DNA from: a bacterium
GTDB taxonomy: Bacteria > JAMCPX01
Direction: 5' to 3'
NCBI GenBank assembly: GCA_021787665.1
Contig: JAJYLN010000002.1
Span: forward strand, 1-64,000
Length of the DNA stretch: 64,000 bases
The position numbers were made by a program, and so were the translations under genes. A model generated the notes under the pieces. That model was not told where the DNA came from and did not search any database. It was given only the letters and a program-made list of their open reading frames with translations. Numbering within the stretch: the first letter of the stretch is position 1; each line of letters begins with the position of its first letter. Of the stretch, positions 1-64,000 are shown in pieces.

Positions 1-201
1 TCCGATGGTTATTAAGACACCTCCTGTGGTCAGTGAGTCTGTGTCTTTTTATCTATGAGCATATCAGAAAGATGATGACCCTGGTATGCTCAGGAGGTGC
101 ACTTTATATGATTATCAGCCCTTGACATAGGACATTTGGAAAATCGGGGGAACGGGAAAAAGAGGGACATCTACCATTTTCATTAAAGAGTTATTAAACC
201 C
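1..201. other. Non-coding left edge
   Basis: No convincing coding sequence is visible. Positions 14-20 (AAGACAC) and 41-47 (GTGTCTT) can form a 7-bp stem with a long loop, followed by a short T run, so this may be the weak terminator of a gene off the left edge. Positions 116-137 match 27586-27607 with one mismatch, which marks this stretch as repeat-derived. Confidence 0.4.
162..184 (+). repeat. REP-like repeat, copy 1
   Basis: This 23-nt stretch matches 357-379 except in the centre: both begin GAGGGACA and end TTTTCATT. The two copies directly flank the truncated HARE-HTH fragment. Repeats built around GGGACA..TCC hairpins commonly accompany REP-associated tyrosine transposases, so these are probably debris of such elements. 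Confidence 0.45.
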
Positions 202-280
202 ATGAACTCATTCAAAGACATTGCCTATCAGATTTTGAAGGAAGCCGGGAAGCCGCTGCACTGCAGCGACGTAACTTCCG

Positions 281-334
281 ACCCAAGCTTCGCTTGGGTA
301 CCCAGCCCTCTTAGCCTAAGAGGGATAACGCAGA
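281..334 (+). repeat. Two tandem hairpins plus shared 13-mer (dispersed repeat)
   Basis: Positions 281-299 form an 8-bp perfect stem with a TTC loop. Positions 306-324 form a second 8-bp stem (CCCTCTTA / TAAGAGGG). The following GGGATAACGCAGA (322-334) is repeated exactly at 27659-27671, again just after a CCCCTTA hairpin, so this is a copy of a dispersed palindromic element. Confidence 0.6.
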
Positions 335-356
335 GGTACGAGATGGGGGAGGAATT

Positions 357-379
357 GAGGGACAGTGTCCGTTTTCATT
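357..379 (+). repeat. REP-like repeat, copy 2
   Basis: Second copy of the repeat at 162-184. It contains GGACAGTGTCC, a nearly perfect palindrome typical of REP hairpins. It lies immediately upstream of the methylase start. Confidence 0.45.
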
Positions 380-406
380 TTACGCTGTACTTTGTAAGGG
401 GCAATC

Positions 407-1288
407 ATGGTTGACTATAACGGCACAAAACAAACCTCTCCGGACGGTCGGTCAAGGACGGTGAGAGGAAGGCCATTCGTGAAATGGGCAGGAGGGAAAA
501 GACAGTTGATAGATATTCTTCTGAAGAATGTCCCGCCGCAGTATAATACGTATATAGAGCCCCTCGTAGGTGCCGGGGCCTTACTTTTTGCACTCGCTCC
601 GACACGCGCCATCATTTCTGATATTAATCCTGAAATTATCAATGCGTATCTTGTCATACGAGATAACGTCCATGCAGTGGCTTCGAGCTTAACGAGACAC
701 AAAAATACGGAAGAATACTTTTATAAAGCCAGATCAAAAAATCCGAACCAGTTGTCTCCCGTGCAGAGGGCAAGCCGCTTTATTTACCTGAACAGGACCT
801 GTTTCAATGGGCTATACCGTGAGAATTCGAGAGGCGAATTCAACGTACCCTTCGGAGACTACGAGACACCCAAGATACTCGATAAGGGAAATCTCCTCGC
901 CGTATCTGATTACCTTGGTTCTAACCATATAAGCATACTGTGTCAGGATTATAAGAAGACCGCATTACTTGCTAAACCCGGTGACTTCGTTTACTGTGAT
1001 CCGCCTTATTATCCCCTGAATACTACATCGTCTTTTACGAAATACAGCAAAGGAGATTTTACGGAACAAGACCAGGGAGAGCTGTCGCAGGTGTTCAGGG
1101 ACTTAGATCGTAAAGGGTGTTATGTTATGCTCTCTAACTCGAACACGCCGTACATACGAGGACTTTACAAGGGCTATGATATCGAGGAGATCGAGGCGTA
1201 TCGAGCCCTTAATTGCAAAGCGGAGCGAAGAGGGAAGGGGCTGTATGAAATTCTGGTCAGAAACTATGGCAGAGGCACAAAGGGATAG
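407..1288 (+). CDS. Dam-type (D12 class) DNA adenine N6-methyltransferase
   Basis: Transfers a methyl group from S-adenosylmethionine to N6 of adenine in DNA. The 293 residues carry the class's ordered motifs: PFVKWAGGK (23-31, the N-terminal AdoMet-binding segment), an EPLVGAGALLF motif I near residue 51, and the catalytic DPPY at 198-201. Length is normal for the D12 family. The Dam-like C-terminal region (FTKYSKGDF, then MLSNSNT) makes GATC a plausible target, but specificity cannot be read from sequence. AAGGGG lies just upstream of the ATG. No intact endonuclease is adjacent; the fragment before it may be the partner's remnant, so this is probably an orphan methylase. Base composition is A+T-richer than the following genes, in line with acquisition by transfer. 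Confidence 0.85.
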   Translation: MVDYNGTKQTSPDGRSRTVRGRPFVKWAGGKRQLIDILLKNVPPQYNTYIEPLVGAGALLFALAPTRAIISDINPEIINAYLVIRDNVHAVASSLTRHKNTEEYFYKARSKNPNQLSPVQRASRFIYLNRTCFNGLYRENSRGEFNVPFGDYETPKILDKGNLLAVSDYLGSNHISILCQDYKKTALLAKPGDFVYCDPPYYPLNTTSSFTKYSKGDFTEQDQGELSQVFRDLDRKGCYVMLSNSNTPYIRGLYKGYDIEEIEAYRALNCKAERRGKGLYEILVRNYGRGTKG

Positions 1289-1350
1289 AAAGCGATGGAA
1301 GTGATGGTGGCAGGGAGGCGCGGGCAAGCCGGCAGCAGGAGCGGACGGGG

Positions 1351-2460
1351 ATGAAGCCGCAGCCGGAGGTCATCGTGTGTGTGGGCACGGGTGGTGTGGG
1401 GAAGACCACGGTCTCAGCAGCGATAGGTGTCGCAGCGGCCCTGAAGGGCCGCAAGACGCTCGTTTTGACTATCGACCCGGCAAAGAGGCTGGCGCAGTCC
1501 ATGGGACTCAAGTCCCTCAAGGGCATACCCACGCAGATACCCCTGCCGAACCCGGACAGCGCAGTCGTGCCGGGCAGGCTCGATGCCATGATTCTCGAGA
1601 CGAAGACGACCTTCAACAACCTCATCAGGAGGTACTCGAAGTCACCGCAGAAGGCTGAGGCCATATTGAACAATAGCTATTACCAGTACGTGTCCGGCGA
1701 GCTTGCAGGCTCAGAAGACTATATGGCGATGGAGAAGCTGTACGAGATAAAGAACGAGTATGACTATGACCTGATCGTGGTCGATACCCCCCCGGCACGG
1801 CACGCTATCAATTTCCTTACGGCTCCGAACAGGCTCATCCAGTTGATTAGCTCCGGGGTGCTGAAGTGGCTCGTAAGGCCGTCCATGAACATAAGTCTGC
1901 TCGGACTGAACATTCTCGGCAGGGCGCCGCAGAGAGTCGTCCGACTTCTGAAGAACTACGTGGGCCTCGAGATAGTGGAGGAACTCGCAGCATTCTTCAG
2001 CGAGTTCGAGGAGCTATACGCCGGCTTCAGGGCGCGGGCGAAGGACGTCCAGTCCCTGCTTTCGTCGAAGAAAGTGCATTTTTATATGGTGACCGTGCCG
2101 ACTCACGATGCGATCGAAGAGGCGCTCTACTTCTACAGCATCATGAAGGGCTTCGATATAACCTTTGCAGGGTTCATCATCAATAAGGTCCACAGCGTCT
2201 TCTATGACAGCGATGCACTCCGGGCAGAGGTCGCCAGTCTCGTACACGGGCTCGGCAGCGATGATGACCTGAGGAAGGCCGCGGAAGAGACGCTGAGCAT
2301 GGACAGACTCGCGCTTCGTGATGCACGCCTGATAGACTACCTGAAGGCGCGGGTACGACTATCGAGGATAGAATACCGCAGTATTCACCTGATGATGGAT
2401 CGGGAGCTCACCAGCATTGACGCGCTGGTAGAGCTGTCGAAGACGCTTGAGGGGATATAA
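1351..2460 (+). CDS. ArsA/GET3-family P-loop ATPase
   Basis: A 369-residue SIMIBI-class ATPase. The deviant P-loop GTGGVGKTT is at residues 12-20, a switch-type segment DPAKRLAQS follows near 42, and VVDTPPARH lies near 144. These are the hallmarks of the ArsA/GET3 family. Only one ATPase domain is present, and no arsB or arsR lies nearby, so arsenite export is not supported. Single-domain ArsA-like proteins in this lineage are of unknown or regulatory function. The stop codon overlaps the murJ start by one base (TAATG), which implies co-translation with the lipid II flippase. The start is an ATG without a strong ribosome-binding site. Confidence 0.8.
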   Translation: MKPQPEVIVCVGTGGVGKTTVSAAIGVAAALKGRKTLVLTIDPAKRLAQSMGLKSLKGIPTQIPLPNPDSAVVPGRLDAMILETKTTFNNLIRRYSKSPQKAEAILNNSYYQYVSGELAGSEDYMAMEKLYEIKNEYDYDLIVVDTPPARHAINFLTAPNRLIQLISSGVLKWLVRPSMNISLLGLNILGRAPQRVVRLLKNYVGLEIVEELAAFFSEFEELYAGFRARAKDVQSLLSSKKVHFYMVTVPTHDAIEEALYFYSIMKGFDITFAGFIINKVHSVFYDSDALRAEVASLVHGLGSDDDLRKAAEETLSMDRLALRDARLIDYLKARVRLSRIEYRSIHLMMDRELTSIDALVELSKTLEGI

Positions 2461-4028
2461 TGGGCAGCAGAGAGGACATTGCTAAAAGCGCGGGTGTGGT
2501 AAGCATTATGACCCTCGTCAGCAGGATACTCGGGCTGATAAGGGACATCAGCTTTGCCTATTTCTTCGGCGCGGTCACGTCAGCCGACGCTTTCTTTGTG
2601 GCCTTCAGGATACCGAACCTCCTTCGCAGGCTCGTAGGCGAAGGCGCCATGAGCTCGTCCTTCGTGCCGGTGTTCACTTCGTACCATGCAAAGTACGGCG
2701 CCATCGAGGCGAAAAAGGTATCCGATATAACTTTTACGTACCTGCTGATCGTGCTCGTCGTCATAGCGGTTTTGGGCGTGGTCTTCTCGAAGCAGCTCGT
2801 ATACCTGTTTGCGCCTGGCTTTGAGTCCAATCCCGGGAAGTACGACCTCACCGTTCTCCTGAACAGGATCATGTTCCCATTCATTCTGTTTATCAGCATT
2901 GCAGCGTTGTGCATGGGCTTGCTTAATTCCCTGAAGAGATTTTTCATACCGTCACTGTCGCCCATCATCCTGAACATCTCTATCATAACCTTTATCCTCG
3001 TAGCGAACCATGGCAGGCATGCAATCCTGATAGTCGCTATCGGCGTGATCCTGGGCGCCATGCTGGAGCTGGTGCCTCAGCTTTTCCTGATGCGTAAAAA
3101 GGGGTTCATGTTTTCTCTCAACTTCGATTATAAGCACCCGGCCCTGCGGGAGACGCTCTTCCTGTTCCTGCCTATGATGTTCGGTGCGGCGGTGTACCAG
3201 CTCAACGTGTTCGTGAGCAATGTACTCGCCTCGTTCCTCAAGACCGGTAGCATATCCTACCTCTACTATGCCTCGAGGCTGTTCGAATTCCCGCAGGGTA
3301 TATTCGCTGTATCGCTGGCCATCGCCGTGCTCCCGGCCATGTCCCGGGACACAGCGACCGCAGGTGTCTCCCGACTGAAGGACTCGCTTGCGTTTTCGCT
3401 GAGGCTTCTCAACTTCGTCACCCTACCGGCGACCGTGGGGCTGATCATCCTCGCGCGGCCGATAATCATGGTGCTGTTCCACAGGGGCTCGTTCAGCTTG
3501 TCAGACGCCGCTGCTGTTTCTTCTGCCTTGGTATTCTACGCGATCGGTCTGTGGCCGGTCGCGCTCTCGAGGGTAGTCACGCAGGCCTTCTACGCACTGA
3601 AGGATGCCAGGACGCCGGTCGTGATAGCCTGCTTTACGGTGGTCATTAACCTGCTGCTGAGCGCGTGGCTGATGAACGGTATGGAGTACAGGGGGCTTGC
3701 TCTGGCAACGAGCGTGTCCGCCTACTTCAACATCCTTTATCTGCTGTATGCTCTATGGCGCAAGGTCGGGACCATAGGGCTGAGATCGATAGTGTGGTCG
3801 TTCGTAAAGGCGTGTGCAGGGTCCGCAGTGATGGGGCTAACCGTAGCAGCAAGCTTCAGCGGGATCGTTTTGCTCCATACGCATTACTCTGCACCGAGGC
3901 TTTCGTTGCTGCTTTTACTCGCGATCCTGCTTGGTGTCGCAGTGTATATCGCTGTATCGTATGTCCTGAAGGCCGGGGAGCTGTACGAGGCTGTGGCCTT
4001 CATAAGGAAGAAGCTTTATAATCCCTGA
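2460..4028 (+). CDS. murJ: MurJ lipid II flippase
   Basis: Flips undecaprenyl-linked peptidoglycan precursor across the inner membrane. The 522-residue product is the usual size and almost wholly hydrophobic, as expected for about 14 transmembrane helices of the MOP superfamily. The N-terminus has the family signature: SRILGLIRDI at about 21-30 and then ADAFFVAFRIPNLLRRLVGEGA, where the conserved arginines line the cavity. It overlaps the ArsA-like gene by one base and is followed by a 122-bp gap before apt. Confidence 0.95.
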   Translation: MGSREDIAKSAGVVSIMTLVSRILGLIRDISFAYFFGAVTSADAFFVAFRIPNLLRRLVGEGAMSSSFVPVFTSYHAKYGAIEAKKVSDITFTYLLIVLVVIAVLGVVFSKQLVYLFAPGFESNPGKYDLTVLLNRIMFPFILFISIAALCMGLLNSLKRFFIPSLSPIILNISIITFILVANHGRHAILIVAIGVILGAMLELVPQLFLMRKKGFMFSLNFDYKHPALRETLFLFLPMMFGAAVYQLNVFVSNVLASFLKTGSISYLYYASRLFEFPQGIFAVSLAIAVLPAMSRDTATAGVSRLKDSLAFSLRLLNFVTLPATVGLIILARPIIMVLFHRGSFSLSDAAAVSSALVFYAIGLWPVALSRVVTQAFYALKDARTPVVIACFTVVINLLLSAWLMNGMEYRGLALATSVSAYFNILYLLYALWRKVGTIGLRSIVWSFVKACAGSAVMGLTVAASFSGIVLLHTHYSAPRLSLLLLLAILLGVAVYIAVSYVLKAGELYEAVAFIRKKLYNP

Positions 4029-4150
4029 TTGCTCGTTGTTAACGATTTGTGTATTTTTATACATTTTGATGGTATCAGGAGAGGAGAGACCGCTTCCCAT
4101 TTTCTCGATATCATGAGGCGCAGTCTCTGTTACCAATACGGAGGTATGAC

Positions 4151-4675
4151 ATGGAAGAGCTTGATCTGAAGAAGGCGATACGAGAGGTGCCGGACTTCCC
4201 GAAGAAAGGCATACTGTTCTACGACATTACCACGCTGCTGAAGGACGCAAGGGCCTTCCAGCACACGATAGACATGCTGGGGAACAGGTACATCGATAAG
4301 AATATCGATGCCGTCGTAGCCATCGATGCGAGGGGCTTTATAATTGGGTCCGCACTTGCATACAAGCTCGGCAAGGGCATCGTGCTCGTGAGGAAGAAGG
4401 GCAAGCTGCCCTCCAGAACGGTCAGGGCAAGCTATAAGCTCGAGTACGGCATCGACGAGGTGGAGCTACACCGGGACGCAGTTACAAGGGGAGACAGGGT
4501 ACTCGTCGTCGATGATCTCCTGGCGACCGGCGGGACCGCTTCCGCAGTCATTGAGCTCGTCAAGAAGGCGGGCGGAAAGATCGTCGAATGTGCGTTCGTC
4601 ATTGAGCTGATCGGTCTGAGGGGGAGGAACAGGTTAAAGCCGTATCCAGCCTTTTCCCTGTTGCAATATCCATGA
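4151..4675 (+). CDS. apt: Adenine phosphoribosyltransferase
   Basis: Salvages adenine with PRPP to make AMP in the cytoplasm. The 174-residue protein has the type I phosphoribosyltransferase PRPP loop VLVVDDLLATGGTA at about 117-130 and the Apt-specific N-terminal PDFPKKGILFYDITTLL. GGAGG sits 7 bases before the ATG. The final codons overlap the start of the YbhB-like gene (ATGA), so the two are probably translated together. Confidence 0.95.
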   Translation: MEELDLKKAIREVPDFPKKGILFYDITTLLKDARAFQHTIDMLGNRYIDKNIDAVVAIDARGFIIGSALAYKLGKGIVLVRKKGKLPSRTVRASYKLEYGIDEVELHRDAVTRGDRVLVVDDLLATGGTASAVIELVKKAGGKIVECAFVIELIGLRGRNRLKPYPAFSLLQYP

Positions 4676-5208
4676 GGGTAAAGAGTACCCTCTCTTTCGC
4701 TGCTGCTGCCTTTCTTGTCCCGTGTATGCTCATGGGTGCCCATGACGTGCGTGCGGAAGGACACGGACTGAGGCTGTCGTCGCCGGCGTTCTCTCCTGGC
4801 GGACCGATACCGCGTAGGTATACCTGCGACGGCAGTGCCACGAGCCCGGGGCTCGTCATTCAAGGTGTCCCGCGCCGGACAAGATCGCTCGTGCTGATCG
4901 TAGTCGACCCGGACGCCCCGGGTGGCGAATGGACCCACTGGCTTCTCTGGGATATAAAGCCGGACACCGGCATGATACGGGAAGGCGCCAGCCCGACCGG
5001 CGCAATCAGCGGTATGAACGATTTCAGGAGGTACGGCTACGGAGGTCCGTGCCCTCCCGGGGGTACCCACAGGTACATCTTCAGGCTGTATGCACTCGAC
5101 ACGGTCATCCATATAAGCCGTAACTCAAAGAGGACCGTACTGGAAAAGGCCATGCAGGGGCATATCGTCGGACGGACGGAACTCATGGGCCGCTACACGA
5201 GGCGATAA
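4672..5208 (+). CDS. Exported YbhB/YbcL-family (PEBP, Raf kinase inhibitor-like) protein
   Basis: A 178-residue phosphatidylethanolamine-binding-protein fold. The family motifs DPDAPGGEWTHWLLWDI (about 83-99) and GGPCPPGGTHRY (about 123-134) contain the conserved Asp and His residues of the anion-binding pocket. Residues 1-29 form a signal peptide ending AHDVRA, so the protein is predicted to be periplasmic; many YbhB homologues are cytoplasmic. The ligand is unknown. The start overlaps the apt stop by 4 bases. Confidence 0.85.
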   Translation: MRVKSTLSFAAAAFLVPCMLMGAHDVRAEGHGLRLSSPAFSPGGPIPRRYTCDGSATSPGLVIQGVPRRTRSLVLIVVDPDAPGGEWTHWLLWDIKPDTGMIREGASPTGAISGMNDFRRYGYGGPCPPGGTHRYIFRLYALDTVIHISRNSKRTVLEKAMQGHIVGRTELMGRYTRR

Positions 5209-5220
5209 GACTTGGCACTC

Positions 5221-5254
5221 TCTCCTCGTTGATTCTTATAAGGAGAAAGTTTTT
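5221..5254 (+). terminator. Possible weak terminator after the YbhB-like gene
   Basis: TCTCCT (5221-5226) can pair with AGGAGA (5241-5246), followed by AAGTTTTT. The stem is short and the loop is 14 nt. It sits between two convergent genes, where a terminator is expected. Confidence 0.3.
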
Positions 5255-5283
5255 GACAAGAGCTTCTTCCTCTTTCCGGATCC

Positions 5284-6078
5284 TTATCGATGATGTCTGT
5301 TGTGCTGTGTCTGTAGCTCTAACTTGGCGAGCGCCTTCATCGCGGCCTTCTGCTCGGCCTCTTTCTTGTTCCTCGCCTCACCGTACGCTATGATCTTTCT
5401 GTTGAGATCTACCGCAACCTTATATACCCTCGCCCCGCTTACCATGTATTCGTTTACTATCTTGTAGTCAGGGGGCATCTTGTAGATATCCTGCGCGATG
5501 TTGTTCAGCTTCGATTTGAAGTCCCATTCAGGCCGCTCCTTGATGTGCTGAATGTCGTTTTCGAAAAGTCTCTTTATGAACTTGAACACCGCATCGAACC
5601 CCATGTCCAGGTAAATCGCGCCTATCAGAGACTCGAAGATGTCGCCGAGCAGGGTGTCGCTCTTCGAGAAACCGTTCCTCTTTTCCTTGCTGCCCACGAG
5701 AACATACTCGCCCAAACCGAGATCCCTCGCTTTCCCGGCCAGGCTTCTCATCTGGATGAGCGAGTCTTTATAATAGGTGAGTCTGCCCTCGTCCTCGTCC
5801 TTGTAGAACGCATAAAGCATGTCCGATACGATGAGCCCGAGCACCGCATCACCGAGGAACTCCATCCTCTCGTAATTGTTGTGCTCGTCGGCGATCTTCG
5901 ACGATTTGTGCGTCAGAGCTTTTTTCACGAGGTGGTGGTTCCTGAACATCTTCCCGGTGAGGTTCTCTATAATCACTAAAAGATTTTCAATCTCGGCGTC
6001 CACCTCGCGCCGGGACCGGCCCGAGAACAGGGCGCCTATAAAGTCCAATAATCCGTGCGTTCTTCTTTTTTCCTGCAT
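5284..6078 (-). CDS. rnc: Ribonuclease III
   Basis: Cleaves double-stranded RNA in rRNA maturation and mRNA turnover. The 264-residue protein has the catalytic signature ERMEFLGDAVLGL (about 70-82) and the second metal-binding segment DIFESLIGAIYLD, then a complete C-terminal dsRNA-binding domain ending KKEAEQKAAMKALAKL. It has ~25 extra N-terminal residues compared with E. coli Rnc. It lies downstream of the DedA gene on the same strand with a 12-bp gap, so the two are probably cotranscribed. Confidence 0.95.
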   Translation of the reverse strand: MQEKRRTHGLLDFIGALFSGRSRREVDAEIENLLVIIENLTGKMFRNHHLVKKALTHKSSKIADEHNNYERMEFLGDAVLGLIVSDMLYAFYKDEDEGRLTYYKDSLIQMRSLAGKARDLGLGEYVLVGSKEKRNGFSKSDTLLGDIFESLIGAIYLDMGFDAVFKFIKRLFENDIQHIKERPEWDFKSKLNNIAQDIYKMPPDYKIVNEYMVSGARVYKVAVDLNRKIIAYGEARNKKEAEQKAAMKALAKLELQTQHNRHHR

Positions 6079-6090
6079 AGTCTACAACCT

Positions 6091-6705
6091 TTACCTCTTT
6101 GGTCTCCTGAGTTTTTTTATCACTCTCGAAATGATCCATAACAGCACGACGAATAAAAGTCCATAGATCGCGATGTCTGCGTCCATGTAGTCCCTTATAT
6201 ACTGTGCGTAAACGGTCCCCAGGTACATGATCCCGAGTACGATCGTGTTGGCCCAAATGACGGCACCGAGTGTATTGTACAGGAAAAACTTCCCGAAGTT
6301 CATCAGGGACACGCCGGCGACCGGCCCGGCGAATATCCTTACGCCGGTTATGAAACGTGCAAAAAATACGGTCATGCCTCCGTGCCTGGCGAAGAACCGC
6401 TCCGTGGAGCGGACGCCGTTGAAGATCCAGGGCACCCGCATCTTCTGCAAGGTAAAGTCGACGAGCTTCCTGCCCCCGAGCCGTCCGATCCAGTAGCCCA
6501 TGTTGTCCCCGATCACCGCGCCGGCCGTCCCGCTGATGATAACGAGACAGGGATCCAGCTTGTGCGATGCCGAGAGTATGGCTGCCGCAATCATGATGGC
6601 CTCCCCGGGGATCGGGACTCCTGCGTTCTCTATCATCACCCCTATGCCGATAATGAGGTACGACCATGGGTACAGTTCGTAGAGCAGGGTATCGATAATG
6701 TTCAT
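6091..6705 (-). CDS. DedA-family membrane protein
   Basis: A polytopic inner-membrane protein of about 204 residues, in the family now linked to undecaprenyl-phosphate and phospholipid translocation. The sequence shows the DedA signatures: ENAGVPIPGE near the N-terminus, GDNMGYWIGR, and the arginine-bearing FFARFITGVRIFAGPVAG. It ends in a basic tail (KKLRRPKR). I place the start at the ATG beginning MNIIDTLLYE; the frame stays open 16 codons further upstream, but that extension is polar and unlike the family. It reads away from the divergent envelope cluster. Confidence 0.85.
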   Translation of the reverse strand: MNIIDTLLYELYPWSYLIIGIGVMIENAGVPIPGEAIMIAAAILSASHKLDPCLVIISGTAGAVIGDNMGYWIGRLGGRKLVDFTLQKMRVPWIFNGVRSTERFFARHGGMTVFFARFITGVRIFAGPVAGVSLMNFGKFFLYNTLGAVIWANTIVLGIMYLGTVYAQYIRDYMDADIAIYGLLFVVLLWIISRVIKKLRRPKR

Positions 6706-6815
6706 GGTGCACTCTTGAGTGTTATCTCTATCACCATCGACAGTATGCTGCAACAGGCGTTTTTATAAGCAAAAATGGCTTGACAGTCGTGAAAATTACT
6801 ATTACTTGTATATAC

Positions 6816-7946
6816 ATGAAGGTACGTCATCTGATAGTGCCGATCCTTTTAATATTTGCAGACGTGTTTTTAGCGGCTTCGACAGCACAAGCCGTGCAGT
6901 ATGTCAGCCAGGGCGCGTGGGCTGTCGCCCTTGTCCGGGGGCGTGGATGGGAGAAAAAAGGCATCCCGCCGCAGCCGTCCCTGATGGATTACTTCGACCT
7001 GCTGTCCGGCAGGAACTTCATCAACGTGAACCTCCGTGATTATGCAACGAGGCTCGGAACCATGCCGGATACGCTGACGTACGACGTCAACGTGGTACAT
7101 AGCGGCAGGTACCGCCTCATCGTGTACGTGTCCGGTAACCCGGTGCTGTTCACACTGGACAGCGACCCGACCGTGGCCTCTTCTATTTCCTATGGTGGCA
7201 ACTACGAGGACCTGGGCACCTTCATATTGATGAGGGGTATTCACAGATTAAGCATTACGGTGCCGAGTGGCGGTTCGGTAGTCGCGCTGTACCTGAGCTC
7301 TTTTGCGCAGGACGCCATCCAGCCCAAGGGGGGATGGATGGCAAACAAAGTGCTCGACTACGGTGCCGAGGCAAGGACGATGGCGATCTCCATGAAGGAT
7401 GCCGACAGACTGCCTGTCCGGGCCCAGATCCCTTCGGCCGTCAGGGTAGGTCAGAATATACGGGAATTCACTTTTCAATTGCAGTCCGACCCTGTTATAC
7501 GTTTTAGCCTGACATTTCAGGGCCCGTCGAAGGGATATGTCATGGTGGACAACTCCATCGTCGTCCCTTATACGTTTAATGCTGACGGCGCTAATCCTCT
7601 GAACTTGCGGGCTATAAACCTCGGAGCCGGGCCGCATACTGCGTATTTGAAGGTTCTGTCCGGGCAAATGCCGTCCCTGTTCGCTATCGATCAGCTCGAC
7701 GACTCCTCGGAGGCTTGTGTTACCCTCATGAGACTGTTGGGGTTCACCATGGGAATGGCCTATCAGCCCGTGCCATACACCATCGCCAGTGCGACGCTCA
7801 ACGGCCTGATGGCGCAGATAACGAAGAAGCCGGCGGGCAAGGTCTCCCTTGAGCAAGCCCCTGTCGAGAAGACGAAGCTGCCTTCGCAGACAGTCCTCAG
7901 GACCTATCAGGAGTCCATCAGTCCTATGCGACCGTTCGAGGAGTAG
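6816..7946 (+). CDS. Exported protein of unknown function, first gene of the envelope cluster
   Basis: I do not recognise a family. The chosen ATG gives 376 residues opening with a basic residue pair and a hydrophobic stretch (MKVRHLIVPILLIFADVFLA) that ends in a likely signal peptidase site after AQA. The mature part is rich in beta-prone segments and has no evident enzymatic motif; the C-terminal ~50 residues are polar. A consensus -35 (TTGACA, 6780-6785) lies just upstream with A+T-rich candidate -10 hexamers, and no ribosome-binding site is obvious. It stands 18 bp before the first CsgG-like gene, so a role in the same envelope assembly is inferred from position only. Confidence 0.6.
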   Translation: MKVRHLIVPILLIFADVFLAASTAQAVQYVSQGAWAVALVRGRGWEKKGIPPQPSLMDYFDLLSGRNFINVNLRDYATRLGTMPDTLTYDVNVVHSGRYRLIVYVSGNPVLFTLDSDPTVASSISYGGNYEDLGTFILMRGIHRLSITVPSGGSVVALYLSSFAQDAIQPKGGWMANKVLDYGAEARTMAISMKDADRLPVRAQIPSAVRVGQNIREFTFQLQSDPVIRFSLTFQGPSKGYVMVDNSIVVPYTFNADGANPLNLRAINLGAGPHTAYLKVLSGQMPSLFAIDQLDDSSEACVTLMRLLGFTMGMAYQPVPYTIASATLNGLMAQITKKPAGKVSLEQAPVEKTKLPSQTVLRTYQESISPMRPFEE

Positions 7947-7964
7947 GGAGTCCTTGAGGAGACG

Positions 7965-8510
7965 ATGAGAAGTATTCTTTTAGGTGGGTGTATTTTTTTA
8001 TTGTTGTACGGCAGCCCGGTGCTCGCAGGAGAAATCGTGTACGCACCGAAAGGTTTTGCCGTGCCCGGCGGATCGGGTATAGCCGTCGCGCCATTTCAGA
8101 ACCTTACAGCAGCACAGAACGCGGGTGAAGATTTCGCGAGCGACATCTCTGAGTCCTTTTCCAGAGCAGGTATCTTCCGCATGGTAGGGACGGCCCAGTT
8201 CAAGGGCCGCCTCGTCGCCGCAGGGGGAGGGAGGTTAGCGTTTGTTGATCGGTCCATTGCCCAGATCGTGGGAAGGGAACTCGGTGTAAACTATGTGGTG
8301 TTCGGGAGCGTGGTTGAGTATGGGTACGAACTCGCCGATGACGGGAGCAGGACGATACCGATCGCGGGCGTGGATGTACGGATCGTAAACGTCGATACCG
8401 GTACCATCGTTTTTGCGGGCTCTTTTGTTAAAGAGGGATCGACCGGTACGTCGTTGTACACGGTCGCAAAGGACGTTGCAGATGCGGTCCGGGAAAAGGT
8501 CATGCGGTGA
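7965..8510 (+). CDS. CsgG-like exported protein
   Basis: A 181-residue protein with a signal peptide ending SPVLAGE. The body reads like the CsgG/HfaB/LpoB-type fold: an IAVAPFQNLT strand, a SDISESFSRAGIF helix, then VNYVVFGSVVEYG and a final domain VDVRIVNVDTGTIVFAGSF. Such proteins form curli secretion pores or act as accessory lipoproteins in envelope assembly. It lacks the lipobox Cys of true CsgG and is shorter, so a pore is not assured. A GAGGAG ribosome-binding site precedes the ATG. Its stop overlaps the next start (GTGA). Confidence 0.7.
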   Translation: MRSILLGGCIFLLLYGSPVLAGEIVYAPKGFAVPGGSGIAVAPFQNLTAAQNAGEDFASDISESFSRAGIFRMVGTAQFKGRLVAAGGGRLAFVDRSIAQIVGRELGVNYVVFGSVVEYGYELADDGSRTIPIAGVDVRIVNVDTGTIVFAGSFVKEGSTGTSLYTVAKDVADAVREKVMR

Positions 8511-9532
8511 GGTCAGCAGAAAAGCTCATAGCCATCGCCCTGATCGTCGTGTCGGGGTGTGCGTCTTCGGTGTCCTCGGAATTCCTCCTGCCATCCGAGA
8601 GTGTCAATAACGTGAGCTGTATCGCCGTATTGCCGCTAAAAAATGAGACGCAGGATCCGCAGGCAGGTGACGTGGTATCGGACATACTCTCGATCGAACT
8701 CATGCAGCGCGGCGGCTTCAATGTGATGGACAGGATGGAAGTCGAAAGGGCGCTGGGAGAGAGGGACATTCGCGTGCCCCATGGCATAGCGCCGGAAGAC
8801 GCTGCTGGTGTAGGGATCATTCTGGGTGTTCAGGCGGTGTTAACCGGCAGGGTGACGCGGTATGTATATCGGCCGTCGGCACTCCCGACAGAGGGAGCGG
8901 TGCCTGCAGCTGACTTCAGTCTCTCCCTGATCGACACGACGACCGGACAGACGATTTGGAAGGGAAGCGGGAAGTTTGCCCCCTCTGGTCTGCTCGCGAT
9001 GGGGACGACGCCGCTGACCGATGTAGTCCAGGACGGTGTGGAGCGCCTGCTCGACTCGCTCTACTCTGGTATAGGACAGAGGGCGGAGACGTCCGGAGGG
9101 ATGTGCTGGTATAATCCCAACACGATACTGTCCGGGCTCGTTGTGGCGAGCCGTCCGGTGTATCCCGCTTTCCGTCCGGCAGTGGCCCCTGTTCAACAGC
9201 CCGTACGGCAGCAAGTGGCGTCGGTAAGGCCGCCTGAGCAGAAATCGCAGGTGGTACAGGCGACCGCGCCGGCGAAGGTATCCATCCTCAATGCGAGCGG
9301 TAATCCCAGGGTATCGGCCTTGATTGGTATCACGCTCATCAAGAACAAGATCAACGTCGTCAATGTCAGCGTGGAGAAGGTCCCGGTGCCGTCGAGCGTG
9401 ATATACTATACGCCGGCGTACCATGACCAGGCCCTGGCCATCGCAGGGATGCTCAAGAAGGCTCCCAAACTTGTTCAGATGGGGACGGCCAAGTGGAACA
9501 TTACCATAATCGTGGGCAAGGACTATCGATGA
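8507..9532 (+). CDS. CsgG-like lipoprotein with C-terminal LytR_C-type domain
   Basis: The GTG start overlaps the previous stop. The signal peptide ends in a lipobox VVSGC with Cys18 as lipid-attachment site. Residues ~35-195 repeat the CsgG-type pattern (CIAVLPLKNET, IELMQRGGFNVMDR, GVQAVLTGRVTRY, SLSLIDTTTGQTIWKG). After a Pro/Gln-rich linker (about 220-255), the last ~80 residues (VSILNASGNPRVSALIG to WNITIIVGKDYR) look like the LytR cell-envelope attenuator C-terminal domain. The linker suggests that the C-terminal domain reaches towards the cell wall. Predicted location is a membrane-anchored periplasmic face. The domain pairing is unusual. Confidence 0.65.
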   Translation: MRSAEKLIAIALIVVSGCASSVSSEFLLPSESVNNVSCIAVLPLKNETQDPQAGDVVSDILSIELMQRGGFNVMDRMEVERALGERDIRVPHGIAPEDAAGVGIILGVQAVLTGRVTRYVYRPSALPTEGAVPAADFSLSLIDTTTGQTIWKGSGKFAPSGLLAMGTTPLTDVVQDGVERLLDSLYSGIGQRAETSGGMCWYNPNTILSGLVVASRPVYPAFRPAVAPVQQPVRQQVASVRPPEQKSQVVQATAPAKVSILNASGNPRVSALIGITLIKNKINVVNVSVEKVPVPSSVIYYTPAYHDQALAIAGMLKKAPKLVQMGTAKWNITIIVGKDYR

Positions 9533-9548
9533 GGGTCAGGCGGGAATC

Positions 9549-10700
9549 GTGAGAAGATATATTTGGGCGATACTATGCGCTTTTTTCGTGGGCGGCGCGA
9601 TGCTCATGCCGCGGGGCGCCTATGCACATTCCAGGAACAAAAAGCTACTCAGGGCATACCTGTCGTTGAGCGATGCGTACGACACCAATGTCCTGAAGGC
9701 AGGAGGACAGGCCGCGAACAAGTCTGACAACATCGCCTATGTTCAGCCCTCGCTCGACCTGTTTTTGCCGTTCAGGTTCGGTGCGGACTTCGATATCAAT
9801 TATACATTTACCTATCTCGACTATAGCAAATTTACGCAGTACAATACCTATTATAACGACCTTAATGCGTCGATCAACTTTTATCCGGTGAGACACCTCG
9901 TGTTCGGGGTGTCGGACCAATATACCGTGGTACCCATATCCCCGCGGCTCCCCACGTTCGCCGTCACGAACATAACGCAGGCCAATTATCTGAACCCATA
10001 TATCAAGTACGAGTTCTCCATTGTACGGAGCTTCGCTCTGGATGTCAGGTACGACTATATAAAGACGTACTTCCCGGGAACGCTCGGATACTCCTACGAT
10101 ATCCAGGAGCCCCAGATCAATGCCCTGATCAGGCTTGGCCACTACCTGCGGCTGAAGCCGGGGTTCGAGTACATAGCGCAGAAGTTCGCCACGCCGGTAC
10201 TGGGCACGATTAACCAGACGCTTCCCTATTTCGAGCTCGATGTCTCCGATGGATCGAGGCTTTCCTTTACCGCGAGATACAGTTATATCTCCCTCAGTTT
10301 TACCCAGGGCACGCAGGACGGAAACCTCTACCTTGCAAAGATAGACTATAAAGCCGGGAAGAGGCTCGATACCGACCTTTACGTCAACGGGTCAAAGTCG
10401 TTCGATATCTTCGGCAGGCTGTACAATCAGATCGGCGGAGGGCTGGAGGCGAACTATCGACTTACGGAGCGGCTGACCGGCATCCTCGGGGCACAGTACC
10501 TGAAGCTCAAGTACGCAGGTGAGAATTACTATACAGATGCCTACGGATTTGATATAGGGGTGAACTATAGGTTTGCGCGATGGGCCGAGGTATTCGCGAC
10601 CTATTACTATTATGATGAAAGACCAGAGTCTTCAAATGTCGCTATCAAAAAATACCAGGACTCCAGGATACTCGCTGGTATCAGGGCCGGGTTTCTGTAA
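9549..10700 (+). CDS. Outer-membrane beta-barrel protein of the export cluster
   Basis: 383 residues from a GTG start with AGGCGGGA upstream. A signal peptide ends MPRGAYA. The rest is a string of alternating amphipathic strands rich in Tyr, Phe and Asn, with paired antiparallel strands such as FDINYTFTYLDYSKF and LSFTARYSYISLSF, ending with FATYYYYDERPESS and a terminal GIRAGFL. This fits the beta-barrel outer-membrane proteins often found next to Wza/Wzc genes in exopolysaccharide loci. Pore specificity cannot be read. The 3' end overlaps the start of the Wza-type gene. Confidence 0.7.
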   Translation: MRRYIWAILCAFFVGGAMLMPRGAYAHSRNKKLLRAYLSLSDAYDTNVLKAGGQAANKSDNIAYVQPSLDLFLPFRFGADFDINYTFTYLDYSKFTQYNTYYNDLNASINFYPVRHLVFGVSDQYTVVPISPRLPTFAVTNITQANYLNPYIKYEFSIVRSFALDVRYDYIKTYFPGTLGYSYDIQEPQINALIRLGHYLRLKPGFEYIAQKFATPVLGTINQTLPYFELDVSDGSRLSFTARYSYISLSFTQGTQDGNLYLAKIDYKAGKRLDTDLYVNGSKSFDIFGRLYNQIGGGLEANYRLTERLTGILGAQYLKLKYAGENYYTDAYGFDIGVNYRFARWAEVFATYYYYDERPESSNVAIKKYQDSRILAGIRAGFL

Positions 10701-11550
10701 GCTTATCCTCTCGCTATTGCTTGTCACTGCTGTCACCGTATCCAATCTGCACGCCCAGGGGGAATACCGTATCGGTCCCTCGGACGTCCTGCACATCGAT
10801 GTCTTCGGCGAGAAGGACCTGTCCGGAAACTTTACTGTCTCGCAGGACGGGACGATAAAGAACATACTGCTCGGTGATATCCGCGTGGAAGGGTACACCA
10901 CCTCACAGGTAGAGGATCTGCTCACCAAGAGGCTCGGCAAGGACTATCTGGTCAACCCCAAGGTTTCTGTCTCCATCGAGGAGTACAGGAGCCACAAGGT
11001 CTATGTGCTCGGAGATGTGGAGAAGCCCGGCACATACGCACTCACGACCGAGAGCCGGCTGCTCGATATACTGCTCAAGGCGGGCGGTCCCACCTCGAGC
11101 GCTGGCGACAATGTATCGATCCTGCGCCGCGAAGGTGGGGCTCTGAAGCACATTCGGGTCGACATCACGAGGCTGTTCGTCGACGGGGACCTGAGCCAGA
11201 ACATCCTGATCAAGGACGGCGATATCGTGTATGTTTCCCGCGAGGAGAAGGGCAATATCACGAGCCGTTTCTATGAGAAGAGGCTGAATGTCTTTTATGT
11301 CGTCGGAGAAGTCAAATCGCCCGGCGCCTACGAGTTGCACGAGGGCTATACCGTGCTGAATGCAATCCTGAAAGCGGGAGGCTTCACGGACTACGCGAAA
11401 GAGAACGGCGTCATGCTGGTGCGGTACAAGGACGGCAAGAAGGAAGTCTATCACCTGAAGATGGGGGACGTCATGGGCAAGGGAGATATGACGGACGACA
11501 TGCGCGTGCAGGCATCAGACCTCGTTATCGTCCCGGAGAGCCTGTTTTAA
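10612..11550 (+). CDS. Wza-type polysaccharide export protein (Poly_export + SLBB)
   Basis: Outer-membrane polysaccharide exporter family. After a signal peptide (LILSLLLVTAVTV to LHA), the polysaccharide-export domain begins with YRIGPSDVLHIDVFGEKDL, then come two SLBB domains, each opening with a KVYVLGDVEKPGTYAL-like or FYVVGEVKSPGAYEL motif. No lipobox Cys precedes the domain, so it is likely soluble or peripheral, unlike E. coli Wza. The start is uncertain: in-frame ATGs lie at 10612, 10615 and 10636, all inside the upstream gene and without a clear ribosome-binding site. It abuts the BY-kinase gene directly. Confidence 0.85.
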   Translation: MMKDQSLQMSLSKNTRTPGYSLVSGPGFCKLILSLLLVTAVTVSNLHAQGEYRIGPSDVLHIDVFGEKDLSGNFTVSQDGTIKNILLGDIRVEGYTTSQVEDLLTKRLGKDYLVNPKVSVSIEEYRSHKVYVLGDVEKPGTYALTTESRLLDILLKAGGPTSSAGDNVSILRREGGALKHIRVDITRLFVDGDLSQNILIKDGDIVYVSREEKGNITSRFYEKRLNVFYVVGEVKSPGAYELHEGYTVLNAILKAGGFTDYAKENGVMLVRYKDGKKEVYHLKMGDVMGKGDMTDDMRVQASDLVIVPESLF

Positions 11551-13398
11551 ATGCCGGTACATGCGCCCGAGACGAGGGGCGATATAAAATACTACCTCGA
11601 TATCCTGTACCAGCGCCGTCTGCTCGTCGCTGTCGTGTTTGTCGCCACGATGCTCATGCTCATCATAGCCTATGTCGTTACGCCGCCGGAGTACACGGCG
11701 AGTGCAGAACTCCTGATAGAGCCCGAGCAGTATACGAACCTCAATGGAAACAGCATGGGACAGGGCCTTCAGTCCTATTATTTTCAAACGCAGCTCGAGC
11801 TTATGAGGAGCGAGCCCGTGCTCAGGCTTGCCGGGCAGGTGCTCAGTGCCGGGGAGCAGACGCAAGGGTACGGCGCTGTGATCGGAAGGCTGGGCCGGGG
11901 GCTTAGCGTCCAGCTGATTCCTGACTCGAGAATCTTCATTATCTCGATGAAGTCACGTAGCCCGTCGTTTGCTGCGACGGCCGCCAATGCGGTGGCGGAC
12001 GGCTATATAAGGTTCCTGAACGAGGAGCGGAAGAAGCGGATCGGCGACGTCACTTTATGGCTACAGGGGGAACTCACCTCCCTGAAGAACAAGGTGGAAG
12101 AATCGGAGATGAAGCTCATCCGGTATGTCGAGAAGCAAAGCTCGGACAGCGGCGAATCCGTCACGTTCCTCGGTTCCCCGGATGACAATGCAGCATCGAA
12201 GGCACTCTCCGATCTCGAGACAAACTATACCTCGCTACAGATCAAACTTACCAATATGCTCCAGAAGTACAAGGACAAGTATCCTTCAGTCATCCAGCTC
12301 AGGAGCGATATCGAGGCGCTGCGCACGCGAATCAACACGATGAAGCAGGATATGCTGGAGGCTAACAAGAAGCGCATCCAGTATATCATGCTGAGCAGGG
12401 ACGTAGAGCTCAGCAAGGACCTCTACAGCATGTTGACGAAGGAGCTGAAGGAGGTGAACGTGTTCGGTGAGATCGGCTATCCCACTGCCACGATTATCGA
12501 GCACGCCGTCAGGCCTTCCGGCAGGTCCAACAGGGGGCTCCTGTTCTGGCTGCTGTTCGGCCTTTTGGTATCCTCCGTTACCAGTGTGATGTCGGCGCTC
12601 GTTGCCGATCAACTCGACAGCAGCATTAAAGGGGAGGGGGACGTGGAACGCTTTATCGGATATCCTATCATAGGAACGCTGCCGTTCCTCGAGGAGCTCA
12701 AGCTCAACGAGCCGCATAAGCTGATAGGGGTCCTGAATAGCGCATCATCCCAGGCCTATACAGAGGCCCTCAGGCTCGTCAGGACTAATCTCAAGTACTC
12801 CTTCGTAAAGAGTGCCGGAAAGGTGTTGCTCATCACGTCCACCGGGGAAAACGAAGGGAAGACAACCATATCCGCGAGTCTCGCGTACTTCCTTTCCCTT
12901 ACGGGCGCGAAGGTCCTTCTGCTCGATGCGGACGTCAAGAAGCCGGCGGTGCACACGCTGTTTGCGGCCAAGAAAGAGCCAGGGTATACCGAACTACTCG
13001 TTGACGAGAAGCCGTCCGTAGCGGATGCGATCAGGCAAAGCGATCAAAGCTTGCTGTACTACCTGACTTCCGGCAGACAACCGCCCAATTTCGCAGAGCT
13101 CATTGACACTGCCCGGTCAAAGGAATTTATGGAGATGTTGAGGAGCGAATTCGACTATGTCGTTGTGGACTCACCGCCGGTCGGCATCATCTCGGACGCG
13201 GCGATATTATCTTCGCAGGTCGATGGCGTTCTGTTCGTCGTGAAGGCGGGCGGCTATCCCAGAGAGCAGGTCATGAGGGGCATCAGGTCACTCACCGCGA
13301 TCAATGCGAAGATAGCGGGCATCGTCCTGACCCACCTCGATAGGGGTAAGGGTTATTATTACAGGCATTACTACAGCAAAGGGTATTACCATGAGTGA
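11551..13398 (+). CDS. Wzz/Wzc-type co-polymerase and BY tyrosine autokinase
   Basis: A 615-residue inner-membrane protein. A Wzz domain with its first transmembrane helix (VVFVATMLMLIIAYVV) is followed by a long coiled-coil-like region (~150-310) and a second helix near 335. The cytoplasmic kinase has Walker A GENEGKTT (about 431-438), Walker A' LLLDADVKKP and Walker B VVVDSPP near 538. The tail is a tyrosine cluster (YYYRHYY, then YY), the autophosphorylation site of BY-kinases that control chain length and export. It normally works with Wza, encoded immediately upstream. No cognate phosphatase or glycosyltransferase is in the cluster. Confidence 0.92.
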   Translation: MPVHAPETRGDIKYYLDILYQRRLLVAVVFVATMLMLIIAYVVTPPEYTASAELLIEPEQYTNLNGNSMGQGLQSYYFQTQLELMRSEPVLRLAGQVLSAGEQTQGYGAVIGRLGRGLSVQLIPDSRIFIISMKSRSPSFAATAANAVADGYIRFLNEERKKRIGDVTLWLQGELTSLKNKVEESEMKLIRYVEKQSSDSGESVTFLGSPDDNAASKALSDLETNYTSLQIKLTNMLQKYKDKYPSVIQLRSDIEALRTRINTMKQDMLEANKKRIQYIMLSRDVELSKDLYSMLTKELKEVNVFGEIGYPTATIIEHAVRPSGRSNRGLLFWLLFGLLVSSVTSVMSALVADQLDSSIKGEGDVERFIGYPIIGTLPFLEELKLNEPHKLIGVLNSASSQAYTEALRLVRTNLKYSFVKSAGKVLLITSTGENEGKTTISASLAYFLSLTGAKVLLLDADVKKPAVHTLFAAKKEPGYTELLVDEKPSVADAIRQSDQSLLYYLTSGRQPPNFAELIDTARSKEFMEMLRSEFDYVVVDSPPVGIISDAAILSSQVDGVLFVVKAGGYPREQVMRGIRSLTAINAKIAGIVLTHLDRGKGYYYRHYYSKGYYHE

Positions 13399-13449
13399 GG
13401 GGCTAACTTTGTATTGAATAAATTGATCGGTATATGGTAATTGCACTCT

Positions 13450-15546
13450 ATGCAGCGCGGCATCATTTTTGTTACAGTATGTCTTTTCTCGATTCTTGTC
13501 GGATCAGATGCTCAGGCGATCGATCTGTCTTCCCTCCTGACGCAGAACGGCGTTATAAAATTCAGTGCAAACAAGGTAAACTATAACGATGCGACCGGCG
13601 TTTACGTTGCAGAAGGAAACGTCAGGATAGCGAAAGGCGACGCAGTCGTATCGGCCAATCGCATCATGTTCAACTCGAAGACCTACGACATCTCCGCACA
13701 GGGGAACGTACACTGGACCGTCGGGAAAGAGGTCATTCGCGCGGACAAGCTCGAGATGAATCTGTCCAGCCAGACCGGCGTCATCCATAACGGCTACATA
13801 TCCGTCGAGAACGGCAGCTATACAATCAGCGGGAAGGTCGTCAGGAAATTGTCGAACGTCCATTTCATCATCGTAGACGGCAAGCTTACCACGTGCAAGT
13901 GCGACCTGACAAAACCGGCATGGGACATCAGCGCAAGCTATATCGATGCGACCCTTGGGGAGTATGCCACCATTAAGGATGCTTTCTTCAAGGTTAAAGA
14001 CATACCCATACTCTATGTGCCGTGGGCCAGGGTGCCCGTAAAGACGAACAGAACGTCCGGGCTGCTCGTGCCCACCTACACGTACTCGGGCATTAACGGG
14101 TTCACCATCTCTTTGCCTTATTTCTGGGCGATATCCCAGGACAAGGATGCCACCTTCACGTTCGATGCGATGACCGGGAGAGGGCTTGGCGTAGGGGGGG
14201 ACTTCAGGTATGCCAATACGATCAAAGACAGCGGAGAGTTCGGTGCGAGGTATTTCAAGGAGCTCTTTCTGCCGTATAAGCGGGACAGATACTATCTGTA
14301 CGCACACTATTACCAGGACATAGTGGGAGGGGTCTTCTCGAAGGGGCTGCTCAACTATTACAGCGACAGGCAATACCTCAACGACTTCGACATCCTGCTC
14401 GAGCTGGCGTCCGTCGAGTATGTCGAATCGAAGTTTACGCTCCAGAAGAACTTTGATGACGCCGACGCGCTCGCGTCATTGATATACCTCGAAGATATGT
14501 GGGCGCCGAACAACGACAATACGCTTCAGCAGCTCCCGTTCGGATCGATCAGCTATTTTCCGGTGCGCATTCTGCCCAAGGTACCGTTGTACGCCGAGTG
14601 CAATACCAATGTTGAGAACTTCGAGCGTAGCAATCCAGCTCTCCCGAAAGGCCAGAGGTACGAACTCCTCCCGGGTCTCTATCTGCCGTTCACCATCGGC
14701 GACTATGTCTATTTCAATTCAGAGGCGCAGTACAGGGCCTATCTGTATAATGCGGGGACTTACGGTATCTACAAGCCCGGCAGCATACTCTCGGCCCACC
14801 TCTCTGCCCAGGTATCGACGAAGCTGTCGAAGGTATTCAAGATAAAGGCCGCTGCTCTGCGGGCCGTCAAACACATCGCGGTGCCGTTCGTGAGCATAAC
14901 GGCGGACCACATCATGAAAGACGATGAACCTAATATCTTTGATGAGGTCGAGAGCAGTCCCCGCGACGAGAGATACATCACCGTGGGCATTCGGAACAGC
15001 TTTATAGGCAAGGTCAAGCCCTATGAGAACAAGGTATCGTATCCTGTCATAGGGAGGCTCGACCTGAGCTCCGGCTATGATTTCATAGAGGCTGCCCGAC
15101 CGCTGACCGGTCCGACCGATCGCCGGAAGCCTTTTTTGCCGCTCCAGCTCAACCTGGTACTCCAGCCGCCGAACTTCCTGAACACGAACATAGAGATGCT
15201 TGTAGACCCAGCGACCCTGAGCCTAACCCAGACCACGGTCATAGAATCCGCCAACGATCTAAGGGGAGACAACGTAGCGCTGGGCTATTCCTATCTCAGG
15301 GGCGTGGTAAGCGGCATCGACGCAGTCGTCAATCTGGCAGTGACCCCCCATGTGTCCCTGTACGGCAGTGCAAACTATTCATTCTATAACCGAACGCTTA
15401 TCCAAGGTGTCTATGGTATACGGTTTGGTACGAGCGCAAACTGCTGGAACATAGACGCATCGTACATCCAGAGGCCGCTGACGCCGTCGCTCAGCACGGT
15501 GAGCGTTTACCTTACCCTGACCGGGCTCGGTACGATAGGCAGATAG
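13450..15546 (+). CDS. lptD: LptD LPS-assembly outer-membrane protein
   Basis: Inserts lipopolysaccharide into the outer leaflet. The product has a signal peptide (ending SDAQA), an N-terminal OstA/LptA-like beta-jellyroll (about 30-125, with VYVAEGNVRI and YDISAQGNVHW), and a large C-terminal barrel domain; the segment DIPILYVPWARVPVKTNRTSGLLVPTY is a clear LptD signature. At ~698 residues it is near the family's usual size. A TTG at 13441 is in frame, but the ATG at 13450 gives a better signal peptide. It lies 51 bp after the BY-kinase, so it may belong to the same transcript. Confidence 0.9.
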   Translation: MQRGIIFVTVCLFSILVGSDAQAIDLSSLLTQNGVIKFSANKVNYNDATGVYVAEGNVRIAKGDAVVSANRIMFNSKTYDISAQGNVHWTVGKEVIRADKLEMNLSSQTGVIHNGYISVENGSYTISGKVVRKLSNVHFIIVDGKLTTCKCDLTKPAWDISASYIDATLGEYATIKDAFFKVKDIPILYVPWARVPVKTNRTSGLLVPTYTYSGINGFTISLPYFWAISQDKDATFTFDAMTGRGLGVGGDFRYANTIKDSGEFGARYFKELFLPYKRDRYYLYAHYYQDIVGGVFSKGLLNYYSDRQYLNDFDILLELASVEYVESKFTLQKNFDDADALASLIYLEDMWAPNNDNTLQQLPFGSISYFPVRILPKVPLYAECNTNVENFERSNPALPKGQRYELLPGLYLPFTIGDYVYFNSEAQYRAYLYNAGTYGIYKPGSILSAHLSAQVSTKLSKVFKIKAAALRAVKHIAVPFVSITADHIMKDDEPNIFDEVESSPRDERYITVGIRNSFIGKVKPYENKVSYPVIGRLDLSSGYDFIEAARPLTGPTDRRKPFLPLQLNLVLQPPNFLNTNIEMLVDPATLSLTQTTVIESANDLRGDNVALGYSYLRGVVSGIDAVVNLAVTPHVSLYGSANYSFYNRTLIQGVYGIRFGTSANCWNIDASYIQRPLTPSLSTVSVYLTLTGLGTIGR

Positions 15547-15579
15547 CGGAATAGGCAAAAATATAGTTAAAAATATATC

Positions 15580-15608
15580 TTGACTTGTATACACGTCTGT
15601 GATTTTAT
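15580..15608 (+). promoter_or_regulatory. Sigma70-type promoter for the beta-oxidation pair
   Basis: TTGACT (15580-15585) and TTTTAT (15603-15608) are separated by 17 bp. The predicted start point falls inside the FadR-type operator. Confidence 0.55.
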
Positions 15609-15609
15609 A

Positions 15610-15627
15610 TGAATGAATAATCATTCA
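15610..15627 (+). promoter_or_regulatory. FadR(TetR)-type operator
   Basis: A perfect inverted repeat, TGAATGA-ATAA-TCATTCA, fits the known binding motif of the TetR-family fatty-acid regulator FadR of Bacillus (TGAATGA-N4-TCATTCA with central TA). It overlaps the predicted transcription start, so binding would block transcription of the thiolase and FadN-type genes until acyl-CoA releases the repressor. The regulator gene is not in this window. Confidence 0.75.
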
Positions 15628-15641
15628 TTAGGGAGGATGCT

Positions 15642-16862
15642 ATGAAGGATGGCGGAAGAAGCGCTGTGATAGTTTCAGCAGCGAGGCTGCCGATCGGTAG
15701 GGCAAAGAAAGGCTTTTTTGCAAAGACAAGGCCCGACGATATGTTTGCCGCAGCGATGAGAGCGTCCTTGAAGAGACTACCCGCGTTCGATTATGGCCAG
15801 ATAGAAGACATCATATGCGGTTCTGCTTTCCCGGAGGCTGAGGAGGGCATGAACGTTGCAAGGGTTGCGGGTATCCTTGCCGGCTTGCCCATCGAGGTCC
15901 CGGCCACTACGATAAACAGATTCTGCGGTTCCGCGATGACGGCCCTGCACAAGGCCACGTACGAGATCATGGGCGGTGCAGGCGATGTGTTTATCGTCGG
16001 CGGGACGGAGAGTATGACGATGATACCGATGACGAGCAATAAGCCGACACCCAACATCAAGTTCGTGCGTGACGGGGCGGCGTTGCCCAACGTGTATGTG
16101 TCGATGGGCGAGACTGCCGAGAACGTGATAGATAGATACGGCAAAAAGTACGATCTCAGCCGTGAGCGCCTCGACAGTTTCTCGTACAATTCTCATAGGA
16201 AGGCCGTTGCTGCACAGACGGCTGGCCGGTTCAAGGAGGAGATAGTGCCGGTGATGGTGAACACGATGACCGGCGACATAGAGATCTACAACGGCGGCAG
16301 TTTGGCGGACGGGTGGACGCTCGTGGACAGGGACGAATGTCCCAGGGCTGATACGACGGTGGATGCTCTCGCAAAGCTAAAGCCCGTGTTCAGGGCGAAG
16401 GGCAGAGTCACGGCAGGCAATTCGTCCCCGATCAACGACGGCGCGTGCGCAATGGTCATGATGTCGTCATCGAAGGCGAAGGAGCTCGGTCTCAAGCCAC
16501 TCGCAAAGGTTCGTGCAACCGCCGTCAGGGCACTGGAGCCCGAGGTAATGGGTATGGGGCCCGTATACGCGACGAGGCGCGTGCTGGAGAGGGCGAAGAT
16601 GTCCGTGAAGGACGTCCAGCTTTTCGAGATAAACGAGGCGTTTGCATCCCAGTCCATTGCCTGCGTGGAGGAGCTCGGCATTGATCCGGACAAGGTAAAC
16701 GTGAACGGCGGGGCTATCGCCCTCGGTCACCCCCTCGGCACCTCCGGGGTACGGATACTGACGACCCTCCTCTATGAGATGATCAGGCGGGACCTGAACG
16801 TTGGCCTTGGCACGATGTGCATAGGCGGGGGGCAGGGCATAGCGACGATCATCGAACGGTAA
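15642..16862 (+). CDS. Acetyl-CoA acyltransferase (thiolase)
   Basis: A thiolase-family enzyme that cleaves 3-ketoacyl-CoA to acetyl-CoA in beta-oxidation, or condenses acetyl-CoA in reverse. All catalytic landmarks are present: NRFCGSAM (nucleophilic Cys, near residue 95), the C-terminal NGGAIALGHPLGTSG His motif and the second Cys in MCIGGGQG. The 406 residues match the family. GGGAGGA precedes the ATG. The neighbouring FadN-type protein and the operator upstream favour fatty-acid degradation over biosynthesis. Confidence 0.93.
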   Translation: MKDGGRSAVIVSAARLPIGRAKKGFFAKTRPDDMFAAAMRASLKRLPAFDYGQIEDIICGSAFPEAEEGMNVARVAGILAGLPIEVPATTINRFCGSAMTALHKATYEIMGGAGDVFIVGGTESMTMIPMTSNKPTPNIKFVRDGAALPNVYVSMGETAENVIDRYGKKYDLSRERLDSFSYNSHRKAVAAQTAGRFKEEIVPVMVNTMTGDIEIYNGGSLADGWTLVDRDECPRADTTVDALAKLKPVFRAKGRVTAGNSSPINDGACAMVMMSSSKAKELGLKPLAKVRATAVRALEPEVMGMGPVYATRRVLERAKMSVKDVQLFEINEAFASQSIACVEELGIDPDKVNVNGGAIALGHPLGTSGVRILTTLLYEMIRRDLNVGLGTMCIGGGQGIATIIER

Positions 16863-16881
16863 AGAGAGAGGAGGCATTCAC

Positions 16882-19293
16882 ATGAACTATCAGATAAAGA
16901 GGGTGACCATCATAGGATCCGGGGTCATGGGGGCCGGCATCGCCGCGCACCTCGCGAACGCCGGCATTTCGTCGTACCTGCTCGACATAGTCCCGCGGGA
17001 GATTACCGAGGACGAGAAGAAGGCCGGGCTCACATTGAAGGACCCCCAGGTCAGGAACAGGCTTGCACTCTTTGGCATCGAGCATATCAGGAAGGGCAAG
17101 CCGGCCCTTATCTACTCCCAGAGAGACCTCTCGTACATAACGCCGGGCAATATGGAAGATAACCTCGATCTGATCGGGAAGTCCGACTGGATCATCGAGG
17201 TTGTCACGGAGCGGCTCGATATAAAGAAGAAGGTCTTTGAGCAGGTCGATGCGCATAGAAGACAGGGCTCCATCGTAAGCTCGAACACATCGGGCATAAA
17301 GCTGAAAGATATGGCGGCCGGCAGGAGCAGGGACTTCCAGCAGAATTTCATGATCACCCATTTTTTCAATCCGGTGCGGTATATGAAGCTGCTCGAATTC
17401 ATCGTGGGCGAGGACACGATGCCGGCAATGGTGGACTTCATGAAGGAGTTTGCGGAGAACGTGCTGGGGAAGGGCGTCGTTTTTGGGAAGGACACTCCGA
17501 ACTTCATCGCCAACAGGGTCGGCGTGTTCTCCATGCTCGATACCATGAAGATTATGGTGGACGACGGCTACGGCATCGACGAGGTGGACGCTATTGTGGG
17601 CAAGCCGATGGGAAGACCGGGGAGCGCCGCATTCGGCACAGGCGACCTCGTTGGGCTTGATACGCTCTACCATGTCTCGAAGAATGTCTACGAGAATACG
17701 CCGAACGACGAGAAGAGGGACGTGTTCAAGGTGCCGGCGTTTGTCGAGAAGATGGTACAACAGGGCTGGCTCGGAGACAAGGCCGGGCAGGGGTTCTATA
17801 AGAAGATAAAAGACGAGAAAGGTAAAAAGAAACTGGTGCTTGATTACAGCACGATGGAGTACAAGGACACACAGAAGTACAAGTACGACTCGCTCGCTAT
17901 GGCGAAGAACGCAGAGACGCCTGCCGACAAGATGAAGTCCCTCGTAACCGGCGATGACAGGGCGGCAAAATTTGCATGGAAAGTGACCAGGGACACCCTC
18001 GTCTACGCTGCGGGCAGGGTCCCCGAGATAGCGGACGACATAGTGAACGTGGACAATGCGATGAAGTGGGGCTTTAACTGGGCGCTGGGTCCGTTCGAGA
18101 CATGGGACGCGATAGGCGTTGCAGGCACTGTGGAGAGGATGGAAAAGGAAGGTATCAAGGTACCGGAGCATGTCAGGAAGGTGCTTGACAGCGGATACGG
18201 CAGGTTCTACCTCGATATAAAGGGAGACAAGTACTACTTCGACTTCAACAGCGGCACCTACAGGCCGGTGGTACGGAGGGACAACGTCGTATCCCTCGAT
18301 GACCTGAAGAAGAAGGGCAGGGTGGTCGTAGAGAACGGGAGCGCAAGATTGATAGATATCGGCGACGGGGTACTGTGTGCCGAGTTCAATGCCAAGATGA
18401 ACGCCATCGACGACGAGCTTATCGCCATGCTCAACAACGGCGTCGACATGCTTGAATCGAGGCGCGACGTCGTCGGGATGGTGCTTGGCAACGAGGGCGA
18501 GACCTTCAGCGCGGGCGCGAACATATTCCTGATACTCATGGCAGCGCAGAACAAGGACTGGCCTTCCATCGAGAAGTCCGTACGGGGCCTGCAGGACGTG
18601 AACATGAGGATGAAGTACGCGTCGAAACCGATAGTAGCCGCTCCGTTCAATATGACGCTCGGAGGGGGGTGCGAGGTCGTGATGCATACCCACAGGATTC
18701 GGGCGTACGCTGAGCTCTATATGGGGTTCGTCGAGCTGGGGGTGGGCGTTATACCCGGAGGAGGCGGCACCAAGGAGCTGTACATCAGGGCGCTGGGAAA
18801 TAATGTCGTCAGGCCGGATCCGATGAAGGCGGCCATGCATACCTTTGAGACCATCGGTATGTCGAAGGTATCCATGAGCGCAAAGGAGGCCATCGAGCTG
18901 TACGGCTACCTGAGCCCGGCGGACCAGATCACCCTGAACAAGGACAACCTTATCTACGACGCGAAGCAGACCGTTCTTGCCATGGCGAGGGAGGGGTTCA
19001 GGCAGCAGCGGCCGAGGACCGATATCCCGGTCGCCGGCAGGGAAGCGATCGCTACCCTGAGGCTGGGTGCTGGAAATTTGAGACTTGGTGGTTATATTAG
19101 TGAGTACGATGAGTTCATAGCGAAGAGACTCATCAATGTTATAGCGGGCGGGGACGTAGCGCCGGGTGCCATCATTGATGAACAGAGCATGCTCGATCTC
19201 GAGAGAGAAGCTTTTCTGGGTCTGTGTGGCGAGCAAAAAACGCAGGACAGACTGCAATACATGTTGATGAATAATAAACCCCTCCGCAACTAA
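16882..19293 (+). CDS. FadN-type 3-hydroxyacyl-CoA dehydrogenase / enoyl-CoA hydratase
   Basis: An 803-residue two-enzyme protein for the middle steps of beta-oxidation. The NAD-binding fold begins GSGVMGAG (11-18) and is followed by the dehydrogenase C-terminal domains (catalytic His in FMITHFFNPVRYMK). From about residue 490 comes a crotonase domain (ETFSAGANIF, then the oxyanion-hole glycines and ELGVGVIPGGGG). Dehydrogenase first and hydratase last is the FadN/YusL order, the reverse of E. coli FadB. AGAGAGGAGG gives a strong ribosome-binding site. It forms an operon with the thiolase 19 bp upstream. Confidence 0.93.
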   Translation: MNYQIKRVTIIGSGVMGAGIAAHLANAGISSYLLDIVPREITEDEKKAGLTLKDPQVRNRLALFGIEHIRKGKPALIYSQRDLSYITPGNMEDNLDLIGKSDWIIEVVTERLDIKKKVFEQVDAHRRQGSIVSSNTSGIKLKDMAAGRSRDFQQNFMITHFFNPVRYMKLLEFIVGEDTMPAMVDFMKEFAENVLGKGVVFGKDTPNFIANRVGVFSMLDTMKIMVDDGYGIDEVDAIVGKPMGRPGSAAFGTGDLVGLDTLYHVSKNVYENTPNDEKRDVFKVPAFVEKMVQQGWLGDKAGQGFYKKIKDEKGKKKLVLDYSTMEYKDTQKYKYDSLAMAKNAETPADKMKSLVTGDDRAAKFAWKVTRDTLVYAAGRVPEIADDIVNVDNAMKWGFNWALGPFETWDAIGVAGTVERMEKEGIKVPEHVRKVLDSGYGRFYLDIKGDKYYFDFNSGTYRPVVRRDNVVSLDDLKKKGRVVVENGSARLIDIGDGVLCAEFNAKMNAIDDELIAMLNNGVDMLESRRDVVGMVLGNEGETFSAGANIFLILMAAQNKDWPSIEKSVRGLQDVNMRMKYASKPIVAAPFNMTLGGGCEVVMHTHRIRAYAELYMGFVELGVGVIPGGGGTKELYIRALGNNVVRPDPMKAAMHTFETIGMSKVSMSAKEAIELYGYLSPADQITLNKDNLIYDAKQTVLAMAREGFRQQRPRTDIPVAGREAIATLRLGAGNLRLGGYISEYDEFIAKRLINVIAGGDVAPGAIIDEQSMLDLEREAFLGLCGEQKTQDRLQYMLMNNKPLRN

Positions 19294-19295
19294 AC

Positions 19296-19330
19296 GGTGC
19301 AGATCTTGGACCCCTCCACAGGTCTGCACC
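19296..19330 (+). terminator. Hairpin just after the FadN-type gene
   Basis: GGTGCAGATC and GGTCTGCACC pair as a 10-bp stem (one G-T) beginning three bases after the stop codon. No U run follows, so it is either a weak or Rho-linked terminator or a stabilising 3' hairpin. Confidence 0.45.
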
Positions 19331-19360
19331 ACCTCTCTTAGGGGTGCGTAATACTTTTCA

Positions 19361-19388
19361 TTGACAAGCGATACGCCGCTGTATAAAT
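19361..19388 (+). promoter_or_regulatory. Promoter for resB-ccsA
   Basis: A consensus TTGACA (19361-19366) is followed after 15-16 bp by TATAAAT (19382-19388). It lies ~60 bp before the GTG start of resB. Confidence 0.55.
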
Positions 19389-19450
19389 TCGGCTGATGTA
19401 TGTAGGTGGGATAGTATCATTTTCAGTCATCATACGGAAAGGGTAGTGCT

Positions 19451-20788
19451 GTGGACAAGGTGTTGGACAGGATCTGGAGGTTCTTTAGCTCGGTCAAGCT
19501 CGCAATAGTACTTATCATACTGATTGTGACGACCGCTATCATAGGGACGGTAATCCAGCAGGGACTGCCCGTCGAGGCATATATTCAGCATTACGGTTCG
19601 TCCACGTATCGGTTCCTCAATTTCTTCGAACTATTCGATATGTACCACTCGTGGTGGTTCGAGTTGCTCCTTATCCTCTTTATCATCAATGTTGCCGTAT
19701 GCAGCTTTGAGAGACTGCCGGCTATTGTCAAGATGGTATCAAAGCCAAAACTCAGGATCCCGGTGGAGAAGATAAGCGCATTCAAGGAAAGACAAACCAT
19801 CGGGTATACGGGCAAAAGGGACGCTCTGATCGCTTCACTGTCTGACAGGCTGAAAGAGATATACAAAGAGCCGGTCCATACTACCGCGGCAGAAGGCGAT
19901 TTTATGTATCTTGAAAAAGGACGGATAGCGAGGTTCGGCCCCTATGTTACCCACCTGAGCCTCATCATCATTTTCATCGGTGTCCTGATAGGCTCGTTCC
20001 TGGGCTTCGATGCCTATGTAAACCTCGTCCCCGGAGACTCCACGAACATCGTCAGGACGACGAGGGGCGATAGGGATCTGACCCTCCCCTTCACCATAAA
20101 GTGCAACAAGTTTCATGTCGAGTTCTACCGCTCAGGCATACCCAAGGCCTACAAAAGCGACCTGACCCTGCTGAGGGACGACCGGCAGATAGCACACAAG
20201 GTCATCGATGTTAACCAGCCACTGACGTACAAGGGCATCACGATATATCAGGCATCGTACGGGCCGGCGAGCGCGAGCGGCTTCGATATCGCCCTGACGG
20301 ACGGTAACGATAAAGAAGACGACGTGTCGCTCGGCCGTAATCAGCACTACCCTATAAAGGGAGATGTCTCCATAGCAGTCCTCGACTATTCCCCCAACTA
20401 TCAGGGGTTCGGCCCCACCATACTCGTCGGCGTGTACAAGGGGCAGAAGCTCCAGAGTACTTCCCTGTACCTCCAGAAGTACCCCGACTTCCACGGCGCC
20501 GAGAAGATAGAGGGTTATCGTATGCGGTTCGTGAAAGCCAACGAGAGCTATTATACGGGGCTCCAGGTTGCCAAAGACCCAGGCGCGCCCTATGTCGCAA
20601 CCGGTGCCATTATCCTCATCGTAGGACTGATGATGTCTTTTTTCAGCTACCGGCGCAGGATATGGTTTTTTATACCCGAGAAGTTCAGCGGGACGTACAC
20701 GGTCGCCGGTGTGGCGGACAGGAACAAGTATTCGTTCGAAATGGAATTTGAGAAGCTCGTGAGCGATATCAAAAAGGGAGTGAAATAA
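19451..20788 (+). CDS. resB: ResB cytochrome c biogenesis protein
   Basis: Partner of CcsA in System II cytochrome c maturation; together they deliver heme to apocytochromes on the outer face of the inner membrane. The 445 residues show N-terminal helices (SVKLAIVLIILIVTTAIIG, LLLILFIINVAVCSFERLP), a third near 165-185 (LSLIIIFIGVLIGSFLGF), a large periplasmic domain with QPLTYKGITIYQASYGP, and a final helix near 385-405. The start is GTG with GGGTAG upstream. It is separated from ccsA by two bases. Confidence 0.93.
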   Translation: MDKVLDRIWRFFSSVKLAIVLIILIVTTAIIGTVIQQGLPVEAYIQHYGSSTYRFLNFFELFDMYHSWWFELLLILFIINVAVCSFERLPAIVKMVSKPKLRIPVEKISAFKERQTIGYTGKRDALIASLSDRLKEIYKEPVHTTAAEGDFMYLEKGRIARFGPYVTHLSLIIIFIGVLIGSFLGFDAYVNLVPGDSTNIVRTTRGDRDLTLPFTIKCNKFHVEFYRSGIPKAYKSDLTLLRDDRQIAHKVIDVNQPLTYKGITIYQASYGPASASGFDIALTDGNDKEDDVSLGRNQHYPIKGDVSIAVLDYSPNYQGFGPTILVGVYKGQKLQSTSLYLQKYPDFHGAEKIEGYRMRFVKANESYYTGLQVAKDPGAPYVATGAIILIVGLMMSFFSYRRRIWFFIPEKFSGTYTVAGVADRNKYSFEMEFEKLVSDIKKGVK

Positions 20789-20790
20789 CG

Positions 20791-21654
20791 ATGTACATAA
20801 TCATAGGCGGTCATCAGATCAATGCTCTGGGGATTGCGACGTTTGTCTATGTCGGCGCCATGTTTTTGTATCTGTTCGGTCTTGTCTTTAAGAGGAAGAC
20901 CCTTGATGTGACCGGCTTTGCGGTATTTGTCAGTGCTTTTCTGCTCGAAACCGTGGGATTAATAGCACGATGGGTGAGATCGTATCATCTGGGGTACGGC
21001 CATATACCGATAACGAACCTCTATGAGTCGCTGATATTCCTTTCGTGGACGATAGCGCTGACGTACATCATCGTGGACCTTAAATACAAGATACGAAAGC
21101 TGGGATTCCCCATCTCGCTTACTGCTTTTGTATTTATGGCGTACGCTTCATTTTCGACCAACGTTGATACCAGGATAGAGCCGCTCGTGCCGGCCCTGAA
21201 GAGCAACTGGCTCATCTTCCATGTGGTGACGAGCTTCTTCGGTTATGCCTTTTTTGCTCTGGCATTCGGAGCATCCGTTTTTTATCTGATCAGTCATTGG
21301 TATACGAAGCATACGAACGGGAAGGCGCTCTCGTACCTACCGCCCATGAAGGTGCTCGACGATATGAGCTACAAGCTCATCATTATTGGTGAGGTCCTGC
21401 TGGCGATCGGTATCATTACCGGAGCGGCGTGGGCAGATTATGCATGGGGGAGGTACTGGAGCTGGGACCCCAAGGAGACCTGGTCATTGATCACGTTCCT
21501 GATCTACATCGTGTATGTGCATCTGAGGTATTCCTGGGGCTGGCACGGAAGGGCCGCTGCCATCTTCGCAATCATCGGGTTCCTGTTCGTGCTGTTTACC
21601 TATCTGGGCGTCAACCTGGTATTGTCCGGCCTCCATAGCTACGGAAGCGCATGA
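20791..21654 (+). CDS. ccsA: CcsA/ResC cytochrome c synthase subunit
   Basis: Heme-handling subunit of System II cytochrome c synthesis. The 287-residue protein is highly hydrophobic (about eight helices) and carries the tryptophan-rich heme-binding motif WGRYWSWDPKETW (about 219-231), with a family-typical His in the following VYVHLRYSWGWHGR. A functional System II pair implies that the organism makes periplasmic or surface c-type cytochromes, consistent with anaerobic respiration. Confidence 0.94.
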   Translation: MYIIIGGHQINALGIATFVYVGAMFLYLFGLVFKRKTLDVTGFAVFVSAFLLETVGLIARWVRSYHLGYGHIPITNLYESLIFLSWTIALTYIIVDLKYKIRKLGFPISLTAFVFMAYASFSTNVDTRIEPLVPALKSNWLIFHVVTSFFGYAFFALAFGASVFYLISHWYTKHTNGKALSYLPPMKVLDDMSYKLIIIGEVLLAIGIITGAAWADYAWGRYWSWDPKETWSLITFLIYIVYVHLRYSWGWHGRAAAIFAIIGFLFVLFTYLGVNLVLSGLHSYGSA

Positions 21655-21678
21655 ATGGACGAGCTCTGCGAGTGACAG

Positions 21679-23043
21679 TCATTTAATTGTTGCAACGATG
21701 CCCTGCGTGGATGGAGAGACGACGTCGATCGAATTGGTCAGGATGTCGCTTATGTACGCCTGTCCTGTCACCGGATCCGTGATAACATGCTGCGGTAAAC
21801 CAAGACCAGCAACGGTGTTCGTCCCCTGGGCGGCCGTCGTATTGAAAGAGAACAGATCGTCATTGTTTAATACCATGGTGCCCGGATTTATATAGAAAGA
21901 TACCCTGTCGAATAAACTATCGAAAAAGCCGCCGTCAACGGCAGCAAAGGGCTGTAGTCCGGAAAGTGAACCGATAACGGTGTAGTCTTTTGAGCCCGCT
22001 CCGTAGATGACGCTCCATGCCTCGGACTGGGTTGTACAGTCGTTGGTGGTTATAGCCTGGATAGACGGTGCCTCACCGGTCGGAACCGAGCTGGTGAGCC
22101 TGAGGCCTGATACGGAGCTGGGTGTCGAGGGAATATTGCACCCATAGTCGATGTCGAGGAAATGCAGGTAGCCGTCGGCGTTGGCAACGATACCGAGGTA
22201 GGAGAAATGACCATCGTTGAGCAGTACCCTCTGCGACGTGATGGCAAAGTCGTCCGGAATCCCGGGCACGGTAAACTCGTATCCTACACTGCCGGAAGTC
22301 ACGTCTATAGACTCGAAAACATACCCTGTCCCGTTCAAAGCCATGGCGTACAGCATGGTCCTGTCGTACTGATCCAGGGTATGCATGACAGTGATAGGAT
22401 AGTCTGTATGCACGAGGCTGATTTGCCTGAGGGTGACAGGATCGTAGACACCTATGATCGCCTTATCACGTGATGAGATGAGGAGCGAGCCCCCATCGGG
22501 TGTCGTCGCTAAGGATGAAGGGGTAAAGTCAAGCGGTGCCGATGCAGCCGGAGTGATGACGCTGCCCGCGGTGAATGACTCTATGGAGACGGAGCTCCCT
22601 GCTGCGTCGAGCACGTAGAGCATCGAGGTTTGTGGGACGAACAGTGTTTTCAGCGGGTAGCCCCTGAGGATTTGCGTCGTGGTGGTATGGTTGTCGGCCA
22701 GGTCGAGCGATTCAAGCATCGCTGTCGATTGGGTAAAGCCGGCGATGTAAAGATAGCCGTTATGGTATTCCAGAAATTCTGGATACAAATTGAGGGGTAG
22801 CGCATGGTAGGTTCCGGAGGCTGTGGTAATGGCCATGACGGCGTTCGTGGACGTGTTTATCTCCGAAATCGTTCCGGTGAAGGTGTTGGCGACGAAAAGG
22901 GTCCTTGTACCCGATGACGGGAGGTAGCCGAGAGCCATGGAAGAGGGGTAAGTGAAGTTGCCCGGTGACGAGCCCGATGTGCTGCATGCGGGCACCCCTG
23001 CCGCAAGCAGAAGAAACAGAAGTGCACGGGACAGTCTCTTCAT
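21679..23043 (-). CDS. Surface lipoprotein, YncE-like beta-propeller
   Basis: 454 residues with a lipoprotein signal (AAGVPAC, Cys20). The mature protein consists of repeated propeller-blade motifs: TLFVANTFTGTISEINTSTNAVM, LYIAGFTQ, LLISSRDKAIIGVYDPVTLRQ and a final AYISDILTNSIDVVSPSTQGIVATIK, as in YncE/SMP-30-like seven-bladed propellers. No catalytic residues are recognisable; binding or scaffold roles are likely. Its ATG overlaps the preceding lipoprotein's stop by 4 bases. It is the last gene of the rpmH-rnpA-yidD-yidC transcript and is convergent with ccsA. Confidence 0.75.
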   Translation of the reverse strand: MKRLSRALLFLLLAAGVPACSTSGSSPGNFTYPSSMALGYLPSSGTRTLFVANTFTGTISEINTSTNAVMAITTASGTYHALPLNLYPEFLEYHNGYLYIAGFTQSTAMLESLDLADNHTTTTQILRGYPLKTLFVPQTSMLYVLDAAGSSVSIESFTAGSVITPAASAPLDFTPSSLATTPDGGSLLISSRDKAIIGVYDPVTLRQISLVHTDYPITVMHTLDQYDRTMLYAMALNGTGYVFESIDVTSGSVGYEFTVPGIPDDFAITSQRVLLNDGHFSYLGIVANADGYLHFLDIDYGCNIPSTPSSVSGLRLTSSVPTGEAPSIQAITTNDCTTQSEAWSVIYGAGSKDYTVIGSLSGLQPFAAVDGGFFDSLFDRVSFYINPGTMVLNNDDLFSFNTTAAQGTNTVAGLGLPQHVITDPVTGQAYISDILTNSIDVVSPSTQGIVATIK

Positions 23044-24443
23044 TTGAGCGTATACACGACGGTAAAGTTGGCCAGGTCTACCACGTCCATGCTGTTGTCG
23101 CTATAGTTGAGGACGTAAAGCTCACGCTGATCCGGCGAGAGTGCCATGGCGAAAGGACCGTTCCCCACACCGACGATATTGGTGACCGTCTCGGTGCTGG
23201 TATCGATCACGTAGATTTTCTCCGAGCCGTAACAGGCCACGTACAGGGTCGATCCGTCGGGACTGAGGAGCATCGCCCCCGGCGTTTTGCCGACCTTTAT
23301 ATAGTTCTCGACCGAACTATTGCTGGTATCGATGACAACGATGCTGTCGAGACCCACGACGCTTACGAAGATCTTCTGCATGTCCGGCGTCATAACGATC
23401 CCTCTGGTCACGGCGGGTGCAGTGCCAACGCCGGTACCGGGTGTATTCGGTATAGATATCAGGCCGCTCGATGCTGTGGTAGAGAACGTGAAATTGTCTC
23501 CCGTAGCATAGCTCTCAGTGGGGGCGAATATGGTGAACCCGACATACCCGTTGTCGGAGACGTATGGCACGCCCACCAGCGCTCGCTTTTTCATCTTTCC
23601 GGACACAGAGCCGCTTACCACGAAGTCCGCTGTCGTGGGGCTGAAGCTTGCCGTCCAGAGCTCCGATTTTGTCTGGCAGTTGTACGTTCGTACGGACGAC
23701 ATGGTAGCGATGTTCCCGGACGTTACCGTGTTGAACACCGGGACCGAAGCGGAACTCGGGAACATCGGGTTGAACTCGCAGTGGTCGTTTATCGATATGA
23801 CCGACAGGTTATTGTCTGCGGCCCTCGTTATGTAAGCGTACCTGTCCGGGGGCTGGTTGTTTATGACGACAGGCGAGGGTGTTACCACGGCATTCAGGGG
23901 CGCCGCATCTGCCCCGTTGTTGGTGAGAGGGACTCTGTACAGCTCCTTCAGCTGGTCGGCCGAGACAAAAGATACGTCGTTCGAGGAAAGATCGCACACG
24001 AGCATCCAGATGTCTCCGTCGACGGTACCTATCGGTGCTATGGATATCGGGTTCTGATCCACGGGAATCGTTGCCGTTATAGTATGTGCAGAGGTGTCGA
24101 AGAGGAGTACCCTGTTGTCATCCCTGTCAGTGATCCAAAGCTGCCCGGTGGAAGGAGAGAAATAAGACTCCGCTACCAGCGATATGTTGGCGCCTTTATA
24201 GGTGATCGGTATGACGCCATTATACGACGGCTGCCGCGGATCCGATAACGAGATTTCCGACAGAAAGCTCGAGCAATACCTCGAATCAGCGTTGCTGTTG
24301 ATCACGTAGAGAACATTGTCCGGCAGTACCACCAGGGAGACCGGCCCATCCATTGAGTTTGACGGGGGGGGTGTACACCGGGTGGTATAGACACATCCGC
24401 CCAGGGTCATAAAGAACAACACGATTAAGGCTATGCTCTTCAT
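23040..24443 (-). CDS. Surface lipoprotein, YncE-like beta-propeller
   Basis: 467 residues from the ATG overlapping the yidC stop (TGATG). The open frame extends much further upstream, but that part only shadows yidC. Lipobox LGGC gives lipid attachment at Cys17. Blade repeats are clear near the C-terminus: IFVSVVGLDSIVVIDTSNSSVENYI, LYVACYGSEKIYVIDTSTETV and LYVLNYSDNSMDVVDLANFTV, typical of the 40-residue YVTN/PQQ-like propeller family. It is a paralogue of the next gene. Function is unknown; the tight coupling to the membrane insertase gene is odd for a surface protein. Confidence 0.75.
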   Translation of the reverse strand: MKSIALIVLFFMTLGGCVYTTRCTPPPSNSMDGPVSLVVLPDNVLYVINSNADSRYCSSFLSEISLSDPRQPSYNGVIPITYKGANISLVAESYFSPSTGQLWITDRDDNRVLLFDTSAHTITATIPVDQNPISIAPIGTVDGDIWMLVCDLSSNDVSFVSADQLKELYRVPLTNNGADAAPLNAVVTPSPVVINNQPPDRYAYITRAADNNLSVISINDHCEFNPMFPSSASVPVFNTVTSGNIATMSSVRTYNCQTKSELWTASFSPTTADFVVSGSVSGKMKKRALVGVPYVSDNGYVGFTIFAPTESYATGDNFTFSTTASSGLISIPNTPGTGVGTAPAVTRGIVMTPDMQKIFVSVVGLDSIVVIDTSNSSVENYIKVGKTPGAMLLSPDGSTLYVACYGSEKIYVIDTSTETVTNIVGVGNGPFAMALSPDQRELYVLNYSDNSMDVVDLANFTVVYTLK

Positions 24444-26080
24444 CAATACTTTTTCAGAATATAGTACTGCTGACCTATGCTGAACAGATTGTTCATGGTC
24501 CAGTAGAGCGCAAGTCCCGAGGGGAACTTCCATAAAATCACCGTTAGGAACAGGGGCATGAACCACAGGAACAGCTTCGCTTGCGCCGGGTCCGTGGTCG
24601 TCGGGGTGAGTGCCTGCTGCGCAAACATGGTCATACCCATAACGAGTGGCAGCACGTGTATGCCGACCGTGAAGCTCATAAGATGGATCGTCCCTATGGT
24701 GTCTGGAGCTGACAGGTCTTTGATCCACCAGATGAACGGCGCGTGCCGCAGCTCTATCGCAGCAAGGAGTACCTCGTAGAGTGCGAAAAAGATAGGGATC
24801 TGTAGCAGCATAGGCAGGCAACCGCTCAGAGGGTTGATCTTGTAGCTCCTGTAAAGGTTCGTCGTTTCGCGGTACAGCTTCTCTTTGTCGTTCTTATATT
24901 TCTCCTTGAGCTCGTTGATCTTGGGCGCAAGCTTCTGCATCTGACGCATCGACTTATAGCTTATCTGTCCGAGGGGGAATAGCAGTATCTTTATCAGTAT
25001 CGTCAGCAGGACTATCGCCCAGCCGTAGTTGCCGGTAAAGCGGTCGATGAACCTCAAGACGTAGAAGAGCGGCTTGGCTATGACGTTGGCCCACCCGAAG
25101 TAGATCGCCCTGTTTAGCGAAGAGCCCACGTTGTCAAGCACGTCGATGGCCTTCGGTCCCAGGAAAATGGTATAGGTTTTTGTCTGTACCGAATGGGGTG
25201 GGATAGATACGGCATTATAGATGTACGTCAACAGCAGGGGGACCAGACCCTCTGCTCCGGTGCCTGCCTTTGTTGCATAGAGGTGCGATGGGGCGGATTC
25301 GTGTGGTAATACCGTCTGGATAAAGTACACATTCTCGATGCCGAACCATGTAATGAGACCGTCATAGGATTTCGAGAGGTTCAGCGATTTTGCCTCTATC
25401 GTCTCCCTGCTGTTGTTTATCAGTACGATACCGTCGGCAATATTGTACCGCGAGCCGAGCTCGCCGCTCAATCCAATCCAGTTTATACCCAGTCTCTCAG
25501 TCGCGGGCTTGTTCGATCGGTTTTCGACGGCGAGTTCTACGGTGGCGGTGTAAGAGTTTCCGTAGAAGGTGATGATCTTTTTTATCCCTATGCCCTGCTC
25601 GTTGTATGAACAGACAATATCGGCCCTGGCACCCTTGTCCTTTACGGTCAGCGTGAAGCCGGAACAGGTGTACGGTATGTGTGCAGGCACGGAAAAGCTT
25701 GAGCCGTCAAAACTTTCCCATAGGGGATAGATGGCAGGGGATGGAGTGTCGATGAGATCGACAGAGGGGCTCTTTTTCCCAAGCCCTGTCCTGTAGTCCT
25801 TGAGGTACCAGTGCTTGATGGTGAGATTATCGGTCGACAGCTCCGCGCTATAGAACGGTGTACTGACGTATACGGTCTTCGCTCCGGCAGGCTGTTGGGG
25901 GAGGTAGGGCGGGTTGACGCCTTCTCTCGGGGTCAGTGCTTGCCGGGGGATCGGTGGCATGAGAGCGTGCTGTCCGGTCGGCTGTACCGGAGGGTGTTTC
26001 TGTGCGGGTACGAAGAGCCACTGGTACAGTACCAGCACGAGAAAGGATAGAACTATGGCGAGAAGTGTTCTGTTCTCCAT
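24443..26080 (-). CDS. yidC: YidC membrane protein insertase
   Basis: Inserts and folds inner-membrane proteins alone or with SecYEG. The 545-residue form is the long Gram-negative type: an N-terminal helix (LLAIVLSFLVLVLYQWLFV), a large periplasmic P1 domain (about 60-320), then the conserved five-helix core with GNYGWAIVLLTILIKILLFPL and the cytoplasmic hairpin MQKLAPKINELKEKYKND. It is two bases downstream of yidD. Unusually, no khpB (jag) or mnmE follows; two lipoproteins do. Confidence 0.95.
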   Translation of the reverse strand: MENRTLLAIVLSFLVLVLYQWLFVPAQKHPPVQPTGQHALMPPIPRQALTPREGVNPPYLPQQPAGAKTVYVSTPFYSAELSTDNLTIKHWYLKDYRTGLGKKSPSVDLIDTPSPAIYPLWESFDGSSFSVPAHIPYTCSGFTLTVKDKGARADIVCSYNEQGIGIKKIITFYGNSYTATVELAVENRSNKPATERLGINWIGLSGELGSRYNIADGIVLINNSRETIEAKSLNLSKSYDGLITWFGIENVYFIQTVLPHESAPSHLYATKAGTGAEGLVPLLLTYIYNAVSIPPHSVQTKTYTIFLGPKAIDVLDNVGSSLNRAIYFGWANVIAKPLFYVLRFIDRFTGNYGWAIVLLTILIKILLFPLGQISYKSMRQMQKLAPKINELKEKYKNDKEKLYRETTNLYRSYKINPLSGCLPMLLQIPIFFALYEVLLAAIELRHAPFIWWIKDLSAPDTIGTIHLMSFTVGIHVLPLVMGMTMFAQQALTPTTTDPAQAKLFLWFMPLFLTVILWKFPSGLALYWTMNNLFSIGQQYYILKKY

Positions 26081-26082
26081 GG

Positions 26083-26331
26083 CTATGGTACCGGGTCATC
26101 CCCGCCGGGATGAAACGGGTGGCACCTCAGTATCCTTTTGACCGACAACCAGCCGCCTTTCAGAATTCCGTACCTGTCTATCGCTACGATCGCGTATTCA
26201 GAGCATGTCGGGTTGAACCTGCACGTCGGACCGAGGAGCGGTGAGACGATGAGCTTGTAAAGCTTTATAAGGTATATAGCGACGGCGTCGATACTACCTA
26301 CGTGCTTCATCGTATGAATCGTTCTTTCCAT
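26083..26331 (-). CDS. yidD: YidD membrane protein insertion efficiency factor
   Basis: A small (82-residue) peripheral membrane protein that assists YidC. The diagnostic segment [14 protein letters not shown] with three conserved cysteine/proline positions and the following [12 protein letters not shown] tail are both intact. It lies between rnpA and yidC as in most Gram-negative genomes. Confidence 0.95.
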
Positions 26332-26339
26332 GCGGTACC

Positions 26340-26675
26340 TTAATTTTTTGTTACCCTCAAAAGCTCGTCCCTAAGCTGCCCGTACGAGATGTCCCGTATG
26401 TTGCTTCTGGCTATGACAACATAGTCCAGTTTCTGCATGACGGCCTTGTTCAGCCTAAAGAACGCCCTCATCAGCCTTTTGATCCTGTTCCTTTGTACGG
26501 CATTCCCTACCTTCTTGCTGACAATAATGCCCATCCTCGGATTATCCAATTCGTTGGTGTGCATCAACACGATACAATGCGGTAATTCCACCTTGTTTCC
26601 ACGGTGTTTCAGGTCCTGATAGTCCCCAGAAGAAACGATCCTTTCTCTCCGGGAAAGGCCGTACCGTTTTAGAAT
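26340..26675 (-). CDS. rnpA: Ribonuclease P protein component, probable AUU start
   Basis: Protein subunit of RNase P, which matures tRNA 5' ends. Starting at the first canonical codon (GTG at 26591) gives only 83 residues and removes the family's N-terminus. Reading upstream in the same frame restores it: [19 protein letters not shown], which matches the RnpA FxxxRR opening. The only start-like codon for that extension is ATT at 26675-26673, inside the last codons of rpmH, with AGGCGG six bases before it. That yields 111 residues, the normal length. The RNR motif ([13 protein letters not shown]) is intact. The gene identity is certain; the AUU start is inferred. Confidence 0.88.
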
Positions 26676-26824
26676 GGCTTGCCGCCTATGTCCACGGTCA
26701 GTCTCCGCCTGCCCTTCGCCCTTCTTCTGCTCAAGACGGCCCTGCCTGTCCTCGTTTCCATACGTGACAGAAAACCATGGGTCCTCGACCTTTTCACATT
26801 GTGTGGTTGGTATGTCCTCTTCAT
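26669..26824 (-). CDS. rpmH: Ribosomal protein bL34
   Basis: A 51-residue basic protein of the large subunit. The start [19 protein letters not shown] and the arginine-rich body are diagnostic. The start is placed at the ATG after TGGAGA; 15 further upstream codons are open but fall in the leader. Its end overlaps the probable rnpA start by 7 bases. dnaA is not adjacent, so this is not evidently an origin region. Confidence 0.95.
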
Positions 26825-26859
26825 TGTTATCTCCAGATTGAATCGGTTTAATCCTGATC

Positions 26860-26888
26860 TAAAAAACACAGAGAAACCCCGTTGTCAA
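26860..26888 (-). promoter_or_regulatory. Promoter for rpmH-rnpA-yidD-yidC
   Basis: On the minus strand a consensus TTGACA (26888-26883) is followed by 17 bp and TTTTTA (26865-26860). The start point would lie ~30 nt before the rpmH ATG. Confidence 0.6.
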
Positions 26889-26928
26889 GCAACTACACCG
26901 CAAAAGCCGATAAGCCGACAAGGTCTTC

Positions 26929-26955
26929 TTGACATCACAACGGGACTTTTATAGA
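26929..26955 (+). promoter_or_regulatory. Promoter for the tRNA pair
   Basis: TTGACA (26929-26934) and TATAGA (26950-26955), 15 bp apart, lie 13 bp before the 5' end of tRNA-Lys, as expected for a stable-RNA promoter. It is divergent from the rpmH promoter. Confidence 0.6.
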
Positions 26956-26968
26956 AAGGATTGGCTCT

Positions 26969-27041
26969 GAGCCGCTAGCTCAGTCGGTAGAGCATTTGCC
27001 TTTTAAGCAAAGGGTCGCCGGTTCGATCCCGGCGCGGCTCA
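26969..27041 (+). tRNA. trnK: tRNA-Lys (anticodon TTT)
   Basis: A complete cloverleaf: acceptor stem GAGCCGC/GCGGCTC, D arm GCTC..GAGC, anticodon stem TTTGC/GCAAA around the loop CTTTTAA with anticodon TTT, and T arm GCCGG-TTCGATC-CCGGC. The discriminator is A and no CCA is encoded. Confidence 0.97.
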
Positions 27042-27044
27042 TAC

Positions 27045-27122
27045 GTCCCCATCGTCTAGCCTGGCCAAGGACATCACCCTTTCAAGGTGGTAACACGGGT
27101 TCAAATCCCGTTGGGGACGCCA
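27045..27122 (+). tRNA. trnE: tRNA-Glu (anticodon TTC)
   Basis: Acceptor stem GTCCCCA/TGGGGAC, anticodon loop CTTTCAA (TTC), T arm ACGGG-TTCAAAT-CCCGT and discriminator G are all present. Unlike the preceding tRNA-Lys, CCA is encoded (27120-27122). Only 3 bp separate the two tRNAs, so they are cotranscribed. Confidence 0.97.
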
Positions 27123-27452
27123 TTTTACAAGGTTTTGATTCTTGAAGCTGATTACTCTCAAACATGCATGGATAAAGCATTTGCGCTGTTTTCTGCATTA
27201 TTATCTTTTATCACACTTTAACATCTTTTATGCCCGTTTTTACTGACATAGTGACATAAAAAGTGACATAGTCAATCTGGACGTTCCCTACATTCAACCC
27301 CTCAACCGCTGGGACCGCAGCATATCGTAACGGATAGCCTTATCCGATGGTGAACTTAAAGAACAAATGGCTATTAAGGGACTATAAAATGAAGTGGAAG
27401 GCAATAAGAGGGGTCAAGTCTTTACTTTTGATCATTCCTACTTTTGATCATT
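27123..27452. other. Gene-free spacer after the tRNAs
   Basis: No coding frame or clear terminator is visible. The stretch is A+T-rich. Its right end (about 27409-27452) has a motif ACTTTTGATCATT repeated twice in tandem, typical of DNA found at the 3' side of REP-associated transposase genes, which fits the relic that follows. Confidence 0.5.
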
Positions 27453-27578
27453 CTAATTCTTCAACAACCGGCTGATCGTCGAGTAATGGAATCCGAGTAT
27501 GTCGGCAATCTCTTTCTGACGGTACCCGTACAGCATCACTGCATCATATATTGTTATGTTCCGCTTGGTCGGACAGAG
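27453..27578 (-). pseudogene. 3' remnant of a REP-associated tyrosine transposase
   Basis: On the minus strand the sequence encodes KRNITIYDAVMLYGYRQKE followed by IADILGFHYSTISRLLKN and a stop. This is the C-terminal helix-turn-helix that ends many IS200/Y1-like REP-associated transposases (RAYT). The catalytic N-terminal domain is missing: beyond 27578 the frame runs into the repeat block shared with 116-137. The rest was lost by deletion or rearrangement. Confidence 0.7.
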
Positions 27579-27585
27579 GAGGGGT

Positions 27586-27671
27586 CAGCCCTTGACATGG
27601 GACATTGGGAAACCGAATAATACATTCATAACTCCCTTCCGTCCCCCTTATCTTAAGCGGGATAACGCAGA
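27586..27671 (+). repeat. Dispersed repeat block, second copy
   Basis: Positions 27586-27607 match 116-137 with one mismatch. The hairpin CCCCCTTA..TTAAGCGGG (27643-27661) is followed by GGGATAACGCAGA (27659-27671), identical to 322-334. The order of the two blocks is the same at both sites, but the left site has a HARE-HTH fragment between them. Confidence 0.6.
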
Positions 27672-27689
27672 AGCTTATGTGTCAGTTGC

Positions 27690-27734
27690 AAAAATCCCTC
27701 CTGCCACCCTTTGTTAAAGGGAGGAGAAATTTTT
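27690..27734 (+). repeat. MITE-like palindrome (CCCTCC/GGGAGG ends)
   Basis: A ~45-bp stretch whose ends (AAAATCCCTCC and GGAGG..AAATTTT) are imperfect inverted repeats, with an inner CCCTTTG-TTAAAGGG palindrome. It is the same pattern as the element at 50515-50590. Confidence 0.5.
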
Positions 27735-27750
27735 CGAATCGAATGGCGGC

Positions 27751-29475
27751 TCAGTAGGGCCAGGGCTTGTAGGTCGTCGTCGGCGTAAAGTCGTTTGCGA
27801 GCAGGCCCTTAAGGCTGAACACATAGTAGGTGTTCGACGACGCCGGGCGCCACGTGGGGCCGCTGCCGGACTCGTAGGCGACCGCGATATCGAGGTCCGT
27901 GGGCGCGTAGGCTATCGATATGATGTCTCCGGACATGGCCACGGCGCTCGCGATGGTAGCGGCCTGCGCGAGCCCGATCTTCGTTGGTGAGATATTGTTG
28001 AGCACCTTCCAGAAGGGGCCCCTGTTGTTTATATAGGTACCCCCGGTCTCGTAAGTCTTTATGAGCCAGTACATGGCCCAGTACCTGTTGACGTCCTGCA
28101 GCGGGTCCCCGTCGTCGCCCCCACAGGCGGAGAGATTGAAGTCGGTATTCCCCGGGCCGGACGTGGCCGTCTGCGTCTGCCTGATGGAGGGAGTGAGCGC
28201 GACGTCGCTCTTGAATACCGCGTAGGACATCGGCAGGCCATAGTGTATGCCCGGCGTGATGCTGCCATCGACCTCGTACGACGGGTGCAGGGGGCCCGTA
28301 TCTGCCATGACATCGTAGGTGAAAGGGCTCGCTGCCGTGAAGGTCCTTCCGACGGGCAGGCCGGCCCGCGCGTCCGTGAAGAAGGAGCACGTGGAGTCGG
28401 TCAGGCACGTCGCCGGCTTCTCGTAGCAGAACTCCACCGGCATCGGGCTCGCCGAGGATGATGGGTCGGTCTCCTGCCTTTCGAGCACAGCGGAAGTCAC
28501 CGGGTTACCCTCGTTGTCGATCCATACGGCGTTTTTCTCGATGTCGCTGTCGTCCCTGAACACCGAGGTCGTCATGGAGTCCGACTCCACGGAGTACGCC
28601 CCGGCGTCCGCGCCGCTGCCGGACGGGTCGCCGTACGAGAACATCCAGTTGTAACCCCCGGTGTTCGGCTTGTCCCTGAAGTCCCATAGGATGGTCTTTA
28701 CCTGGGCAAGGTTGCCTGCAGTCGAAAGGATGTCGCGCATCCTCAGGGACCAGGGCTCGCCCTGGTAGGTCGTTGCCGTGTTGTGGGAGCCTATCTCGGA
28801 CACCGTGATGCCGCTCATGTTCATGCCGTTCAGCGCGCCGAGCAGGCCCGTGTACGTTGCCATGATATAGGGTATCTGTCCGTCCGGCTCGTACACAGCG
28901 AGCATTTTGTAGTTCGCGATACCCGTATCGCTGTTCCAGTCGAGGTCTCTGGACGAGAACATCTTACCGTCCACGGTCCTCGGGCCCCATGCGGCGAAGA
29001 AGCTGCACGAGAAGTAGTCTGTTATGACGATGATACTGTTGAGGACGTTCTGGAGATAGGTCCGCTCCGTCGTGTCGTCCGTCAAAAAACCTGCCGCGAC
29101 CGTGCCGTCCACGATACCACGTATCTCATCGTTATACTCCTGAGGGACGTAAGGCTGATAGTTACCGTACAGACCGGTGAGGACGGTGAGTGCGCTCGGC
29201 TCGTCAAGCCCCATCTGCAGGTTTATCGTGGACATGAAGGTGTCCCACAGGTCTATGATCTTGTCGCCGAGCAGGTAGCCCTCCTGATAGCCCATGTCAT
29301 AGTAGCTGCCCTTGAAGTGTGCAACGATGAGCGGACCTCCGTCCGTCTGGACCGTCGCCACCTGTGCCATATCCACGATCTGTGCGCTGGCGCTGGTCTT
29401 GGAGCCCCCGGAGGAGCAACCCGCTGCAACGACCAATACGAGCGCTGCCGCGCCGTACCTTGCGACTCTGTTCAT
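27751..29475 (-). CDS. C45-type Ntn hydrolase / acyltransferase-like lipoprotein
   Basis: A 574-residue lipoprotein (lipobox VAAGC, Cys20). The region 50-300 resembles the penicillin acyltransferase/C45 autoproteolytic family: GSYYDMGYQEGYLLGD near 57-71 and the nucleophile segment SCSFFAAWGPRTVDGKMF, where Cys157 would become the N-terminal catalytic residue after self-cleavage, followed by SSRDLDW. Known members hydrolyse or form amides (isopenicillin N, carcinine, phospholipase B-like). The substrate here is unknown. Export as a lipoprotein and the long C-terminal half are unusual. It lies downstream of pnp on the same strand behind a strong hairpin and has AAGGAGG before its ATG. Confidence 0.75.
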   Translation of the reverse strand: MNRVARYGAAALVLVVAAGCSSGGSKTSASAQIVDMAQVATVQTDGGPLIVAHFKGSYYDMGYQEGYLLGDKIIDLWDTFMSTINLQMGLDEPSALTVLTGLYGNYQPYVPQEYNDEIRGIVDGTVAAGFLTDDTTERTYLQNVLNSIIVITDYFSCSFFAAWGPRTVDGKMFSSRDLDWNSDTGIANYKMLAVYEPDGQIPYIMATYTGLLGALNGMNMSGITVSEIGSHNTATTYQGEPWSLRMRDILSTAGNLAQVKTILWDFRDKPNTGGYNWMFSYGDPSGSGADAGAYSVESDSMTTSVFRDDSDIEKNAVWIDNEGNPVTSAVLERQETDPSSSASPMPVEFCYEKPATCLTDSTCSFFTDARAGLPVGRTFTAASPFTYDVMADTGPLHPSYEVDGSITPGIHYGLPMSYAVFKSDVALTPSIRQTQTATSGPGNTDFNLSACGGDDGDPLQDVNRYWAMYWLIKTYETGGTYINNRGPFWKVLNNISPTKIGLAQAATIASAVAMSGDIISIAYAPTDLDIAVAYESGSGPTWRPASSNTYYVFSLKGLLANDFTPTTTYKPWPY

Positions 29476-29494
29476 AGCGGACCTCCTTGTTATT

Positions 29495-29526
29495 GAAGGG
29501 CCTCGCTGTTCTCAGCGCGGCCCTTC
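29495..29526 (-). terminator. Strong hairpin between pnp and the C45-like gene
   Basis: GAAGGGCC..CGCTG and CAGCG..GGCCCTTC pair as a 14-bp stem with one mismatch and a TTCT loop. It follows the pnp stop on the minus strand and lacks a U run, so it may partly terminate, or protect the 3' end of, the long rimP-pnp mRNA. Confidence 0.5.
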
Positions 29527-29542
29527 CTCTCTGAAGAATAGG

Positions 29543-31663
29543 TTAATCGGACAGCTCGCCCGATCCTTGTACCCGCTTGTCCTTTGTGTCCCTCATGGCC
29601 TCTTTGAGCGAAAGCCTTATTTTGCCCTCCCGGTCGATGTCGAGCACCTTGACGGGTATCTCGTCGCCCTCTTTGACGACGTCTTCCACCCGTTTGACCC
29701 TGTGTTCAGCGAGCTGGGATATGTGGACGAGTCCCTCAGTCCCCGGGAAGATCTCGACGAACGCACCGAAGTCCATGATCTTCTTCACCTTGCCGTTGTA
29801 TATCGTCCCGATCTCTGCGTCCTGTGTGAGTGACTTGACCATCTCTATGGCTTTCGCCATACGGTCCGTGTCGGTGGATGCTATCCTTACCTTGCCGGAG
29901 TCGTCCACGTCGATCTTCACGCCCGTTTTCTCCACGATGTTTTTTATGTTCTTGCCGCCAGGGCCAATAAGGTCTTTTATCCGGGCAGTCTTTATGGTCA
30001 TGTTGACTATCCGGGGCGCGTACTCGGAGATGTCAGCTCTGGGTACGGGGATTGCCTGGAGCATCGCGTCGAGGATGTGCAGCCTCGCTCTCTTTGCCTG
30101 TCGTAGCGCATCGCTCATGATGTCCTCGGTGACGCCCGCTATCTTTATATCCATCTGGATCGACGTGACGCCGTCCTTTGTCCCGGCGACCTTGAAGTCC
30201 ATGTCACCGAGATGGTCCTCGTCGCCGAGAATGTCGGTGAGGATGAAGTACCTGTCCTTGTCTTTTATCAGCCCCATGGCGATGCCGGCCACCGGAGACG
30301 TTATCGGGACCCCGGCATCCATGAGTGACAGGGTCGCGCCGCAGACGGTCGCCATGGAAGAGGATCCGTTGCTCTCAAGGATGTCCGAGACCACCCTGAT
30401 CGTGTACGGGAACTCGTCCTCGACCGGCACGATCGGGAATATCGCCCGCTCCGCGAGTGCGCCGTGACCGATCTCCCTGCGCCCGGGTCCCCGCATCTGT
30501 TTGACCTCGCCTACGGAGAACGGCGGGAAGTTGTAGTGCAGCATGAACCTTTTCCGGTTCTCGCCGCCGATCTCGTCTATGAACTGGACGTCGTCGAACG
30601 TGCCTATGGTCGTAACGACGAGGGCCTGGGTCTCGCCCCTGGTGAACAGGGCAGATCCGTGTGTTCTCGGCAGCATGCCCACTTCGCACGTGATGGGCCT
30701 GACCTCGTCGAGGCTCCTCCCGTCGATGCGCCGCTGCTCCTTCGTGATCATCTCGCGCGCCATCTCGGATTGCAGCTTCTCGAGCGCCATCTCGACGTCC
30801 GCCGCATCGTGTTTCTCATCGGCGGTCAGTTCCTCCACTGATTTCCTGTACAGCTCCCGCGTCTTCGCCTGTCGCTCCTGCTTCTTCCTGGTCGTAAGGG
30901 CGTCCCTGAGGGGCGCTGAGTATTTGGTCTTGACCAGGGTGTAGAGATCGTCTCCTATCAAGCTGCCACTGCACTCTCTCTTCTTGACATTGAGCTCCCG
31001 TGCGATCGATTCCTGCATCTCGATGAGGGGCTGCATCATCCGGTGTCCGAAGAATATGGCCTTCTGTATCTCTTCCTCCGGGACGTTCTTTGCTCCGCCC
31101 TCGACCATGACGACCGCGTCCCTGCTGCCGGCGATGATGATGTCCATGTCGCTTTCGAGGAGCTGGTCAACCGTAGGGTTGAGGATGAGCTCGCCCTTTA
31201 TCCTTCCCACTTCGATCGCGGCGATGGGTCCGCCGAAGGGAATGTCAGAAAACGTCAGAGCTGCGGACGCTGCGGTCAGAGCCACGATGTCCGGGTCGTT
31301 TTGCTGGTCCGCCGATATCACGGAGGAGACGACCTGTATGTCGTAGTTGAACTCCTTCGGGATGAGCGGACGGATCGGCCTGTCGGTCAGCCGCGACGAC
31401 AGGATCTCTTTTTCCGAGGGCCTGCCCTCTCTCTTGAAGTATCCGCCCGGAATCCTGCCCGCGGAGTAGAAGCGTTCCTGGTACTCGACGGTGAGCGGTA
31501 CGAAGTCCTGCTTCTCGATAGGTTCGAAGCCTGCGACCGCCGTCGTCAGGACAGCGGTGTCCGCATAGCTCACATAGGCAGAGCCGTGTGCCTGTTTGGC
31601 CATCCTTCCTGTTTCTATGGTAAATTCCCTGCCACCAAGCTGAACAGATTTTTTTATTATCAT
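29543..31663 (-). CDS. pnp: Polynucleotide phosphorylase
   Basis: 3'-5' phosphorolytic exoribonuclease and degradosome core. The 706-residue protein has two RNase PH domains (first from residue 1; second containing THGSALFTRGETQAL), the linking helical domain, a KH domain with IGPGGKNIKNI (~565) and a C-terminal S1 domain (IGTIYNGKVKKIMDFGAFV, ~628). It starts two bases after the rpsO stop, the conserved rpsO-pnp arrangement, and ends the rimP operon. Confidence 0.97.
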   Translation of the reverse strand: MIIKKSVQLGGREFTIETGRMAKQAHGSAYVSYADTAVLTTAVAGFEPIEKQDFVPLTVEYQERFYSAGRIPGGYFKREGRPSEKEILSSRLTDRPIRPLIPKEFNYDIQVVSSVISADQQNDPDIVALTAASAALTFSDIPFGGPIAAIEVGRIKGELILNPTVDQLLESDMDIIIAGSRDAVVMVEGGAKNVPEEEIQKAIFFGHRMMQPLIEMQESIARELNVKKRECSGSLIGDDLYTLVKTKYSAPLRDALTTRKKQERQAKTRELYRKSVEELTADEKHDAADVEMALEKLQSEMAREMITKEQRRIDGRSLDEVRPITCEVGMLPRTHGSALFTRGETQALVVTTIGTFDDVQFIDEIGGENRKRFMLHYNFPPFSVGEVKQMRGPGRREIGHGALAERAIFPIVPVEDEFPYTIRVVSDILESNGSSSMATVCGATLSLMDAGVPITSPVAGIAMGLIKDKDRYFILTDILGDEDHLGDMDFKVAGTKDGVTSIQMDIKIAGVTEDIMSDALRQAKRARLHILDAMLQAIPVPRADISEYAPRIVNMTIKTARIKDLIGPGGKNIKNIVEKTGVKIDVDDSGKVRIASTDTDRMAKAIEMVKSLTQDAEIGTIYNGKVKKIMDFGAFVEIFPGTEGLVHISQLAEHRVKRVEDVVKEGDEIPVKVLDIDREGKIRLSLKEAMRDTKDKRVQGSGELSD

Positions 31664-31665
31664 GG

Positions 31666-31935
31666 TTATTTCCTTATCCCTAGTTTATTTAAGAGTTCGT
31701 TGTACCTTTTCCCCGAGTCTTTCTTCAAATAGTTTAAAAGACTGCGCCTCTGACTCACCAGCTTCAGGAGACCCTGTCTCGAGTGGTGGTCCTTCTTGTG
31801 TGTCTTGAAATGCTCTTCCAGCATGTTGATCCTCTGTGTTATGAGAGAGATCTGTACCTCCGGCGAGCCGGTGTCCTTGTCGTGCAGGGCATAGCTGCCG
31901 ACGATCTCTGCCTTCTTCTCCTTTGTCAAAGCCAT
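31666..31935 (-). CDS. rpsO: Ribosomal protein uS15
   Basis: An 89-residue small-subunit protein that binds 16S rRNA early in assembly. The sequence shows the conserved [16 protein letters not shown] and [27 protein letters not shown] precedes the ATG. It sits between truB and pnp in the usual order. Confidence 0.97.
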
Positions 31936-31958
31936 AGTAACCTCCTCTTGTACACTCT

Positions 31959-32798
31959 TTAACCTTTCAAAAGTTTATTTGTCTCGTATCCAGTATCATT
32001 ATTCCGCAATAAATTCACAGTCTGTTCTGGCCCTGCCCGCCCGCAGGACGGAGAGAGAACGATGAATTCCAGGTCCATTGCCGGCCGGCCCGTCTCCAGT
32101 ACCACGTTTGCTCTCACGATGTCTATCGGGCCTTGTCGGAAGCACCGCGCAGCATGGTCCAGCCGGTATGCCTGCCCTATACTGAAGCCACCGACACTCA
32201 GGCGTCTCAGCGCACTTACGTGCGCACCACAGCCTATACCATCCCCGATGGATTTTGCAAGGGATCGTATATAGGTCCCTGAAGAAACCTTCGCCGTAAG
32301 GTCCGCATAGGGGGGAGAGAACCCGTCGATGGACAGTTCACCGATGTGTACGGTCCTCGGCTTGACCTCGACCGTCTGTCCGCTCCGCGCATACGTGTAG
32401 AGGGGCCTGCCCCGGTGCTTGATGGCGGAGAAGAGGGGAGGGTGCTGTGTCTGATCGCCTCTGAGTGTCCGTGCGACCTCTCGCAGCGCCTCTTCCGTTA
32501 TGCCGCTGTAGTCGCGCTCCCGAAGGATAGTACCCGTGCTGTCCATCGTGTCCGTCTCCTGCCCGAGCCGTATCGTGAAGGAATAGACCTTGTCCAGCTT
32601 CAGGAAACGGTCCGCGAGCTTTGTCGCTGCGCCCAGGAGGAGGATCATGAGGCCGGTTGCCAGCGGATCGAGGGTGCCGGTGTGTCCTATCTTACAGCCC
32701 GGTATGGCCCTTTTTATCTCCCGTACGACGTCGAACGACGTGATTGAGGCCGGCTTGTCGATCAGGAGTACCCCGGAGATGCGTGACTGCGTCTGCAT
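31959..32798 (-). CDS. truB: TruB tRNA pseudouridine-55 synthase
   Basis: Makes pseudouridine 55 in the T loop of tRNAs. The 279-residue product has the catalytic motif [12 protein letters not shown] with its Asp and the N-terminal [15 protein letters not shown]. The family core is complete through about residue 210; the last ~65 residues are a short PUA-like or lineage-specific tail. It lies 3 bp after the nrnA stop. Confidence 0.95.
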
Positions 32799-32801
32799 GA
32801 C

Positions 32802-33767
32802 CTACTTCAATCTCTCCAGCACTGAGTTTAACACTTCGTTCTTGACATCCAGCAGTCTCCCGTTTACGGTAAACCCTGCCGCGTTCGTGTGTCCTCCTCC
32901 GCCGAATTTTTCCGCAATCTCAGCGACGTCGACGTCGTTCTTCGACCGGAGGCTCACCTTGTACCTGTTGTCCCCGGTCTCCCTGAAGAGGATCGCCACT
33001 GCGACTCCGCGAATCGATTTCGGATAGTCGATGAGTCCCTCAGCATCCTCACGGGTGGTCCCGGTTGCGCTGTACATGTCCCTCGTAAGTACGCTGGACG
33101 CAATCCTGCCGTCCCGAGAGAGCTCGATCGTGTCGAGCATCGACTCGATCAGCCGTAGTCTCCCGATGGACTGGTTCTCGTAAAGCTTCTCGGCGATGTC
33201 CGATATGCTGGGCCCGTTCCTCACGAGTTCTGACGCTATGCGCAGGGTCCTGGCGGTCGTGTTCCGGTATCTGAATGAGCCGGTATCGTAAATGATGCCG
33301 GCGAGGAGCAGGGACGATATCGCGCTGTCGATTCGCACTTCCATTTTTTTAAAGAGGGCATAGAGGAGCTCGCACACGGCGGAGGCACAGGGGTCCACAA
33401 TGTTGAGGTCCCCGAAGAGGGTGTTCGTCCTGTGGTGGTCTATATTGACGGTCTTCCCTCTCCTGAGCTTGCCGAAGTCGTCGCCGAGCATATCCAGGCC
33501 TCCGGCGTCGACGCTTATGGCCACATCGAACTTCCTGTGCGGTATCGTGGTGATTATGACGTCGGAGTACTGCATGAACCGTATGAATGCCGGTATGCCG
33601 TCCGCGTTATAGACGACGACCTTTTTGCCGATGCCTTTCAGGTAGTGGTACAGGGACAAGGCTGCTCCTATGGTGTCCGGCTCAGGGTTCACGTGCGAGA
33701 GGATAAAGAAGGTTGTATTCTTTCGTATCAGGTCCATGAGCTTTCTGATGCTTGTCGTGTCGATCAT
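32802..33767 (-). CDS. nrnA: NrnA-type DHH phosphoesterase (nanoRNase / pAp phosphatase)
   Basis: Degrades very short RNAs and dephosphorylates pAp. The 321-residue protein has the DHH-domain metal ligands (SHVNPEPDTIGAAL, AISVDAGG and VNIDHHRTN) and the DHHA1 substrate-binding GGGGHTNAAGF. The first motif reads HVNPEPD instead of the more common HxNPDxD, a mild variation. It overlaps rbfA by 4 bases and is the usual gene between rbfA and truB in non-enterobacterial operons. Confidence 0.92.
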   Translation of the reverse strand: MIDTTSIRKLMDLIRKNTTFFILSHVNPEPDTIGAALSLYHYLKGIGKKVVVYNADGIPAFIRFMQYSDVIITTIPHRKFDVAISVDAGGLDMLGDDFGKLRRGKTVNIDHHRTNTLFGDLNIVDPCASAVCELLYALFKKMEVRIDSAISSLLLAGIIYDTGSFRYRNTTARTLRIASELVRNGPSISDIAEKLYENQSIGRLRLIESMLDTIELSRDGRIASSVLTRDMYSATGTTREDAEGLIDYPKSIRGVAVAILFRETGDNRYKVSLRSKNDVDVAEIAEKFGGGGHTNAAGFTVNGRLLDVKNEVLNSVLERLK

Positions 33768-34111
33768 GACTGCTTCAGCTTCCTGAGGACGTTGTCTATC
33801 CTCTCACCGTAATCGAGGGACGTGTCGTACCTGAATGTCAGCGTCGGCAGGTGCCTGACGTTGAGGTGGAGGAGCATGAGCTCCTTTCGGATAAAGCCGG
33901 ACGACTTCTCGAGGGCGAGCGCAGCCTGCTCCTTCTGCCGGTCGGAACCGAACATGGTGTAGTAGACGATCGCGGACTTGAGGTCCGGGCTCACGGCCAC
34001 CTCGTTGACCGTAATAAAGCCTATCCTCGGGTCATGCATTCGTTTCGATAGTATGGTTATGATCTCCTCTTTGAGGAGTTCTCCCAGTCTCTGCGGCCTG
34101 TTCGGTATCAT
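33764..34111 (-). CDS. rbfA: Ribosome-binding factor A
   Basis: Assists late 30S maturation near helix 1 of 16S rRNA. The 115 residues form the KH-like fold with the family's MHDPRIGFITVNEVAVSPDL segment (about 25-44) and the SSGFIRKEL and DTSLDYGERI motifs. Normal length and position, directly after infB. Confidence 0.95.
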   Translation of the reverse strand: MIPNRPQRLGELLKEEIITILSKRMHDPRIGFITVNEVAVSPDLKSAIVYYTMFGSDRQKEQAALALEKSSGFIRKELMLLHLNVRHLPTLTFRYDTSLDYGERIDNVLRKLKQS

Positions 34112-34114
34112 GGA

Positions 34115-36727
34115 TCAGCTTGCGATCTCTTCCTTTTCCATCCTGAAGACTTCCAGTTCGTCGTTCTTCTTTAAATCGTTGAACTTCTCTATGCCGATAC
34201 CGCACTCGAACCCCTTGTCGACGTCCCGCACGTCCTCCTTGAATCTCTTCAGGGAGCCGATCTTGCTCTCGTAAACCACAACGCCTTCCCGGATAATCCG
34301 GACATTGGCGCCCCTCTCGATCTTGCCGTCCACGACCATAGAGCCGGCTATCACGCCCACCTTGCTGATCTTGAAGATCTCGAGCACCCTCGCCCTGCCG
34401 ATGGCCTTCTCCTTTATCACCGGCTTGAGCAGTCCGGTGAGCGCCTTCTTTATGTCTTCGATCAGGTCGTAGATGATGTTGTAGGTCTTGATCTCTATGT
34501 TGTTGGTCCCGGCGAGCTGTACGGCCTTCGCGTCGGGCCTCACGTTGAAGCCGATGATAATGCCCTCGGACGCCGCCGCGAGCATGACGTCGCTCTCGTT
34601 GATGCCACCGATGCCGGAGTGGATGATCCTGACCTTGACATCCTGGTGCGTGAGTCCACCCACGGCGTCCCGTATCGCGCCGAGCGAGCCCATGACGTCG
34701 CATTTGAGCAGGACCGGCAGTTCCTTGATGCTCCCTTCCTCTATCTTCTTATAGATATCTTCGAGGGACACCTTAACCTTCTTGGCGGCCGGTACGAGCT
34801 GCTGCTGGCTTATCCGGTGATCTCTCACCTTCCTTGCCGTCTCCTCCTCTTCGACTGCGAAGATCACGTCACCGACCTCCGGGAGCGACTCAAAGCCGAT
34901 GATCTCAACCGGCATCGATGGTCCGGCGGACGTGATGACGTTGCCGCTGTCGTTCAGGAGCGTCTTTACCCTGTTGTAGTTGGGACCGTAGATGATATAG
35001 TCGCCCTTTTTCAGTGTCCCCTCCCTCACTATCCCGGTAGCTATGACCCCGAATCCCCTGTCCATGCGGGTTTCAATGAGCGTGACCTTCGCCCTCTTGT
35101 CCGGATTCACCTTGAGTTCCATGATCTCTGACTGCAAGAGGATGAGCTCGAGCAGCTCGTTGATCCCGGTTTTTTTCTTTGCGGATATCATAGCGTAGAG
35201 CGTGTTCCCTCCCCACTGCTCCGGGACGAGCCCCTGGTCAGAGAGCTGCTGCATCACCTTCTGGGGCTGGGCCTCCGGCTTGTCGATCTTGTTTATCGCG
35301 ACGAGCATCGGTACGCCGGCAGCTTTCGCGTGGTCTATCGCCTCGATCGTCTGGGGCATGACGCCGTCGTCCGCCGCTACGACGAGGACGACGATGTCGG
35401 TCACTTTCGCCCCCCGTGCGCGCATCTCCGTAAAGGCTTCGTGACCAGGTGTATCGAGGAACACGATCTGCTTCTTGTCGATGTTTACCGTGTATGCACC
35501 GATGTGCTGAGTTATGCCCCCCACCTCGCCTTCGGCAACTTTGGACGCCCGAATGGCGTCGAGGAGGGTGGTCTTGCCGTGGTCGACATGTCCCATGACG
35601 GTTACCACCGGGGGACGTAGCCTGAGCTTCTCCGGCGGGTCGGCAGCCTCATTGAGGAGGGCCTCCGGCGAGGGCTCCTGCTTCATGCTCACCTCGAAGC
35701 CGATGTCCTTGACGATGAGCGACGACGTCTCGGCATCTATGACATCGTTGATGCCGGCCATGATGCCGAGGGCTATGAGTCTCTTGATGATCTCCGTGGC
35801 TTTTACACCCATGACTTGCGATAGGGCCGATACGGTCATCCTGTCCTCTATCCTTACGGCCTTTTTCTGCTTCGGGGCAGTGGCAGGCTGCCTCGTGCCT
35901 GCATCCGGGGCCCTTTCATGCCTCTGCCGGTGCTGGGGGGACGTCTTCTTCGTGTAGGTAACGACGTTCTGGAGAATGGTCTCGTCCTCTTTGTTTTCCT
36001 CGAGCAGGTCGATCTCCTCGGCCATGTCCGTCTTTATTTTCGAGAGGATCTTTTTCTTGATGAAGGCGCCGCCCTTCTCTGATTTTAGCTTCGTCTTGAT
36101 GCCCGAGTCGGCGGTCTCCAGCGCTGGCTTCTCCTGCTTTTTGGCGCCGGCTGCCTCCTGCTGCGTTTTCGCGGCCTGTGGCTGGGGGGGGTGCTGTGCG
36201 GCTGCGGCCTGTTCCGCTTGCTCGGGCGGCCGGTGATCTGACGACTTCTCATGCGGTGCCTGCGCCTTTTCCCCCTGTCTGATGGGGGATACGGGCTGCT
36301 CATGGACCACCGTCCTTTTCTCAGCCTCGCTTGCCGTCTCAGCGGCCGAGGGGTGTTCCGGGGTAGGGGAGGACCTGACATCAGGTGTTACCTCTGTGAC
36401 GGGCTGTGTCCTCTTTGTTTCAGCATGCTCTTTTTCAAGAGGCCTTGCTTCCCCGGCTTCTGTCGTCACCTGCCGGGGTACCGATGTCTGCTGTTGGGTC
36501 TCCGGTGCCTGAGACGCGGTATCCTTTTTCTTTCTCAGGATCGTTTTCGGCCTACCTTCCTCTCTGGACTTTGCCTTCGATAGGGACTGCTTGAGGGCCT
36601 CAATGTCCTTGTCTTCCACCATGCTGCTATGGCTTTTTACGGGCACGCCCAGATCGTTAAACCGCTGGAGGAGCTCCTTGTTTGTCAGGTTGAGTTCTTT
36701 CGCTACCTCGTTTACCCTTTTTCTCAT
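34115..36727 (-). CDS. infB: Translation initiation factor IF-2
   Basis: GTPase that brings fMet-tRNA to the 30S subunit. The 870-residue protein starts with the IF2-N helix bundle ([19 protein letters not shown]), then a long Pro/Glu/Gln-rich low-complexity linker (~60-270), then the G domain (GHVDHGKTT near 377, [14 protein letters not shown]) and domains II-IV, ending in [19 protein letters not shown] lies before the ATG. Confidence 0.97.
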
Positions 36728-36749
36728 CTTCCCTCTTCTCTCAATATCA

Positions 36750-38105
36750 TCAATGGGCCGCCGCAGACTTGTCTGCTGGCTTACTTGCTACCTGATCTGG
36801 CGTCGTATCTGCTGCCTTATCTGGCGCCTTGTCCGCCGATTTTTCCGGGGTCTGCTCGTCGGCTATCCTTCTCTTAAGATGCTCCGTAGCCAAGTCCTTG
36901 AGCTGCTGTGCATTCTTCTCGTCGAAGCCCGGGACCTTCTTCAGGGCGTCCAGCGGCGCGTCGGCAAGCTCCTGGATCGATTTTATGCCATACCCATAGA
37001 GCAGCTCTGCGGTCTTCGTGTTGATGGCGCTGAAGCCGGCGAACGCCTCGTTCGCCTTCTCCTTTATCTCTTTCAGGTTCGTCTCGCTCTTGATGTCTAT
37101 CTTCCAGCCTGTGAGCTGTGCCGCGAGCTTCACATTGACGCCCTTCCTGCCTATCGCGAGCGAGAGCTGGTCGTCCGGGACGATGACCTCGATGTACTGC
37201 TCCTCCTCGTCGACCGAGACTTCTGATATCTTTGCCGGCGCGAGGGCTGCCACGATGTACTTTGCGTGGTCCGGTGTCCATGCGATGATGTCGATCTTCT
37301 CTCCGCTCAGTTCCTGCACGATGTTCTGCACCCGTGCGCCGCGCATACCGACGCAGGCACCCACGGCATCGATGTTCTTGTCCTTCGAGGAGACGGCTAT
37401 CTTCGCCTTGTTTCCCGGCTCTCTCGCTACGGCCTTTATCTCCACGATGCCCTCAGATATTTCCGGCACCTCCGTGGTAAACAGCTTGACCAGGAACTCG
37501 TCGTTCGTCCTCGACAGGATGATCTTCGGGCCCTTGTTGGTCATCCGAATCTCCTGGACGAAGACCCTTACCTTGTCGCCTACTCTGAAGTTCTCCTTAG
37601 GGAGCTGCTCCGACGGGGGCAGCACGCCCTCGGTCTTCCCGAGGTCCAGGATAATCGTCCGGCCCTCGAACCTCCTCACGACGCCGTACACGACTTCTCC
37701 CTTCTTGGTCTTGAACTCCTTGTACACGATCTCCTTCTCCGCGTCGTTGATCTTCTGGAGTATGACCTGCTTCGCCGCCTGTGCAGAAATCCTTCCGAAC
37801 TTCTGCGTGTCGATCTTGATGCCGATGCTGTCGCCGACCTGCGCATCAGCGTCCATGGCCTTTGCTTCCTCGATGGTGAGCTGGGTGTCCTTACTGACCA
37901 CGGTTTCCACGACCTCCTTGAACTCGAAGACCTCCACCTCGCCGAGTTGCTCGTTGAACTTTGCCTCTATTTCAGCGTTGTACTTTATCGATTTCTTCGC
38001 TGCGCTGATCATGGCCGCCTCGATGGCGCTCAGGATAATGACTTTATCGATGCTCTTGTCACGCTCGAGCTGCTCTATGATTTTTGAAAGTTCTGAAAAC
38101 ATCAT
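36750..38105 (-). CDS. nusA: Transcription elongation factor NusA
   Basis: Controls pausing, termination and antitermination. The 451-residue protein contains the N-terminal RNA polymerase-binding domain, an S1 domain (KGEVVYGVVRRFEGRTIILDLG, ~135), two KH domains (GMRGARVQNI; AIGRKGVNVKLAAQL) and a short helix-hairpin-helix region. It then ends in a ~35-residue Ala/Asp/Lys/Pro repeat tail (KAPDKAADTTPDQ) that is not standard. Two adjacent ATGs exist; the second (38102) is better spaced from GGAGG. Confidence 0.96.
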   Translation of the reverse strand: MMFSELSKIIEQLERDKSIDKVIILSAIEAAMISAAKKSIKYNAEIEAKFNEQLGEVEVFEFKEVVETVVSKDTQLTIEEAKAMDADAQVGDSIGIKIDTQKFGRISAQAAKQVILQKINDAEKEIVYKEFKTKKGEVVYGVVRRFEGRTIILDLGKTEGVLPPSEQLPKENFRVGDKVRVFVQEIRMTNKGPKIILSRTNDEFLVKLFTTEVPEISEGIVEIKAVAREPGNKAKIAVSSKDKNIDAVGACVGMRGARVQNIVQELSGEKIDIIAWTPDHAKYIVAALAPAKISEVSVDEEEQYIEVIVPDDQLSLAIGRKGVNVKLAAQLTGWKIDIKSETNLKEIKEKANEAFAGFSAINTKTAELLYGYGIKSIQELADAPLDALKKVPGFDEKNAQQLKDLATEHLKRRIADEQTPEKSADKAPDKAADTTPDQVASKPADKSAAAH

Positions 38106-38117
38106 GGCCTCCTATAC

Positions 38118-38576
38118 TTAAAACATCAGATTAGCTTTCTTTATAATATCGTACGGTATCGAGACCTCGATACCGCCGTCGTCGATAAGCACGTCCTGTT
38201 CGCTCATGCCCCTGAGGGTTCCCTCGAGGACGACCTTGTTGGATACCGGCCTTCTCGTGATGATCCTGATGTCCCTCCCTATAAACCTCGTGTACTCGTC
38301 CTTCCTCTTCAACTCTCTGGTCAGGCCTGGCGAGGACACCTCGAGCGTGTAGGGGAAGTGTATCAGCAGACTGGCGTCGATGGCGCTGCCCAGCAGGTTT
38401 GCCACTCGCTCGCAATCCTCTACCGTGATCGTGCCCTTCTTGTCGATGAACACCCGCAGCACGTTCCCGGACTTCTCCTTCTGGTATTCCACGTCTATCA
38501 CCTCGTAGCCGGCCCTGGGCAGGCTTCCGGAGGCTATGTCGTAAATCTTTTCAGCTATGCTCCTGTATTTGTCCAT
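38118..38576 (-). CDS. rimP: Ribosome maturation factor RimP
   Basis: Helps 30S assembly around uS12. The 152-residue product from the internal ATG (MDKYRSIAEKI) has the family's RVFIDKKGTITVEDCERV and EVSSPGLTREL segments. The frame is open 32 codons further upstream, but that part crosses the leader hairpin, so the short form is chosen. It is the first gene of the operon that runs to pnp, 12 bp before nusA. Confidence 0.94.
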   Translation of the reverse strand: MDKYRSIAEKIYDIASGSLPRAGYEVIDVEYQKEKSGNVLRVFIDKKGTITVEDCERVANLLGSAIDASLLIHFPYTLEVSSPGLTRELKRKDEYTRFIGRDIRIITRRPVSNKVVLEGTLRGMSEQDVLIDDGGIEVSIPYDIIKKANLMF

Positions 38577-38600
38577 ACTCTTCTTCCAATTTCCAGCGGT

Positions 38601-38647
38601 GCCCACCTTTATTGCAAATAAAAAAGTGGGTTTTTTTACCCACCTTT
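38601..38647 (-). promoter_or_regulatory. Candidate attenuator in the rimP-nusA-infB leader
   Basis: On the minus strand GTGGGT (38643-38638) and ACCCAC (38631-38626) form a hairpin followed at once by TTTTTT, an intrinsic-terminator layout, about 45 nt before rimP. A second GGTGGG just downstream (38607-38602) can pair with the same CCCAC and, with AATAAA, absorb the U tract. The two folds exclude each other, which suggests terminator/antiterminator control of the operon. Confidence 0.55.
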
Positions 38648-38662
38648 TCAACACCGTATCAT

Positions 38663-38691
38663 ATCTAAACACAAAACTTTTCGATTTTCAA
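38663..38691 (-). promoter_or_regulatory. Promoter for the rimP-pnp operon
   Basis: TTGAAA (38691-38686) and TTAGAT (38668-38663) are 17 bp apart on the minus strand. The transcript would start just before the candidate attenuator. A second -35-like TTGACA lies at 38712-38707. Confidence 0.45.
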
Positions 38692-38848
38692 GTGGTTTCT
38701 TGTGTATGTCAAGCTAATCCTCTCGCGGTGCCGAAAATGCATAGGTGCCGAGCGATCCCCGGTCCCAAGGGATAAAGGAGTAGTGACACAAGGGCTTAAC
38801 GAACAGCATGGACTACCGCCGACGAATCGTCCCTAACGGGAAGAACAC
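38692..38848. other. Non-coding spacer between two minus-strand units
   Basis: No coding frame is supported here. It separates the terminator of the large lipoprotein gene from the rimP promoter. GGTGCCG occurs twice about 20 bp apart (near 38727 and 38745), with no assigned role. Confidence 0.4.
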
Positions 38849-38878
38849 AAAAAAGGGGGTGGGCTTGCGCCCGCCCCC
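38849..38878 (-). terminator. Intrinsic terminator of the large lipoprotein gene
   Basis: GGGGGTGGGC and GCCCGCCCCC (38855-38878) form a 10-bp G+C stem with a 4-nt loop. On the minus strand it is followed by TTTTTT (38854-38849). It lies ~75 bp after the stop of the 38952-41864 gene. Confidence 0.85.
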
Positions 38879-38951
38879 TGTAATTTAACTCCAAGGCCTC
38901 AGTTCTTTCTTTAACTGCAAACTCCAGACTCCAGACTCCGTCACTTATTCC

Positions 38952-41864
38952 CTACCAGTTCCCTCCGCCCGCGAACTGCGGTGGGTTAGGCCCTGAGACC
39001 GGGAAGTACTGCGGGCCCTGTGTTACGCCGACGATTTCGGTTACCGTGGCGCTATTATAGTAATTCGTTACCCAGACATTGCCCTGGCTGTCTATGGCAA
39101 TACCAAGAGGGCCGTCATCCTGGAAGCCACTCCCGATGGTAATTGTCGTTATCACGTCTCCTGCTGTATCGATCTCGGTTACCTGGTCACTGTAGGTATC
39201 AGTAACCCAGATATTGCCAAGATGGTCTACAGCTACACCAACAGGGTCTTTATAGCTTGTGCCGAGGGCGTACAGCAAACCAGTTGTATACGACGGCGAG
39301 GCTATGTCTAACATATCTTTGACATGAAGGCCGTTTCCTGCAGGCGCGACCCATAGATTGTTGAGCATATCCATGGCTATGCCATTGGAATAACTAAGAT
39401 TCGTTGGGAAAGATCCTGTTTTGGCATAGGTAGTGGCGTTTATTTCGTATAGATCGGACCCACCAAAAGCACCCTGATTGGTGGCCCATACGTCGCCCGT
39501 ACCACTTATCGCTAACCCCATACCGCCCATCACAGAACCAAAGCTCACGGTTGTTACAAGGCTTCCTGCGGTAGTCACCACGCTTATCGAAGTACCCGGG
39601 GGTGCACTATTGGATGCGTTGACGACCCAGATGTTGCCAGAGCCATCTATAGCGATATTCTGGGGATACTGTGCGACTGTTACCGTCATCGCAAGAGCGC
39701 CTGACGGCGTTACCTCGTTTATTGTGGTGCCCGGGTTCAAGCCATTCTGGTTATTGGTGACCCAGACATTGCCACTGTGGTCTATTGCTATGCCCAGGGG
39801 GCCATTGCCCACGGTAATAGTGGTTGTGTTGGGTGTTCCAGAAGTAGTTATCCTGCTTATCGTACCCGGAGAATTTCCGCCATTGAAATTGGTGACCCAG
39901 ACATTGTCCGATGCATCTATGGCTATGCCCTCGGGTTCCGAGCCTACGTTGTATTGCAACAGAATCACCGTTGGTATCGCGGTCGCCTCGTTCGAGTACA
40001 CGCTCTCGACCTGTGAAGGCGGATTGACCAGCGGGTCGTTATACACGGCGGTGACGACGAAGTAATATTGAACGCCGTTGGTCAGGCCCGTTATCGTGAA
40101 GCTCGTTGCGGATGGTGACGCTACATACGTGTATGCTCCACCCGATGTGGTCGTTATGTAGACATTGTACCACAGCACGGATGCCGAAGGCGTGCTCCAT
40201 GTAAGGGTCGTCTTCTGGTAGCCAGCTACCGCGGTCAGACCTATCGGTGGAGGGGCTATAGCGCCCACGACGATGTTGGAGTACCCGCTCTCGCCCGTGC
40301 TGTTCACTGCGGTCACCGCGGCGCATAATACCGCGCCGTCGGGCAGACCACCCTGCGACGTACTGCTCAGGCCAGTCGTAGAATCTACAAACGCGAAGTT
40401 CAACGGATTGCAGGTATAGGCGGAGTTGATGTAGTCTGCCGGGCCTGCAAATATCTTGTAGCTCGTTGCGCCCGTGGACGCGTCCCAGCTCACCGTGACC
40501 GAGGTCGGGTCGTACGCGGTCGTCGCGGTCACGTTTACCGGCGCCGCCGGGATGCCCGGGATCGTCTGTACCGGCAGGCTCGCGGTTACGCTGCCTCCGT
40601 TACCGTCACTCACGAGCACTGTCACAGAGCCGCTTGCCTGATAAGAGCCCGGGGAGGTGAAGGTTATGGAGTCCGTTCCCTGTCCTGTCCTTATCGTCCA
40701 GTTCGCCGATGTGGTCCACGTGTAAGTCAGCGCATCGCCGTCGGAATCGTTTGCACTGACCGTCGCGCTCAGTGTCGCCCCCGGAGGTGCCGGGTTGTTC
40801 TGAACGTACAGGTTATTGATGTTCGGTACGCTGTTGTTCACCGTTCCGATAAGGATGGAGCCGTAGGTTACGCCGCCTATGAGGTCGCTGACTGTTACAT
40901 AGACGGTGTCCGTTGCCCCATATTGCTGCGGCGTCGTTACGGTTATCATTGTTCCGGTTAACGGCGTGGGTATCCACCCATTTGCGTCAGTCCATGTAAT
41001 GGACAGCGGGTCGTAGTCCGCGTCCGTTGCCGAGACCTTCAATGCTATGGTACCGCCGGTGATCGCCGGGTTGGGGAACGCGCTCGTGCTGTTTATCACG
41101 GGATTTAGGTTGCCTTCGGTTGACAAGAGGATGCTGCCCGTAGTGGAGCCGCCGTTACCGTCGCTGACTTCCACGTATGCGGTAGCGCCTGCATTGTAGG
41201 TGTTCGGCGGCGTTATTTCTATACCGCTTGTACCCTGTCCGGACCCAATAATCCATGTTGGGTTTGATGTTGTCCACGTGTAGGTAAGTACGTCGCTGTC
41301 CTGATCGGTCGCCGAGACGAGCAAGGCGACCGTACCGAGCCTGTATACCGGGTTGGGTGTTGCGGACACGCTGTTTATTACCGGCAAGCTGTTGGCCTCA
41401 GTACTGAGCGCTATGGTACCTATCGCGTACATGCCGTTGGTATCGCTCACCTCGACCGTCGCAGTGCCGGACGCGGAGTAGCCATTCGGGGCCAAAATGC
41501 CTACCGACTTCCCGTTGTTTACGCCCGGTATCGCCCAGCCGGTCGAGACCGTCCATGTATAGGTCAGCGCGAGGCCCTGTGCGCTCTGCGCGCCCACCGC
41601 TGCCGTGAAGAGGGTACCCGGGGCCGCCGGGCCGCCGTACACCGAGAGGCTCTGGATCACCGGCATGGTCGGGCCTGTAGGACCCGTTGTACCGGTCGTG
41701 CCGGTCGGCCCTGTCGCGCCAGTTGCCCCTGTAGGCCCCTGCGGACCTGTGGATCCTGTTGCTCCTGTCTGGCCTGTCGCCCCGGCCGGACCTGTCGATC
41801 CGGAACACCCTGCCATGACTGCCATGGCAAGCACTAACATAAAACCTATTCTTATTAGCTTCAT
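38952..41864 (-). CDS. Large surface lipoprotein: collagen-like stalk, PKD-like repeats, FN3, NHL-type propeller
   Basis: 970 residues. Lipobox VMAGC (Cys20) is followed by about 15 Gly-X-Y triplets ([13 protein letters not shown]..., ~24-68), a collagen-like stalk. Next come about five ~85-residue Ig/PKD-like repeats (each with LTYTWTTS and VSDGNGG-type motifs, ~70-435), two fibronectin type III domains (~440-635) and a virginiamycin B lyase/NHL-like propeller whose blades read [17 protein letters not shown]. The last 25 residues carry GPQYFP...GP...GGGNW, shared with a gene relic at 61073-61288. No enzyme residues are certain; adhesion or surface binding is the likely role. It has its own terminator. 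Confidence 0.82.
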
Positions 41865-41920
41865 TATTATTCTCCCTATTATTTTGTTACTTTGGCAGGT
41901 TTAAAACCCGCGTCTACTCT

Positions 41921-41960
41921 CCGTCACTCTGAGCCTTCGCTCCGCACCTTCAGAATGACA
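41921..41960. repeat. Short palindromic repeat upstream of the large lipoprotein
   Basis: On the minus strand the ends TGTCATTCTGA and TCAGAGTGACG are inverted repeats (9 of 11 match) around GGTGCGGAGCGAAGGC. This resembles the GTCATTCTGAGCGAAG family of dispersed repeats found in many environmental genomes. Only one copy is in this window. Confidence 0.45.
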
Positions 41961-41982
41961 TACCCCTTGTAGGAGTCCGAGG

Positions 41983-42345
41983 TTATCTCTTTGGAGGAAT
42001 AAAGATCCCTTTTATGACATCGATATTTGGAAGTGTTTCGCTGCTTATAAATAAAAGTGCCATGGTGAGTGCCACACCCATGTTATTTGTTGTCAGCATG
42101 CAATTATTGGGGTCCGGGGTGTCATCACTGGACCTTCTCCAGAAACGATAGACAGAGATGTACCTTTCCATAGCCGTGGTGGGTTTGAAACCCTCTACGA
42201 CGTTTTTTCTCCCGGTCAGAGAGGCTGCCTGATAATTGTCCTGCTGAGGCGCAGCACTGTTTTTGACAAAACACAGGGTTACACACACTGCGAGGAACAG
42301 CAGGCATATATAAAGCACGTGCTTCACTCTATACAAATAGACCAT
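41983..42345 (-). CDS. Small putative exported or membrane-anchored protein
   Basis: 120 residues, not recognised. The N-terminus has a basic stretch and a hydrophobic segment (VLYICLLFLAVCVTLCFV) that could be a signal peptide or anchor. The rest is polar, with one later hydrophobic stretch (MGVALTMALLFI). ACGAGGT adjoins the ATG. It is codirectional with the large lipoprotein gene and 118 bp upstream of it. It could be a real small gene or a chance frame. Confidence 0.4.
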   Translation of the reverse strand: MVYLYRVKHVLYICLLFLAVCVTLCFVKNSAAPQQDNYQAASLTGRKNVVEGFKPTTAMERYISVYRFWRRSSDDTPDPNNCMLTTNNMGVALTMALLFISSETLPNIDVIKGIFIPPKR

Positions 42346-42515
42346 ACCTCGTATTCTTACTTTTCGATTGTTAGGAAGTCAATGATAACGATCACACTTA
42401 TCTTTCTGAGTGTGGCGAAGTACACAGATATCTCTGCCCGTGGATCGTTTGCCAAATTCTTGCAGTGTGCTTACTTTATGTCGGACCGTATGTTGACAAA
42501 GAGAGGAGGAATTCT

Positions 42516-43394
42516 ATGACCGATAGATCTTGGGACGAGCGACTGAAGAATTCCCTGCTAGCATTTCAAAGGAACGAGATCACCGAGCACCTCGTCTACA
42601 AGAGGCTGTACGAGATCTGTGGAGACAGAAACAGGAAGGTCCTTGAGCGGATATCTCAAGACGAGCTGCGGCATTATGAGATATGGAAGAAGTATACGAA
42701 GGTGGATGTCAGACCCTCCCGGCTCAAGATCATATTTTACATCCTCGTGGTCAGGCTGCTGAGCCTGACGTTCGCGATAAAGATGATGGAAAAGGGAGAG
42801 GGCAAGGCGCAGGAGGCTTATAAGCAGCTCGAGGGCAGACTCGATGAGGCGGCGTCCGTGATTGCGGAAGAGGAAGGCCACGAGAACGCGCTTATAGCGC
42901 TTATCGACGAGGACAAACTGAACTATGTTGGGTCCATGGTCCTCGGTCTGAACGACGCGCTCGTGGAACTTACCGGCACCCTTGCAGGTTTGTCGTTCGC
43001 GTTCCAGAACACCAGACTCATCGGGGTCGCCGGTCTCATCACCGGGGTGGCCGCTGCTCTGTCTATGATGTCATCGGAATACCTTGCGAAAAAGTCCGAT
43101 GGTGGCGACAGGAGTCCCGTCAGGGCATCGATGTATACCGGCATCGCCTATGCGGTCGCCGTCCTCCTCCTCATTACGCCGTTCTTCGTGTTCCACGTCT
43201 ATTATACCGCCATGCTCTCGTCCATTGCCGCCGCCGTCGTCGTTATCCTCTTCTTTACCTATTTCATATCCGTTACAAGAGACGTGGCGTTCTGGAGCAG
43301 ATTCCTGGAGATGGCTGCGATAAGTCTCGGGGTCGCCGGGTTGTCCTTCCTGATCGGCTACGTCCTTAGAGTATTCCTGCGTGTGACGGTATAG
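42516..43394 (+). CDS. MbfA-type ferritin-like / VIT1-CCC1 iron transporter
   Basis: A 292-residue inner-membrane protein with two parts. The N-terminal ~130 residues form a ferritin-like helix bundle with paired ExxH iron ligands (DELRHYE and EEEGHEN). The C-terminal part is a VIT1/CCC1 transporter domain of about five helices, beginning GSMVLGLNDALVELTGTLAGL. In MbfA such a fusion senses and exports iron under oxidative stress. The start is set at ATG 42516 after GAGAGGAGG. A role in iron or manganese detoxification is likely. Confidence 0.82.
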   Translation: MTDRSWDERLKNSLLAFQRNEITEHLVYKRLYEICGDRNRKVLERISQDELRHYEIWKKYTKVDVRPSRLKIIFYILVVRLLSLTFAIKMMEKGEGKAQEAYKQLEGRLDEAASVIAEEEGHENALIALIDEDKLNYVGSMVLGLNDALVELTGTLAGLSFAFQNTRLIGVAGLITGVAAALSMMSSEYLAKKSDGGDRSPVRASMYTGIAYAVAVLLLITPFFVFHVYYTAMLSSIAAAVVVILFFTYFISVTRDVAFWSRFLEMAAISLGVAGLSFLIGYVLRVFLRVTV

Positions 43395-43400
43395 GGGCAT

Positions 43401-44690
43401 ATGCTCGTGACAGTCATGAAGACACTCATCGTGAGCGATTTCGACGGGACGATAAACAAGAAAGACCTCGGGGAAGAGTTCGGTAGGATACTGGCAGCCT
43501 CCCCGGGTCTGCGCGATGAGTTCGGGCGGGGAAAGCTCAGTGTGCCCGACCTATACAGGAAGCTCTTATGCCATGATGGCCTTTCGTTCGCTTCCGTCAG
43601 GGACTTCTATGTGGAGCATGCTGCCATAGACGGGCACTTCGCCGGGTTCCTCCGCTTCACCGGCGACAGGAACATCGCCCATATCATCGTGAGTGATGGC
43701 TTCGATCTCCTGATAAAGGCAACACTAAAAGGCGCCGGTATACCTGATCCCCAATGCATATTCGCCAACACGATTCGGGAGCTGGAGGATGGTATCGGAC
43801 TCGAGTTCCCGTTTCAGGACGACGACTGCGCCTTCTCCGGCGTGTGCAAGAAGGCCGTCATGAGGGCCTTCAGGCCCTACTTCGACAGGATCATCTATAT
43901 CGGTAACGGCTATTCTGACATCGATGCCGTGTCAGAGGCAGACGTCGTCTTTGCGCGGTCCATGCTGAAGTCGTACTGCAACGACAAGCGGATACCGTCG
44001 CTCTGGTACGACGACTACGGTGACATCATGGAAAAGCTCGGCAGGTCTTTCAGGGGGGTCATATTTGATCTGGACGGAACCCTGATAGATTCTTTCTTAG
44101 CCATATACGAGAGCTTCAACTACACGATGAGGGAGCTCAGGCTGCCGGCGTACAGCTACGACGATGTCCTGAAGACCATCGGGATGCCGCTCGAGGATGT
44201 GATGGCGCACGTACCGGGCGTCACAGACCCGGACTACGCTGTCAGGGTGTTCCGATCCAAGTATGAAACAATCTATCTCGACCGTACCACGCTGCTCCGG
44301 GGCGTGCGGGAGACGGTCGATGCGCTCCATAAAGAGGGCATCTCGATGGCGGTCTCGACCAACAAGCTCGGCAGGTATTCCCGCACCCTGCTCGAGCACC
44401 TCGGTATGAGCGGGTACTTCAGGTCCATCGTGGGTATCCAGGACGGGCCGAGGAACAAGCCGTATCCCGACTCGATCGACAGGATTGTCTCGGAGCTCGG
44501 GTTGGACAAACAAGAAGTCGTTTACGTGGGAGACTCCCTTGTCGATGCCCAGACGGCCGGCAATGCGGGCATCGAATTTATTGGCGTCTCGACCGGCCCC
44601 ACGACGTTTTCCGAGCTCGCCGGTGCAAGGCCCTACGTGGTGCTCGATTCCCTTTCGAAGCTGCCCCTGTACATACGGCCCATAGGGTAG
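43401..44690 (+). CDS. Double-HAD phosphatase (MtnX-like + phosphoglycolate phosphatase-like fusion)
   Basis: 429 residues containing two complete haloacid dehalogenase domains. The first (~6-215) has the nucleophile motif SDFDGTI and later GNGYSDIDAV, like MtnX/SerB-type phosphatases. The second (~218-425) begins VIFDLDGTLIDSF and has STNKLGRYSRTLLEHLG, KPYPDSI and VGDSLVDAQTAGNAG, as in Gph/PpaX-type phosphatases. Both Asp pairs are intact, so both halves could be active. The gene starts 6 bp after the iron transporter. Physiological substrates are unknown; the tandem arrangement suggests linked dephosphorylations. Confidence 0.8.
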   Translation: MLVTVMKTLIVSDFDGTINKKDLGEEFGRILAASPGLRDEFGRGKLSVPDLYRKLLCHDGLSFASVRDFYVEHAAIDGHFAGFLRFTGDRNIAHIIVSDGFDLLIKATLKGAGIPDPQCIFANTIRELEDGIGLEFPFQDDDCAFSGVCKKAVMRAFRPYFDRIIYIGNGYSDIDAVSEADVVFARSMLKSYCNDKRIPSLWYDDYGDIMEKLGRSFRGVIFDLDGTLIDSFLAIYESFNYTMRELRLPAYSYDDVLKTIGMPLEDVMAHVPGVTDPDYAVRVFRSKYETIYLDRTTLLRGVRETVDALHKEGISMAVSTNKLGRYSRTLLEHLGMSGYFRSIVGIQDGPRNKPYPDSIDRIVSELGLDKQEVVYVGDSLVDAQTAGNAGIEFIGVSTGPTTFSELAGARPYVVLDSLSKLPLYIRPIG

Positions 44691-44702
44691 GGCGTACGCC
44701 CT
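44689..44702. repeat. Perfect 14-bp palindrome
   Basis: AGGGCGTACGCCCT overlaps the stop codon of the double-HAD gene and lies ~20 bp before the SNF2 gene's promoter. It could be an operator, or a hairpin at the end of the upstream message. There is no U run. Confidence 0.4.
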
Positions 44703-44719
44703 TAGGCTGTCTGGTCTGT

Positions 44720-44747
44720 TTGACATCCGTTCTTTCGGTGATAAAAT
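44720..44747 (+). promoter_or_regulatory. Promoter for the SNF2 helicase gene
   Basis: TTGACA (44720-44725) and TAAAAT (44742-44747) are spaced 16 bp. The expected start point is only about 6 nt before the ATG, and no ribosome-binding site is present, so the mRNA may be leaderless. Confidence 0.65.
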
Positions 44748-44759
44748 ATAGAATTCGAT

Positions 44760-47456
44760 ATGATAGACGCTACGCTTGAGACCGTAAATCATGACCATAT
44801 AAAAGCAGTCGTGACCAGCGAGATATGGCAGAGGGGACAGCGTTATTTCAGGCACGACGCCGTCCTGTCCCTGGAGCGCGGTATTCACGGTCTTACCGCG
44901 TCAGTGCAAGGCACGGGCGATTACCCCTATCAGGTCCATATTGGCGAGACAGACCATAGTATAACGCACATGGACTGTAGCTGTGCCTATGCGTCGAAGT
45001 GGGGGTGGATATGCAAGCACATCGTTGCCGTCCTGCTCGCGTGGATCGAACGAAGGGACTCACCCTCCCATCAGGAAGCCGTCCGTCTGCCGGCCAGGGG
45101 ATATACCGGAGGGGTGTCCCGGCACGTGGGCCTCTTGTACGGCATACTGTCTTCATGGTTCCCGCTCTCGGTGTCTCTGCGTGCTCACATCGACCTCGAT
45201 GGCGATGGTCCAGGACTGAAGATAGCGCTCTTTTCCGAGGTCAGCAGCAGGTCCGCCCTCCTCGCGGTGCCGGGCAACGAGAGCCCGGACATACTGCTGA
45301 GGCTGAAGGGTGCGCCAGAAGTCGATCTGTCCGATGCGGTAAGGAAGATCAGGTTTCTACGGCAGAAGGTATCGTACGAGCTTCAGGCCCAGTATGATGA
45401 GAAGGGCAGGCTGGAGCTGACGCCGGGCTACCGCGTGACGCTGGAAAACGGCCGGCGTGTCTTCCTCAAACATGCGGAAGTAAAACCGTCAATCCTGGCC
45501 GGCAGATGGCTCTGGTACGACAACGCCTTTGCGATGGTAGGGCCTGTGCCGGAAGAGCTTGCTCCCTTCTTCGATGGTCGGAAGCCCCTTGTTGTCCAGG
45601 GGACCGGCATCATCGACTTTTTTACCTATGCGATGCCCGCCCTGGAGAATACAGATGGCTTCGAGCCTTCGGACGAGGTCAGGGGCACGCGCATACTGTC
45701 CGGGCCACGGCTCAGGCAGCTCGGTGTCGAGGACAGCGGGGACTGGCTCTATCTTGCACCGTACTATGTGGCCGATGAGATACCCCTGAGCATAGAGGAA
45801 CTTACGGCACACAGGAACGAGGACAGGTTCGTTAGGAAGGGCAACACGTGGATCTATATAGCGGACGACATCGTGAAGGCATGGAGGGACATCGGCGATG
45901 TCGAGAGCGGCAGGGTCAGGGTGTCGCGGCTTGCCTACACGCGGCTGAGGGCCGAGATAAGGGACAGCGTGCATATCGAGGAGCCCCCCGGCCTGCGGGA
46001 TTTTTATGCCATGCTGGACCGGGTAAAGGATGTCGGGAGCGCCCCGGCCGTGGAGGGCATGAAGGGCGTGCTGCGGGACTACCAGGCTGCGGGCTATAAC
46101 TGGCTGTACTTCCTGTACAGAAACGGGATGAACGGCGTGCTCGCAGACGAGATGGGACTCGGCAAGACGCACCAGACGATGGCGTTGCTCTCGGCCGTCC
46201 ACCAGAAGGGAACAGGCCGGCCATCGATCATCGTGGTGCCGACGTCCGTCATGGACCATTGGGAATCGAAGCTCCGGGAATACCTGCCGTGGATCGCGGT
46301 CAACAGGTACTATGGGAAAGATCGCTCCACCGGGTCTGGCAGGCCCTACCATGTACTCCTTACCACGTACGCGGTCATGTCGAGGGACATCGCCGCGCTC
46401 TCCGGGATAGCGTGGGAGTGCGTCGTACTCGACGAGGCACAAAAGATAAAGAACTACAAGACGAAGGCGTACCGGGCTTCGAAGCTCCTTTCTGCACGGC
46501 ACAGGTTGGCGCTCACCGGTACCCCTATCGAGAACAGGCTCACGGAGTTGTGGGCGATCTTCGATTTTCTTCTCCCCGGCTACCTCGGGACGCTGGAGCG
46601 GTTCGTCAGGGACTTCGAGACGCCGATAGTAAGGCACAACGATGAGAGAAAGGCGGAAGCGCTCCGAAGGGTCATATACCCCTTTAAGCTGCGGAGACTC
46701 AAGGCTGACGTTCTCAAGGAACTGCCGCCGAAGATAGAGGACCGCCGATATTGTGCCCTGACGTCCCACCAGGTGTCCCTGTACCGGTGGCTCATCGGCA
46801 CGCAGGGCAAGACCCTGATAAAGGGCCTGAGCGACGAGACAAGACCTGTTGAGTACATGCACCTGTTTGCGCTCATCACGAAGCTGAAGAGGCTGTGTGA
46901 CCATCCTGCGCTCGTGATGAAGGGGCACGACGGCCTCTCCAGCTCCGGGAAGTTCGAGATGTTCAAGGAGATCATGGAGGAGGCGCTGGACTCCGGGGAG
47001 AAGATCGTCGTGTTCAGCCAGTACCTGGAAATGATGGACATGATACAGCAGTGGCTCGGATCCAGGAAGGTGGCGTTTGCGTCGCTGCGGGGCACCACAC
47101 GGTGGCGCGCTGACGTCATAAAGAGGTTCCAGGAGGACGATGCCTGCAGGGTATTTGTCGGGAGCCTCATGGCAGGCGGGCTCGGTATAGACCTGCATGC
47201 CGGGTCCGTGGTCGTGCATTACGACCGGTGGTGGAATGCGGCGCGGGAGGAGCAGGCGACGGACAGGGTGCACAGGATCGGGCAAAGGAGGAGCGTCCAG
47301 ATATTCAAGTTAATTACCAGGGGCACGATCGAGGAGAAGATAGACAGCATGATACGACAAAAGTCCGGTCTCATGAGCAGTATCGTAGAGAGCGACGATG
47401 CGATCATGAAGAAGCTCTCGCGCGACGAGCTGATCGAGCTCCTCCAATCTCCCTGA
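44760..47456 (+). CDS. SWIM-domain SNF2/RapA-like helicase
   Basis: An 898-residue SF2 ATPase. Residues ~72-90 form a SWIM zinc finger (CSCAYASKWGWICKH). A bacterial SNF2-associated region follows. The motor begins with Walker A DEMGLGKTHQT near 462, the DEAQ box near 557, LTGTPIENRLTELWAIFDF, and then the C-terminal helicase lobe with GSLMAGGLGIDLHAGSVVVHYDRWWN and DRVHRIGQ. Such proteins remodel nucleoprotein or RNA polymerase complexes; the exact job of the SWIM-SNF2 class in bacteria is unclear. The start ATG lacks a ribosome-binding site but lies just downstream of a good promoter. Confidence 0.9.
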   Translation: MIDATLETVNHDHIKAVVTSEIWQRGQRYFRHDAVLSLERGIHGLTASVQGTGDYPYQVHIGETDHSITHMDCSCAYASKWGWICKHIVAVLLAWIERRDSPSHQEAVRLPARGYTGGVSRHVGLLYGILSSWFPLSVSLRAHIDLDGDGPGLKIALFSEVSSRSALLAVPGNESPDILLRLKGAPEVDLSDAVRKIRFLRQKVSYELQAQYDEKGRLELTPGYRVTLENGRRVFLKHAEVKPSILAGRWLWYDNAFAMVGPVPEELAPFFDGRKPLVVQGTGIIDFFTYAMPALENTDGFEPSDEVRGTRILSGPRLRQLGVEDSGDWLYLAPYYVADEIPLSIEELTAHRNEDRFVRKGNTWIYIADDIVKAWRDIGDVESGRVRVSRLAYTRLRAEIRDSVHIEEPPGLRDFYAMLDRVKDVGSAPAVEGMKGVLRDYQAAGYNWLYFLYRNGMNGVLADEMGLGKTHQTMALLSAVHQKGTGRPSIIVVPTSVMDHWESKLREYLPWIAVNRYYGKDRSTGSGRPYHVLLTTYAVMSRDIAALSGIAWECVVLDEAQKIKNYKTKAYRASKLLSARHRLALTGTPIENRLTELWAIFDFLLPGYLGTLERFVRDFETPIVRHNDERKAEALRRVIYPFKLRRLKADVLKELPPKIEDRRYCALTSHQVSLYRWLIGTQGKTLIKGLSDETRPVEYMHLFALITKLKRLCDHPALVMKGHDGLSSSGKFEMFKEIMEEALDSGEKIVVFSQYLEMMDMIQQWLGSRKVAFASLRGTTRWRADVIKRFQEDDACRVFVGSLMAGGLGIDLHAGSVVVHYDRWWNAAREEQATDRVHRIGQRRSVQIFKLITRGTIEEKIDSMIRQKSGLMSSIVESDDAIMKKLSRDELIELLQSP

Positions 47457-47484
47457 GTGAACTCTTTGTTTCGTATAATACTTC

Positions 47485-47514
47485 TTGACATCTACTCTCC
47501 CTTTTGGGTATATA
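47485..47514 (+). promoter_or_regulatory. Promoter for the phase-variable protease gene
   Basis: TTGACA (47485-47490), 18 bp, then TATATA (47509-47514). The leader to the ATG at 47617 would be about 95 nt. Confidence 0.55.
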
Positions 47515-47616
47515 TGATTCAGGGAAACGCAGCATAGGCTTAGCACCTCTGAAGGTTGATTGTTAAAGGCCCTTGAGTGGGCGGGACAATATAGACAATT
47601 GAACAAGGAGGAGTTT

Positions 47617-50485
47617 ATGAAGCAGTCAAAGACTGTGTGTTCGGCACACACACACACACACACACACGCTGTGGTGTACATTTTTGGGGTTAGTCGTTAG
47701 TGTAGTATTGTTTTCTGGCATTTCTCAGGCATCAAGCTATAGTGTTCTTGTCGGAGGCTCCATTAAATCGACTTATTCTTTTATTACCTATGGAGCTGGT
47801 GCAAATCTCCATACGAACGCGAGCATCAAGAACAATGGATTATTCAAGGTAAGCGGAGACGCGGAGATCGTCGGTTCGCTCTTTTCAGCCAGCGGCACCC
47901 ACCCTATCGAAGCGACGGGTAATATTGTCCTACCTGCGCAATATATAACGATCCCTGTACTCTCTCCCCAATGCTGGTCAAACGCAAACTACCGATTTGA
48001 AGGCGGGGCTTCCAATAACAGCGGTTACATCCAGATTTATGACAACAACGGGAGCCTTTTACAAACGATTTCAGGCGGAAGATGGTCTGATCCCTCGGGC
48101 AACGACTGGCAATACAATGCAAATCTTAACAGGTGGCAGGTGGAAGGAGAGAATCCTGATGTGCTCGATGGCATTGTATATTTCGACACTGCATTCAAGA
48201 CTGATGTGCCGGCACTGGACATAGGAGATCCCATGAATGCAGGTATGCTTATAGTAAACGGGAATTTTCAATCGGAATCGGCATTACACATACAGGCCCT
48301 TTTCTCTTATGAGCATGCGATAGTTGTATTCGGAGATGCAGAATTCCACGGTGGCGAGGATGAAGAATCGGAGGCGGAAGGGCATAAAGGCTGGATAGAT
48401 GATTCGGATGAACGCAATGTAGGGTACAATAACCTCATAAAAGGCAGGGTCTATATAACAGGCAACCTTGAAAGCACATCGCCGACCAAGATAGATGGTA
48501 AGCTCACCATTCTTGGCAGCCTCGATACAGAAGGTGCAATGCGGGTCGAATACATGGAAGGTGCGACCAAGGTTGCAAGCTCTATAATTGCACAGCATTT
48601 TTCGCAGCAGGTAACATTAGCAGCGAGTGAGAATTTTTCAGACCCGACAGGTGGCTCGATAAATATGTATATTTTTGCGATGGGTAATGTTTCAATTACG
48701 CCGACGACAAATTTTCTCGATTTAATCAACTCCGTAAGTACCTTTACCGGAGGATCTGTCCTTGTATTGGGTGGAGCGGACGAGACGAGCCCACCTGTGA
48801 CAACGATTTACAATAACTATCCCAATTCAGATATAAAAGGCCTTGTCCAGATGATAAACGCATTGGAAAACAATTATCATGTTAATCTTCAGGATATAGC
48901 AATCACAAATTTTATCCACACATATCCGAATGATTTGTGGGTCACCATAAGCTTAACCGGGACAACATTGGGCACATTTTTATTGAGCAGGGGCGCACAA
49001 TTTTATTCCATGACAACAGATGGCCTCAATCAATATCTGCAGCGGATTGATTCGTTTAAAACAAATTATCCTCAGCAATGGCTGCAGTACCTGCAGGCTT
49101 CTCAGGCGCAATGGGATTATTTTTTGCAAACAGGCACGACAACTCCTGAACAGACTCTTTCCCTGCAATCTCTTGGAACATTGAGTATGCTGGACGAGTA
49201 TTCGACACCCACGGTGTGCAGTGAAGATCCAGTAATAACCGATGATAATACGTGTATTCTGACACCTGTTACACGGCACGATGTACCGGGATATTTTGAC
49301 ACCCATTTTTATAACAACAATCTCACGCCAGATGAAGTCTTAAAAGCAACTATACTCTTTTCACCTTCTGACAAGCTTTTTTCTCCTCTTGTAGGAACAA
49401 GTCAGGTTTATAATCCACCATCTGAAAACACACCAGAATATCTAGAGTTATTTGGCTTTAATTATGAGCAATATAATTCCCAGGATTACGATAATGTACC
49501 GGCTTACGGAGACAATTTATGTGGCCCGACAGCAGGTGCAGCGGCTCTGGGATATTTTGGTCTTAATGGGTCAACGGGATATGAGTGTGTATATACCCAT
49601 GATCTTGCATCGATACAAGCCAACAGTTCTACCTATTTCACGGTAGTTCCCCCGTCTGTTCAAACTGTCGATTTCTATCCGTATCAAACATCTGCGTATT
49701 CATCTCCCTACTTTGAATATGATATGTGGCCATACCTTATGTTAGAGGGAGATTTGGTTGGACCTATGAATACGAATAATTGGTGGTATTTATTAGGGGC
49801 AAGCATGCCCGGCACAGATCCATCGGATTTTGAGTGGGGCATTGAGAGTTACCAGATGCGCGATTACACAGGCAAATATTATAACGGTTGTTTTAATAGT
49901 GGCGATGAAATAGACCCTACATCTGTTTGGGGGTACGTTCAGACTGAAATAAATTGGGGACATCCTGCAATAGTTCTTTTCCCTAACGCTTATGGTGAAC
50001 CACATTATGTTACAGCCTTTGGTTATCATCAGGAGCACTATACCAATGTCTGTAAAACATACTGGACATGGTGTTTGCCTGATATAAAGTGTCAGGTAAC
50101 TACATGTTATCCATGTTTCAATGCAGATTCGTTCTGGATCACATACTCAGATAACCAAGGTGATACAGACGTAGAATCTGCGATAGAGTATGCAATACCG
50201 GTCACTGGGTATGCAGGTACAGGTTACATCTATACGATGGCCGGCGGATATTGGGCGCCACTGTATATATGGATACATCCGAATGGTGGAACATGTAATA
50301 ACTGTGTTGCAGTTCCGCCGGTGATTTTGGGCGGTGGAGGTGGTGGCGGCGGTGGTAGTGGAGGAGGGACTTGTACTACCAGTATGGTTCCATTATCACT
50401 ATCCATTACTGTTAGCAATATACTGATGTTATGTTTGCCTGGCATATTCATCTTGATTGTAAAAAAGAGGACAAAAAAGTCATGA
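47617..50485 (+). CDS. C39-like cysteine protease with C-terminal anchor; out of frame at a (CA)11 tract
   Basis: The only good start is ATG 47617, 5 bases after AAGGAGGAG. From it the frame reads through (CA)11 (47645-47667) and stops at 47698. The long frame is +1; it opens at a TTG (47684) with no ribosome-binding site and loses half its signal peptide. Twelve (or nine) CA units would join them, giving an MKQSKTV start, a His-Thr repeat and the hydrophobic LGLVVSVVLFSGISQASS. The body has a C39-like peptidase: DNLCGPTAGAAALG (Cys ~613), EPHYVTAFGY (His ~774) and a later FWITYSDNQG. The tail is a Gly run, a Cys, a ~22-residue helix and KKRTKKS. The gene appears OFF in this sequence. Base use is A+T-rich. 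Confidence 0.75.
47645..47667 (+). repeat. (CA)11 simple sequence repeat in the 5' coding region
   Basis: Eleven uninterrupted CA units plus a terminal C lie 28 bp inside the coding sequence. Dinucleotide tracts of this length slip readily, and each gain or loss shifts the frame. One extra unit or two fewer would join the start codon to the main frame. Confidence 0.9.
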
Positions 50486-50514
50486 CATCAAAGCGTCATA
50501 AATAAGAATGAAAA

Positions 50515-50590
50515 TATTCCCCCCTCTTTTAATAAAGAGGGGGAATTCCTTGCATCTCCCATTTGGGAAAGAGGGAAGAGGGGGGATTTT
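50515..50590 (+). repeat. MITE-like palindromic element
   Basis: About 76 bp with terminal inverted repeats CCCCCCTCTT (50519-50528) and AAGAGGGGGG (50576-50585), flanked by A/T runs. Inside is a perfect CCCCCTCTTT-TAAT-AAAGAGGGGG hairpin. It fills the gap between the protease gene and the next lipoprotein gene and may act as a terminator. Confidence 0.65.
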
Positions 50591-50610
50591 CGGGAGAAAT
50601 GAAAAAGTAA

Positions 50611-51705
50611 ATGAGAAGCCATAAGCTGAAATTATTGTTGGGTCTATCGGCCATATTCCTTTTTTTAAATTGTCCATGGCAAAATGAGGAGGCACAAATG
50701 TTTCCTGAAATAGACCGTTGGTGGCTCGATACTGCATCGGATCAGCTCTATGTAGTAGCGTCTTATTTGGGTGTGTTTAATAACATAAGTACTACAAATG
50801 GAAGCATCCTGCCGGCTCGTTTTATTTCAGCGCTTTCACCTACACCGACTACTTTTTACATTCAGGGAGGCCTGTGGCTCGATGCCGCATCAGACCAAAT
50901 GTATGTCCTCAGCTCCCCACCGAACTATTATAATAGCTATAGCAGCATCCTCGTTTTTACCGCTGCAAGCACCATAAGTGGGGATGTTGCCCCTGCTCGT
51001 GTTATCTCAGGGGCGAAAACCGCATTAAACTCTCCTAATGCCTTATGGCTCGATTCTACATCGGATCAACTTTATGTAAGTAGTGGAGGCAATAGTGTTG
51101 GAAATGGTATTCTTAATGAAGGTGGCAATTGCATCCTCGTTTTCACCGATGCAAGTACCATAAACGGGGATGTTGCCCCTGCTCGTGTTATCTCAGGAAC
51201 AACAACCGGGTTAAAATCTATTGTGGCCTTGTGGGTTGATGCTACATCAGACCAGATATATGCCCTTAGTTCTCGGCCACCTTCTTATTATAAGACAAAT
51301 AGCAGCATCCTCGTTTTCACCGATGCAAGTACCATAAGTGGAGATATTGCCCCTGCCCGTGTTATCTCGGGCACGACAACCGAGTTGAGCGAAGCTAGGG
51401 CCTTCTGGCTCGATGCTGTATCAGATCAGCTCTATGTTAGCAATGGAGGTAATAACAATATCCTCGTCTTTAATAATGCAAGTACCATAAACGGGGATGT
51501 TGCCCCTGCTCGTGTTATCTCAGGAACAACAACCGGGTTAAACTTTCCTGATGCCATGTGGCTCGATACTGCATCGGATCAGCTCTATGTAAGCACTAGA
51601 ACAAGCAAAGAGATAAGTTCAAAGGGTAGCCGCGTACTTGTTTTTACCCTGGCAAGTACAATAAATGGTAACATAGCCCCAAGCCGAATCATTGGTCTTA
51701 AATGA
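50611..51705 (+). CDS. Six-repeat propeller lipoprotein A
   Basis: 364 residues with a lipobox-like FLNC (Cys21). The mature protein is six repeats of about 50-60 residues; each has LWLDxxSDQLYV, a spacer with SGGN, ILVFTDAST, then INGDVAPARVISG. This suggests a six-bladed beta-propeller made of one unit per blade. Parts of the repeats are identical in DNA: 51151-51215 and 51478-51542 match over 65 bp. Function is unknown; surface display is likely. A close paralogue follows 246 bp downstream. Confidence 0.72.
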   Translation: MRSHKLKLLLGLSAIFLFLNCPWQNEEAQMFPEIDRWWLDTASDQLYVVASYLGVFNNISTTNGSILPARFISALSPTPTTFYIQGGLWLDAASDQMYVLSSPPNYYNSYSSILVFTAASTISGDVAPARVISGAKTALNSPNALWLDSTSDQLYVSSGGNSVGNGILNEGGNCILVFTDASTINGDVAPARVISGTTTGLKSIVALWVDATSDQIYALSSRPPSYYKTNSSILVFTDASTISGDIAPARVISGTTTELSEARAFWLDAVSDQLYVSNGGNNNILVFNNASTINGDVAPARVISGTTTGLNFPDAMWLDTASDQLYVSTRTSKEISSKGSRVLVFTLASTINGNIAPSRIIGLK

Positions 51706-51950
51706 GATTCATTGAAATGGTTGGCAAGTCACAGATGCATCGCTACGGCAAGTTATTGCTCGGGTGGGAAAATGGGGTCACCCAATTTCTACACACATTC
51801 ATTTTTGGATTTAAGGTGTGCCCTTTTTCTCTTCAGCTTCAGGAGGACTTTCAAGTTCTCCCTGTAATGAGGTTACTTTGGCTTGGAAATCCGGTAATGA
51901 GTAGCAGAGAGGGTCAATTATAGGTGTATGTATGCTATGGAGAAAGATGA
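51706..51950. other. Spacer between the two propeller paralogues
   Basis: An in-frame stretch of about 70 codons (51702-51923) lacks any recognisable domain, shows no ribosome-binding site and reads like non-coding sequence, so I do not call a gene. No other structure is evident. Confidence 0.4.
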
Positions 51951-52958
51951 ATGAACAGTCCTAAAAGAGGGTTAGTTTTACTATTTTTTAGCTTAATCTT
52001 ATTTGAAGGCTGTCCACCTTCATACGAGGCCTCACTTGCACCTCCCCTGTGGAGTATATGGCTTGATTCGGCATCCAATCAGCTCTATGTGGGGAAGGGC
52101 GGTAGTATATTTGTATTTAATGACGCCAGCACGGCAAATGGAAATGTATCTCCAGCCCGCGTTATTTCAACAACTGGGTTAACCCCCCAGACTTTATGGC
52201 TTGATTCGGCATCGAATCAACTCTATGTGGGTAGTATTTACACCAATAGTATCCTTGTGTTTACCGATGCAAGCACGGTAAATGGAAATGTATCTCCTGC
52301 TCGTGTTATTTCAACAACTGGATTAGCCACCCAATCTTTATGGCTTGATTCGGCATCCAATCAGCTCTATGTGGGGAACATTCATAGCAACAGTATTCTT
52401 GTGTTTACCGATGCAAGCATGACAAATGGAAGTATATTGCCTGCTCGCATTATTTCAGGAACAATGACTGAATCAAATCTCACCTTTACGCTGTGGTCAC
52501 CAACTGCTCTCTGGCTTGATCCGGCATCGGATCAACTCTATGTGGGAAACGTAGGAGGTATAAGTACCTTTCGAGGTATCCTTGTGTTTACCGCTGCAAG
52601 CATAGCAAATGGAAGTGTATCTCCTGCCCGTGTTATTTCAACAACAACTGGGCTATCCTCCCAGTCCTTGTGGCTTGATCCGGGATCGAATCAACTATAT
52701 GTGAGTGCGGGTAATGGGATAGCTGTATATAATGACGCCAGTACGACAAACGGAAATGTATCTCCAGCCCGCGTTATTATTTCCACTATAACAGCCGATT
52801 CAGGTCCCCCTGTTAGTTTGTGGCTCGATTCAACATCCGATCAACTCTATGAAGCTTGTAACTCAGTTTCACATAAGGGGAAGCCCTATATTCTCGTATT
52901 TGACAATGCGAGTACAATTAACGGCTATGTTACACCGTCGAGGACAATATATCCATGA
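51951..52958 (+). CDS. Six-repeat propeller lipoprotein B
   Basis: 335 residues, a paralogue of the preceding lipoprotein. Lipobox LFEGC (Cys21) is followed by six repeats with LWLDSASNQLYVG, ILVFTDAST and NGNVSPARVIS. The blades differ from lipoprotein A mainly by N for D in the SNQLY motif, so the two diverged after duplication. The Cys-Pro junction after the lipobox is shared by both. No catalytic motif is seen. Confidence 0.72.
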   Translation: MNSPKRGLVLLFFSLILFEGCPPSYEASLAPPLWSIWLDSASNQLYVGKGGSIFVFNDASTANGNVSPARVISTTGLTPQTLWLDSASNQLYVGSIYTNSILVFTDASTVNGNVSPARVISTTGLATQSLWLDSASNQLYVGNIHSNSILVFTDASMTNGSILPARIISGTMTESNLTFTLWSPTALWLDPASDQLYVGNVGGISTFRGILVFTAASIANGSVSPARVISTTTGLSSQSLWLDPGSNQLYVSAGNGIAVYNDASTTNGNVSPARVIISTITADSGPPVSLWLDSTSDQLYEACNSVSHKGKPYILVFDNASTINGYVTPSRTIYP

Positions 52959-53017
52959 GCTGGGGAAGGGAGAAGAGGGGTCACCCATGTAAAGGAAGAG
53001 GCAGTGGGAGGGGCCCC

Positions 53018-53563
53018 TTATTTTGTATAGTCGGGTGCTATGGGCTGGTCGATCTCGATGTGCGTACCGAGCGTCTCAGGTGATTTGCCACCGATAGTCA
53101 GCCGCACCGCGTTGACACCGGGGATGTTCCGGGCTATCGAATCGACGATCGCATAGACGGCCGTGATCTCGGCAGAAGAGCCCTCCGGCGTCTCCCTGAC
53201 CAGGTTGTCCGAGAGGTCGAGCAGGAGTACGCCGTTGTCCTGCCACGACGCGCTGTTTACCTGGACGTCAGGGGGAATAGGCCTCGAGAGCCCTGTCATC
53301 GACCCGCGCCCGAGCTCGGACACGATCGTCCTGCAGGTATCGAGCGTGTCCATCGAAGTGGTGACCATCCTCTGCTCCGGCTTGAGGGTATCCGTGTCCG
53401 GACTGTAGAAATACAGGGTGACGATCCGCTGCGCAGGCACCGGCTTTGCCGGCGGCAGGGCATGCCGGGCAGATGACCTGTGAATGAGGTAGATGCCGAT
53501 GACCACCAGGAGAAGGAGGCCGATTACCGTGAGTGTGACTCTGTTTCCTTTACGCATATTCAT
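53018..53563 (-). CDS. GerMN-domain protein
   Basis: 181 residues with an N-terminal membrane anchor (VTLTVIGLLLLVVIGIYLI) and a single GerMN domain: VTLYFYSPDTDTLKPEQRMV, a central CRTIVSELGRG helix, and DNGVLLLDLSDNLV. GerMN domains occur in spore germination lipoprotein GerM and, in non-sporulating bacteria, in cell-wall-associated proteins. Its start overlaps the murI end by 14 bases, so a role linked to peptidoglycan is plausible. Confidence 0.78.
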   Translation of the reverse strand: MNMRKGNRVTLTVIGLLLLVVIGIYLIHRSSARHALPPAKPVPAQRIVTLYFYSPDTDTLKPEQRMVTTSMDTLDTCRTIVSELGRGSMTGLSRPIPPDVQVNSASWQDNGVLLLDLSDNLVRETPEGSSAEITAVYAIVDSIARNIPGVNAVRLTIGGKSPETLGTHIEIDQPIAPDYTK

Positions 53564-54404
53564 GATCCTCCAATACTACTTTATGGATATTGCTGTCGAT
53601 ATCCAGAGAGAGGAGCAGTCTTCCTATCCTCTTAAATTGAAGAGGATCGTCCGTCACAAAAAATCTCATGTCCCCCGGCGCAGGGGGCCGATGGGATGTG
53701 TCCCCGGTATTTTTTAATAGGTCGTGCGAGAACAGGTATTCATACGCCTTTGCGGCAACGGCCTGGCCCGAATTAATCAGCCTCACCTTACTGCCCATGA
53801 CCTTCTTTATGACCGGGGAGAGAGCAGGGTAGTGCGTGCACCCCAGAATAACGGTGTCTATGCCGTGCCTCTTCAGCGGTGCGAGGTAGTGCTCCGCCAT
53901 GCCCCGTGCCAGTGCTGACGTATGCATACCCTCCTCGACAAAAGGAACAAACAGCGGACATGCCTGCTGGAACACCTTTATGTCCTTGTCGAACCGGTTG
54001 ATGGCCGTCCGGTACGATTCGCTCGTGACCGTCGCTCGTGTCCCTATGACCCCTATCCTCCTGCTTGCTGTATTTCTGACAGCTTGCTCCGAGCCGGGCT
54101 CGATGACGCCGATGATCGGAAGGTCTGTGAACCTGTGCCGCAGTGTTTGGAGGGCGACCGAGGACGAAGTATTACATGCGACGACGAGTAGTTTGATGCC
54201 CTGCTCGATGAGGAAGCCCGTGTTCTGGACAGAGTACTTGATGATCGTGTCTCTGGATCTGTTCCCGTACGGCACGCGCGCCGTGTCCCCGAGATAGAAC
54301 AGGTCTTCTCCCGGCAGCAGCTTTCTGATCTCCTTCAGCACGGTCAGTCCGCCGACGCCGGAATCGAATATGCCGATGCCCCTGTCCCTTACCGAGCCCT
54401 GCAT
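53550..54404 (-). CDS. murI: Glutamate racemase
   Basis: Supplies D-glutamate for peptidoglycan. The 284-residue enzyme has both catalytic cysteines in their family motifs: VVACNTSSS (first Cys) and LGCTHYP (second), plus the N-terminal GIFDSGVGGLTVL. It overlaps its neighbours on both sides (16 bases with the TPR gene, 14 with GerMN), showing tight translational coupling. Confidence 0.95.
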   Translation of the reverse strand: MQGSVRDRGIGIFDSGVGGLTVLKEIRKLLPGEDLFYLGDTARVPYGNRSRDTIIKYSVQNTGFLIEQGIKLLVVACNTSSSVALQTLRHRFTDLPIIGVIEPGSEQAVRNTASRRIGVIGTRATVTSESYRTAINRFDKDIKVFQQACPLFVPFVEEGMHTSALARGMAEHYLAPLKRHGIDTVILGCTHYPALSPVIKKVMGSKVRLINSGQAVAAKAYEYLFSHDLLKNTGDTSHRPPAPGDMRFFVTDDPLQFKRIGRLLLSLDIDSNIHKVVLEDHEYA

Positions 54405-56056
54405 CGGTCCGACTGCTCGAGCACAGATTCTGCCTCTTGCTTCCTGCCCGTCCGCATGAGGATCAGGCCCTTCGCCGTATACGCCGGGCAGTACGAGGGG
54501 AACCGCTCGATGAGTTTGTCATACTCGCCCAGTGCGGTTGCGTAGTTTCCTGATAGGTAGTACACCCCGGCGAGCAGCGGCATGGCCAGTTCCGGATTGG
54601 CCCCGTTTCGGATAGCATCGTGCAGGGACTGGATGCTCATCTTGTCCTTGTCCGCGAGGTAGTACAGTGCTCCGAGCTTGATCTGGATACCAGAGTTCCC
54701 CGGCGACAGGGCGCTGGCCTTGACGTACGATAGTATCGCATTGTTGAACTGCTCGGTCCTCTGCTCGCCGCTGATGTTCTGGGAGTAGGCGTAGTATATG
54801 TTCCCGGCGATGACAAAGGCGTCGGCGTCGTTCGGGTCTATGGAGATGGCCTTTTTTATGTTCTCTATGGCCTTCTGGAGGTTGTCGGTTCTACTCTGTG
54901 GCCTGCTTTGCCCGTGCGGCTGTCCCGGAAGAATGGGCATAATAGGCATAGCGAGATATGCGCTCGCTGTGCCCTTGTAGGCATGCTCGTTGTTCGGGTC
55001 GTAGTGCAGGACGTACGAATAGGCCTGTACCGCCCTGTGGAACGCCTTGAGCGCGAAGTAGTCGTCTCCGGCAATATTGTATATCCGCACGTTCAGGTCT
55101 TTGTCCTTGAGGGACTGGATCTGGGGCAGTGTTTTGTTGATGAGCAGGATGGAGTCGGCGTAGCCGGCCTGCCGGTACATCGCCTTGATGAACGCTATCA
55201 TGTATCGGGCGTAGAGGTAGAGGTCGGCCGCCTTTATCTTTTCTGCACGCTCGATGCCCCTTTCCAGGCTGCGCTTCGCCTGGTCCCTGCGCCCCTCGCT
55301 TTCCTGGAGCATCGAGAGCGGGATGAAGGTGCCGATAAGGGACCGGTCCAGCTCGATGGCCCTTTTCAGGTTGTTGATGGCCGGGACCGTCTGGCCCATG
55401 CCTGCGTATGCCATGCCGATGCCCCGGTATACGGCCGGGTTCTTCGGGTACGAGGCCAACGCCTTCGTGAGGCTCGCGACCGCCCTGCCGTAGTCTTTCT
55501 TTTTCAGGTAGAGTACGCCCCACCCGATGTCCGAGATAGGTTGGGAGGCTACGCCGGTCAGGGAAGCCGCTGCCTTGGCGTACTGGCCGTCGAACGTATC
55601 GATCTGGGCCAGGTTAAATACGACGGGGTAGGCGTTGCCCGAAAGCATGTCCGTGTTCCGCATGATGCTTTTCCCGACGTCGTGAAGTCCGCTCGTGTAG
55701 AGCGCGACGGACAGGTTGTTCATGACCGCGACGTCCTGCGGGTACTGCTCCAGCATGGACTTGAAGACGTAGATGGCGTTGTTGGTATAGCCGGCAATGA
55801 GGTATGCCGTACCCAGGTTCAACGAGTCTTTATAGCTGAACGGTCCGGTTCTTGACGTGAGCATCCTGATGACAGCGTCGTATCTTCCTTCCTGCATGTA
55901 CCCGCAGCTCAGGCAGGACGCCGGCTGCTGCGGCTGTTGCTGGATTGTCTGGACCACGGGCGTAAGGGGCTTCTGTATCCCGCTGGATGCAGCGCACCCC
56001 GTACCAGCAGCGATCAGCAGCGTTAGGGCGATTTTCGGTACTTGGTATCGGCTCAT
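54389..56056 (-). CDS. TPR lipoprotein
   Basis: 555 residues. Lipobox GTGC gives lipid attachment at Cys21. The rest is a string of tetratricopeptide repeats, for example YDAVIRMLTSRTGPFSYKDSLNLGTAYLIAGY, NPAVYRGIGMAYAGMGQTVPAINNLKRAIELD and NADAFVIAGNIYYAYSQN-like units, at least eight. TPR lipoproteins act as scaffolds for outer-membrane or envelope complexes. It lies 9 bp after the acyl-CoA dehydrogenase gene and overlaps murI, so it links a metabolic operon to cell-wall genes. Confidence 0.78.
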   Translation of the reverse strand: MSRYQVPKIALTLLIAAGTGCAASSGIQKPLTPVVQTIQQQPQQPASCLSCGYMQEGRYDAVIRMLTSRTGPFSYKDSLNLGTAYLIAGYTNNAIYVFKSMLEQYPQDVAVMNNLSVALYTSGLHDVGKSIMRNTDMLSGNAYPVVFNLAQIDTFDGQYAKAAASLTGVASQPISDIGWGVLYLKKKDYGRAVASLTKALASYPKNPAVYRGIGMAYAGMGQTVPAINNLKRAIELDRSLIGTFIPLSMLQESEGRRDQAKRSLERGIERAEKIKAADLYLYARYMIAFIKAMYRQAGYADSILLINKTLPQIQSLKDKDLNVRIYNIAGDDYFALKAFHRAVQAYSYVLHYDPNNEHAYKGTASAYLAMPIMPILPGQPHGQSRPQSRTDNLQKAIENIKKAISIDPNDADAFVIAGNIYYAYSQNISGEQRTEQFNNAILSYVKASALSPGNSGIQIKLGALYYLADKDKMSIQSLHDAIRNGANPELAMPLLAGVYYLSGNYATALGEYDKLIERFPSYCPAYTAKGLILMRTGRKQEAESVLEQSDRCRAR

Positions 56057-56065
56057 ACGGTCACG

Positions 56066-57208
56066 TTACTCCTTAAATATATTTGTTGCAATGACCAGCC
56101 TCTGGATCTCTGAGGTGCCCTCGTATATCTCCGTTATTTTTGCGTCCCTGAAGTGGCGCTCAACCGGATAGTCGGTCGTGTAGCCATAGCCCCCGTGTAT
56201 CTGGATGGCCTTTGTAGTTATCCACATGGCCGACTCGGCCGCGTACAGCTTCGCCATCGCAGCTTCCTTGGAGAACCTGGCCTTCCTGTCCTTCAGGTAT
56301 GCGGCCCTCAGGGTCAGGAACCGCGCAGCGTCGAGCCTCGTCGCCATGTCCGCGACCATCCATTGAATCGCCTCGAAGTTATGAATGAGCTGTCCGAACG
56401 CCTCCCTCTGCTTGGCGAACTCCACGGACTCTTCCAGTGCTGCGCTCGCGATGCCGAGTGCCTGGGACGCAATGCCGATCCTGCCGCCGTCCAGCGTGAA
56501 CATGGCGACCTTGAATCCGTCACCTATGCCCGCAAGCATGTTCTTCCTGTGTACCCGCACGTCTTCGAGGACGAACTGTGCCGTCGAGGACGCCCGTATG
56601 CCGAGTTTGTGCTCGAGCCTGCTTACGGAGAACCCTTTCGTGTCCCTCGGTATGATGAACGCGCTTATTCCCCGGTGTCCCTTCGTTTTATCAGTCATGG
56701 CGAACACGATGGCGATATCGGCCTCTTTGCCGTTTGTTATGAAGTTCTTGGTGCCGTTGATGACGAAGCTGTCGCCGTCCTGGACCGCCGTTGTCTGCTG
56801 CCGCGCAGCATCGGAGCCGGCGTTCGGCTCGGAAAGGGCGAAGCACCCGAGCTTCTCTCCCTTTGCAAGGGGCATGAGGAACTCCTTCTTCTGCTCTTCG
56901 CTGCCGAACTGTGAGAGGGGGTCACACACGAGGGAGTTGTTCACGGACATGATCACGCCTGTGCTCGCGCACGCGGAAGCTATCTCCTCCATTGCGAGGA
57001 CGTACGCGATCGTGTCCAGACCGGAACCGCCATATTCCGGGGAAACCATAATCCCCATGAAGCCGAGCCGCGCGAGATCCTTTACGATATCAGACGGGAA
57101 GGCACCGGTTTGGTCCAGCTCCTTCGCTCTCGGCCTGACGACCCCGTGTGCAAAGTCCCTCGCCGTCTGCTGTATCAGCTTCTGTTCGTCTGTAAGCTCG
57201 AACTGCAT
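56066..57208 (-). CDS. Acyl-CoA dehydrogenase
   Basis: Flavoprotein for the first step of beta-oxidation. The 380 residues start MQFELTDEQKL and show the family signatures CFALSEPNAGSDA and the C-terminal QIHGGYGYTTDYPVERHFRDAKI, with the catalytic-base Glu in IYEGTSEIQ. The resemblance is to short-chain (butyryl-CoA type) members. The start is set at the ATG after AGGAGAAGC; earlier codons are leader. Together with the crotonase and Hbd upstream it forms a four-carbon oxidation module. Confidence 0.93.
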   Translation of the reverse strand: MQFELTDEQKLIQQTARDFAHGVVRPRAKELDQTGAFPSDIVKDLARLGFMGIMVSPEYGGSGLDTIAYVLAMEEIASACASTGVIMSVNNSLVCDPLSQFGSEEQKKEFLMPLAKGEKLGCFALSEPNAGSDAARQQTTAVQDGDSFVINGTKNFITNGKEADIAIVFAMTDKTKGHRGISAFIIPRDTKGFSVSRLEHKLGIRASSTAQFVLEDVRVHRKNMLAGIGDGFKVAMFTLDGGRIGIASQALGIASAALEESVEFAKQREAFGQLIHNFEAIQWMVADMATRLDAARFLTLRAAYLKDRKARFSKEAAMAKLYAAESAMWITTKAIQIHGGYGYTTDYPVERHFRDAKITEIYEGTSEIQRLVIATNIFKE

Positions 57209-57299
57209 TTGCTTCTCCTTCAATCGTACTTCTGCTCTGAAGCGGCATGCGATCACCAACAAAAACCGCCATCACGCCCTCCAGAGGCGTAGCATCTCT

Positions 57300-58082
57300 T
57301 TAGGTGTCCTTGAACGCCGGCTTTCTCTTCTCCAGAAAGGCCTTCAGGCCTTCCGTATGGTCTTTGGTGGAGAACAGCACCGCGAAGGCATCCCGCTCTA
57401 TCTCGAGCGCGGTCCTCAGGTCCGTCTCTATACCGTAGTCTATGGCACGCTTGGCCATCTTGATGGCGGTCCTGGACTTGGACGCTATCTTTGCAGCAAA
57501 CTCCTTCGCCTCACCCATCAATTTGTCTTTCAGGACGACCCTGTTTACGAGCCCAAGTTCCTTTGCCTGCTGGGCCGTTATCATATCGCCGGTAAGGATA
57601 AGCTCCATTGCCACGCCTTTACCCACGAGCCGCGCGAGTCTCTGTGTCCCGCCGAAGCCCGGTATGACCCCGAGGTTTATCTCCGGCTGTCCGAATTTCG
57701 CGTCGTCGCTTGCGATGATCATGTCGCACGACAGGGCGAGCTCACAGCCCCCACCGAGCGCGAAACCCCTGACCGCCGCAATGAACGGAATACCGAGGTC
57801 GTCCATCTTTTTCTTCACGTCCTCACCTTTTGCGGAGAACGCCGATGCCCCGAACGGGTCGAGAGAGCTCAGCTCTTTTATGTCGGCCCCGGCCACGAAG
57901 GCCTTCTCGCCGGCGCCGGTGAGGATGCATACCTTCAGCTCCTTGTGCAGTTTCAGTTGCTCGAGGCACAGCCTCAACTCGTCGAGCATCTGCGAGTTGA
58001 GCGCGTTGAGCACCTCCGGCCTGTTGAGGACGATCGTAGCGACCGCGCCGTCGAGCTCCAGTCGTATCGTTTTGTATTTCAT
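57300..58082 (-). CDS. Enoyl-CoA hydratase (crotonase)
   Basis: Hydrates trans-2-enoyl-CoA. The 260-residue protein matches monofunctional crotonases: GAGEKAFVAGADIKEL, then ALGGGCELALSCDMIIA, and the catalytic-glutamate segment GQPEINLGVIPGFGGTQRL. It lies between hbd-like and acyl-CoA dehydrogenase genes; the gap to the latter (~90 bp) has no clear signal. Confidence 0.93.
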   Translation of the reverse strand: MKYKTIRLELDGAVATIVLNRPEVLNALNSQMLDELRLCLEQLKLHKELKVCILTGAGEKAFVAGADIKELSSLDPFGASAFSAKGEDVKKKMDDLGIPFIAAVRGFALGGGCELALSCDMIIASDDAKFGQPEINLGVIPGFGGTQRLARLVGKGVAMELILTGDMITAQQAKELGLVNRVVLKDKLMGEAKEFAAKIASKSRTAIKMAKRAIDYGIETDLRTALEIERDAFAVLFSTKDHTEGLKAFLEKRKPAFKDT

Positions 58083-58091
58083 ACCATTCCC

Positions 58092-58964
58092 CTATTTATT
58101 GATGGCGCTGCGCTCGGAGGGATAGGTATAGAAGCCGTTTCCTGTCTTCCTCCCGAGCATGCCCGCCTCGACGTACTTCCGCAGGAGCGGGCAGGGCCTG
58201 TATTTCGGGTCGCCCATATCTTTATACAGCACCTCGAGGATTGCAAGCATGGTGTCGAGACCGATGAAGTCTGCGAGCTCCAGGGGGCCCATCGGGACAT
58301 TGGTGCCGAGTTTCATCGCAGTGTCGATGTCTGCCGGCGTCGCAATGCCTTCCAACAGTGCATAGACGGCCTCGTTTATCCATGGAGCGAGTATCCTATT
58401 TACGATGAACCCTGCCGAGTCTCTCGAGACGACTGTCGTCTTGCCGAGCTGCTGCGCGAGATCGAGGGTCGTGCCGAGGGTCTCGTCCGAAGTCGTGATC
58501 CCTTTTATGATCTCGACGAGCTTCATCACCGGTACCGGGTTCATGAAGTGCATGCCGATGACCCTGTCGGCCCTTTTGGTGACGCCTGCTATACGGGTTA
58601 TGGATATGGACGATGTGTTCGATGCGCAGACGATATCCCTGTCCAGGAGCGCATCGAGTTTCCTGAAGATATCGAGCTTCAGCGCCGGGTCTTCCGGTAC
58701 AGCCTCTATGACGAACTTCGCCGTACCGATGTCGGAGAAGCTGGTCGTTGCCTGTATCCGCTGTATCGCCGCGGCCCGGTCCGTGTCCGTCATCTTTCCC
58801 TTCTGGACGGAACGGTCGAGGCCCGCCCGGATTATCCTCATGCCCCGTTCGAGGAACTCGTCCTTGATGTCGTAAAGGACGACGTCCTTGCCTGATACAG
58901 CGCCGATCTGGGCTATACCGCTGCCCATCTGCCCTGCACCAAGCACTGCGATCTTCTTTATCAT
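58092..58964 (-). CDS. hbd: 3-hydroxybutyryl-CoA dehydrogenase (Hbd/PaaH type)
   Basis: NAD(P)-dependent short-chain 3-hydroxyacyl-CoA dehydrogenase. The 290-residue form from ATG 58964 opens with [18 protein letters not shown] (the dinucleotide fold), has the catalytic His in [16 protein letters not shown] and ends normally. Upstream in-frame codons run into the divergent promoter region and are discarded. AAAGGAGA precedes the ATG. Confidence 0.94.
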
Positions 58965-58985
58965 ACGGTCTCCTTTCCGCTCTGT

Positions 58986-59013
58986 TCTATACACAACTAT
59001 GCGCGGCAGGCAA
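58986..59013 (-). promoter_or_regulatory. Promoter for hbd-crotonase-acd
   Basis: On the minus strand TTGCCT (59013-59008), 16 bp, TATAGA (58991-58986). No FadR-type operator is seen here, unlike the thiolase operon. Confidence 0.5.
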
Positions 59014-59058
59014 GGGATTGGGCGGCAAGAGACCTCTGGAAGATCCGACGTGGCCGGT

Positions 59059-59087
59059 TTGACACCGATGCGGGAATAGCATAGCCT
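59059..59087 (+). promoter_or_regulatory. Promoter for the GH5 gene
   Basis: TTGACA (59059-59064), 17 bp, TAGCCT (59082-59087). The start point would coincide with the ATG at 59095, so the mRNA may be leaderless. Confidence 0.4.
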
Positions 59088-59094
59088 GATTCCC

Positions 59095-60618
59095 ATGAAG
59101 GCGACGCTTCCCTCGTTAGTTCTTGCGACGCTCGCATTGTTTGTTGCCGGGTGTGCCGGCAAGGAGGCGGCTGTCAGGCCTGCGGCTCACGACGCTGTGT
59201 GGTCCGACGGCACCTGGCTCAGGGACGCGCAGGGCAGGGTGATCATCGTCCACGGCATAAATGTGAGCCAGAAGGTGCCTCCCTATCTGCCGGACGATCC
59301 GCCCGCGTCCACCATCTCGCAGACCGCGGCGTACTTCTCGAATATCGGGCGCGCCGGATTCGATGCCGTGAGGCTCATCATCATCTGGGCCGGTCTCGAG
59401 CCTTCCCCCGGTACCATCGATACGGGCTACCTTGACCAGATTCAGCAGGAGGTGCAGCTGTGCCGGGACAACGGGCTTCTGGTGTTGCTCGATATGCATC
59501 AGGACCTCTACAGCCGATACCTCTGCAACGGAGACGGCGCACCCAAATGGGCGTGTGACCTCAGCGGGTTCGATGTCAGCCAATGCAACACGAGTATGTG
59601 GGGGCTCAATTATACGGTCCCTGCAATCGTGCAGTCTTTCCAGGACTTGTGGGACGATATGCCCGGTCCGGACGGCACCGGCCTGCAGGAGCACTATGCA
59701 AAAGTGTTTCGGGCAGTGGCACAGAGGTTCAGCGGCACGGTCAATATTCTCGGCTACGAGATCATGAACGAGCCTTACCCGGGAACGTACAATCTCTTTA
59801 CCACGGACTTCGAGATCCGGGCATTGGTGCCGTTCTATGAGAAGGTCGCACGGGCAATCAGGGCAGCGGACGCCGTGCACACGATAGCTTTCGAGCCTTC
59901 CGCGGTAAGGGCGAACATACTGCACGACTATGACACCGGCATCAGCAGTACCACATTCCCGAAGGACTTCGGCGGTCTTGTATTCGTGCCCCACTACTAT
60001 CCGCTGAGCTTCGGCAGCAGCATAGGCAACACGGACATATCCTCGTTGACCTCAACCATACCTTCCATAGTCCGCGTCAGCGCCGCGATGAAGACCCCGT
60101 ACATCATAGGCGAGATGGGGCTTGACCACAACGAGGATAACAGCGCTGCCTACATGACGGCGCTTCTCAACGAGCTCGACAGCGAGCTCGGAAGCTGGAT
60201 GTTCTGGGCGTACGGCGATGCCTTCGCCAATAATGGCACCGGGCTCGAGTTGCTCGGCCCGACCGGCGCGAATGCATTCCCGATCATGGACGTGCTGACC
60301 AGGCCGTATCCTCTGCTGACCGCGGGTACGCCGATGAGCATACAGTATCCCCTGACATCAGACCCTGCTTCCTTTTCCACGACGACCTTTACCTATACGT
60401 ACAGGGAAGACGGTATCGGTCATGGAACGACAGAGCTGTTTCTGCCCCGTATACATTTCCCCGATGGCTTTACGGTCACGACGTCGGACGGTTCCGTAAG
60501 CTTCGATGGAGCGACCGATATCCTGAGCTACACGGCAGGCCCGCGTTCGACGCATACCATAACGGTAGCCCCATGCAGCCCGTCCGCATCAGGCTGTGTC
60601 CAGTTCCCGCCCCTCTGA
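59095..60618 (+). CDS. GH5-family lipoprotein (endoglycosylceramidase-like)
   Basis: 507 residues. Lipobox VAGC (Cys20) predicts lipid anchoring. The catalytic TIM barrel has the acid/base NEP motif ([11 protein letters not shown], Glu ~226) and nucleophile IIGEMG (Glu ~340), plus the substrate-binding [11 protein letters not shown] and [10 protein letters not shown], as in the endoglycoceramidase branch of GH5. The last ~90 residues form a small beta-sandwich. Surface cleavage of glycolipids or oligosaccharides is likely; the target is not readable. Confidence 0.85.
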
Positions 60619-61072
60619 TATCATCCGCCCTGACCTTACCGGTGCATAGGCCGAGCAGGACGCTGTCCGTTATCGTCGATCTCCGATAGCAGGATAGAGC
60701 GGGGCGTACTCAGGTCTAAGTCTATGATTCACAGGAACGGGTTGCGCCTCGTGTCGTAATAATGCATCTCGCTACGACCATGTTCGTCATGGCAACAGCA
60801 TTGTCCGGGTATGCAATCGTTCTTTATGGTCTCAGAGTTTCACCCCTCTTAGGCCAAGAGGAGATGGGGGAGTTACCGTACCATATCCTTGTTCATGACA
60901 TCTTCTTTCTACGCGAGCATCCATAATAATGGATAATCTGCTTTTAAAATAGGGTAGCTATAGGGTACCTACCTTCCCCTCTAAAAGGGACACAGATTTT
61001 CCTTTGCTCCTTGGGAGAGGGCGGGCATCCAAGTTCATCTTGGGTCGTGATCGCTTTTGGGGAGGTGGAGAA
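60619..61072. other. Repeat-rich spacer, no gene
   Basis: No coding frame is supported. A CCTCTT..AAGAGG hairpin (60845-60861) followed by GATGGGGGAG matches the palindromic family at 306-324. Positions ~60980-61025 hold a further CCCTCTAAAAGGG and TTGGGAGAGGGCGGG stretch of the same type. Confidence 0.5.
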
Positions 61073-61288
61073 ATGACAAAAACAAATGAGTCGGAGCGTA
61101 GGTTCACTCGATGGCGATGTTCCACCGTCGAGAATAATATATCCATGAAGATTGTCGCTGACACCTCCGGCAATGTCTGGGGGATCAATGTCGTCGACAT
61201 CATGGTCACGGAGTTCGCCGGATTGGCCAGGGGCCCACAATATTTTCCCTATCAGGGACCACAATGGCGCGGGAGCAGAAACTGGTAA
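61073..61288 (+). pseudogene. C-terminal relic of a propeller-type surface protein
   Basis: The end of this frame (DTSGNVWGINVVDIMVTEF, then GPQYFPYQGPQW and SRNW) matches the last ~45 residues of the 38952-41864 lipoprotein ([24 protein letters not shown]...GGGNW). Only part of one blade and the C-terminal motif remain; no start signal, lipobox or earlier blades precede it. It is a deletion remnant lying between the GH5 and psd genes. Confidence 0.65.
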
Positions 61289-61473
61289 GCGCCGTCGCAT
61301 CTTGATAGAGCGCAATAGCCGATAACCTGCCTCTGCCATAGCACTGAGCGCACAGGAATACATGAGTATTATCGTTGAGCTCTTGTGCTATCCATATTCT
61401 TTGGTCCTGGGCGCACTCAGTTCTTTCTTTCGTTCTATTGCAATTATTTTGTCGTGGTGTATACGTACCCGCT

Positions 61474-62109
61474 ATGGATGATACTTTTATTATCAGGGAC
61501 GGATGGCGATACATTGGCTTTTTTGTGGTGCTTACCCTTGTCGGGCTGCTTCTTCCACACGGCTATTTCGTTTACGTGCCTTCGGTCCTGTTGCTGGCGT
61601 TTGTTGCATGGTTTTTCAGAAACCCGGAGCGACATACGCCGCAGGACGGCCACGTGGTCTCGCCTGCAGACGGGACCGTCATAAAGATTGAAAAGAATGG
61701 GAAGTATGAACAATTTATGGGGAAGGACGCGGTATGTATCAGCATATTCATGTCCGTTTTCAACGTTCATGTGAATAGGTTCCCGGTGGACGGCCGCGTG
61801 CTCGATAAGGTGTACAAGCCGGGGAAGTTCCATATTGCTTCCGTGGACAAGGCGTCGGAGTTCAATGAGCAGACAGCCCTGTTCGTGGAGGACACAAAAG
61901 GCGGGAAGCTCGTTGTCGTGCAGATCGCTGGATCTGTTGCAAGAAGGATAGTATGTGCTATAGATAAAGGTGCGGAGATGACAGCCGGCAAAAGGTATGG
62001 TATGATCAAGCTGGGGTCGAGGCTCGACGTCTATGTCGGACCCGGGAGAGAGATACGGGTCAAGATAGGCGATACGGTGAAGGCTGGCGAGACCATACTG
62101 ACTCAGTAG
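61474..62109 (+). CDS. psd: Phosphatidylserine decarboxylase proenzyme
   Basis: Makes phosphatidylethanolamine from phosphatidylserine at the membrane. The 211-residue form is the short type with N-terminal helices (YIGFFVVLTLVGLLL, FVYVPSVLLLAFVAWFF), then RNPERHTPQ, VSPADGTV and FMSVFNVHVNR. The LGS self-cleavage site (near 180) is intact and would give the pyruvoyl subunit. The start is set at ATG 61474, since the 33 open codons upstream read into non-coding sequence. Confidence 0.94.
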   Translation: MDDTFIIRDGWRYIGFFVVLTLVGLLLPHGYFVYVPSVLLLAFVAWFFRNPERHTPQDGHVVSPADGTVIKIEKNGKYEQFMGKDAVCISIFMSVFNVHVNRFPVDGRVLDKVYKPGKFHIASVDKASEFNEQTALFVEDTKGGKLVVVQIAGSVARRIVCAIDKGAEMTAGKRYGMIKLGSRLDVYVGPGREIRVKIGDTVKAGETILTQ

Positions 62110-62123
62110 GATAGAAGACAGGT

Positions 62124-62996
62124 ATGCCAGAAAAAAACATTGTAGATATAAACAGGGTAACGACGAAGGAGCCGAGGGCGGGAAGGAGGCCCGAAGGCAG
62201 GGTCAGCAAGGGCATCTATATGCTGCCCAACCTGTTTACGTCGGCGAGTCTGTTCTCCGGGTTCTACTCGCTCATCGCGACCTTTAACGGGAGCTATTTT
62301 TATGGGGCGGTCGCGATCATATTCGCCGCCTTTTTCGATGGAATCGACGGGCGGGTCGCGCGGCTCACCAATACGACGAGCGCGTTCGGCGTTGAGTACG
62401 ACTCGCTCGCAGACCTCGTGAGCTTCGGTGTTGCGCCGGCGTTCCTGGCCTATGCGGTCGCGCTCAGCTCGTTCGGCAGGGTGGGCTGGGTCATCGCGTT
62501 CATCTATGTGGCCTGTGCGGCGATACGCCTGGCGAGGTTCAACGTTCAGATCAACACCGTGGAGAAAAGCATGTTCAACGGTCTGCCGTCTCCGGCGGCG
62601 GCCGGTCTCGTCACGACGACCATACTGCTCTATGTGACGCCGTCGGCCGGGCTCGACGAGGACAAGAAGGCGTTGTTCTCGTCGGTCATAAAGCACCCTA
62701 TCGACATCATCTTGAACAAGCCCATCGACTTTATCCTGTCGCAGCATTTTACGATACTCCTGCTCGTACTCATTGCCGGCCTGCTCATGATAAGCACGGT
62801 CAAATACAAGAGCTTTAAGAACGCGGAAATGATAAAGGCGAAGCCGGTCTCGTTCCTGATGTTCTCTATCCTCGTCATGTCGTTGATCGTGCTCGAGCCG
62901 GTCAAGGCACTGTTTGCGATCTTCCTTGTCTACACGGCGTCCGGGCTCGTCGTCCTCCTACTCCCCAAAAGGGGAGAGAGAACTGCAAAATCATAA
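62124..62996 (+). CDS. pssA: CDP-diacylglycerol-serine O-phosphatidyltransferase
   Basis: Makes phosphatidylserine, the substrate of Psd encoded just upstream. The 290-residue polytopic enzyme has the CDP-alcohol phosphotransferase motif DG-x2-GRVAR-x8-G-x3-D-x3-D (about 72-94, DGIDGRVARL to YDSLADL). About eight helices are evident. It is 14 bp after psd. A CTCCCC-AAAA-GGGGAG hairpin lies near its 3' end, followed by a T-rich stretch. Confidence 0.95.
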   Translation: MPEKNIVDINRVTTKEPRAGRRPEGRVSKGIYMLPNLFTSASLFSGFYSLIATFNGSYFYGAVAIIFAAFFDGIDGRVARLTNTTSAFGVEYDSLADLVSFGVAPAFLAYAVALSSFGRVGWVIAFIYVACAAIRLARFNVQINTVEKSMFNGLPSPAAAGLVTTTILLYVTPSAGLDEDKKALFSSVIKHPIDIILNKPIDFILSQHFTILLLVLIAGLLMISTVKYKSFKNAEMIKAKPVSFLMFSILVMSLIVLEPVKALFAIFLVYTASGLVVLLLPKRGERTAKS

Positions 62997-63056
62997 ACCT
63001 TATTTTTTTCTTTTTTTGATTCTCATCGTGGTTATTGAAAAAGGAGGATAAACAAC

Positions 63057-64000
63057 ATGAATAATAGAATCTTGATTTTTGATACGACCTTGAGGGACGG
63101 CGAGCAGTCTCCGGGATCGAGCATGAATATCCAGGAAAAGCTGGAAGTGGCCCAGCAGTTGAAGAGGTTGAATGCAGACATCATCGAGGCCGGCTTCCCC
63201 ATTGCCTCGGATGGCGATTTCGAGGCCGTGCGGGAGGTAGCGTCAACGGTGAAGGGGGTGACCATCGCCGGGCTCGCGAGGACGGGCAAGGCTGATGTGG
63301 AGAGGGCGTACGAGGCCCTGAAACCCGCGGACAGGCCCCGGATCCACGTCTTTGTTGCCACGTCGGACATTCACCTCAAGGCGAAACTGAAGAAGACCAG
63401 GGAAGAGGTCGTTCAGATGACCGGGGAGTCTGTCGCGCTTGCGCGGAAGCTCGTGGACGACGTGGAGTTTTCGGCAGAGGACGCGACGAGGAGCGATCCG
63501 GATTACCTCGTGAAGGTCTTTCAGACGGCCATCGACGCAGGCGCGACGACCATCAACATACCGGATACCGTGGGCTATACGATACCCGAAGAGTACACGA
63601 AGCTCATCGAGTATATCCGGTCACGCATCAGGGCACCCGGCCAGCTCGTGATAAGCGTCCACTGTCACAACGATCTCGGCCTCGCGGTAGCGAACTCTCT
63701 TGCCGCCATCAGGGCCGGCGCACGGCAGGTCGAATGCACGATCAACGGCATAGGGGAGCGGGCCGGCAATGCCTCGCTGGAGGAGATCGTGATGGCTTTA
63801 AGAGTGAGGAAGGACTTCTTCACCTACCAGTCGGACATCGTGACCGAGCAGATTTATCCGTCGAGCAGACTGCTCAGCCAAATCACCGGGATATCCGTCC
63901 AGCCAAACAAGGCCATCGTCGGGTCGAATGCATTCGCACACGAGGCCGGCATCCACCAGGACGGCGTCTTGAAGGAGAAGCTCACCTACGAGATTATGAC
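63057..64000 (+). CDS. leuA: 2-isopropylmalate synthase, 3' truncated by window
   Basis: First committed enzyme of leucine synthesis; condenses acetyl-CoA with 2-oxoisovalerate. The visible ~314 residues carry the [12 protein letters not shown] metal-binding start (9-20), the [13 protein letters not shown] zinc-ligand segment and [15 protein letters not shown]. The C-terminal leucine-binding domain lies beyond the window. AAAGGAGG lies before the ATG. The psd-pssA-leuA order is common in Desulfobacterota and relatives. Confidence 0.94.

Follow-up and report, generated by a model that had tools for sequence, protein, structure and literature searches.

Surface proteins that are switched by repeats are known chiefly from host-adapted pathogens. 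In the sap system of Campylobacter fetus, which uses one expression site, DNA inversion recombines different surface-protein genes with a common 5′ expression region. In Helicobacter pylori, CT repeats in the 5′ part of oipA and related outer membrane protein genes, where the signal peptide is encoded, set these genes ON or OFF (PMC10564699). The opa genes of Neisseria carry CTCTT repeats where the leader peptide is encoded, with several copies per genome, each in its own state (PMC3960869).

Here, we analyzed a window of 64,000 nucleotides from genome G000 (assembly of 2,249,429 bp [2.25 Mb] in 35 contigs), in which a start codon leads into a CA tract (locus G000:C17; Table 1). The phylum set used for comparison comprised nine genomes, all of one family and with one genome per species, including the sister species of G000 (G001) and a genome of another genus (G002). 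Like oipA, the locus carries a dinucleotide tract in the 5′ part coding for a signal peptide, and the number of units decides the frame; however, the unit is CA rather than CT, the downstream proteins are mutually unrelated, and a structured leader and start together form a portable cassette. Length variation of oipA is documented between isolates, whereas here it is known between cassette copies, with one genome per species. As in opa, the repeat lies in the leader-peptide-coding region of multiple copies per genome with separate states, but opa is a single protein family with a pentameric repeat, whereas here the protein bodies differ and the repeat is a dinucleotide. The joining of a common expression start to different surface-protein bodies resembles sap, except that each copy here has its own start, in contrast to the one expression site that sap uses by DNA inversion. 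What sets the present family apart is the portable cassette, a leader predicted to hide the ribosome-binding site, and a seam at the tract.

Reading frames and repeat statistics of the CA tract

The initial annotation described a Shine-Dalgarno sequence and an ATG leading into (CA)11 and then a stop, and the sequence agrees. It placed a 930-codon frame in the +1 phase, starting at a TTG that lacks a ribosome-binding site; the phase and the bare TTG stand (no Shine-Dalgarno sequence precedes position 47684), but the frame is 933 codons long. Upstream of this TTG, as far back as the previous stop of the long frame, there is no ATG, GTG or TTG. When the unit number of the window tract was changed in silico, the frame opened by the ATG spanned 954 codons with two units fewer, 24 with one fewer, 27 as assembled, 956 with one more, and 26 with two more. 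The ATG is thus fused to the long frame by one more CA or two fewer, as had been claimed: 9 units give 954 codons and 12 units give 956, while 10, 11, and 13 units all stop within 27 codons. The locus has several of the features expected of a contingency locus. The tract lies in the 5′ coding region, its unit length is not a multiple of three, unit changes toggle in silico between the short frame (27 codons) and the full one (954 to 956 codons), its length is far beyond chance expectation, and related loci differ in unit number, with both in-frame and out-of-frame copies.

Table 1. Features of the switch locus in the window
Feature	Positions	Strand	Basis or remark
Shared cassette (upstream region, leader, Shine-Dalgarno sequence, ATG, and the initial ~12 codons), with its end within the CA tract	47466..47654	+	86% identity with G001:C48, −151 to +38
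TTGACA, possible −35 element	47485..47490	+	Read in cassette copies; in most copies
Leader RNA, predicted CCUC arm pairing with the Shine-Dalgarno sequence	47545..47619	+	Covariance model, E = 7.6e-5; folds
Shine-Dalgarno sequence AAGGAGGAG	47605..47613	+	Strong; read in sequence
Assembled ATG frame of 27 codons, closed by TAG (OFF)	47617..47700	+	Sequence; TAG at 47698
GTGTG-loop-CACAC hairpin just past the start, 3′ arm prolonged by the CA tract	47634..47650	+	Predicted fold
(CA)11C tract, longest dinucleotide run of G000	47645..47667	+	Repeat listing; starts 28 nt past the A of ATG
Signal-peptide hydrophobic part and likely cleavage site (LWCTFLGLVVSVVLFSGISQA), +1 frame	47669..47731	+	Alignment with G004 and G003 starts
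Open frame of 933 codons from a TTG that lacks a ribosome-binding site	47684..50485	+	ORF; pN/pS 0.19 versus G004, 95 codons from tract end
Peptidase_C39_2-like segment, under the Pfam cut-off	49823..50038	+	Pfam, subregion only
C-terminal GGGTC + hydrophobic + KKR tail	50360..50482	+	Similar tails in L005, L007, and G004:C32

We compared the tandem repeats of the whole G000 assembly with chance expectation from a first-order model. A dinucleotide run of 23 bp is expected ~1e-6 times in this genome. Five dinucleotide runs of at least 12 bp were found (1.8 expected), four of them of at least 14 bp (0.13 expected). The five longest dinucleotide tracts (C17, 23 bp; C9, 18 bp; C7, 15 bp; C23, 14 bp; C2, 12 bp) are all CA, and all occupy the equivalent position in copies of one cassette. 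Across the nine genomes of the phylum, every tract of (CA)7 or longer lies inside a cassette copy (C7, C9, and C17 in G000; C19 and C112 in G001; C144 in G002). The CA tracts of cassette copies span 12 to 26 bp and stand in various reading phases. Loss of MutS was rejected as the cause of the long tracts, as MutS1 is present in 9/9 genomes.

The longest other repeat of G000, a 22-bp GAGAG pentamer tract (G000:C32:51739; L189), lies within a larB-like gene and puts the two halves of that gene in different frames; the gene is intact and repeat-free in G002 and G004. This tract is possibly a second switch or else marks a broken gene.

A dispersed cassette family and its leader RNA

The initial annotation regarded the switch as a single locus, a view that has to be replaced: the window locus is one member of a dispersed family of cassettes with a predicted structured leader. 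The cassette consists of about 150 nt of upstream leader and about 38 nt that open a signal peptide (~190 nt in total), and copies were found in G000, its sister species, and a second genus. Common to the copies are the upstream region, the leader, a strong Shine-Dalgarno sequence, the ATG, and a signal peptide of the pattern MKQSKAVCSTHTHT..VLCAVLGLV..LLLFS...A, whose n-region the CA tract encodes in part. A GTGTG-loop-CACAC hairpin is predicted in many copies ~17 nt past the ATG, with the CA tract prolonging its 3′ arm. No convincing −10 element accompanies the TTGACA, and a consensus scan gave no promoter; a scan of viral contigs for the start sequence gave no match.

Frame states were called for tract-bearing copies with enough sequence (n = 6). 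Two were ON, namely, G000:C23 (14-bp tract; 1,067 codons with BNR and PQQ-like propellers) and G001:C19 (26-bp tract). The other four were OFF: the window locus, G000:C7 (with an additional T directly 3′ of the tract), G001:C112, and G002:C144 (25-bp tract ahead of a 731-codon lipoprotein-like frame). This 2/6 proportion equals the random-drift expectation among three phases. Copies C9 and C2 of G000 were left out of the count because directly after the CA tract they enter an identical 113-nt sequence, both at contig ends (L021:1-116 and the end of L123); this sequence is probably a repetitive or mobile element attached at that point. Six of the nine G000 copies lie less than 500 nt from a contig end, a zone that makes up 1.6% of the genome; this agrees with downstream parts that are repeated and beyond the assembler's resolution.

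Pairs of copies were similar up to the tract and unrelated after it. This was the case for C17 and G001:C48 (86% identity from −151 to +38), C23 and C9 (91%, −145 to +40), C2 and C23 (87%, −158 to +38), and C112 and C48b of G001 (94%, −185 to +38). The reverse was seen for G001:C19 and C112: their leaders are unrelated (44%), yet the two share 97% identity from a point inside the tract onward. Because homology between copies often starts or stops at the tract, cassettes have been joined to different secreted-protein bodies, with the joints at the CA tract or close to it. The copy G001:C48 (L114:10517-10700) has a short CA tract, and its frame ends right past this tract, as if cut by an insertion.

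We judged leader folding sequence by sequence against a background of start sites. In most leaders, the minimum-energy fold was a long irregular hairpin in which a CCUC-type arm ~60 nt upstream pairs with the Shine-Dalgarno sequence. By an explicit rule, such pairing occurred in 19/21 leaders compared to 23% of 373 GGAGG start sites of the same genome, although the leaders are related and do not amount to 21 independent tests. RNAalifold gave no consensus structure on a MAFFT alignment of the leaders, which in our view is due to misaligned stems, and no Rfam family matched the leader above the gathering score. The covariance model retrieved more leader copies in other genera, mostly ahead of predicted secreted proteins. 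The leader recurs with or without a CA tract in several genera of the phylum (window 47545-47619 and L163-L188). Taken as modeled, the leader may be an RNA that controls translation by hiding the ribosome-binding site.

Predicted protein, relatives, and selection on the frame

The description of the product as C39-like barely holds. A subregion matched Peptidase_C39_2 in Pfam just under the cut-off (E = 1.4e-4; 22.9 bits against a cut-off of 24), but the whole protein as query gave no match to this family. Among 386 genomes searched, the C39-like region was present only in G000. The N-terminal region had a faint match to bactofilin (E = 0.043), and single-sequence structure predictions scored low for both regions (pLDDT of 31 for the C39-like region and 36 for the N-terminal region). 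The C-terminal tail is probably an anchoring or sorting signal; exosortase (PF09721) is absent from all nine genomes, and the tail does not classify as a PEP-CTERM or exosortase substrate. The gene has a GC3 of 0.41 and the next two genes have values of 0.39 and 0.35, far from those of flanking housekeeping genes (0.77 and 0.69), which indicates a compositional island. The two downstream genes (50611-52958) are lipoprotein-like, with repeated LWLDSASNQLYVG-type motifs, and relatives of them adjoin the orthologue in both G003 and G004.

Homologues that lack the repeat and start at the TTG, named in the initial annotation as evidence that would speak against a switch, were not what we found. In G003 and G004, the homologous gene opens in frame at this cassette ATG, with a tract that is short or interrupted (CACACACACTCACATACA in G004); therefore, the ATG and not the TTG is the conserved start. 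Over the 94 to 95 codons past the tract, the window frame had a pN/pS of 0.19 versus G004 and 0.20 versus G003. Two further OFF copies gave similar values past the tract (G001:C112 versus G004:C32, 0.24; G000:C7 versus G004:C53, 0.27 [0.198/0.743]). These ratios show that the post-tract frames were kept by purifying selection since the lineages split, which does not date the OFF state itself. In G003 and G004, the orthologue has shrunk and carries a frameshift: ~88 N-terminal residues are followed by the C-terminal tail in another frame, and both remnants are conserved between these two genomes (pN/pS of 0.16 and 0.26). The same loss of the gene middle is seen in two genera (L005, G004:C15; L006, G003:C18). 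A profile search of genome contigs gave G003 as the sole match.

A probable frameshift switch and its alternatives

Given the layout, the restriction of the CA tracts to cassettes, the mixed phases, and the conserved frames, a reversible frameshift switch is the likeliest reading of the locus. Judging from sequence, we put the probability at roughly two-thirds that (CA)11 is a slipped-strand phase-variation switch of a secreted protein, with presumed slippage within the population and presumed on/off expression. The contingency-locus layout proposed at the outset gained support from the further cassette copies, their varied phases with two ON and four OFF, and the ATG-starting relatives. Replication slippage would alter the CA number by whole units, and each such change would bring the start codon into the frame of the secreted protein or take it out. 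The assembled allele would be OFF, whereas 9 or 12 units would yield a preprotein of 954 to 956 amino acids with a full signal peptide. The tract would end a cassette that fronts several unrelated secreted proteins in the genus of G000 and another in a second genus, with a separate tract length in each case, and the leader RNA would conceal the ribosome-binding site and thereby control translation.

Some observations count against a switch. MutS1 is found in all nine genomes, and MutS should damp dinucleotide slippage; slippage may be slower here than in organisms that lack MutS. Several cassette copies are degenerate (G000:C6, G000:C33, and G004:C56b), G003 and G004 have only reduced, frameshifted orthologues, and two ON copies out of six equal neutral drift. 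The degenerate copies, the orthologues without the gene middle, and the presence of MutS would also suit a recent pseudogene, in which the tract drifted out of frame and the copy is decaying like other cassette copies. We consider this unlikely in view of 933 stop-free codons in a conserved frame and of long tracts that are maintained exclusively in six copies from three genomes, two of these copies being in frame. Assembly may also miscount dinucleotide repeats, and the real tract might have 9 or 12 units and the gene simply be expressed; this is less probable still, since OFF copies occur in three independent assemblies and include 15-bp tracts (C7 and C112) that short reads span easily. We give hardly any credence to the 27-codon frame being a regulatory upstream peptide with the protein made from the TTG by coupled re-initiation: the TTG lies 14 nt ahead of the stop of the ATG frame, a distance over which re-initiation can occur, but it has no Shine-Dalgarno sequence, a start there would produce a signal peptide without its positively charged end, and relatives and in-frame copies use the cassette ATG.

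If the frameshift switch is taken as the preferred reading, the CA tract might in addition serve as the seam at which the expression cassette is recombined onto different secreted-protein genes. We advance this double use tentatively, as a possibility with the odds somewhat against it; if true, the lineage would reshuffle the set of surface proteins that it makes as well as the control they are under. The locus would belong to a small switch family of an uncultured phylum, in which each switch takes the form of a portable cassette that carries a structured leader RNA. Such a family would offer a concrete setting in which to ask how random surface variation benefits uncultured bacteria, e.g., through phage escape or niche sampling. 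The leader itself is a candidate for a new cis-regulatory RNA of secreted-protein genes in the phylum.
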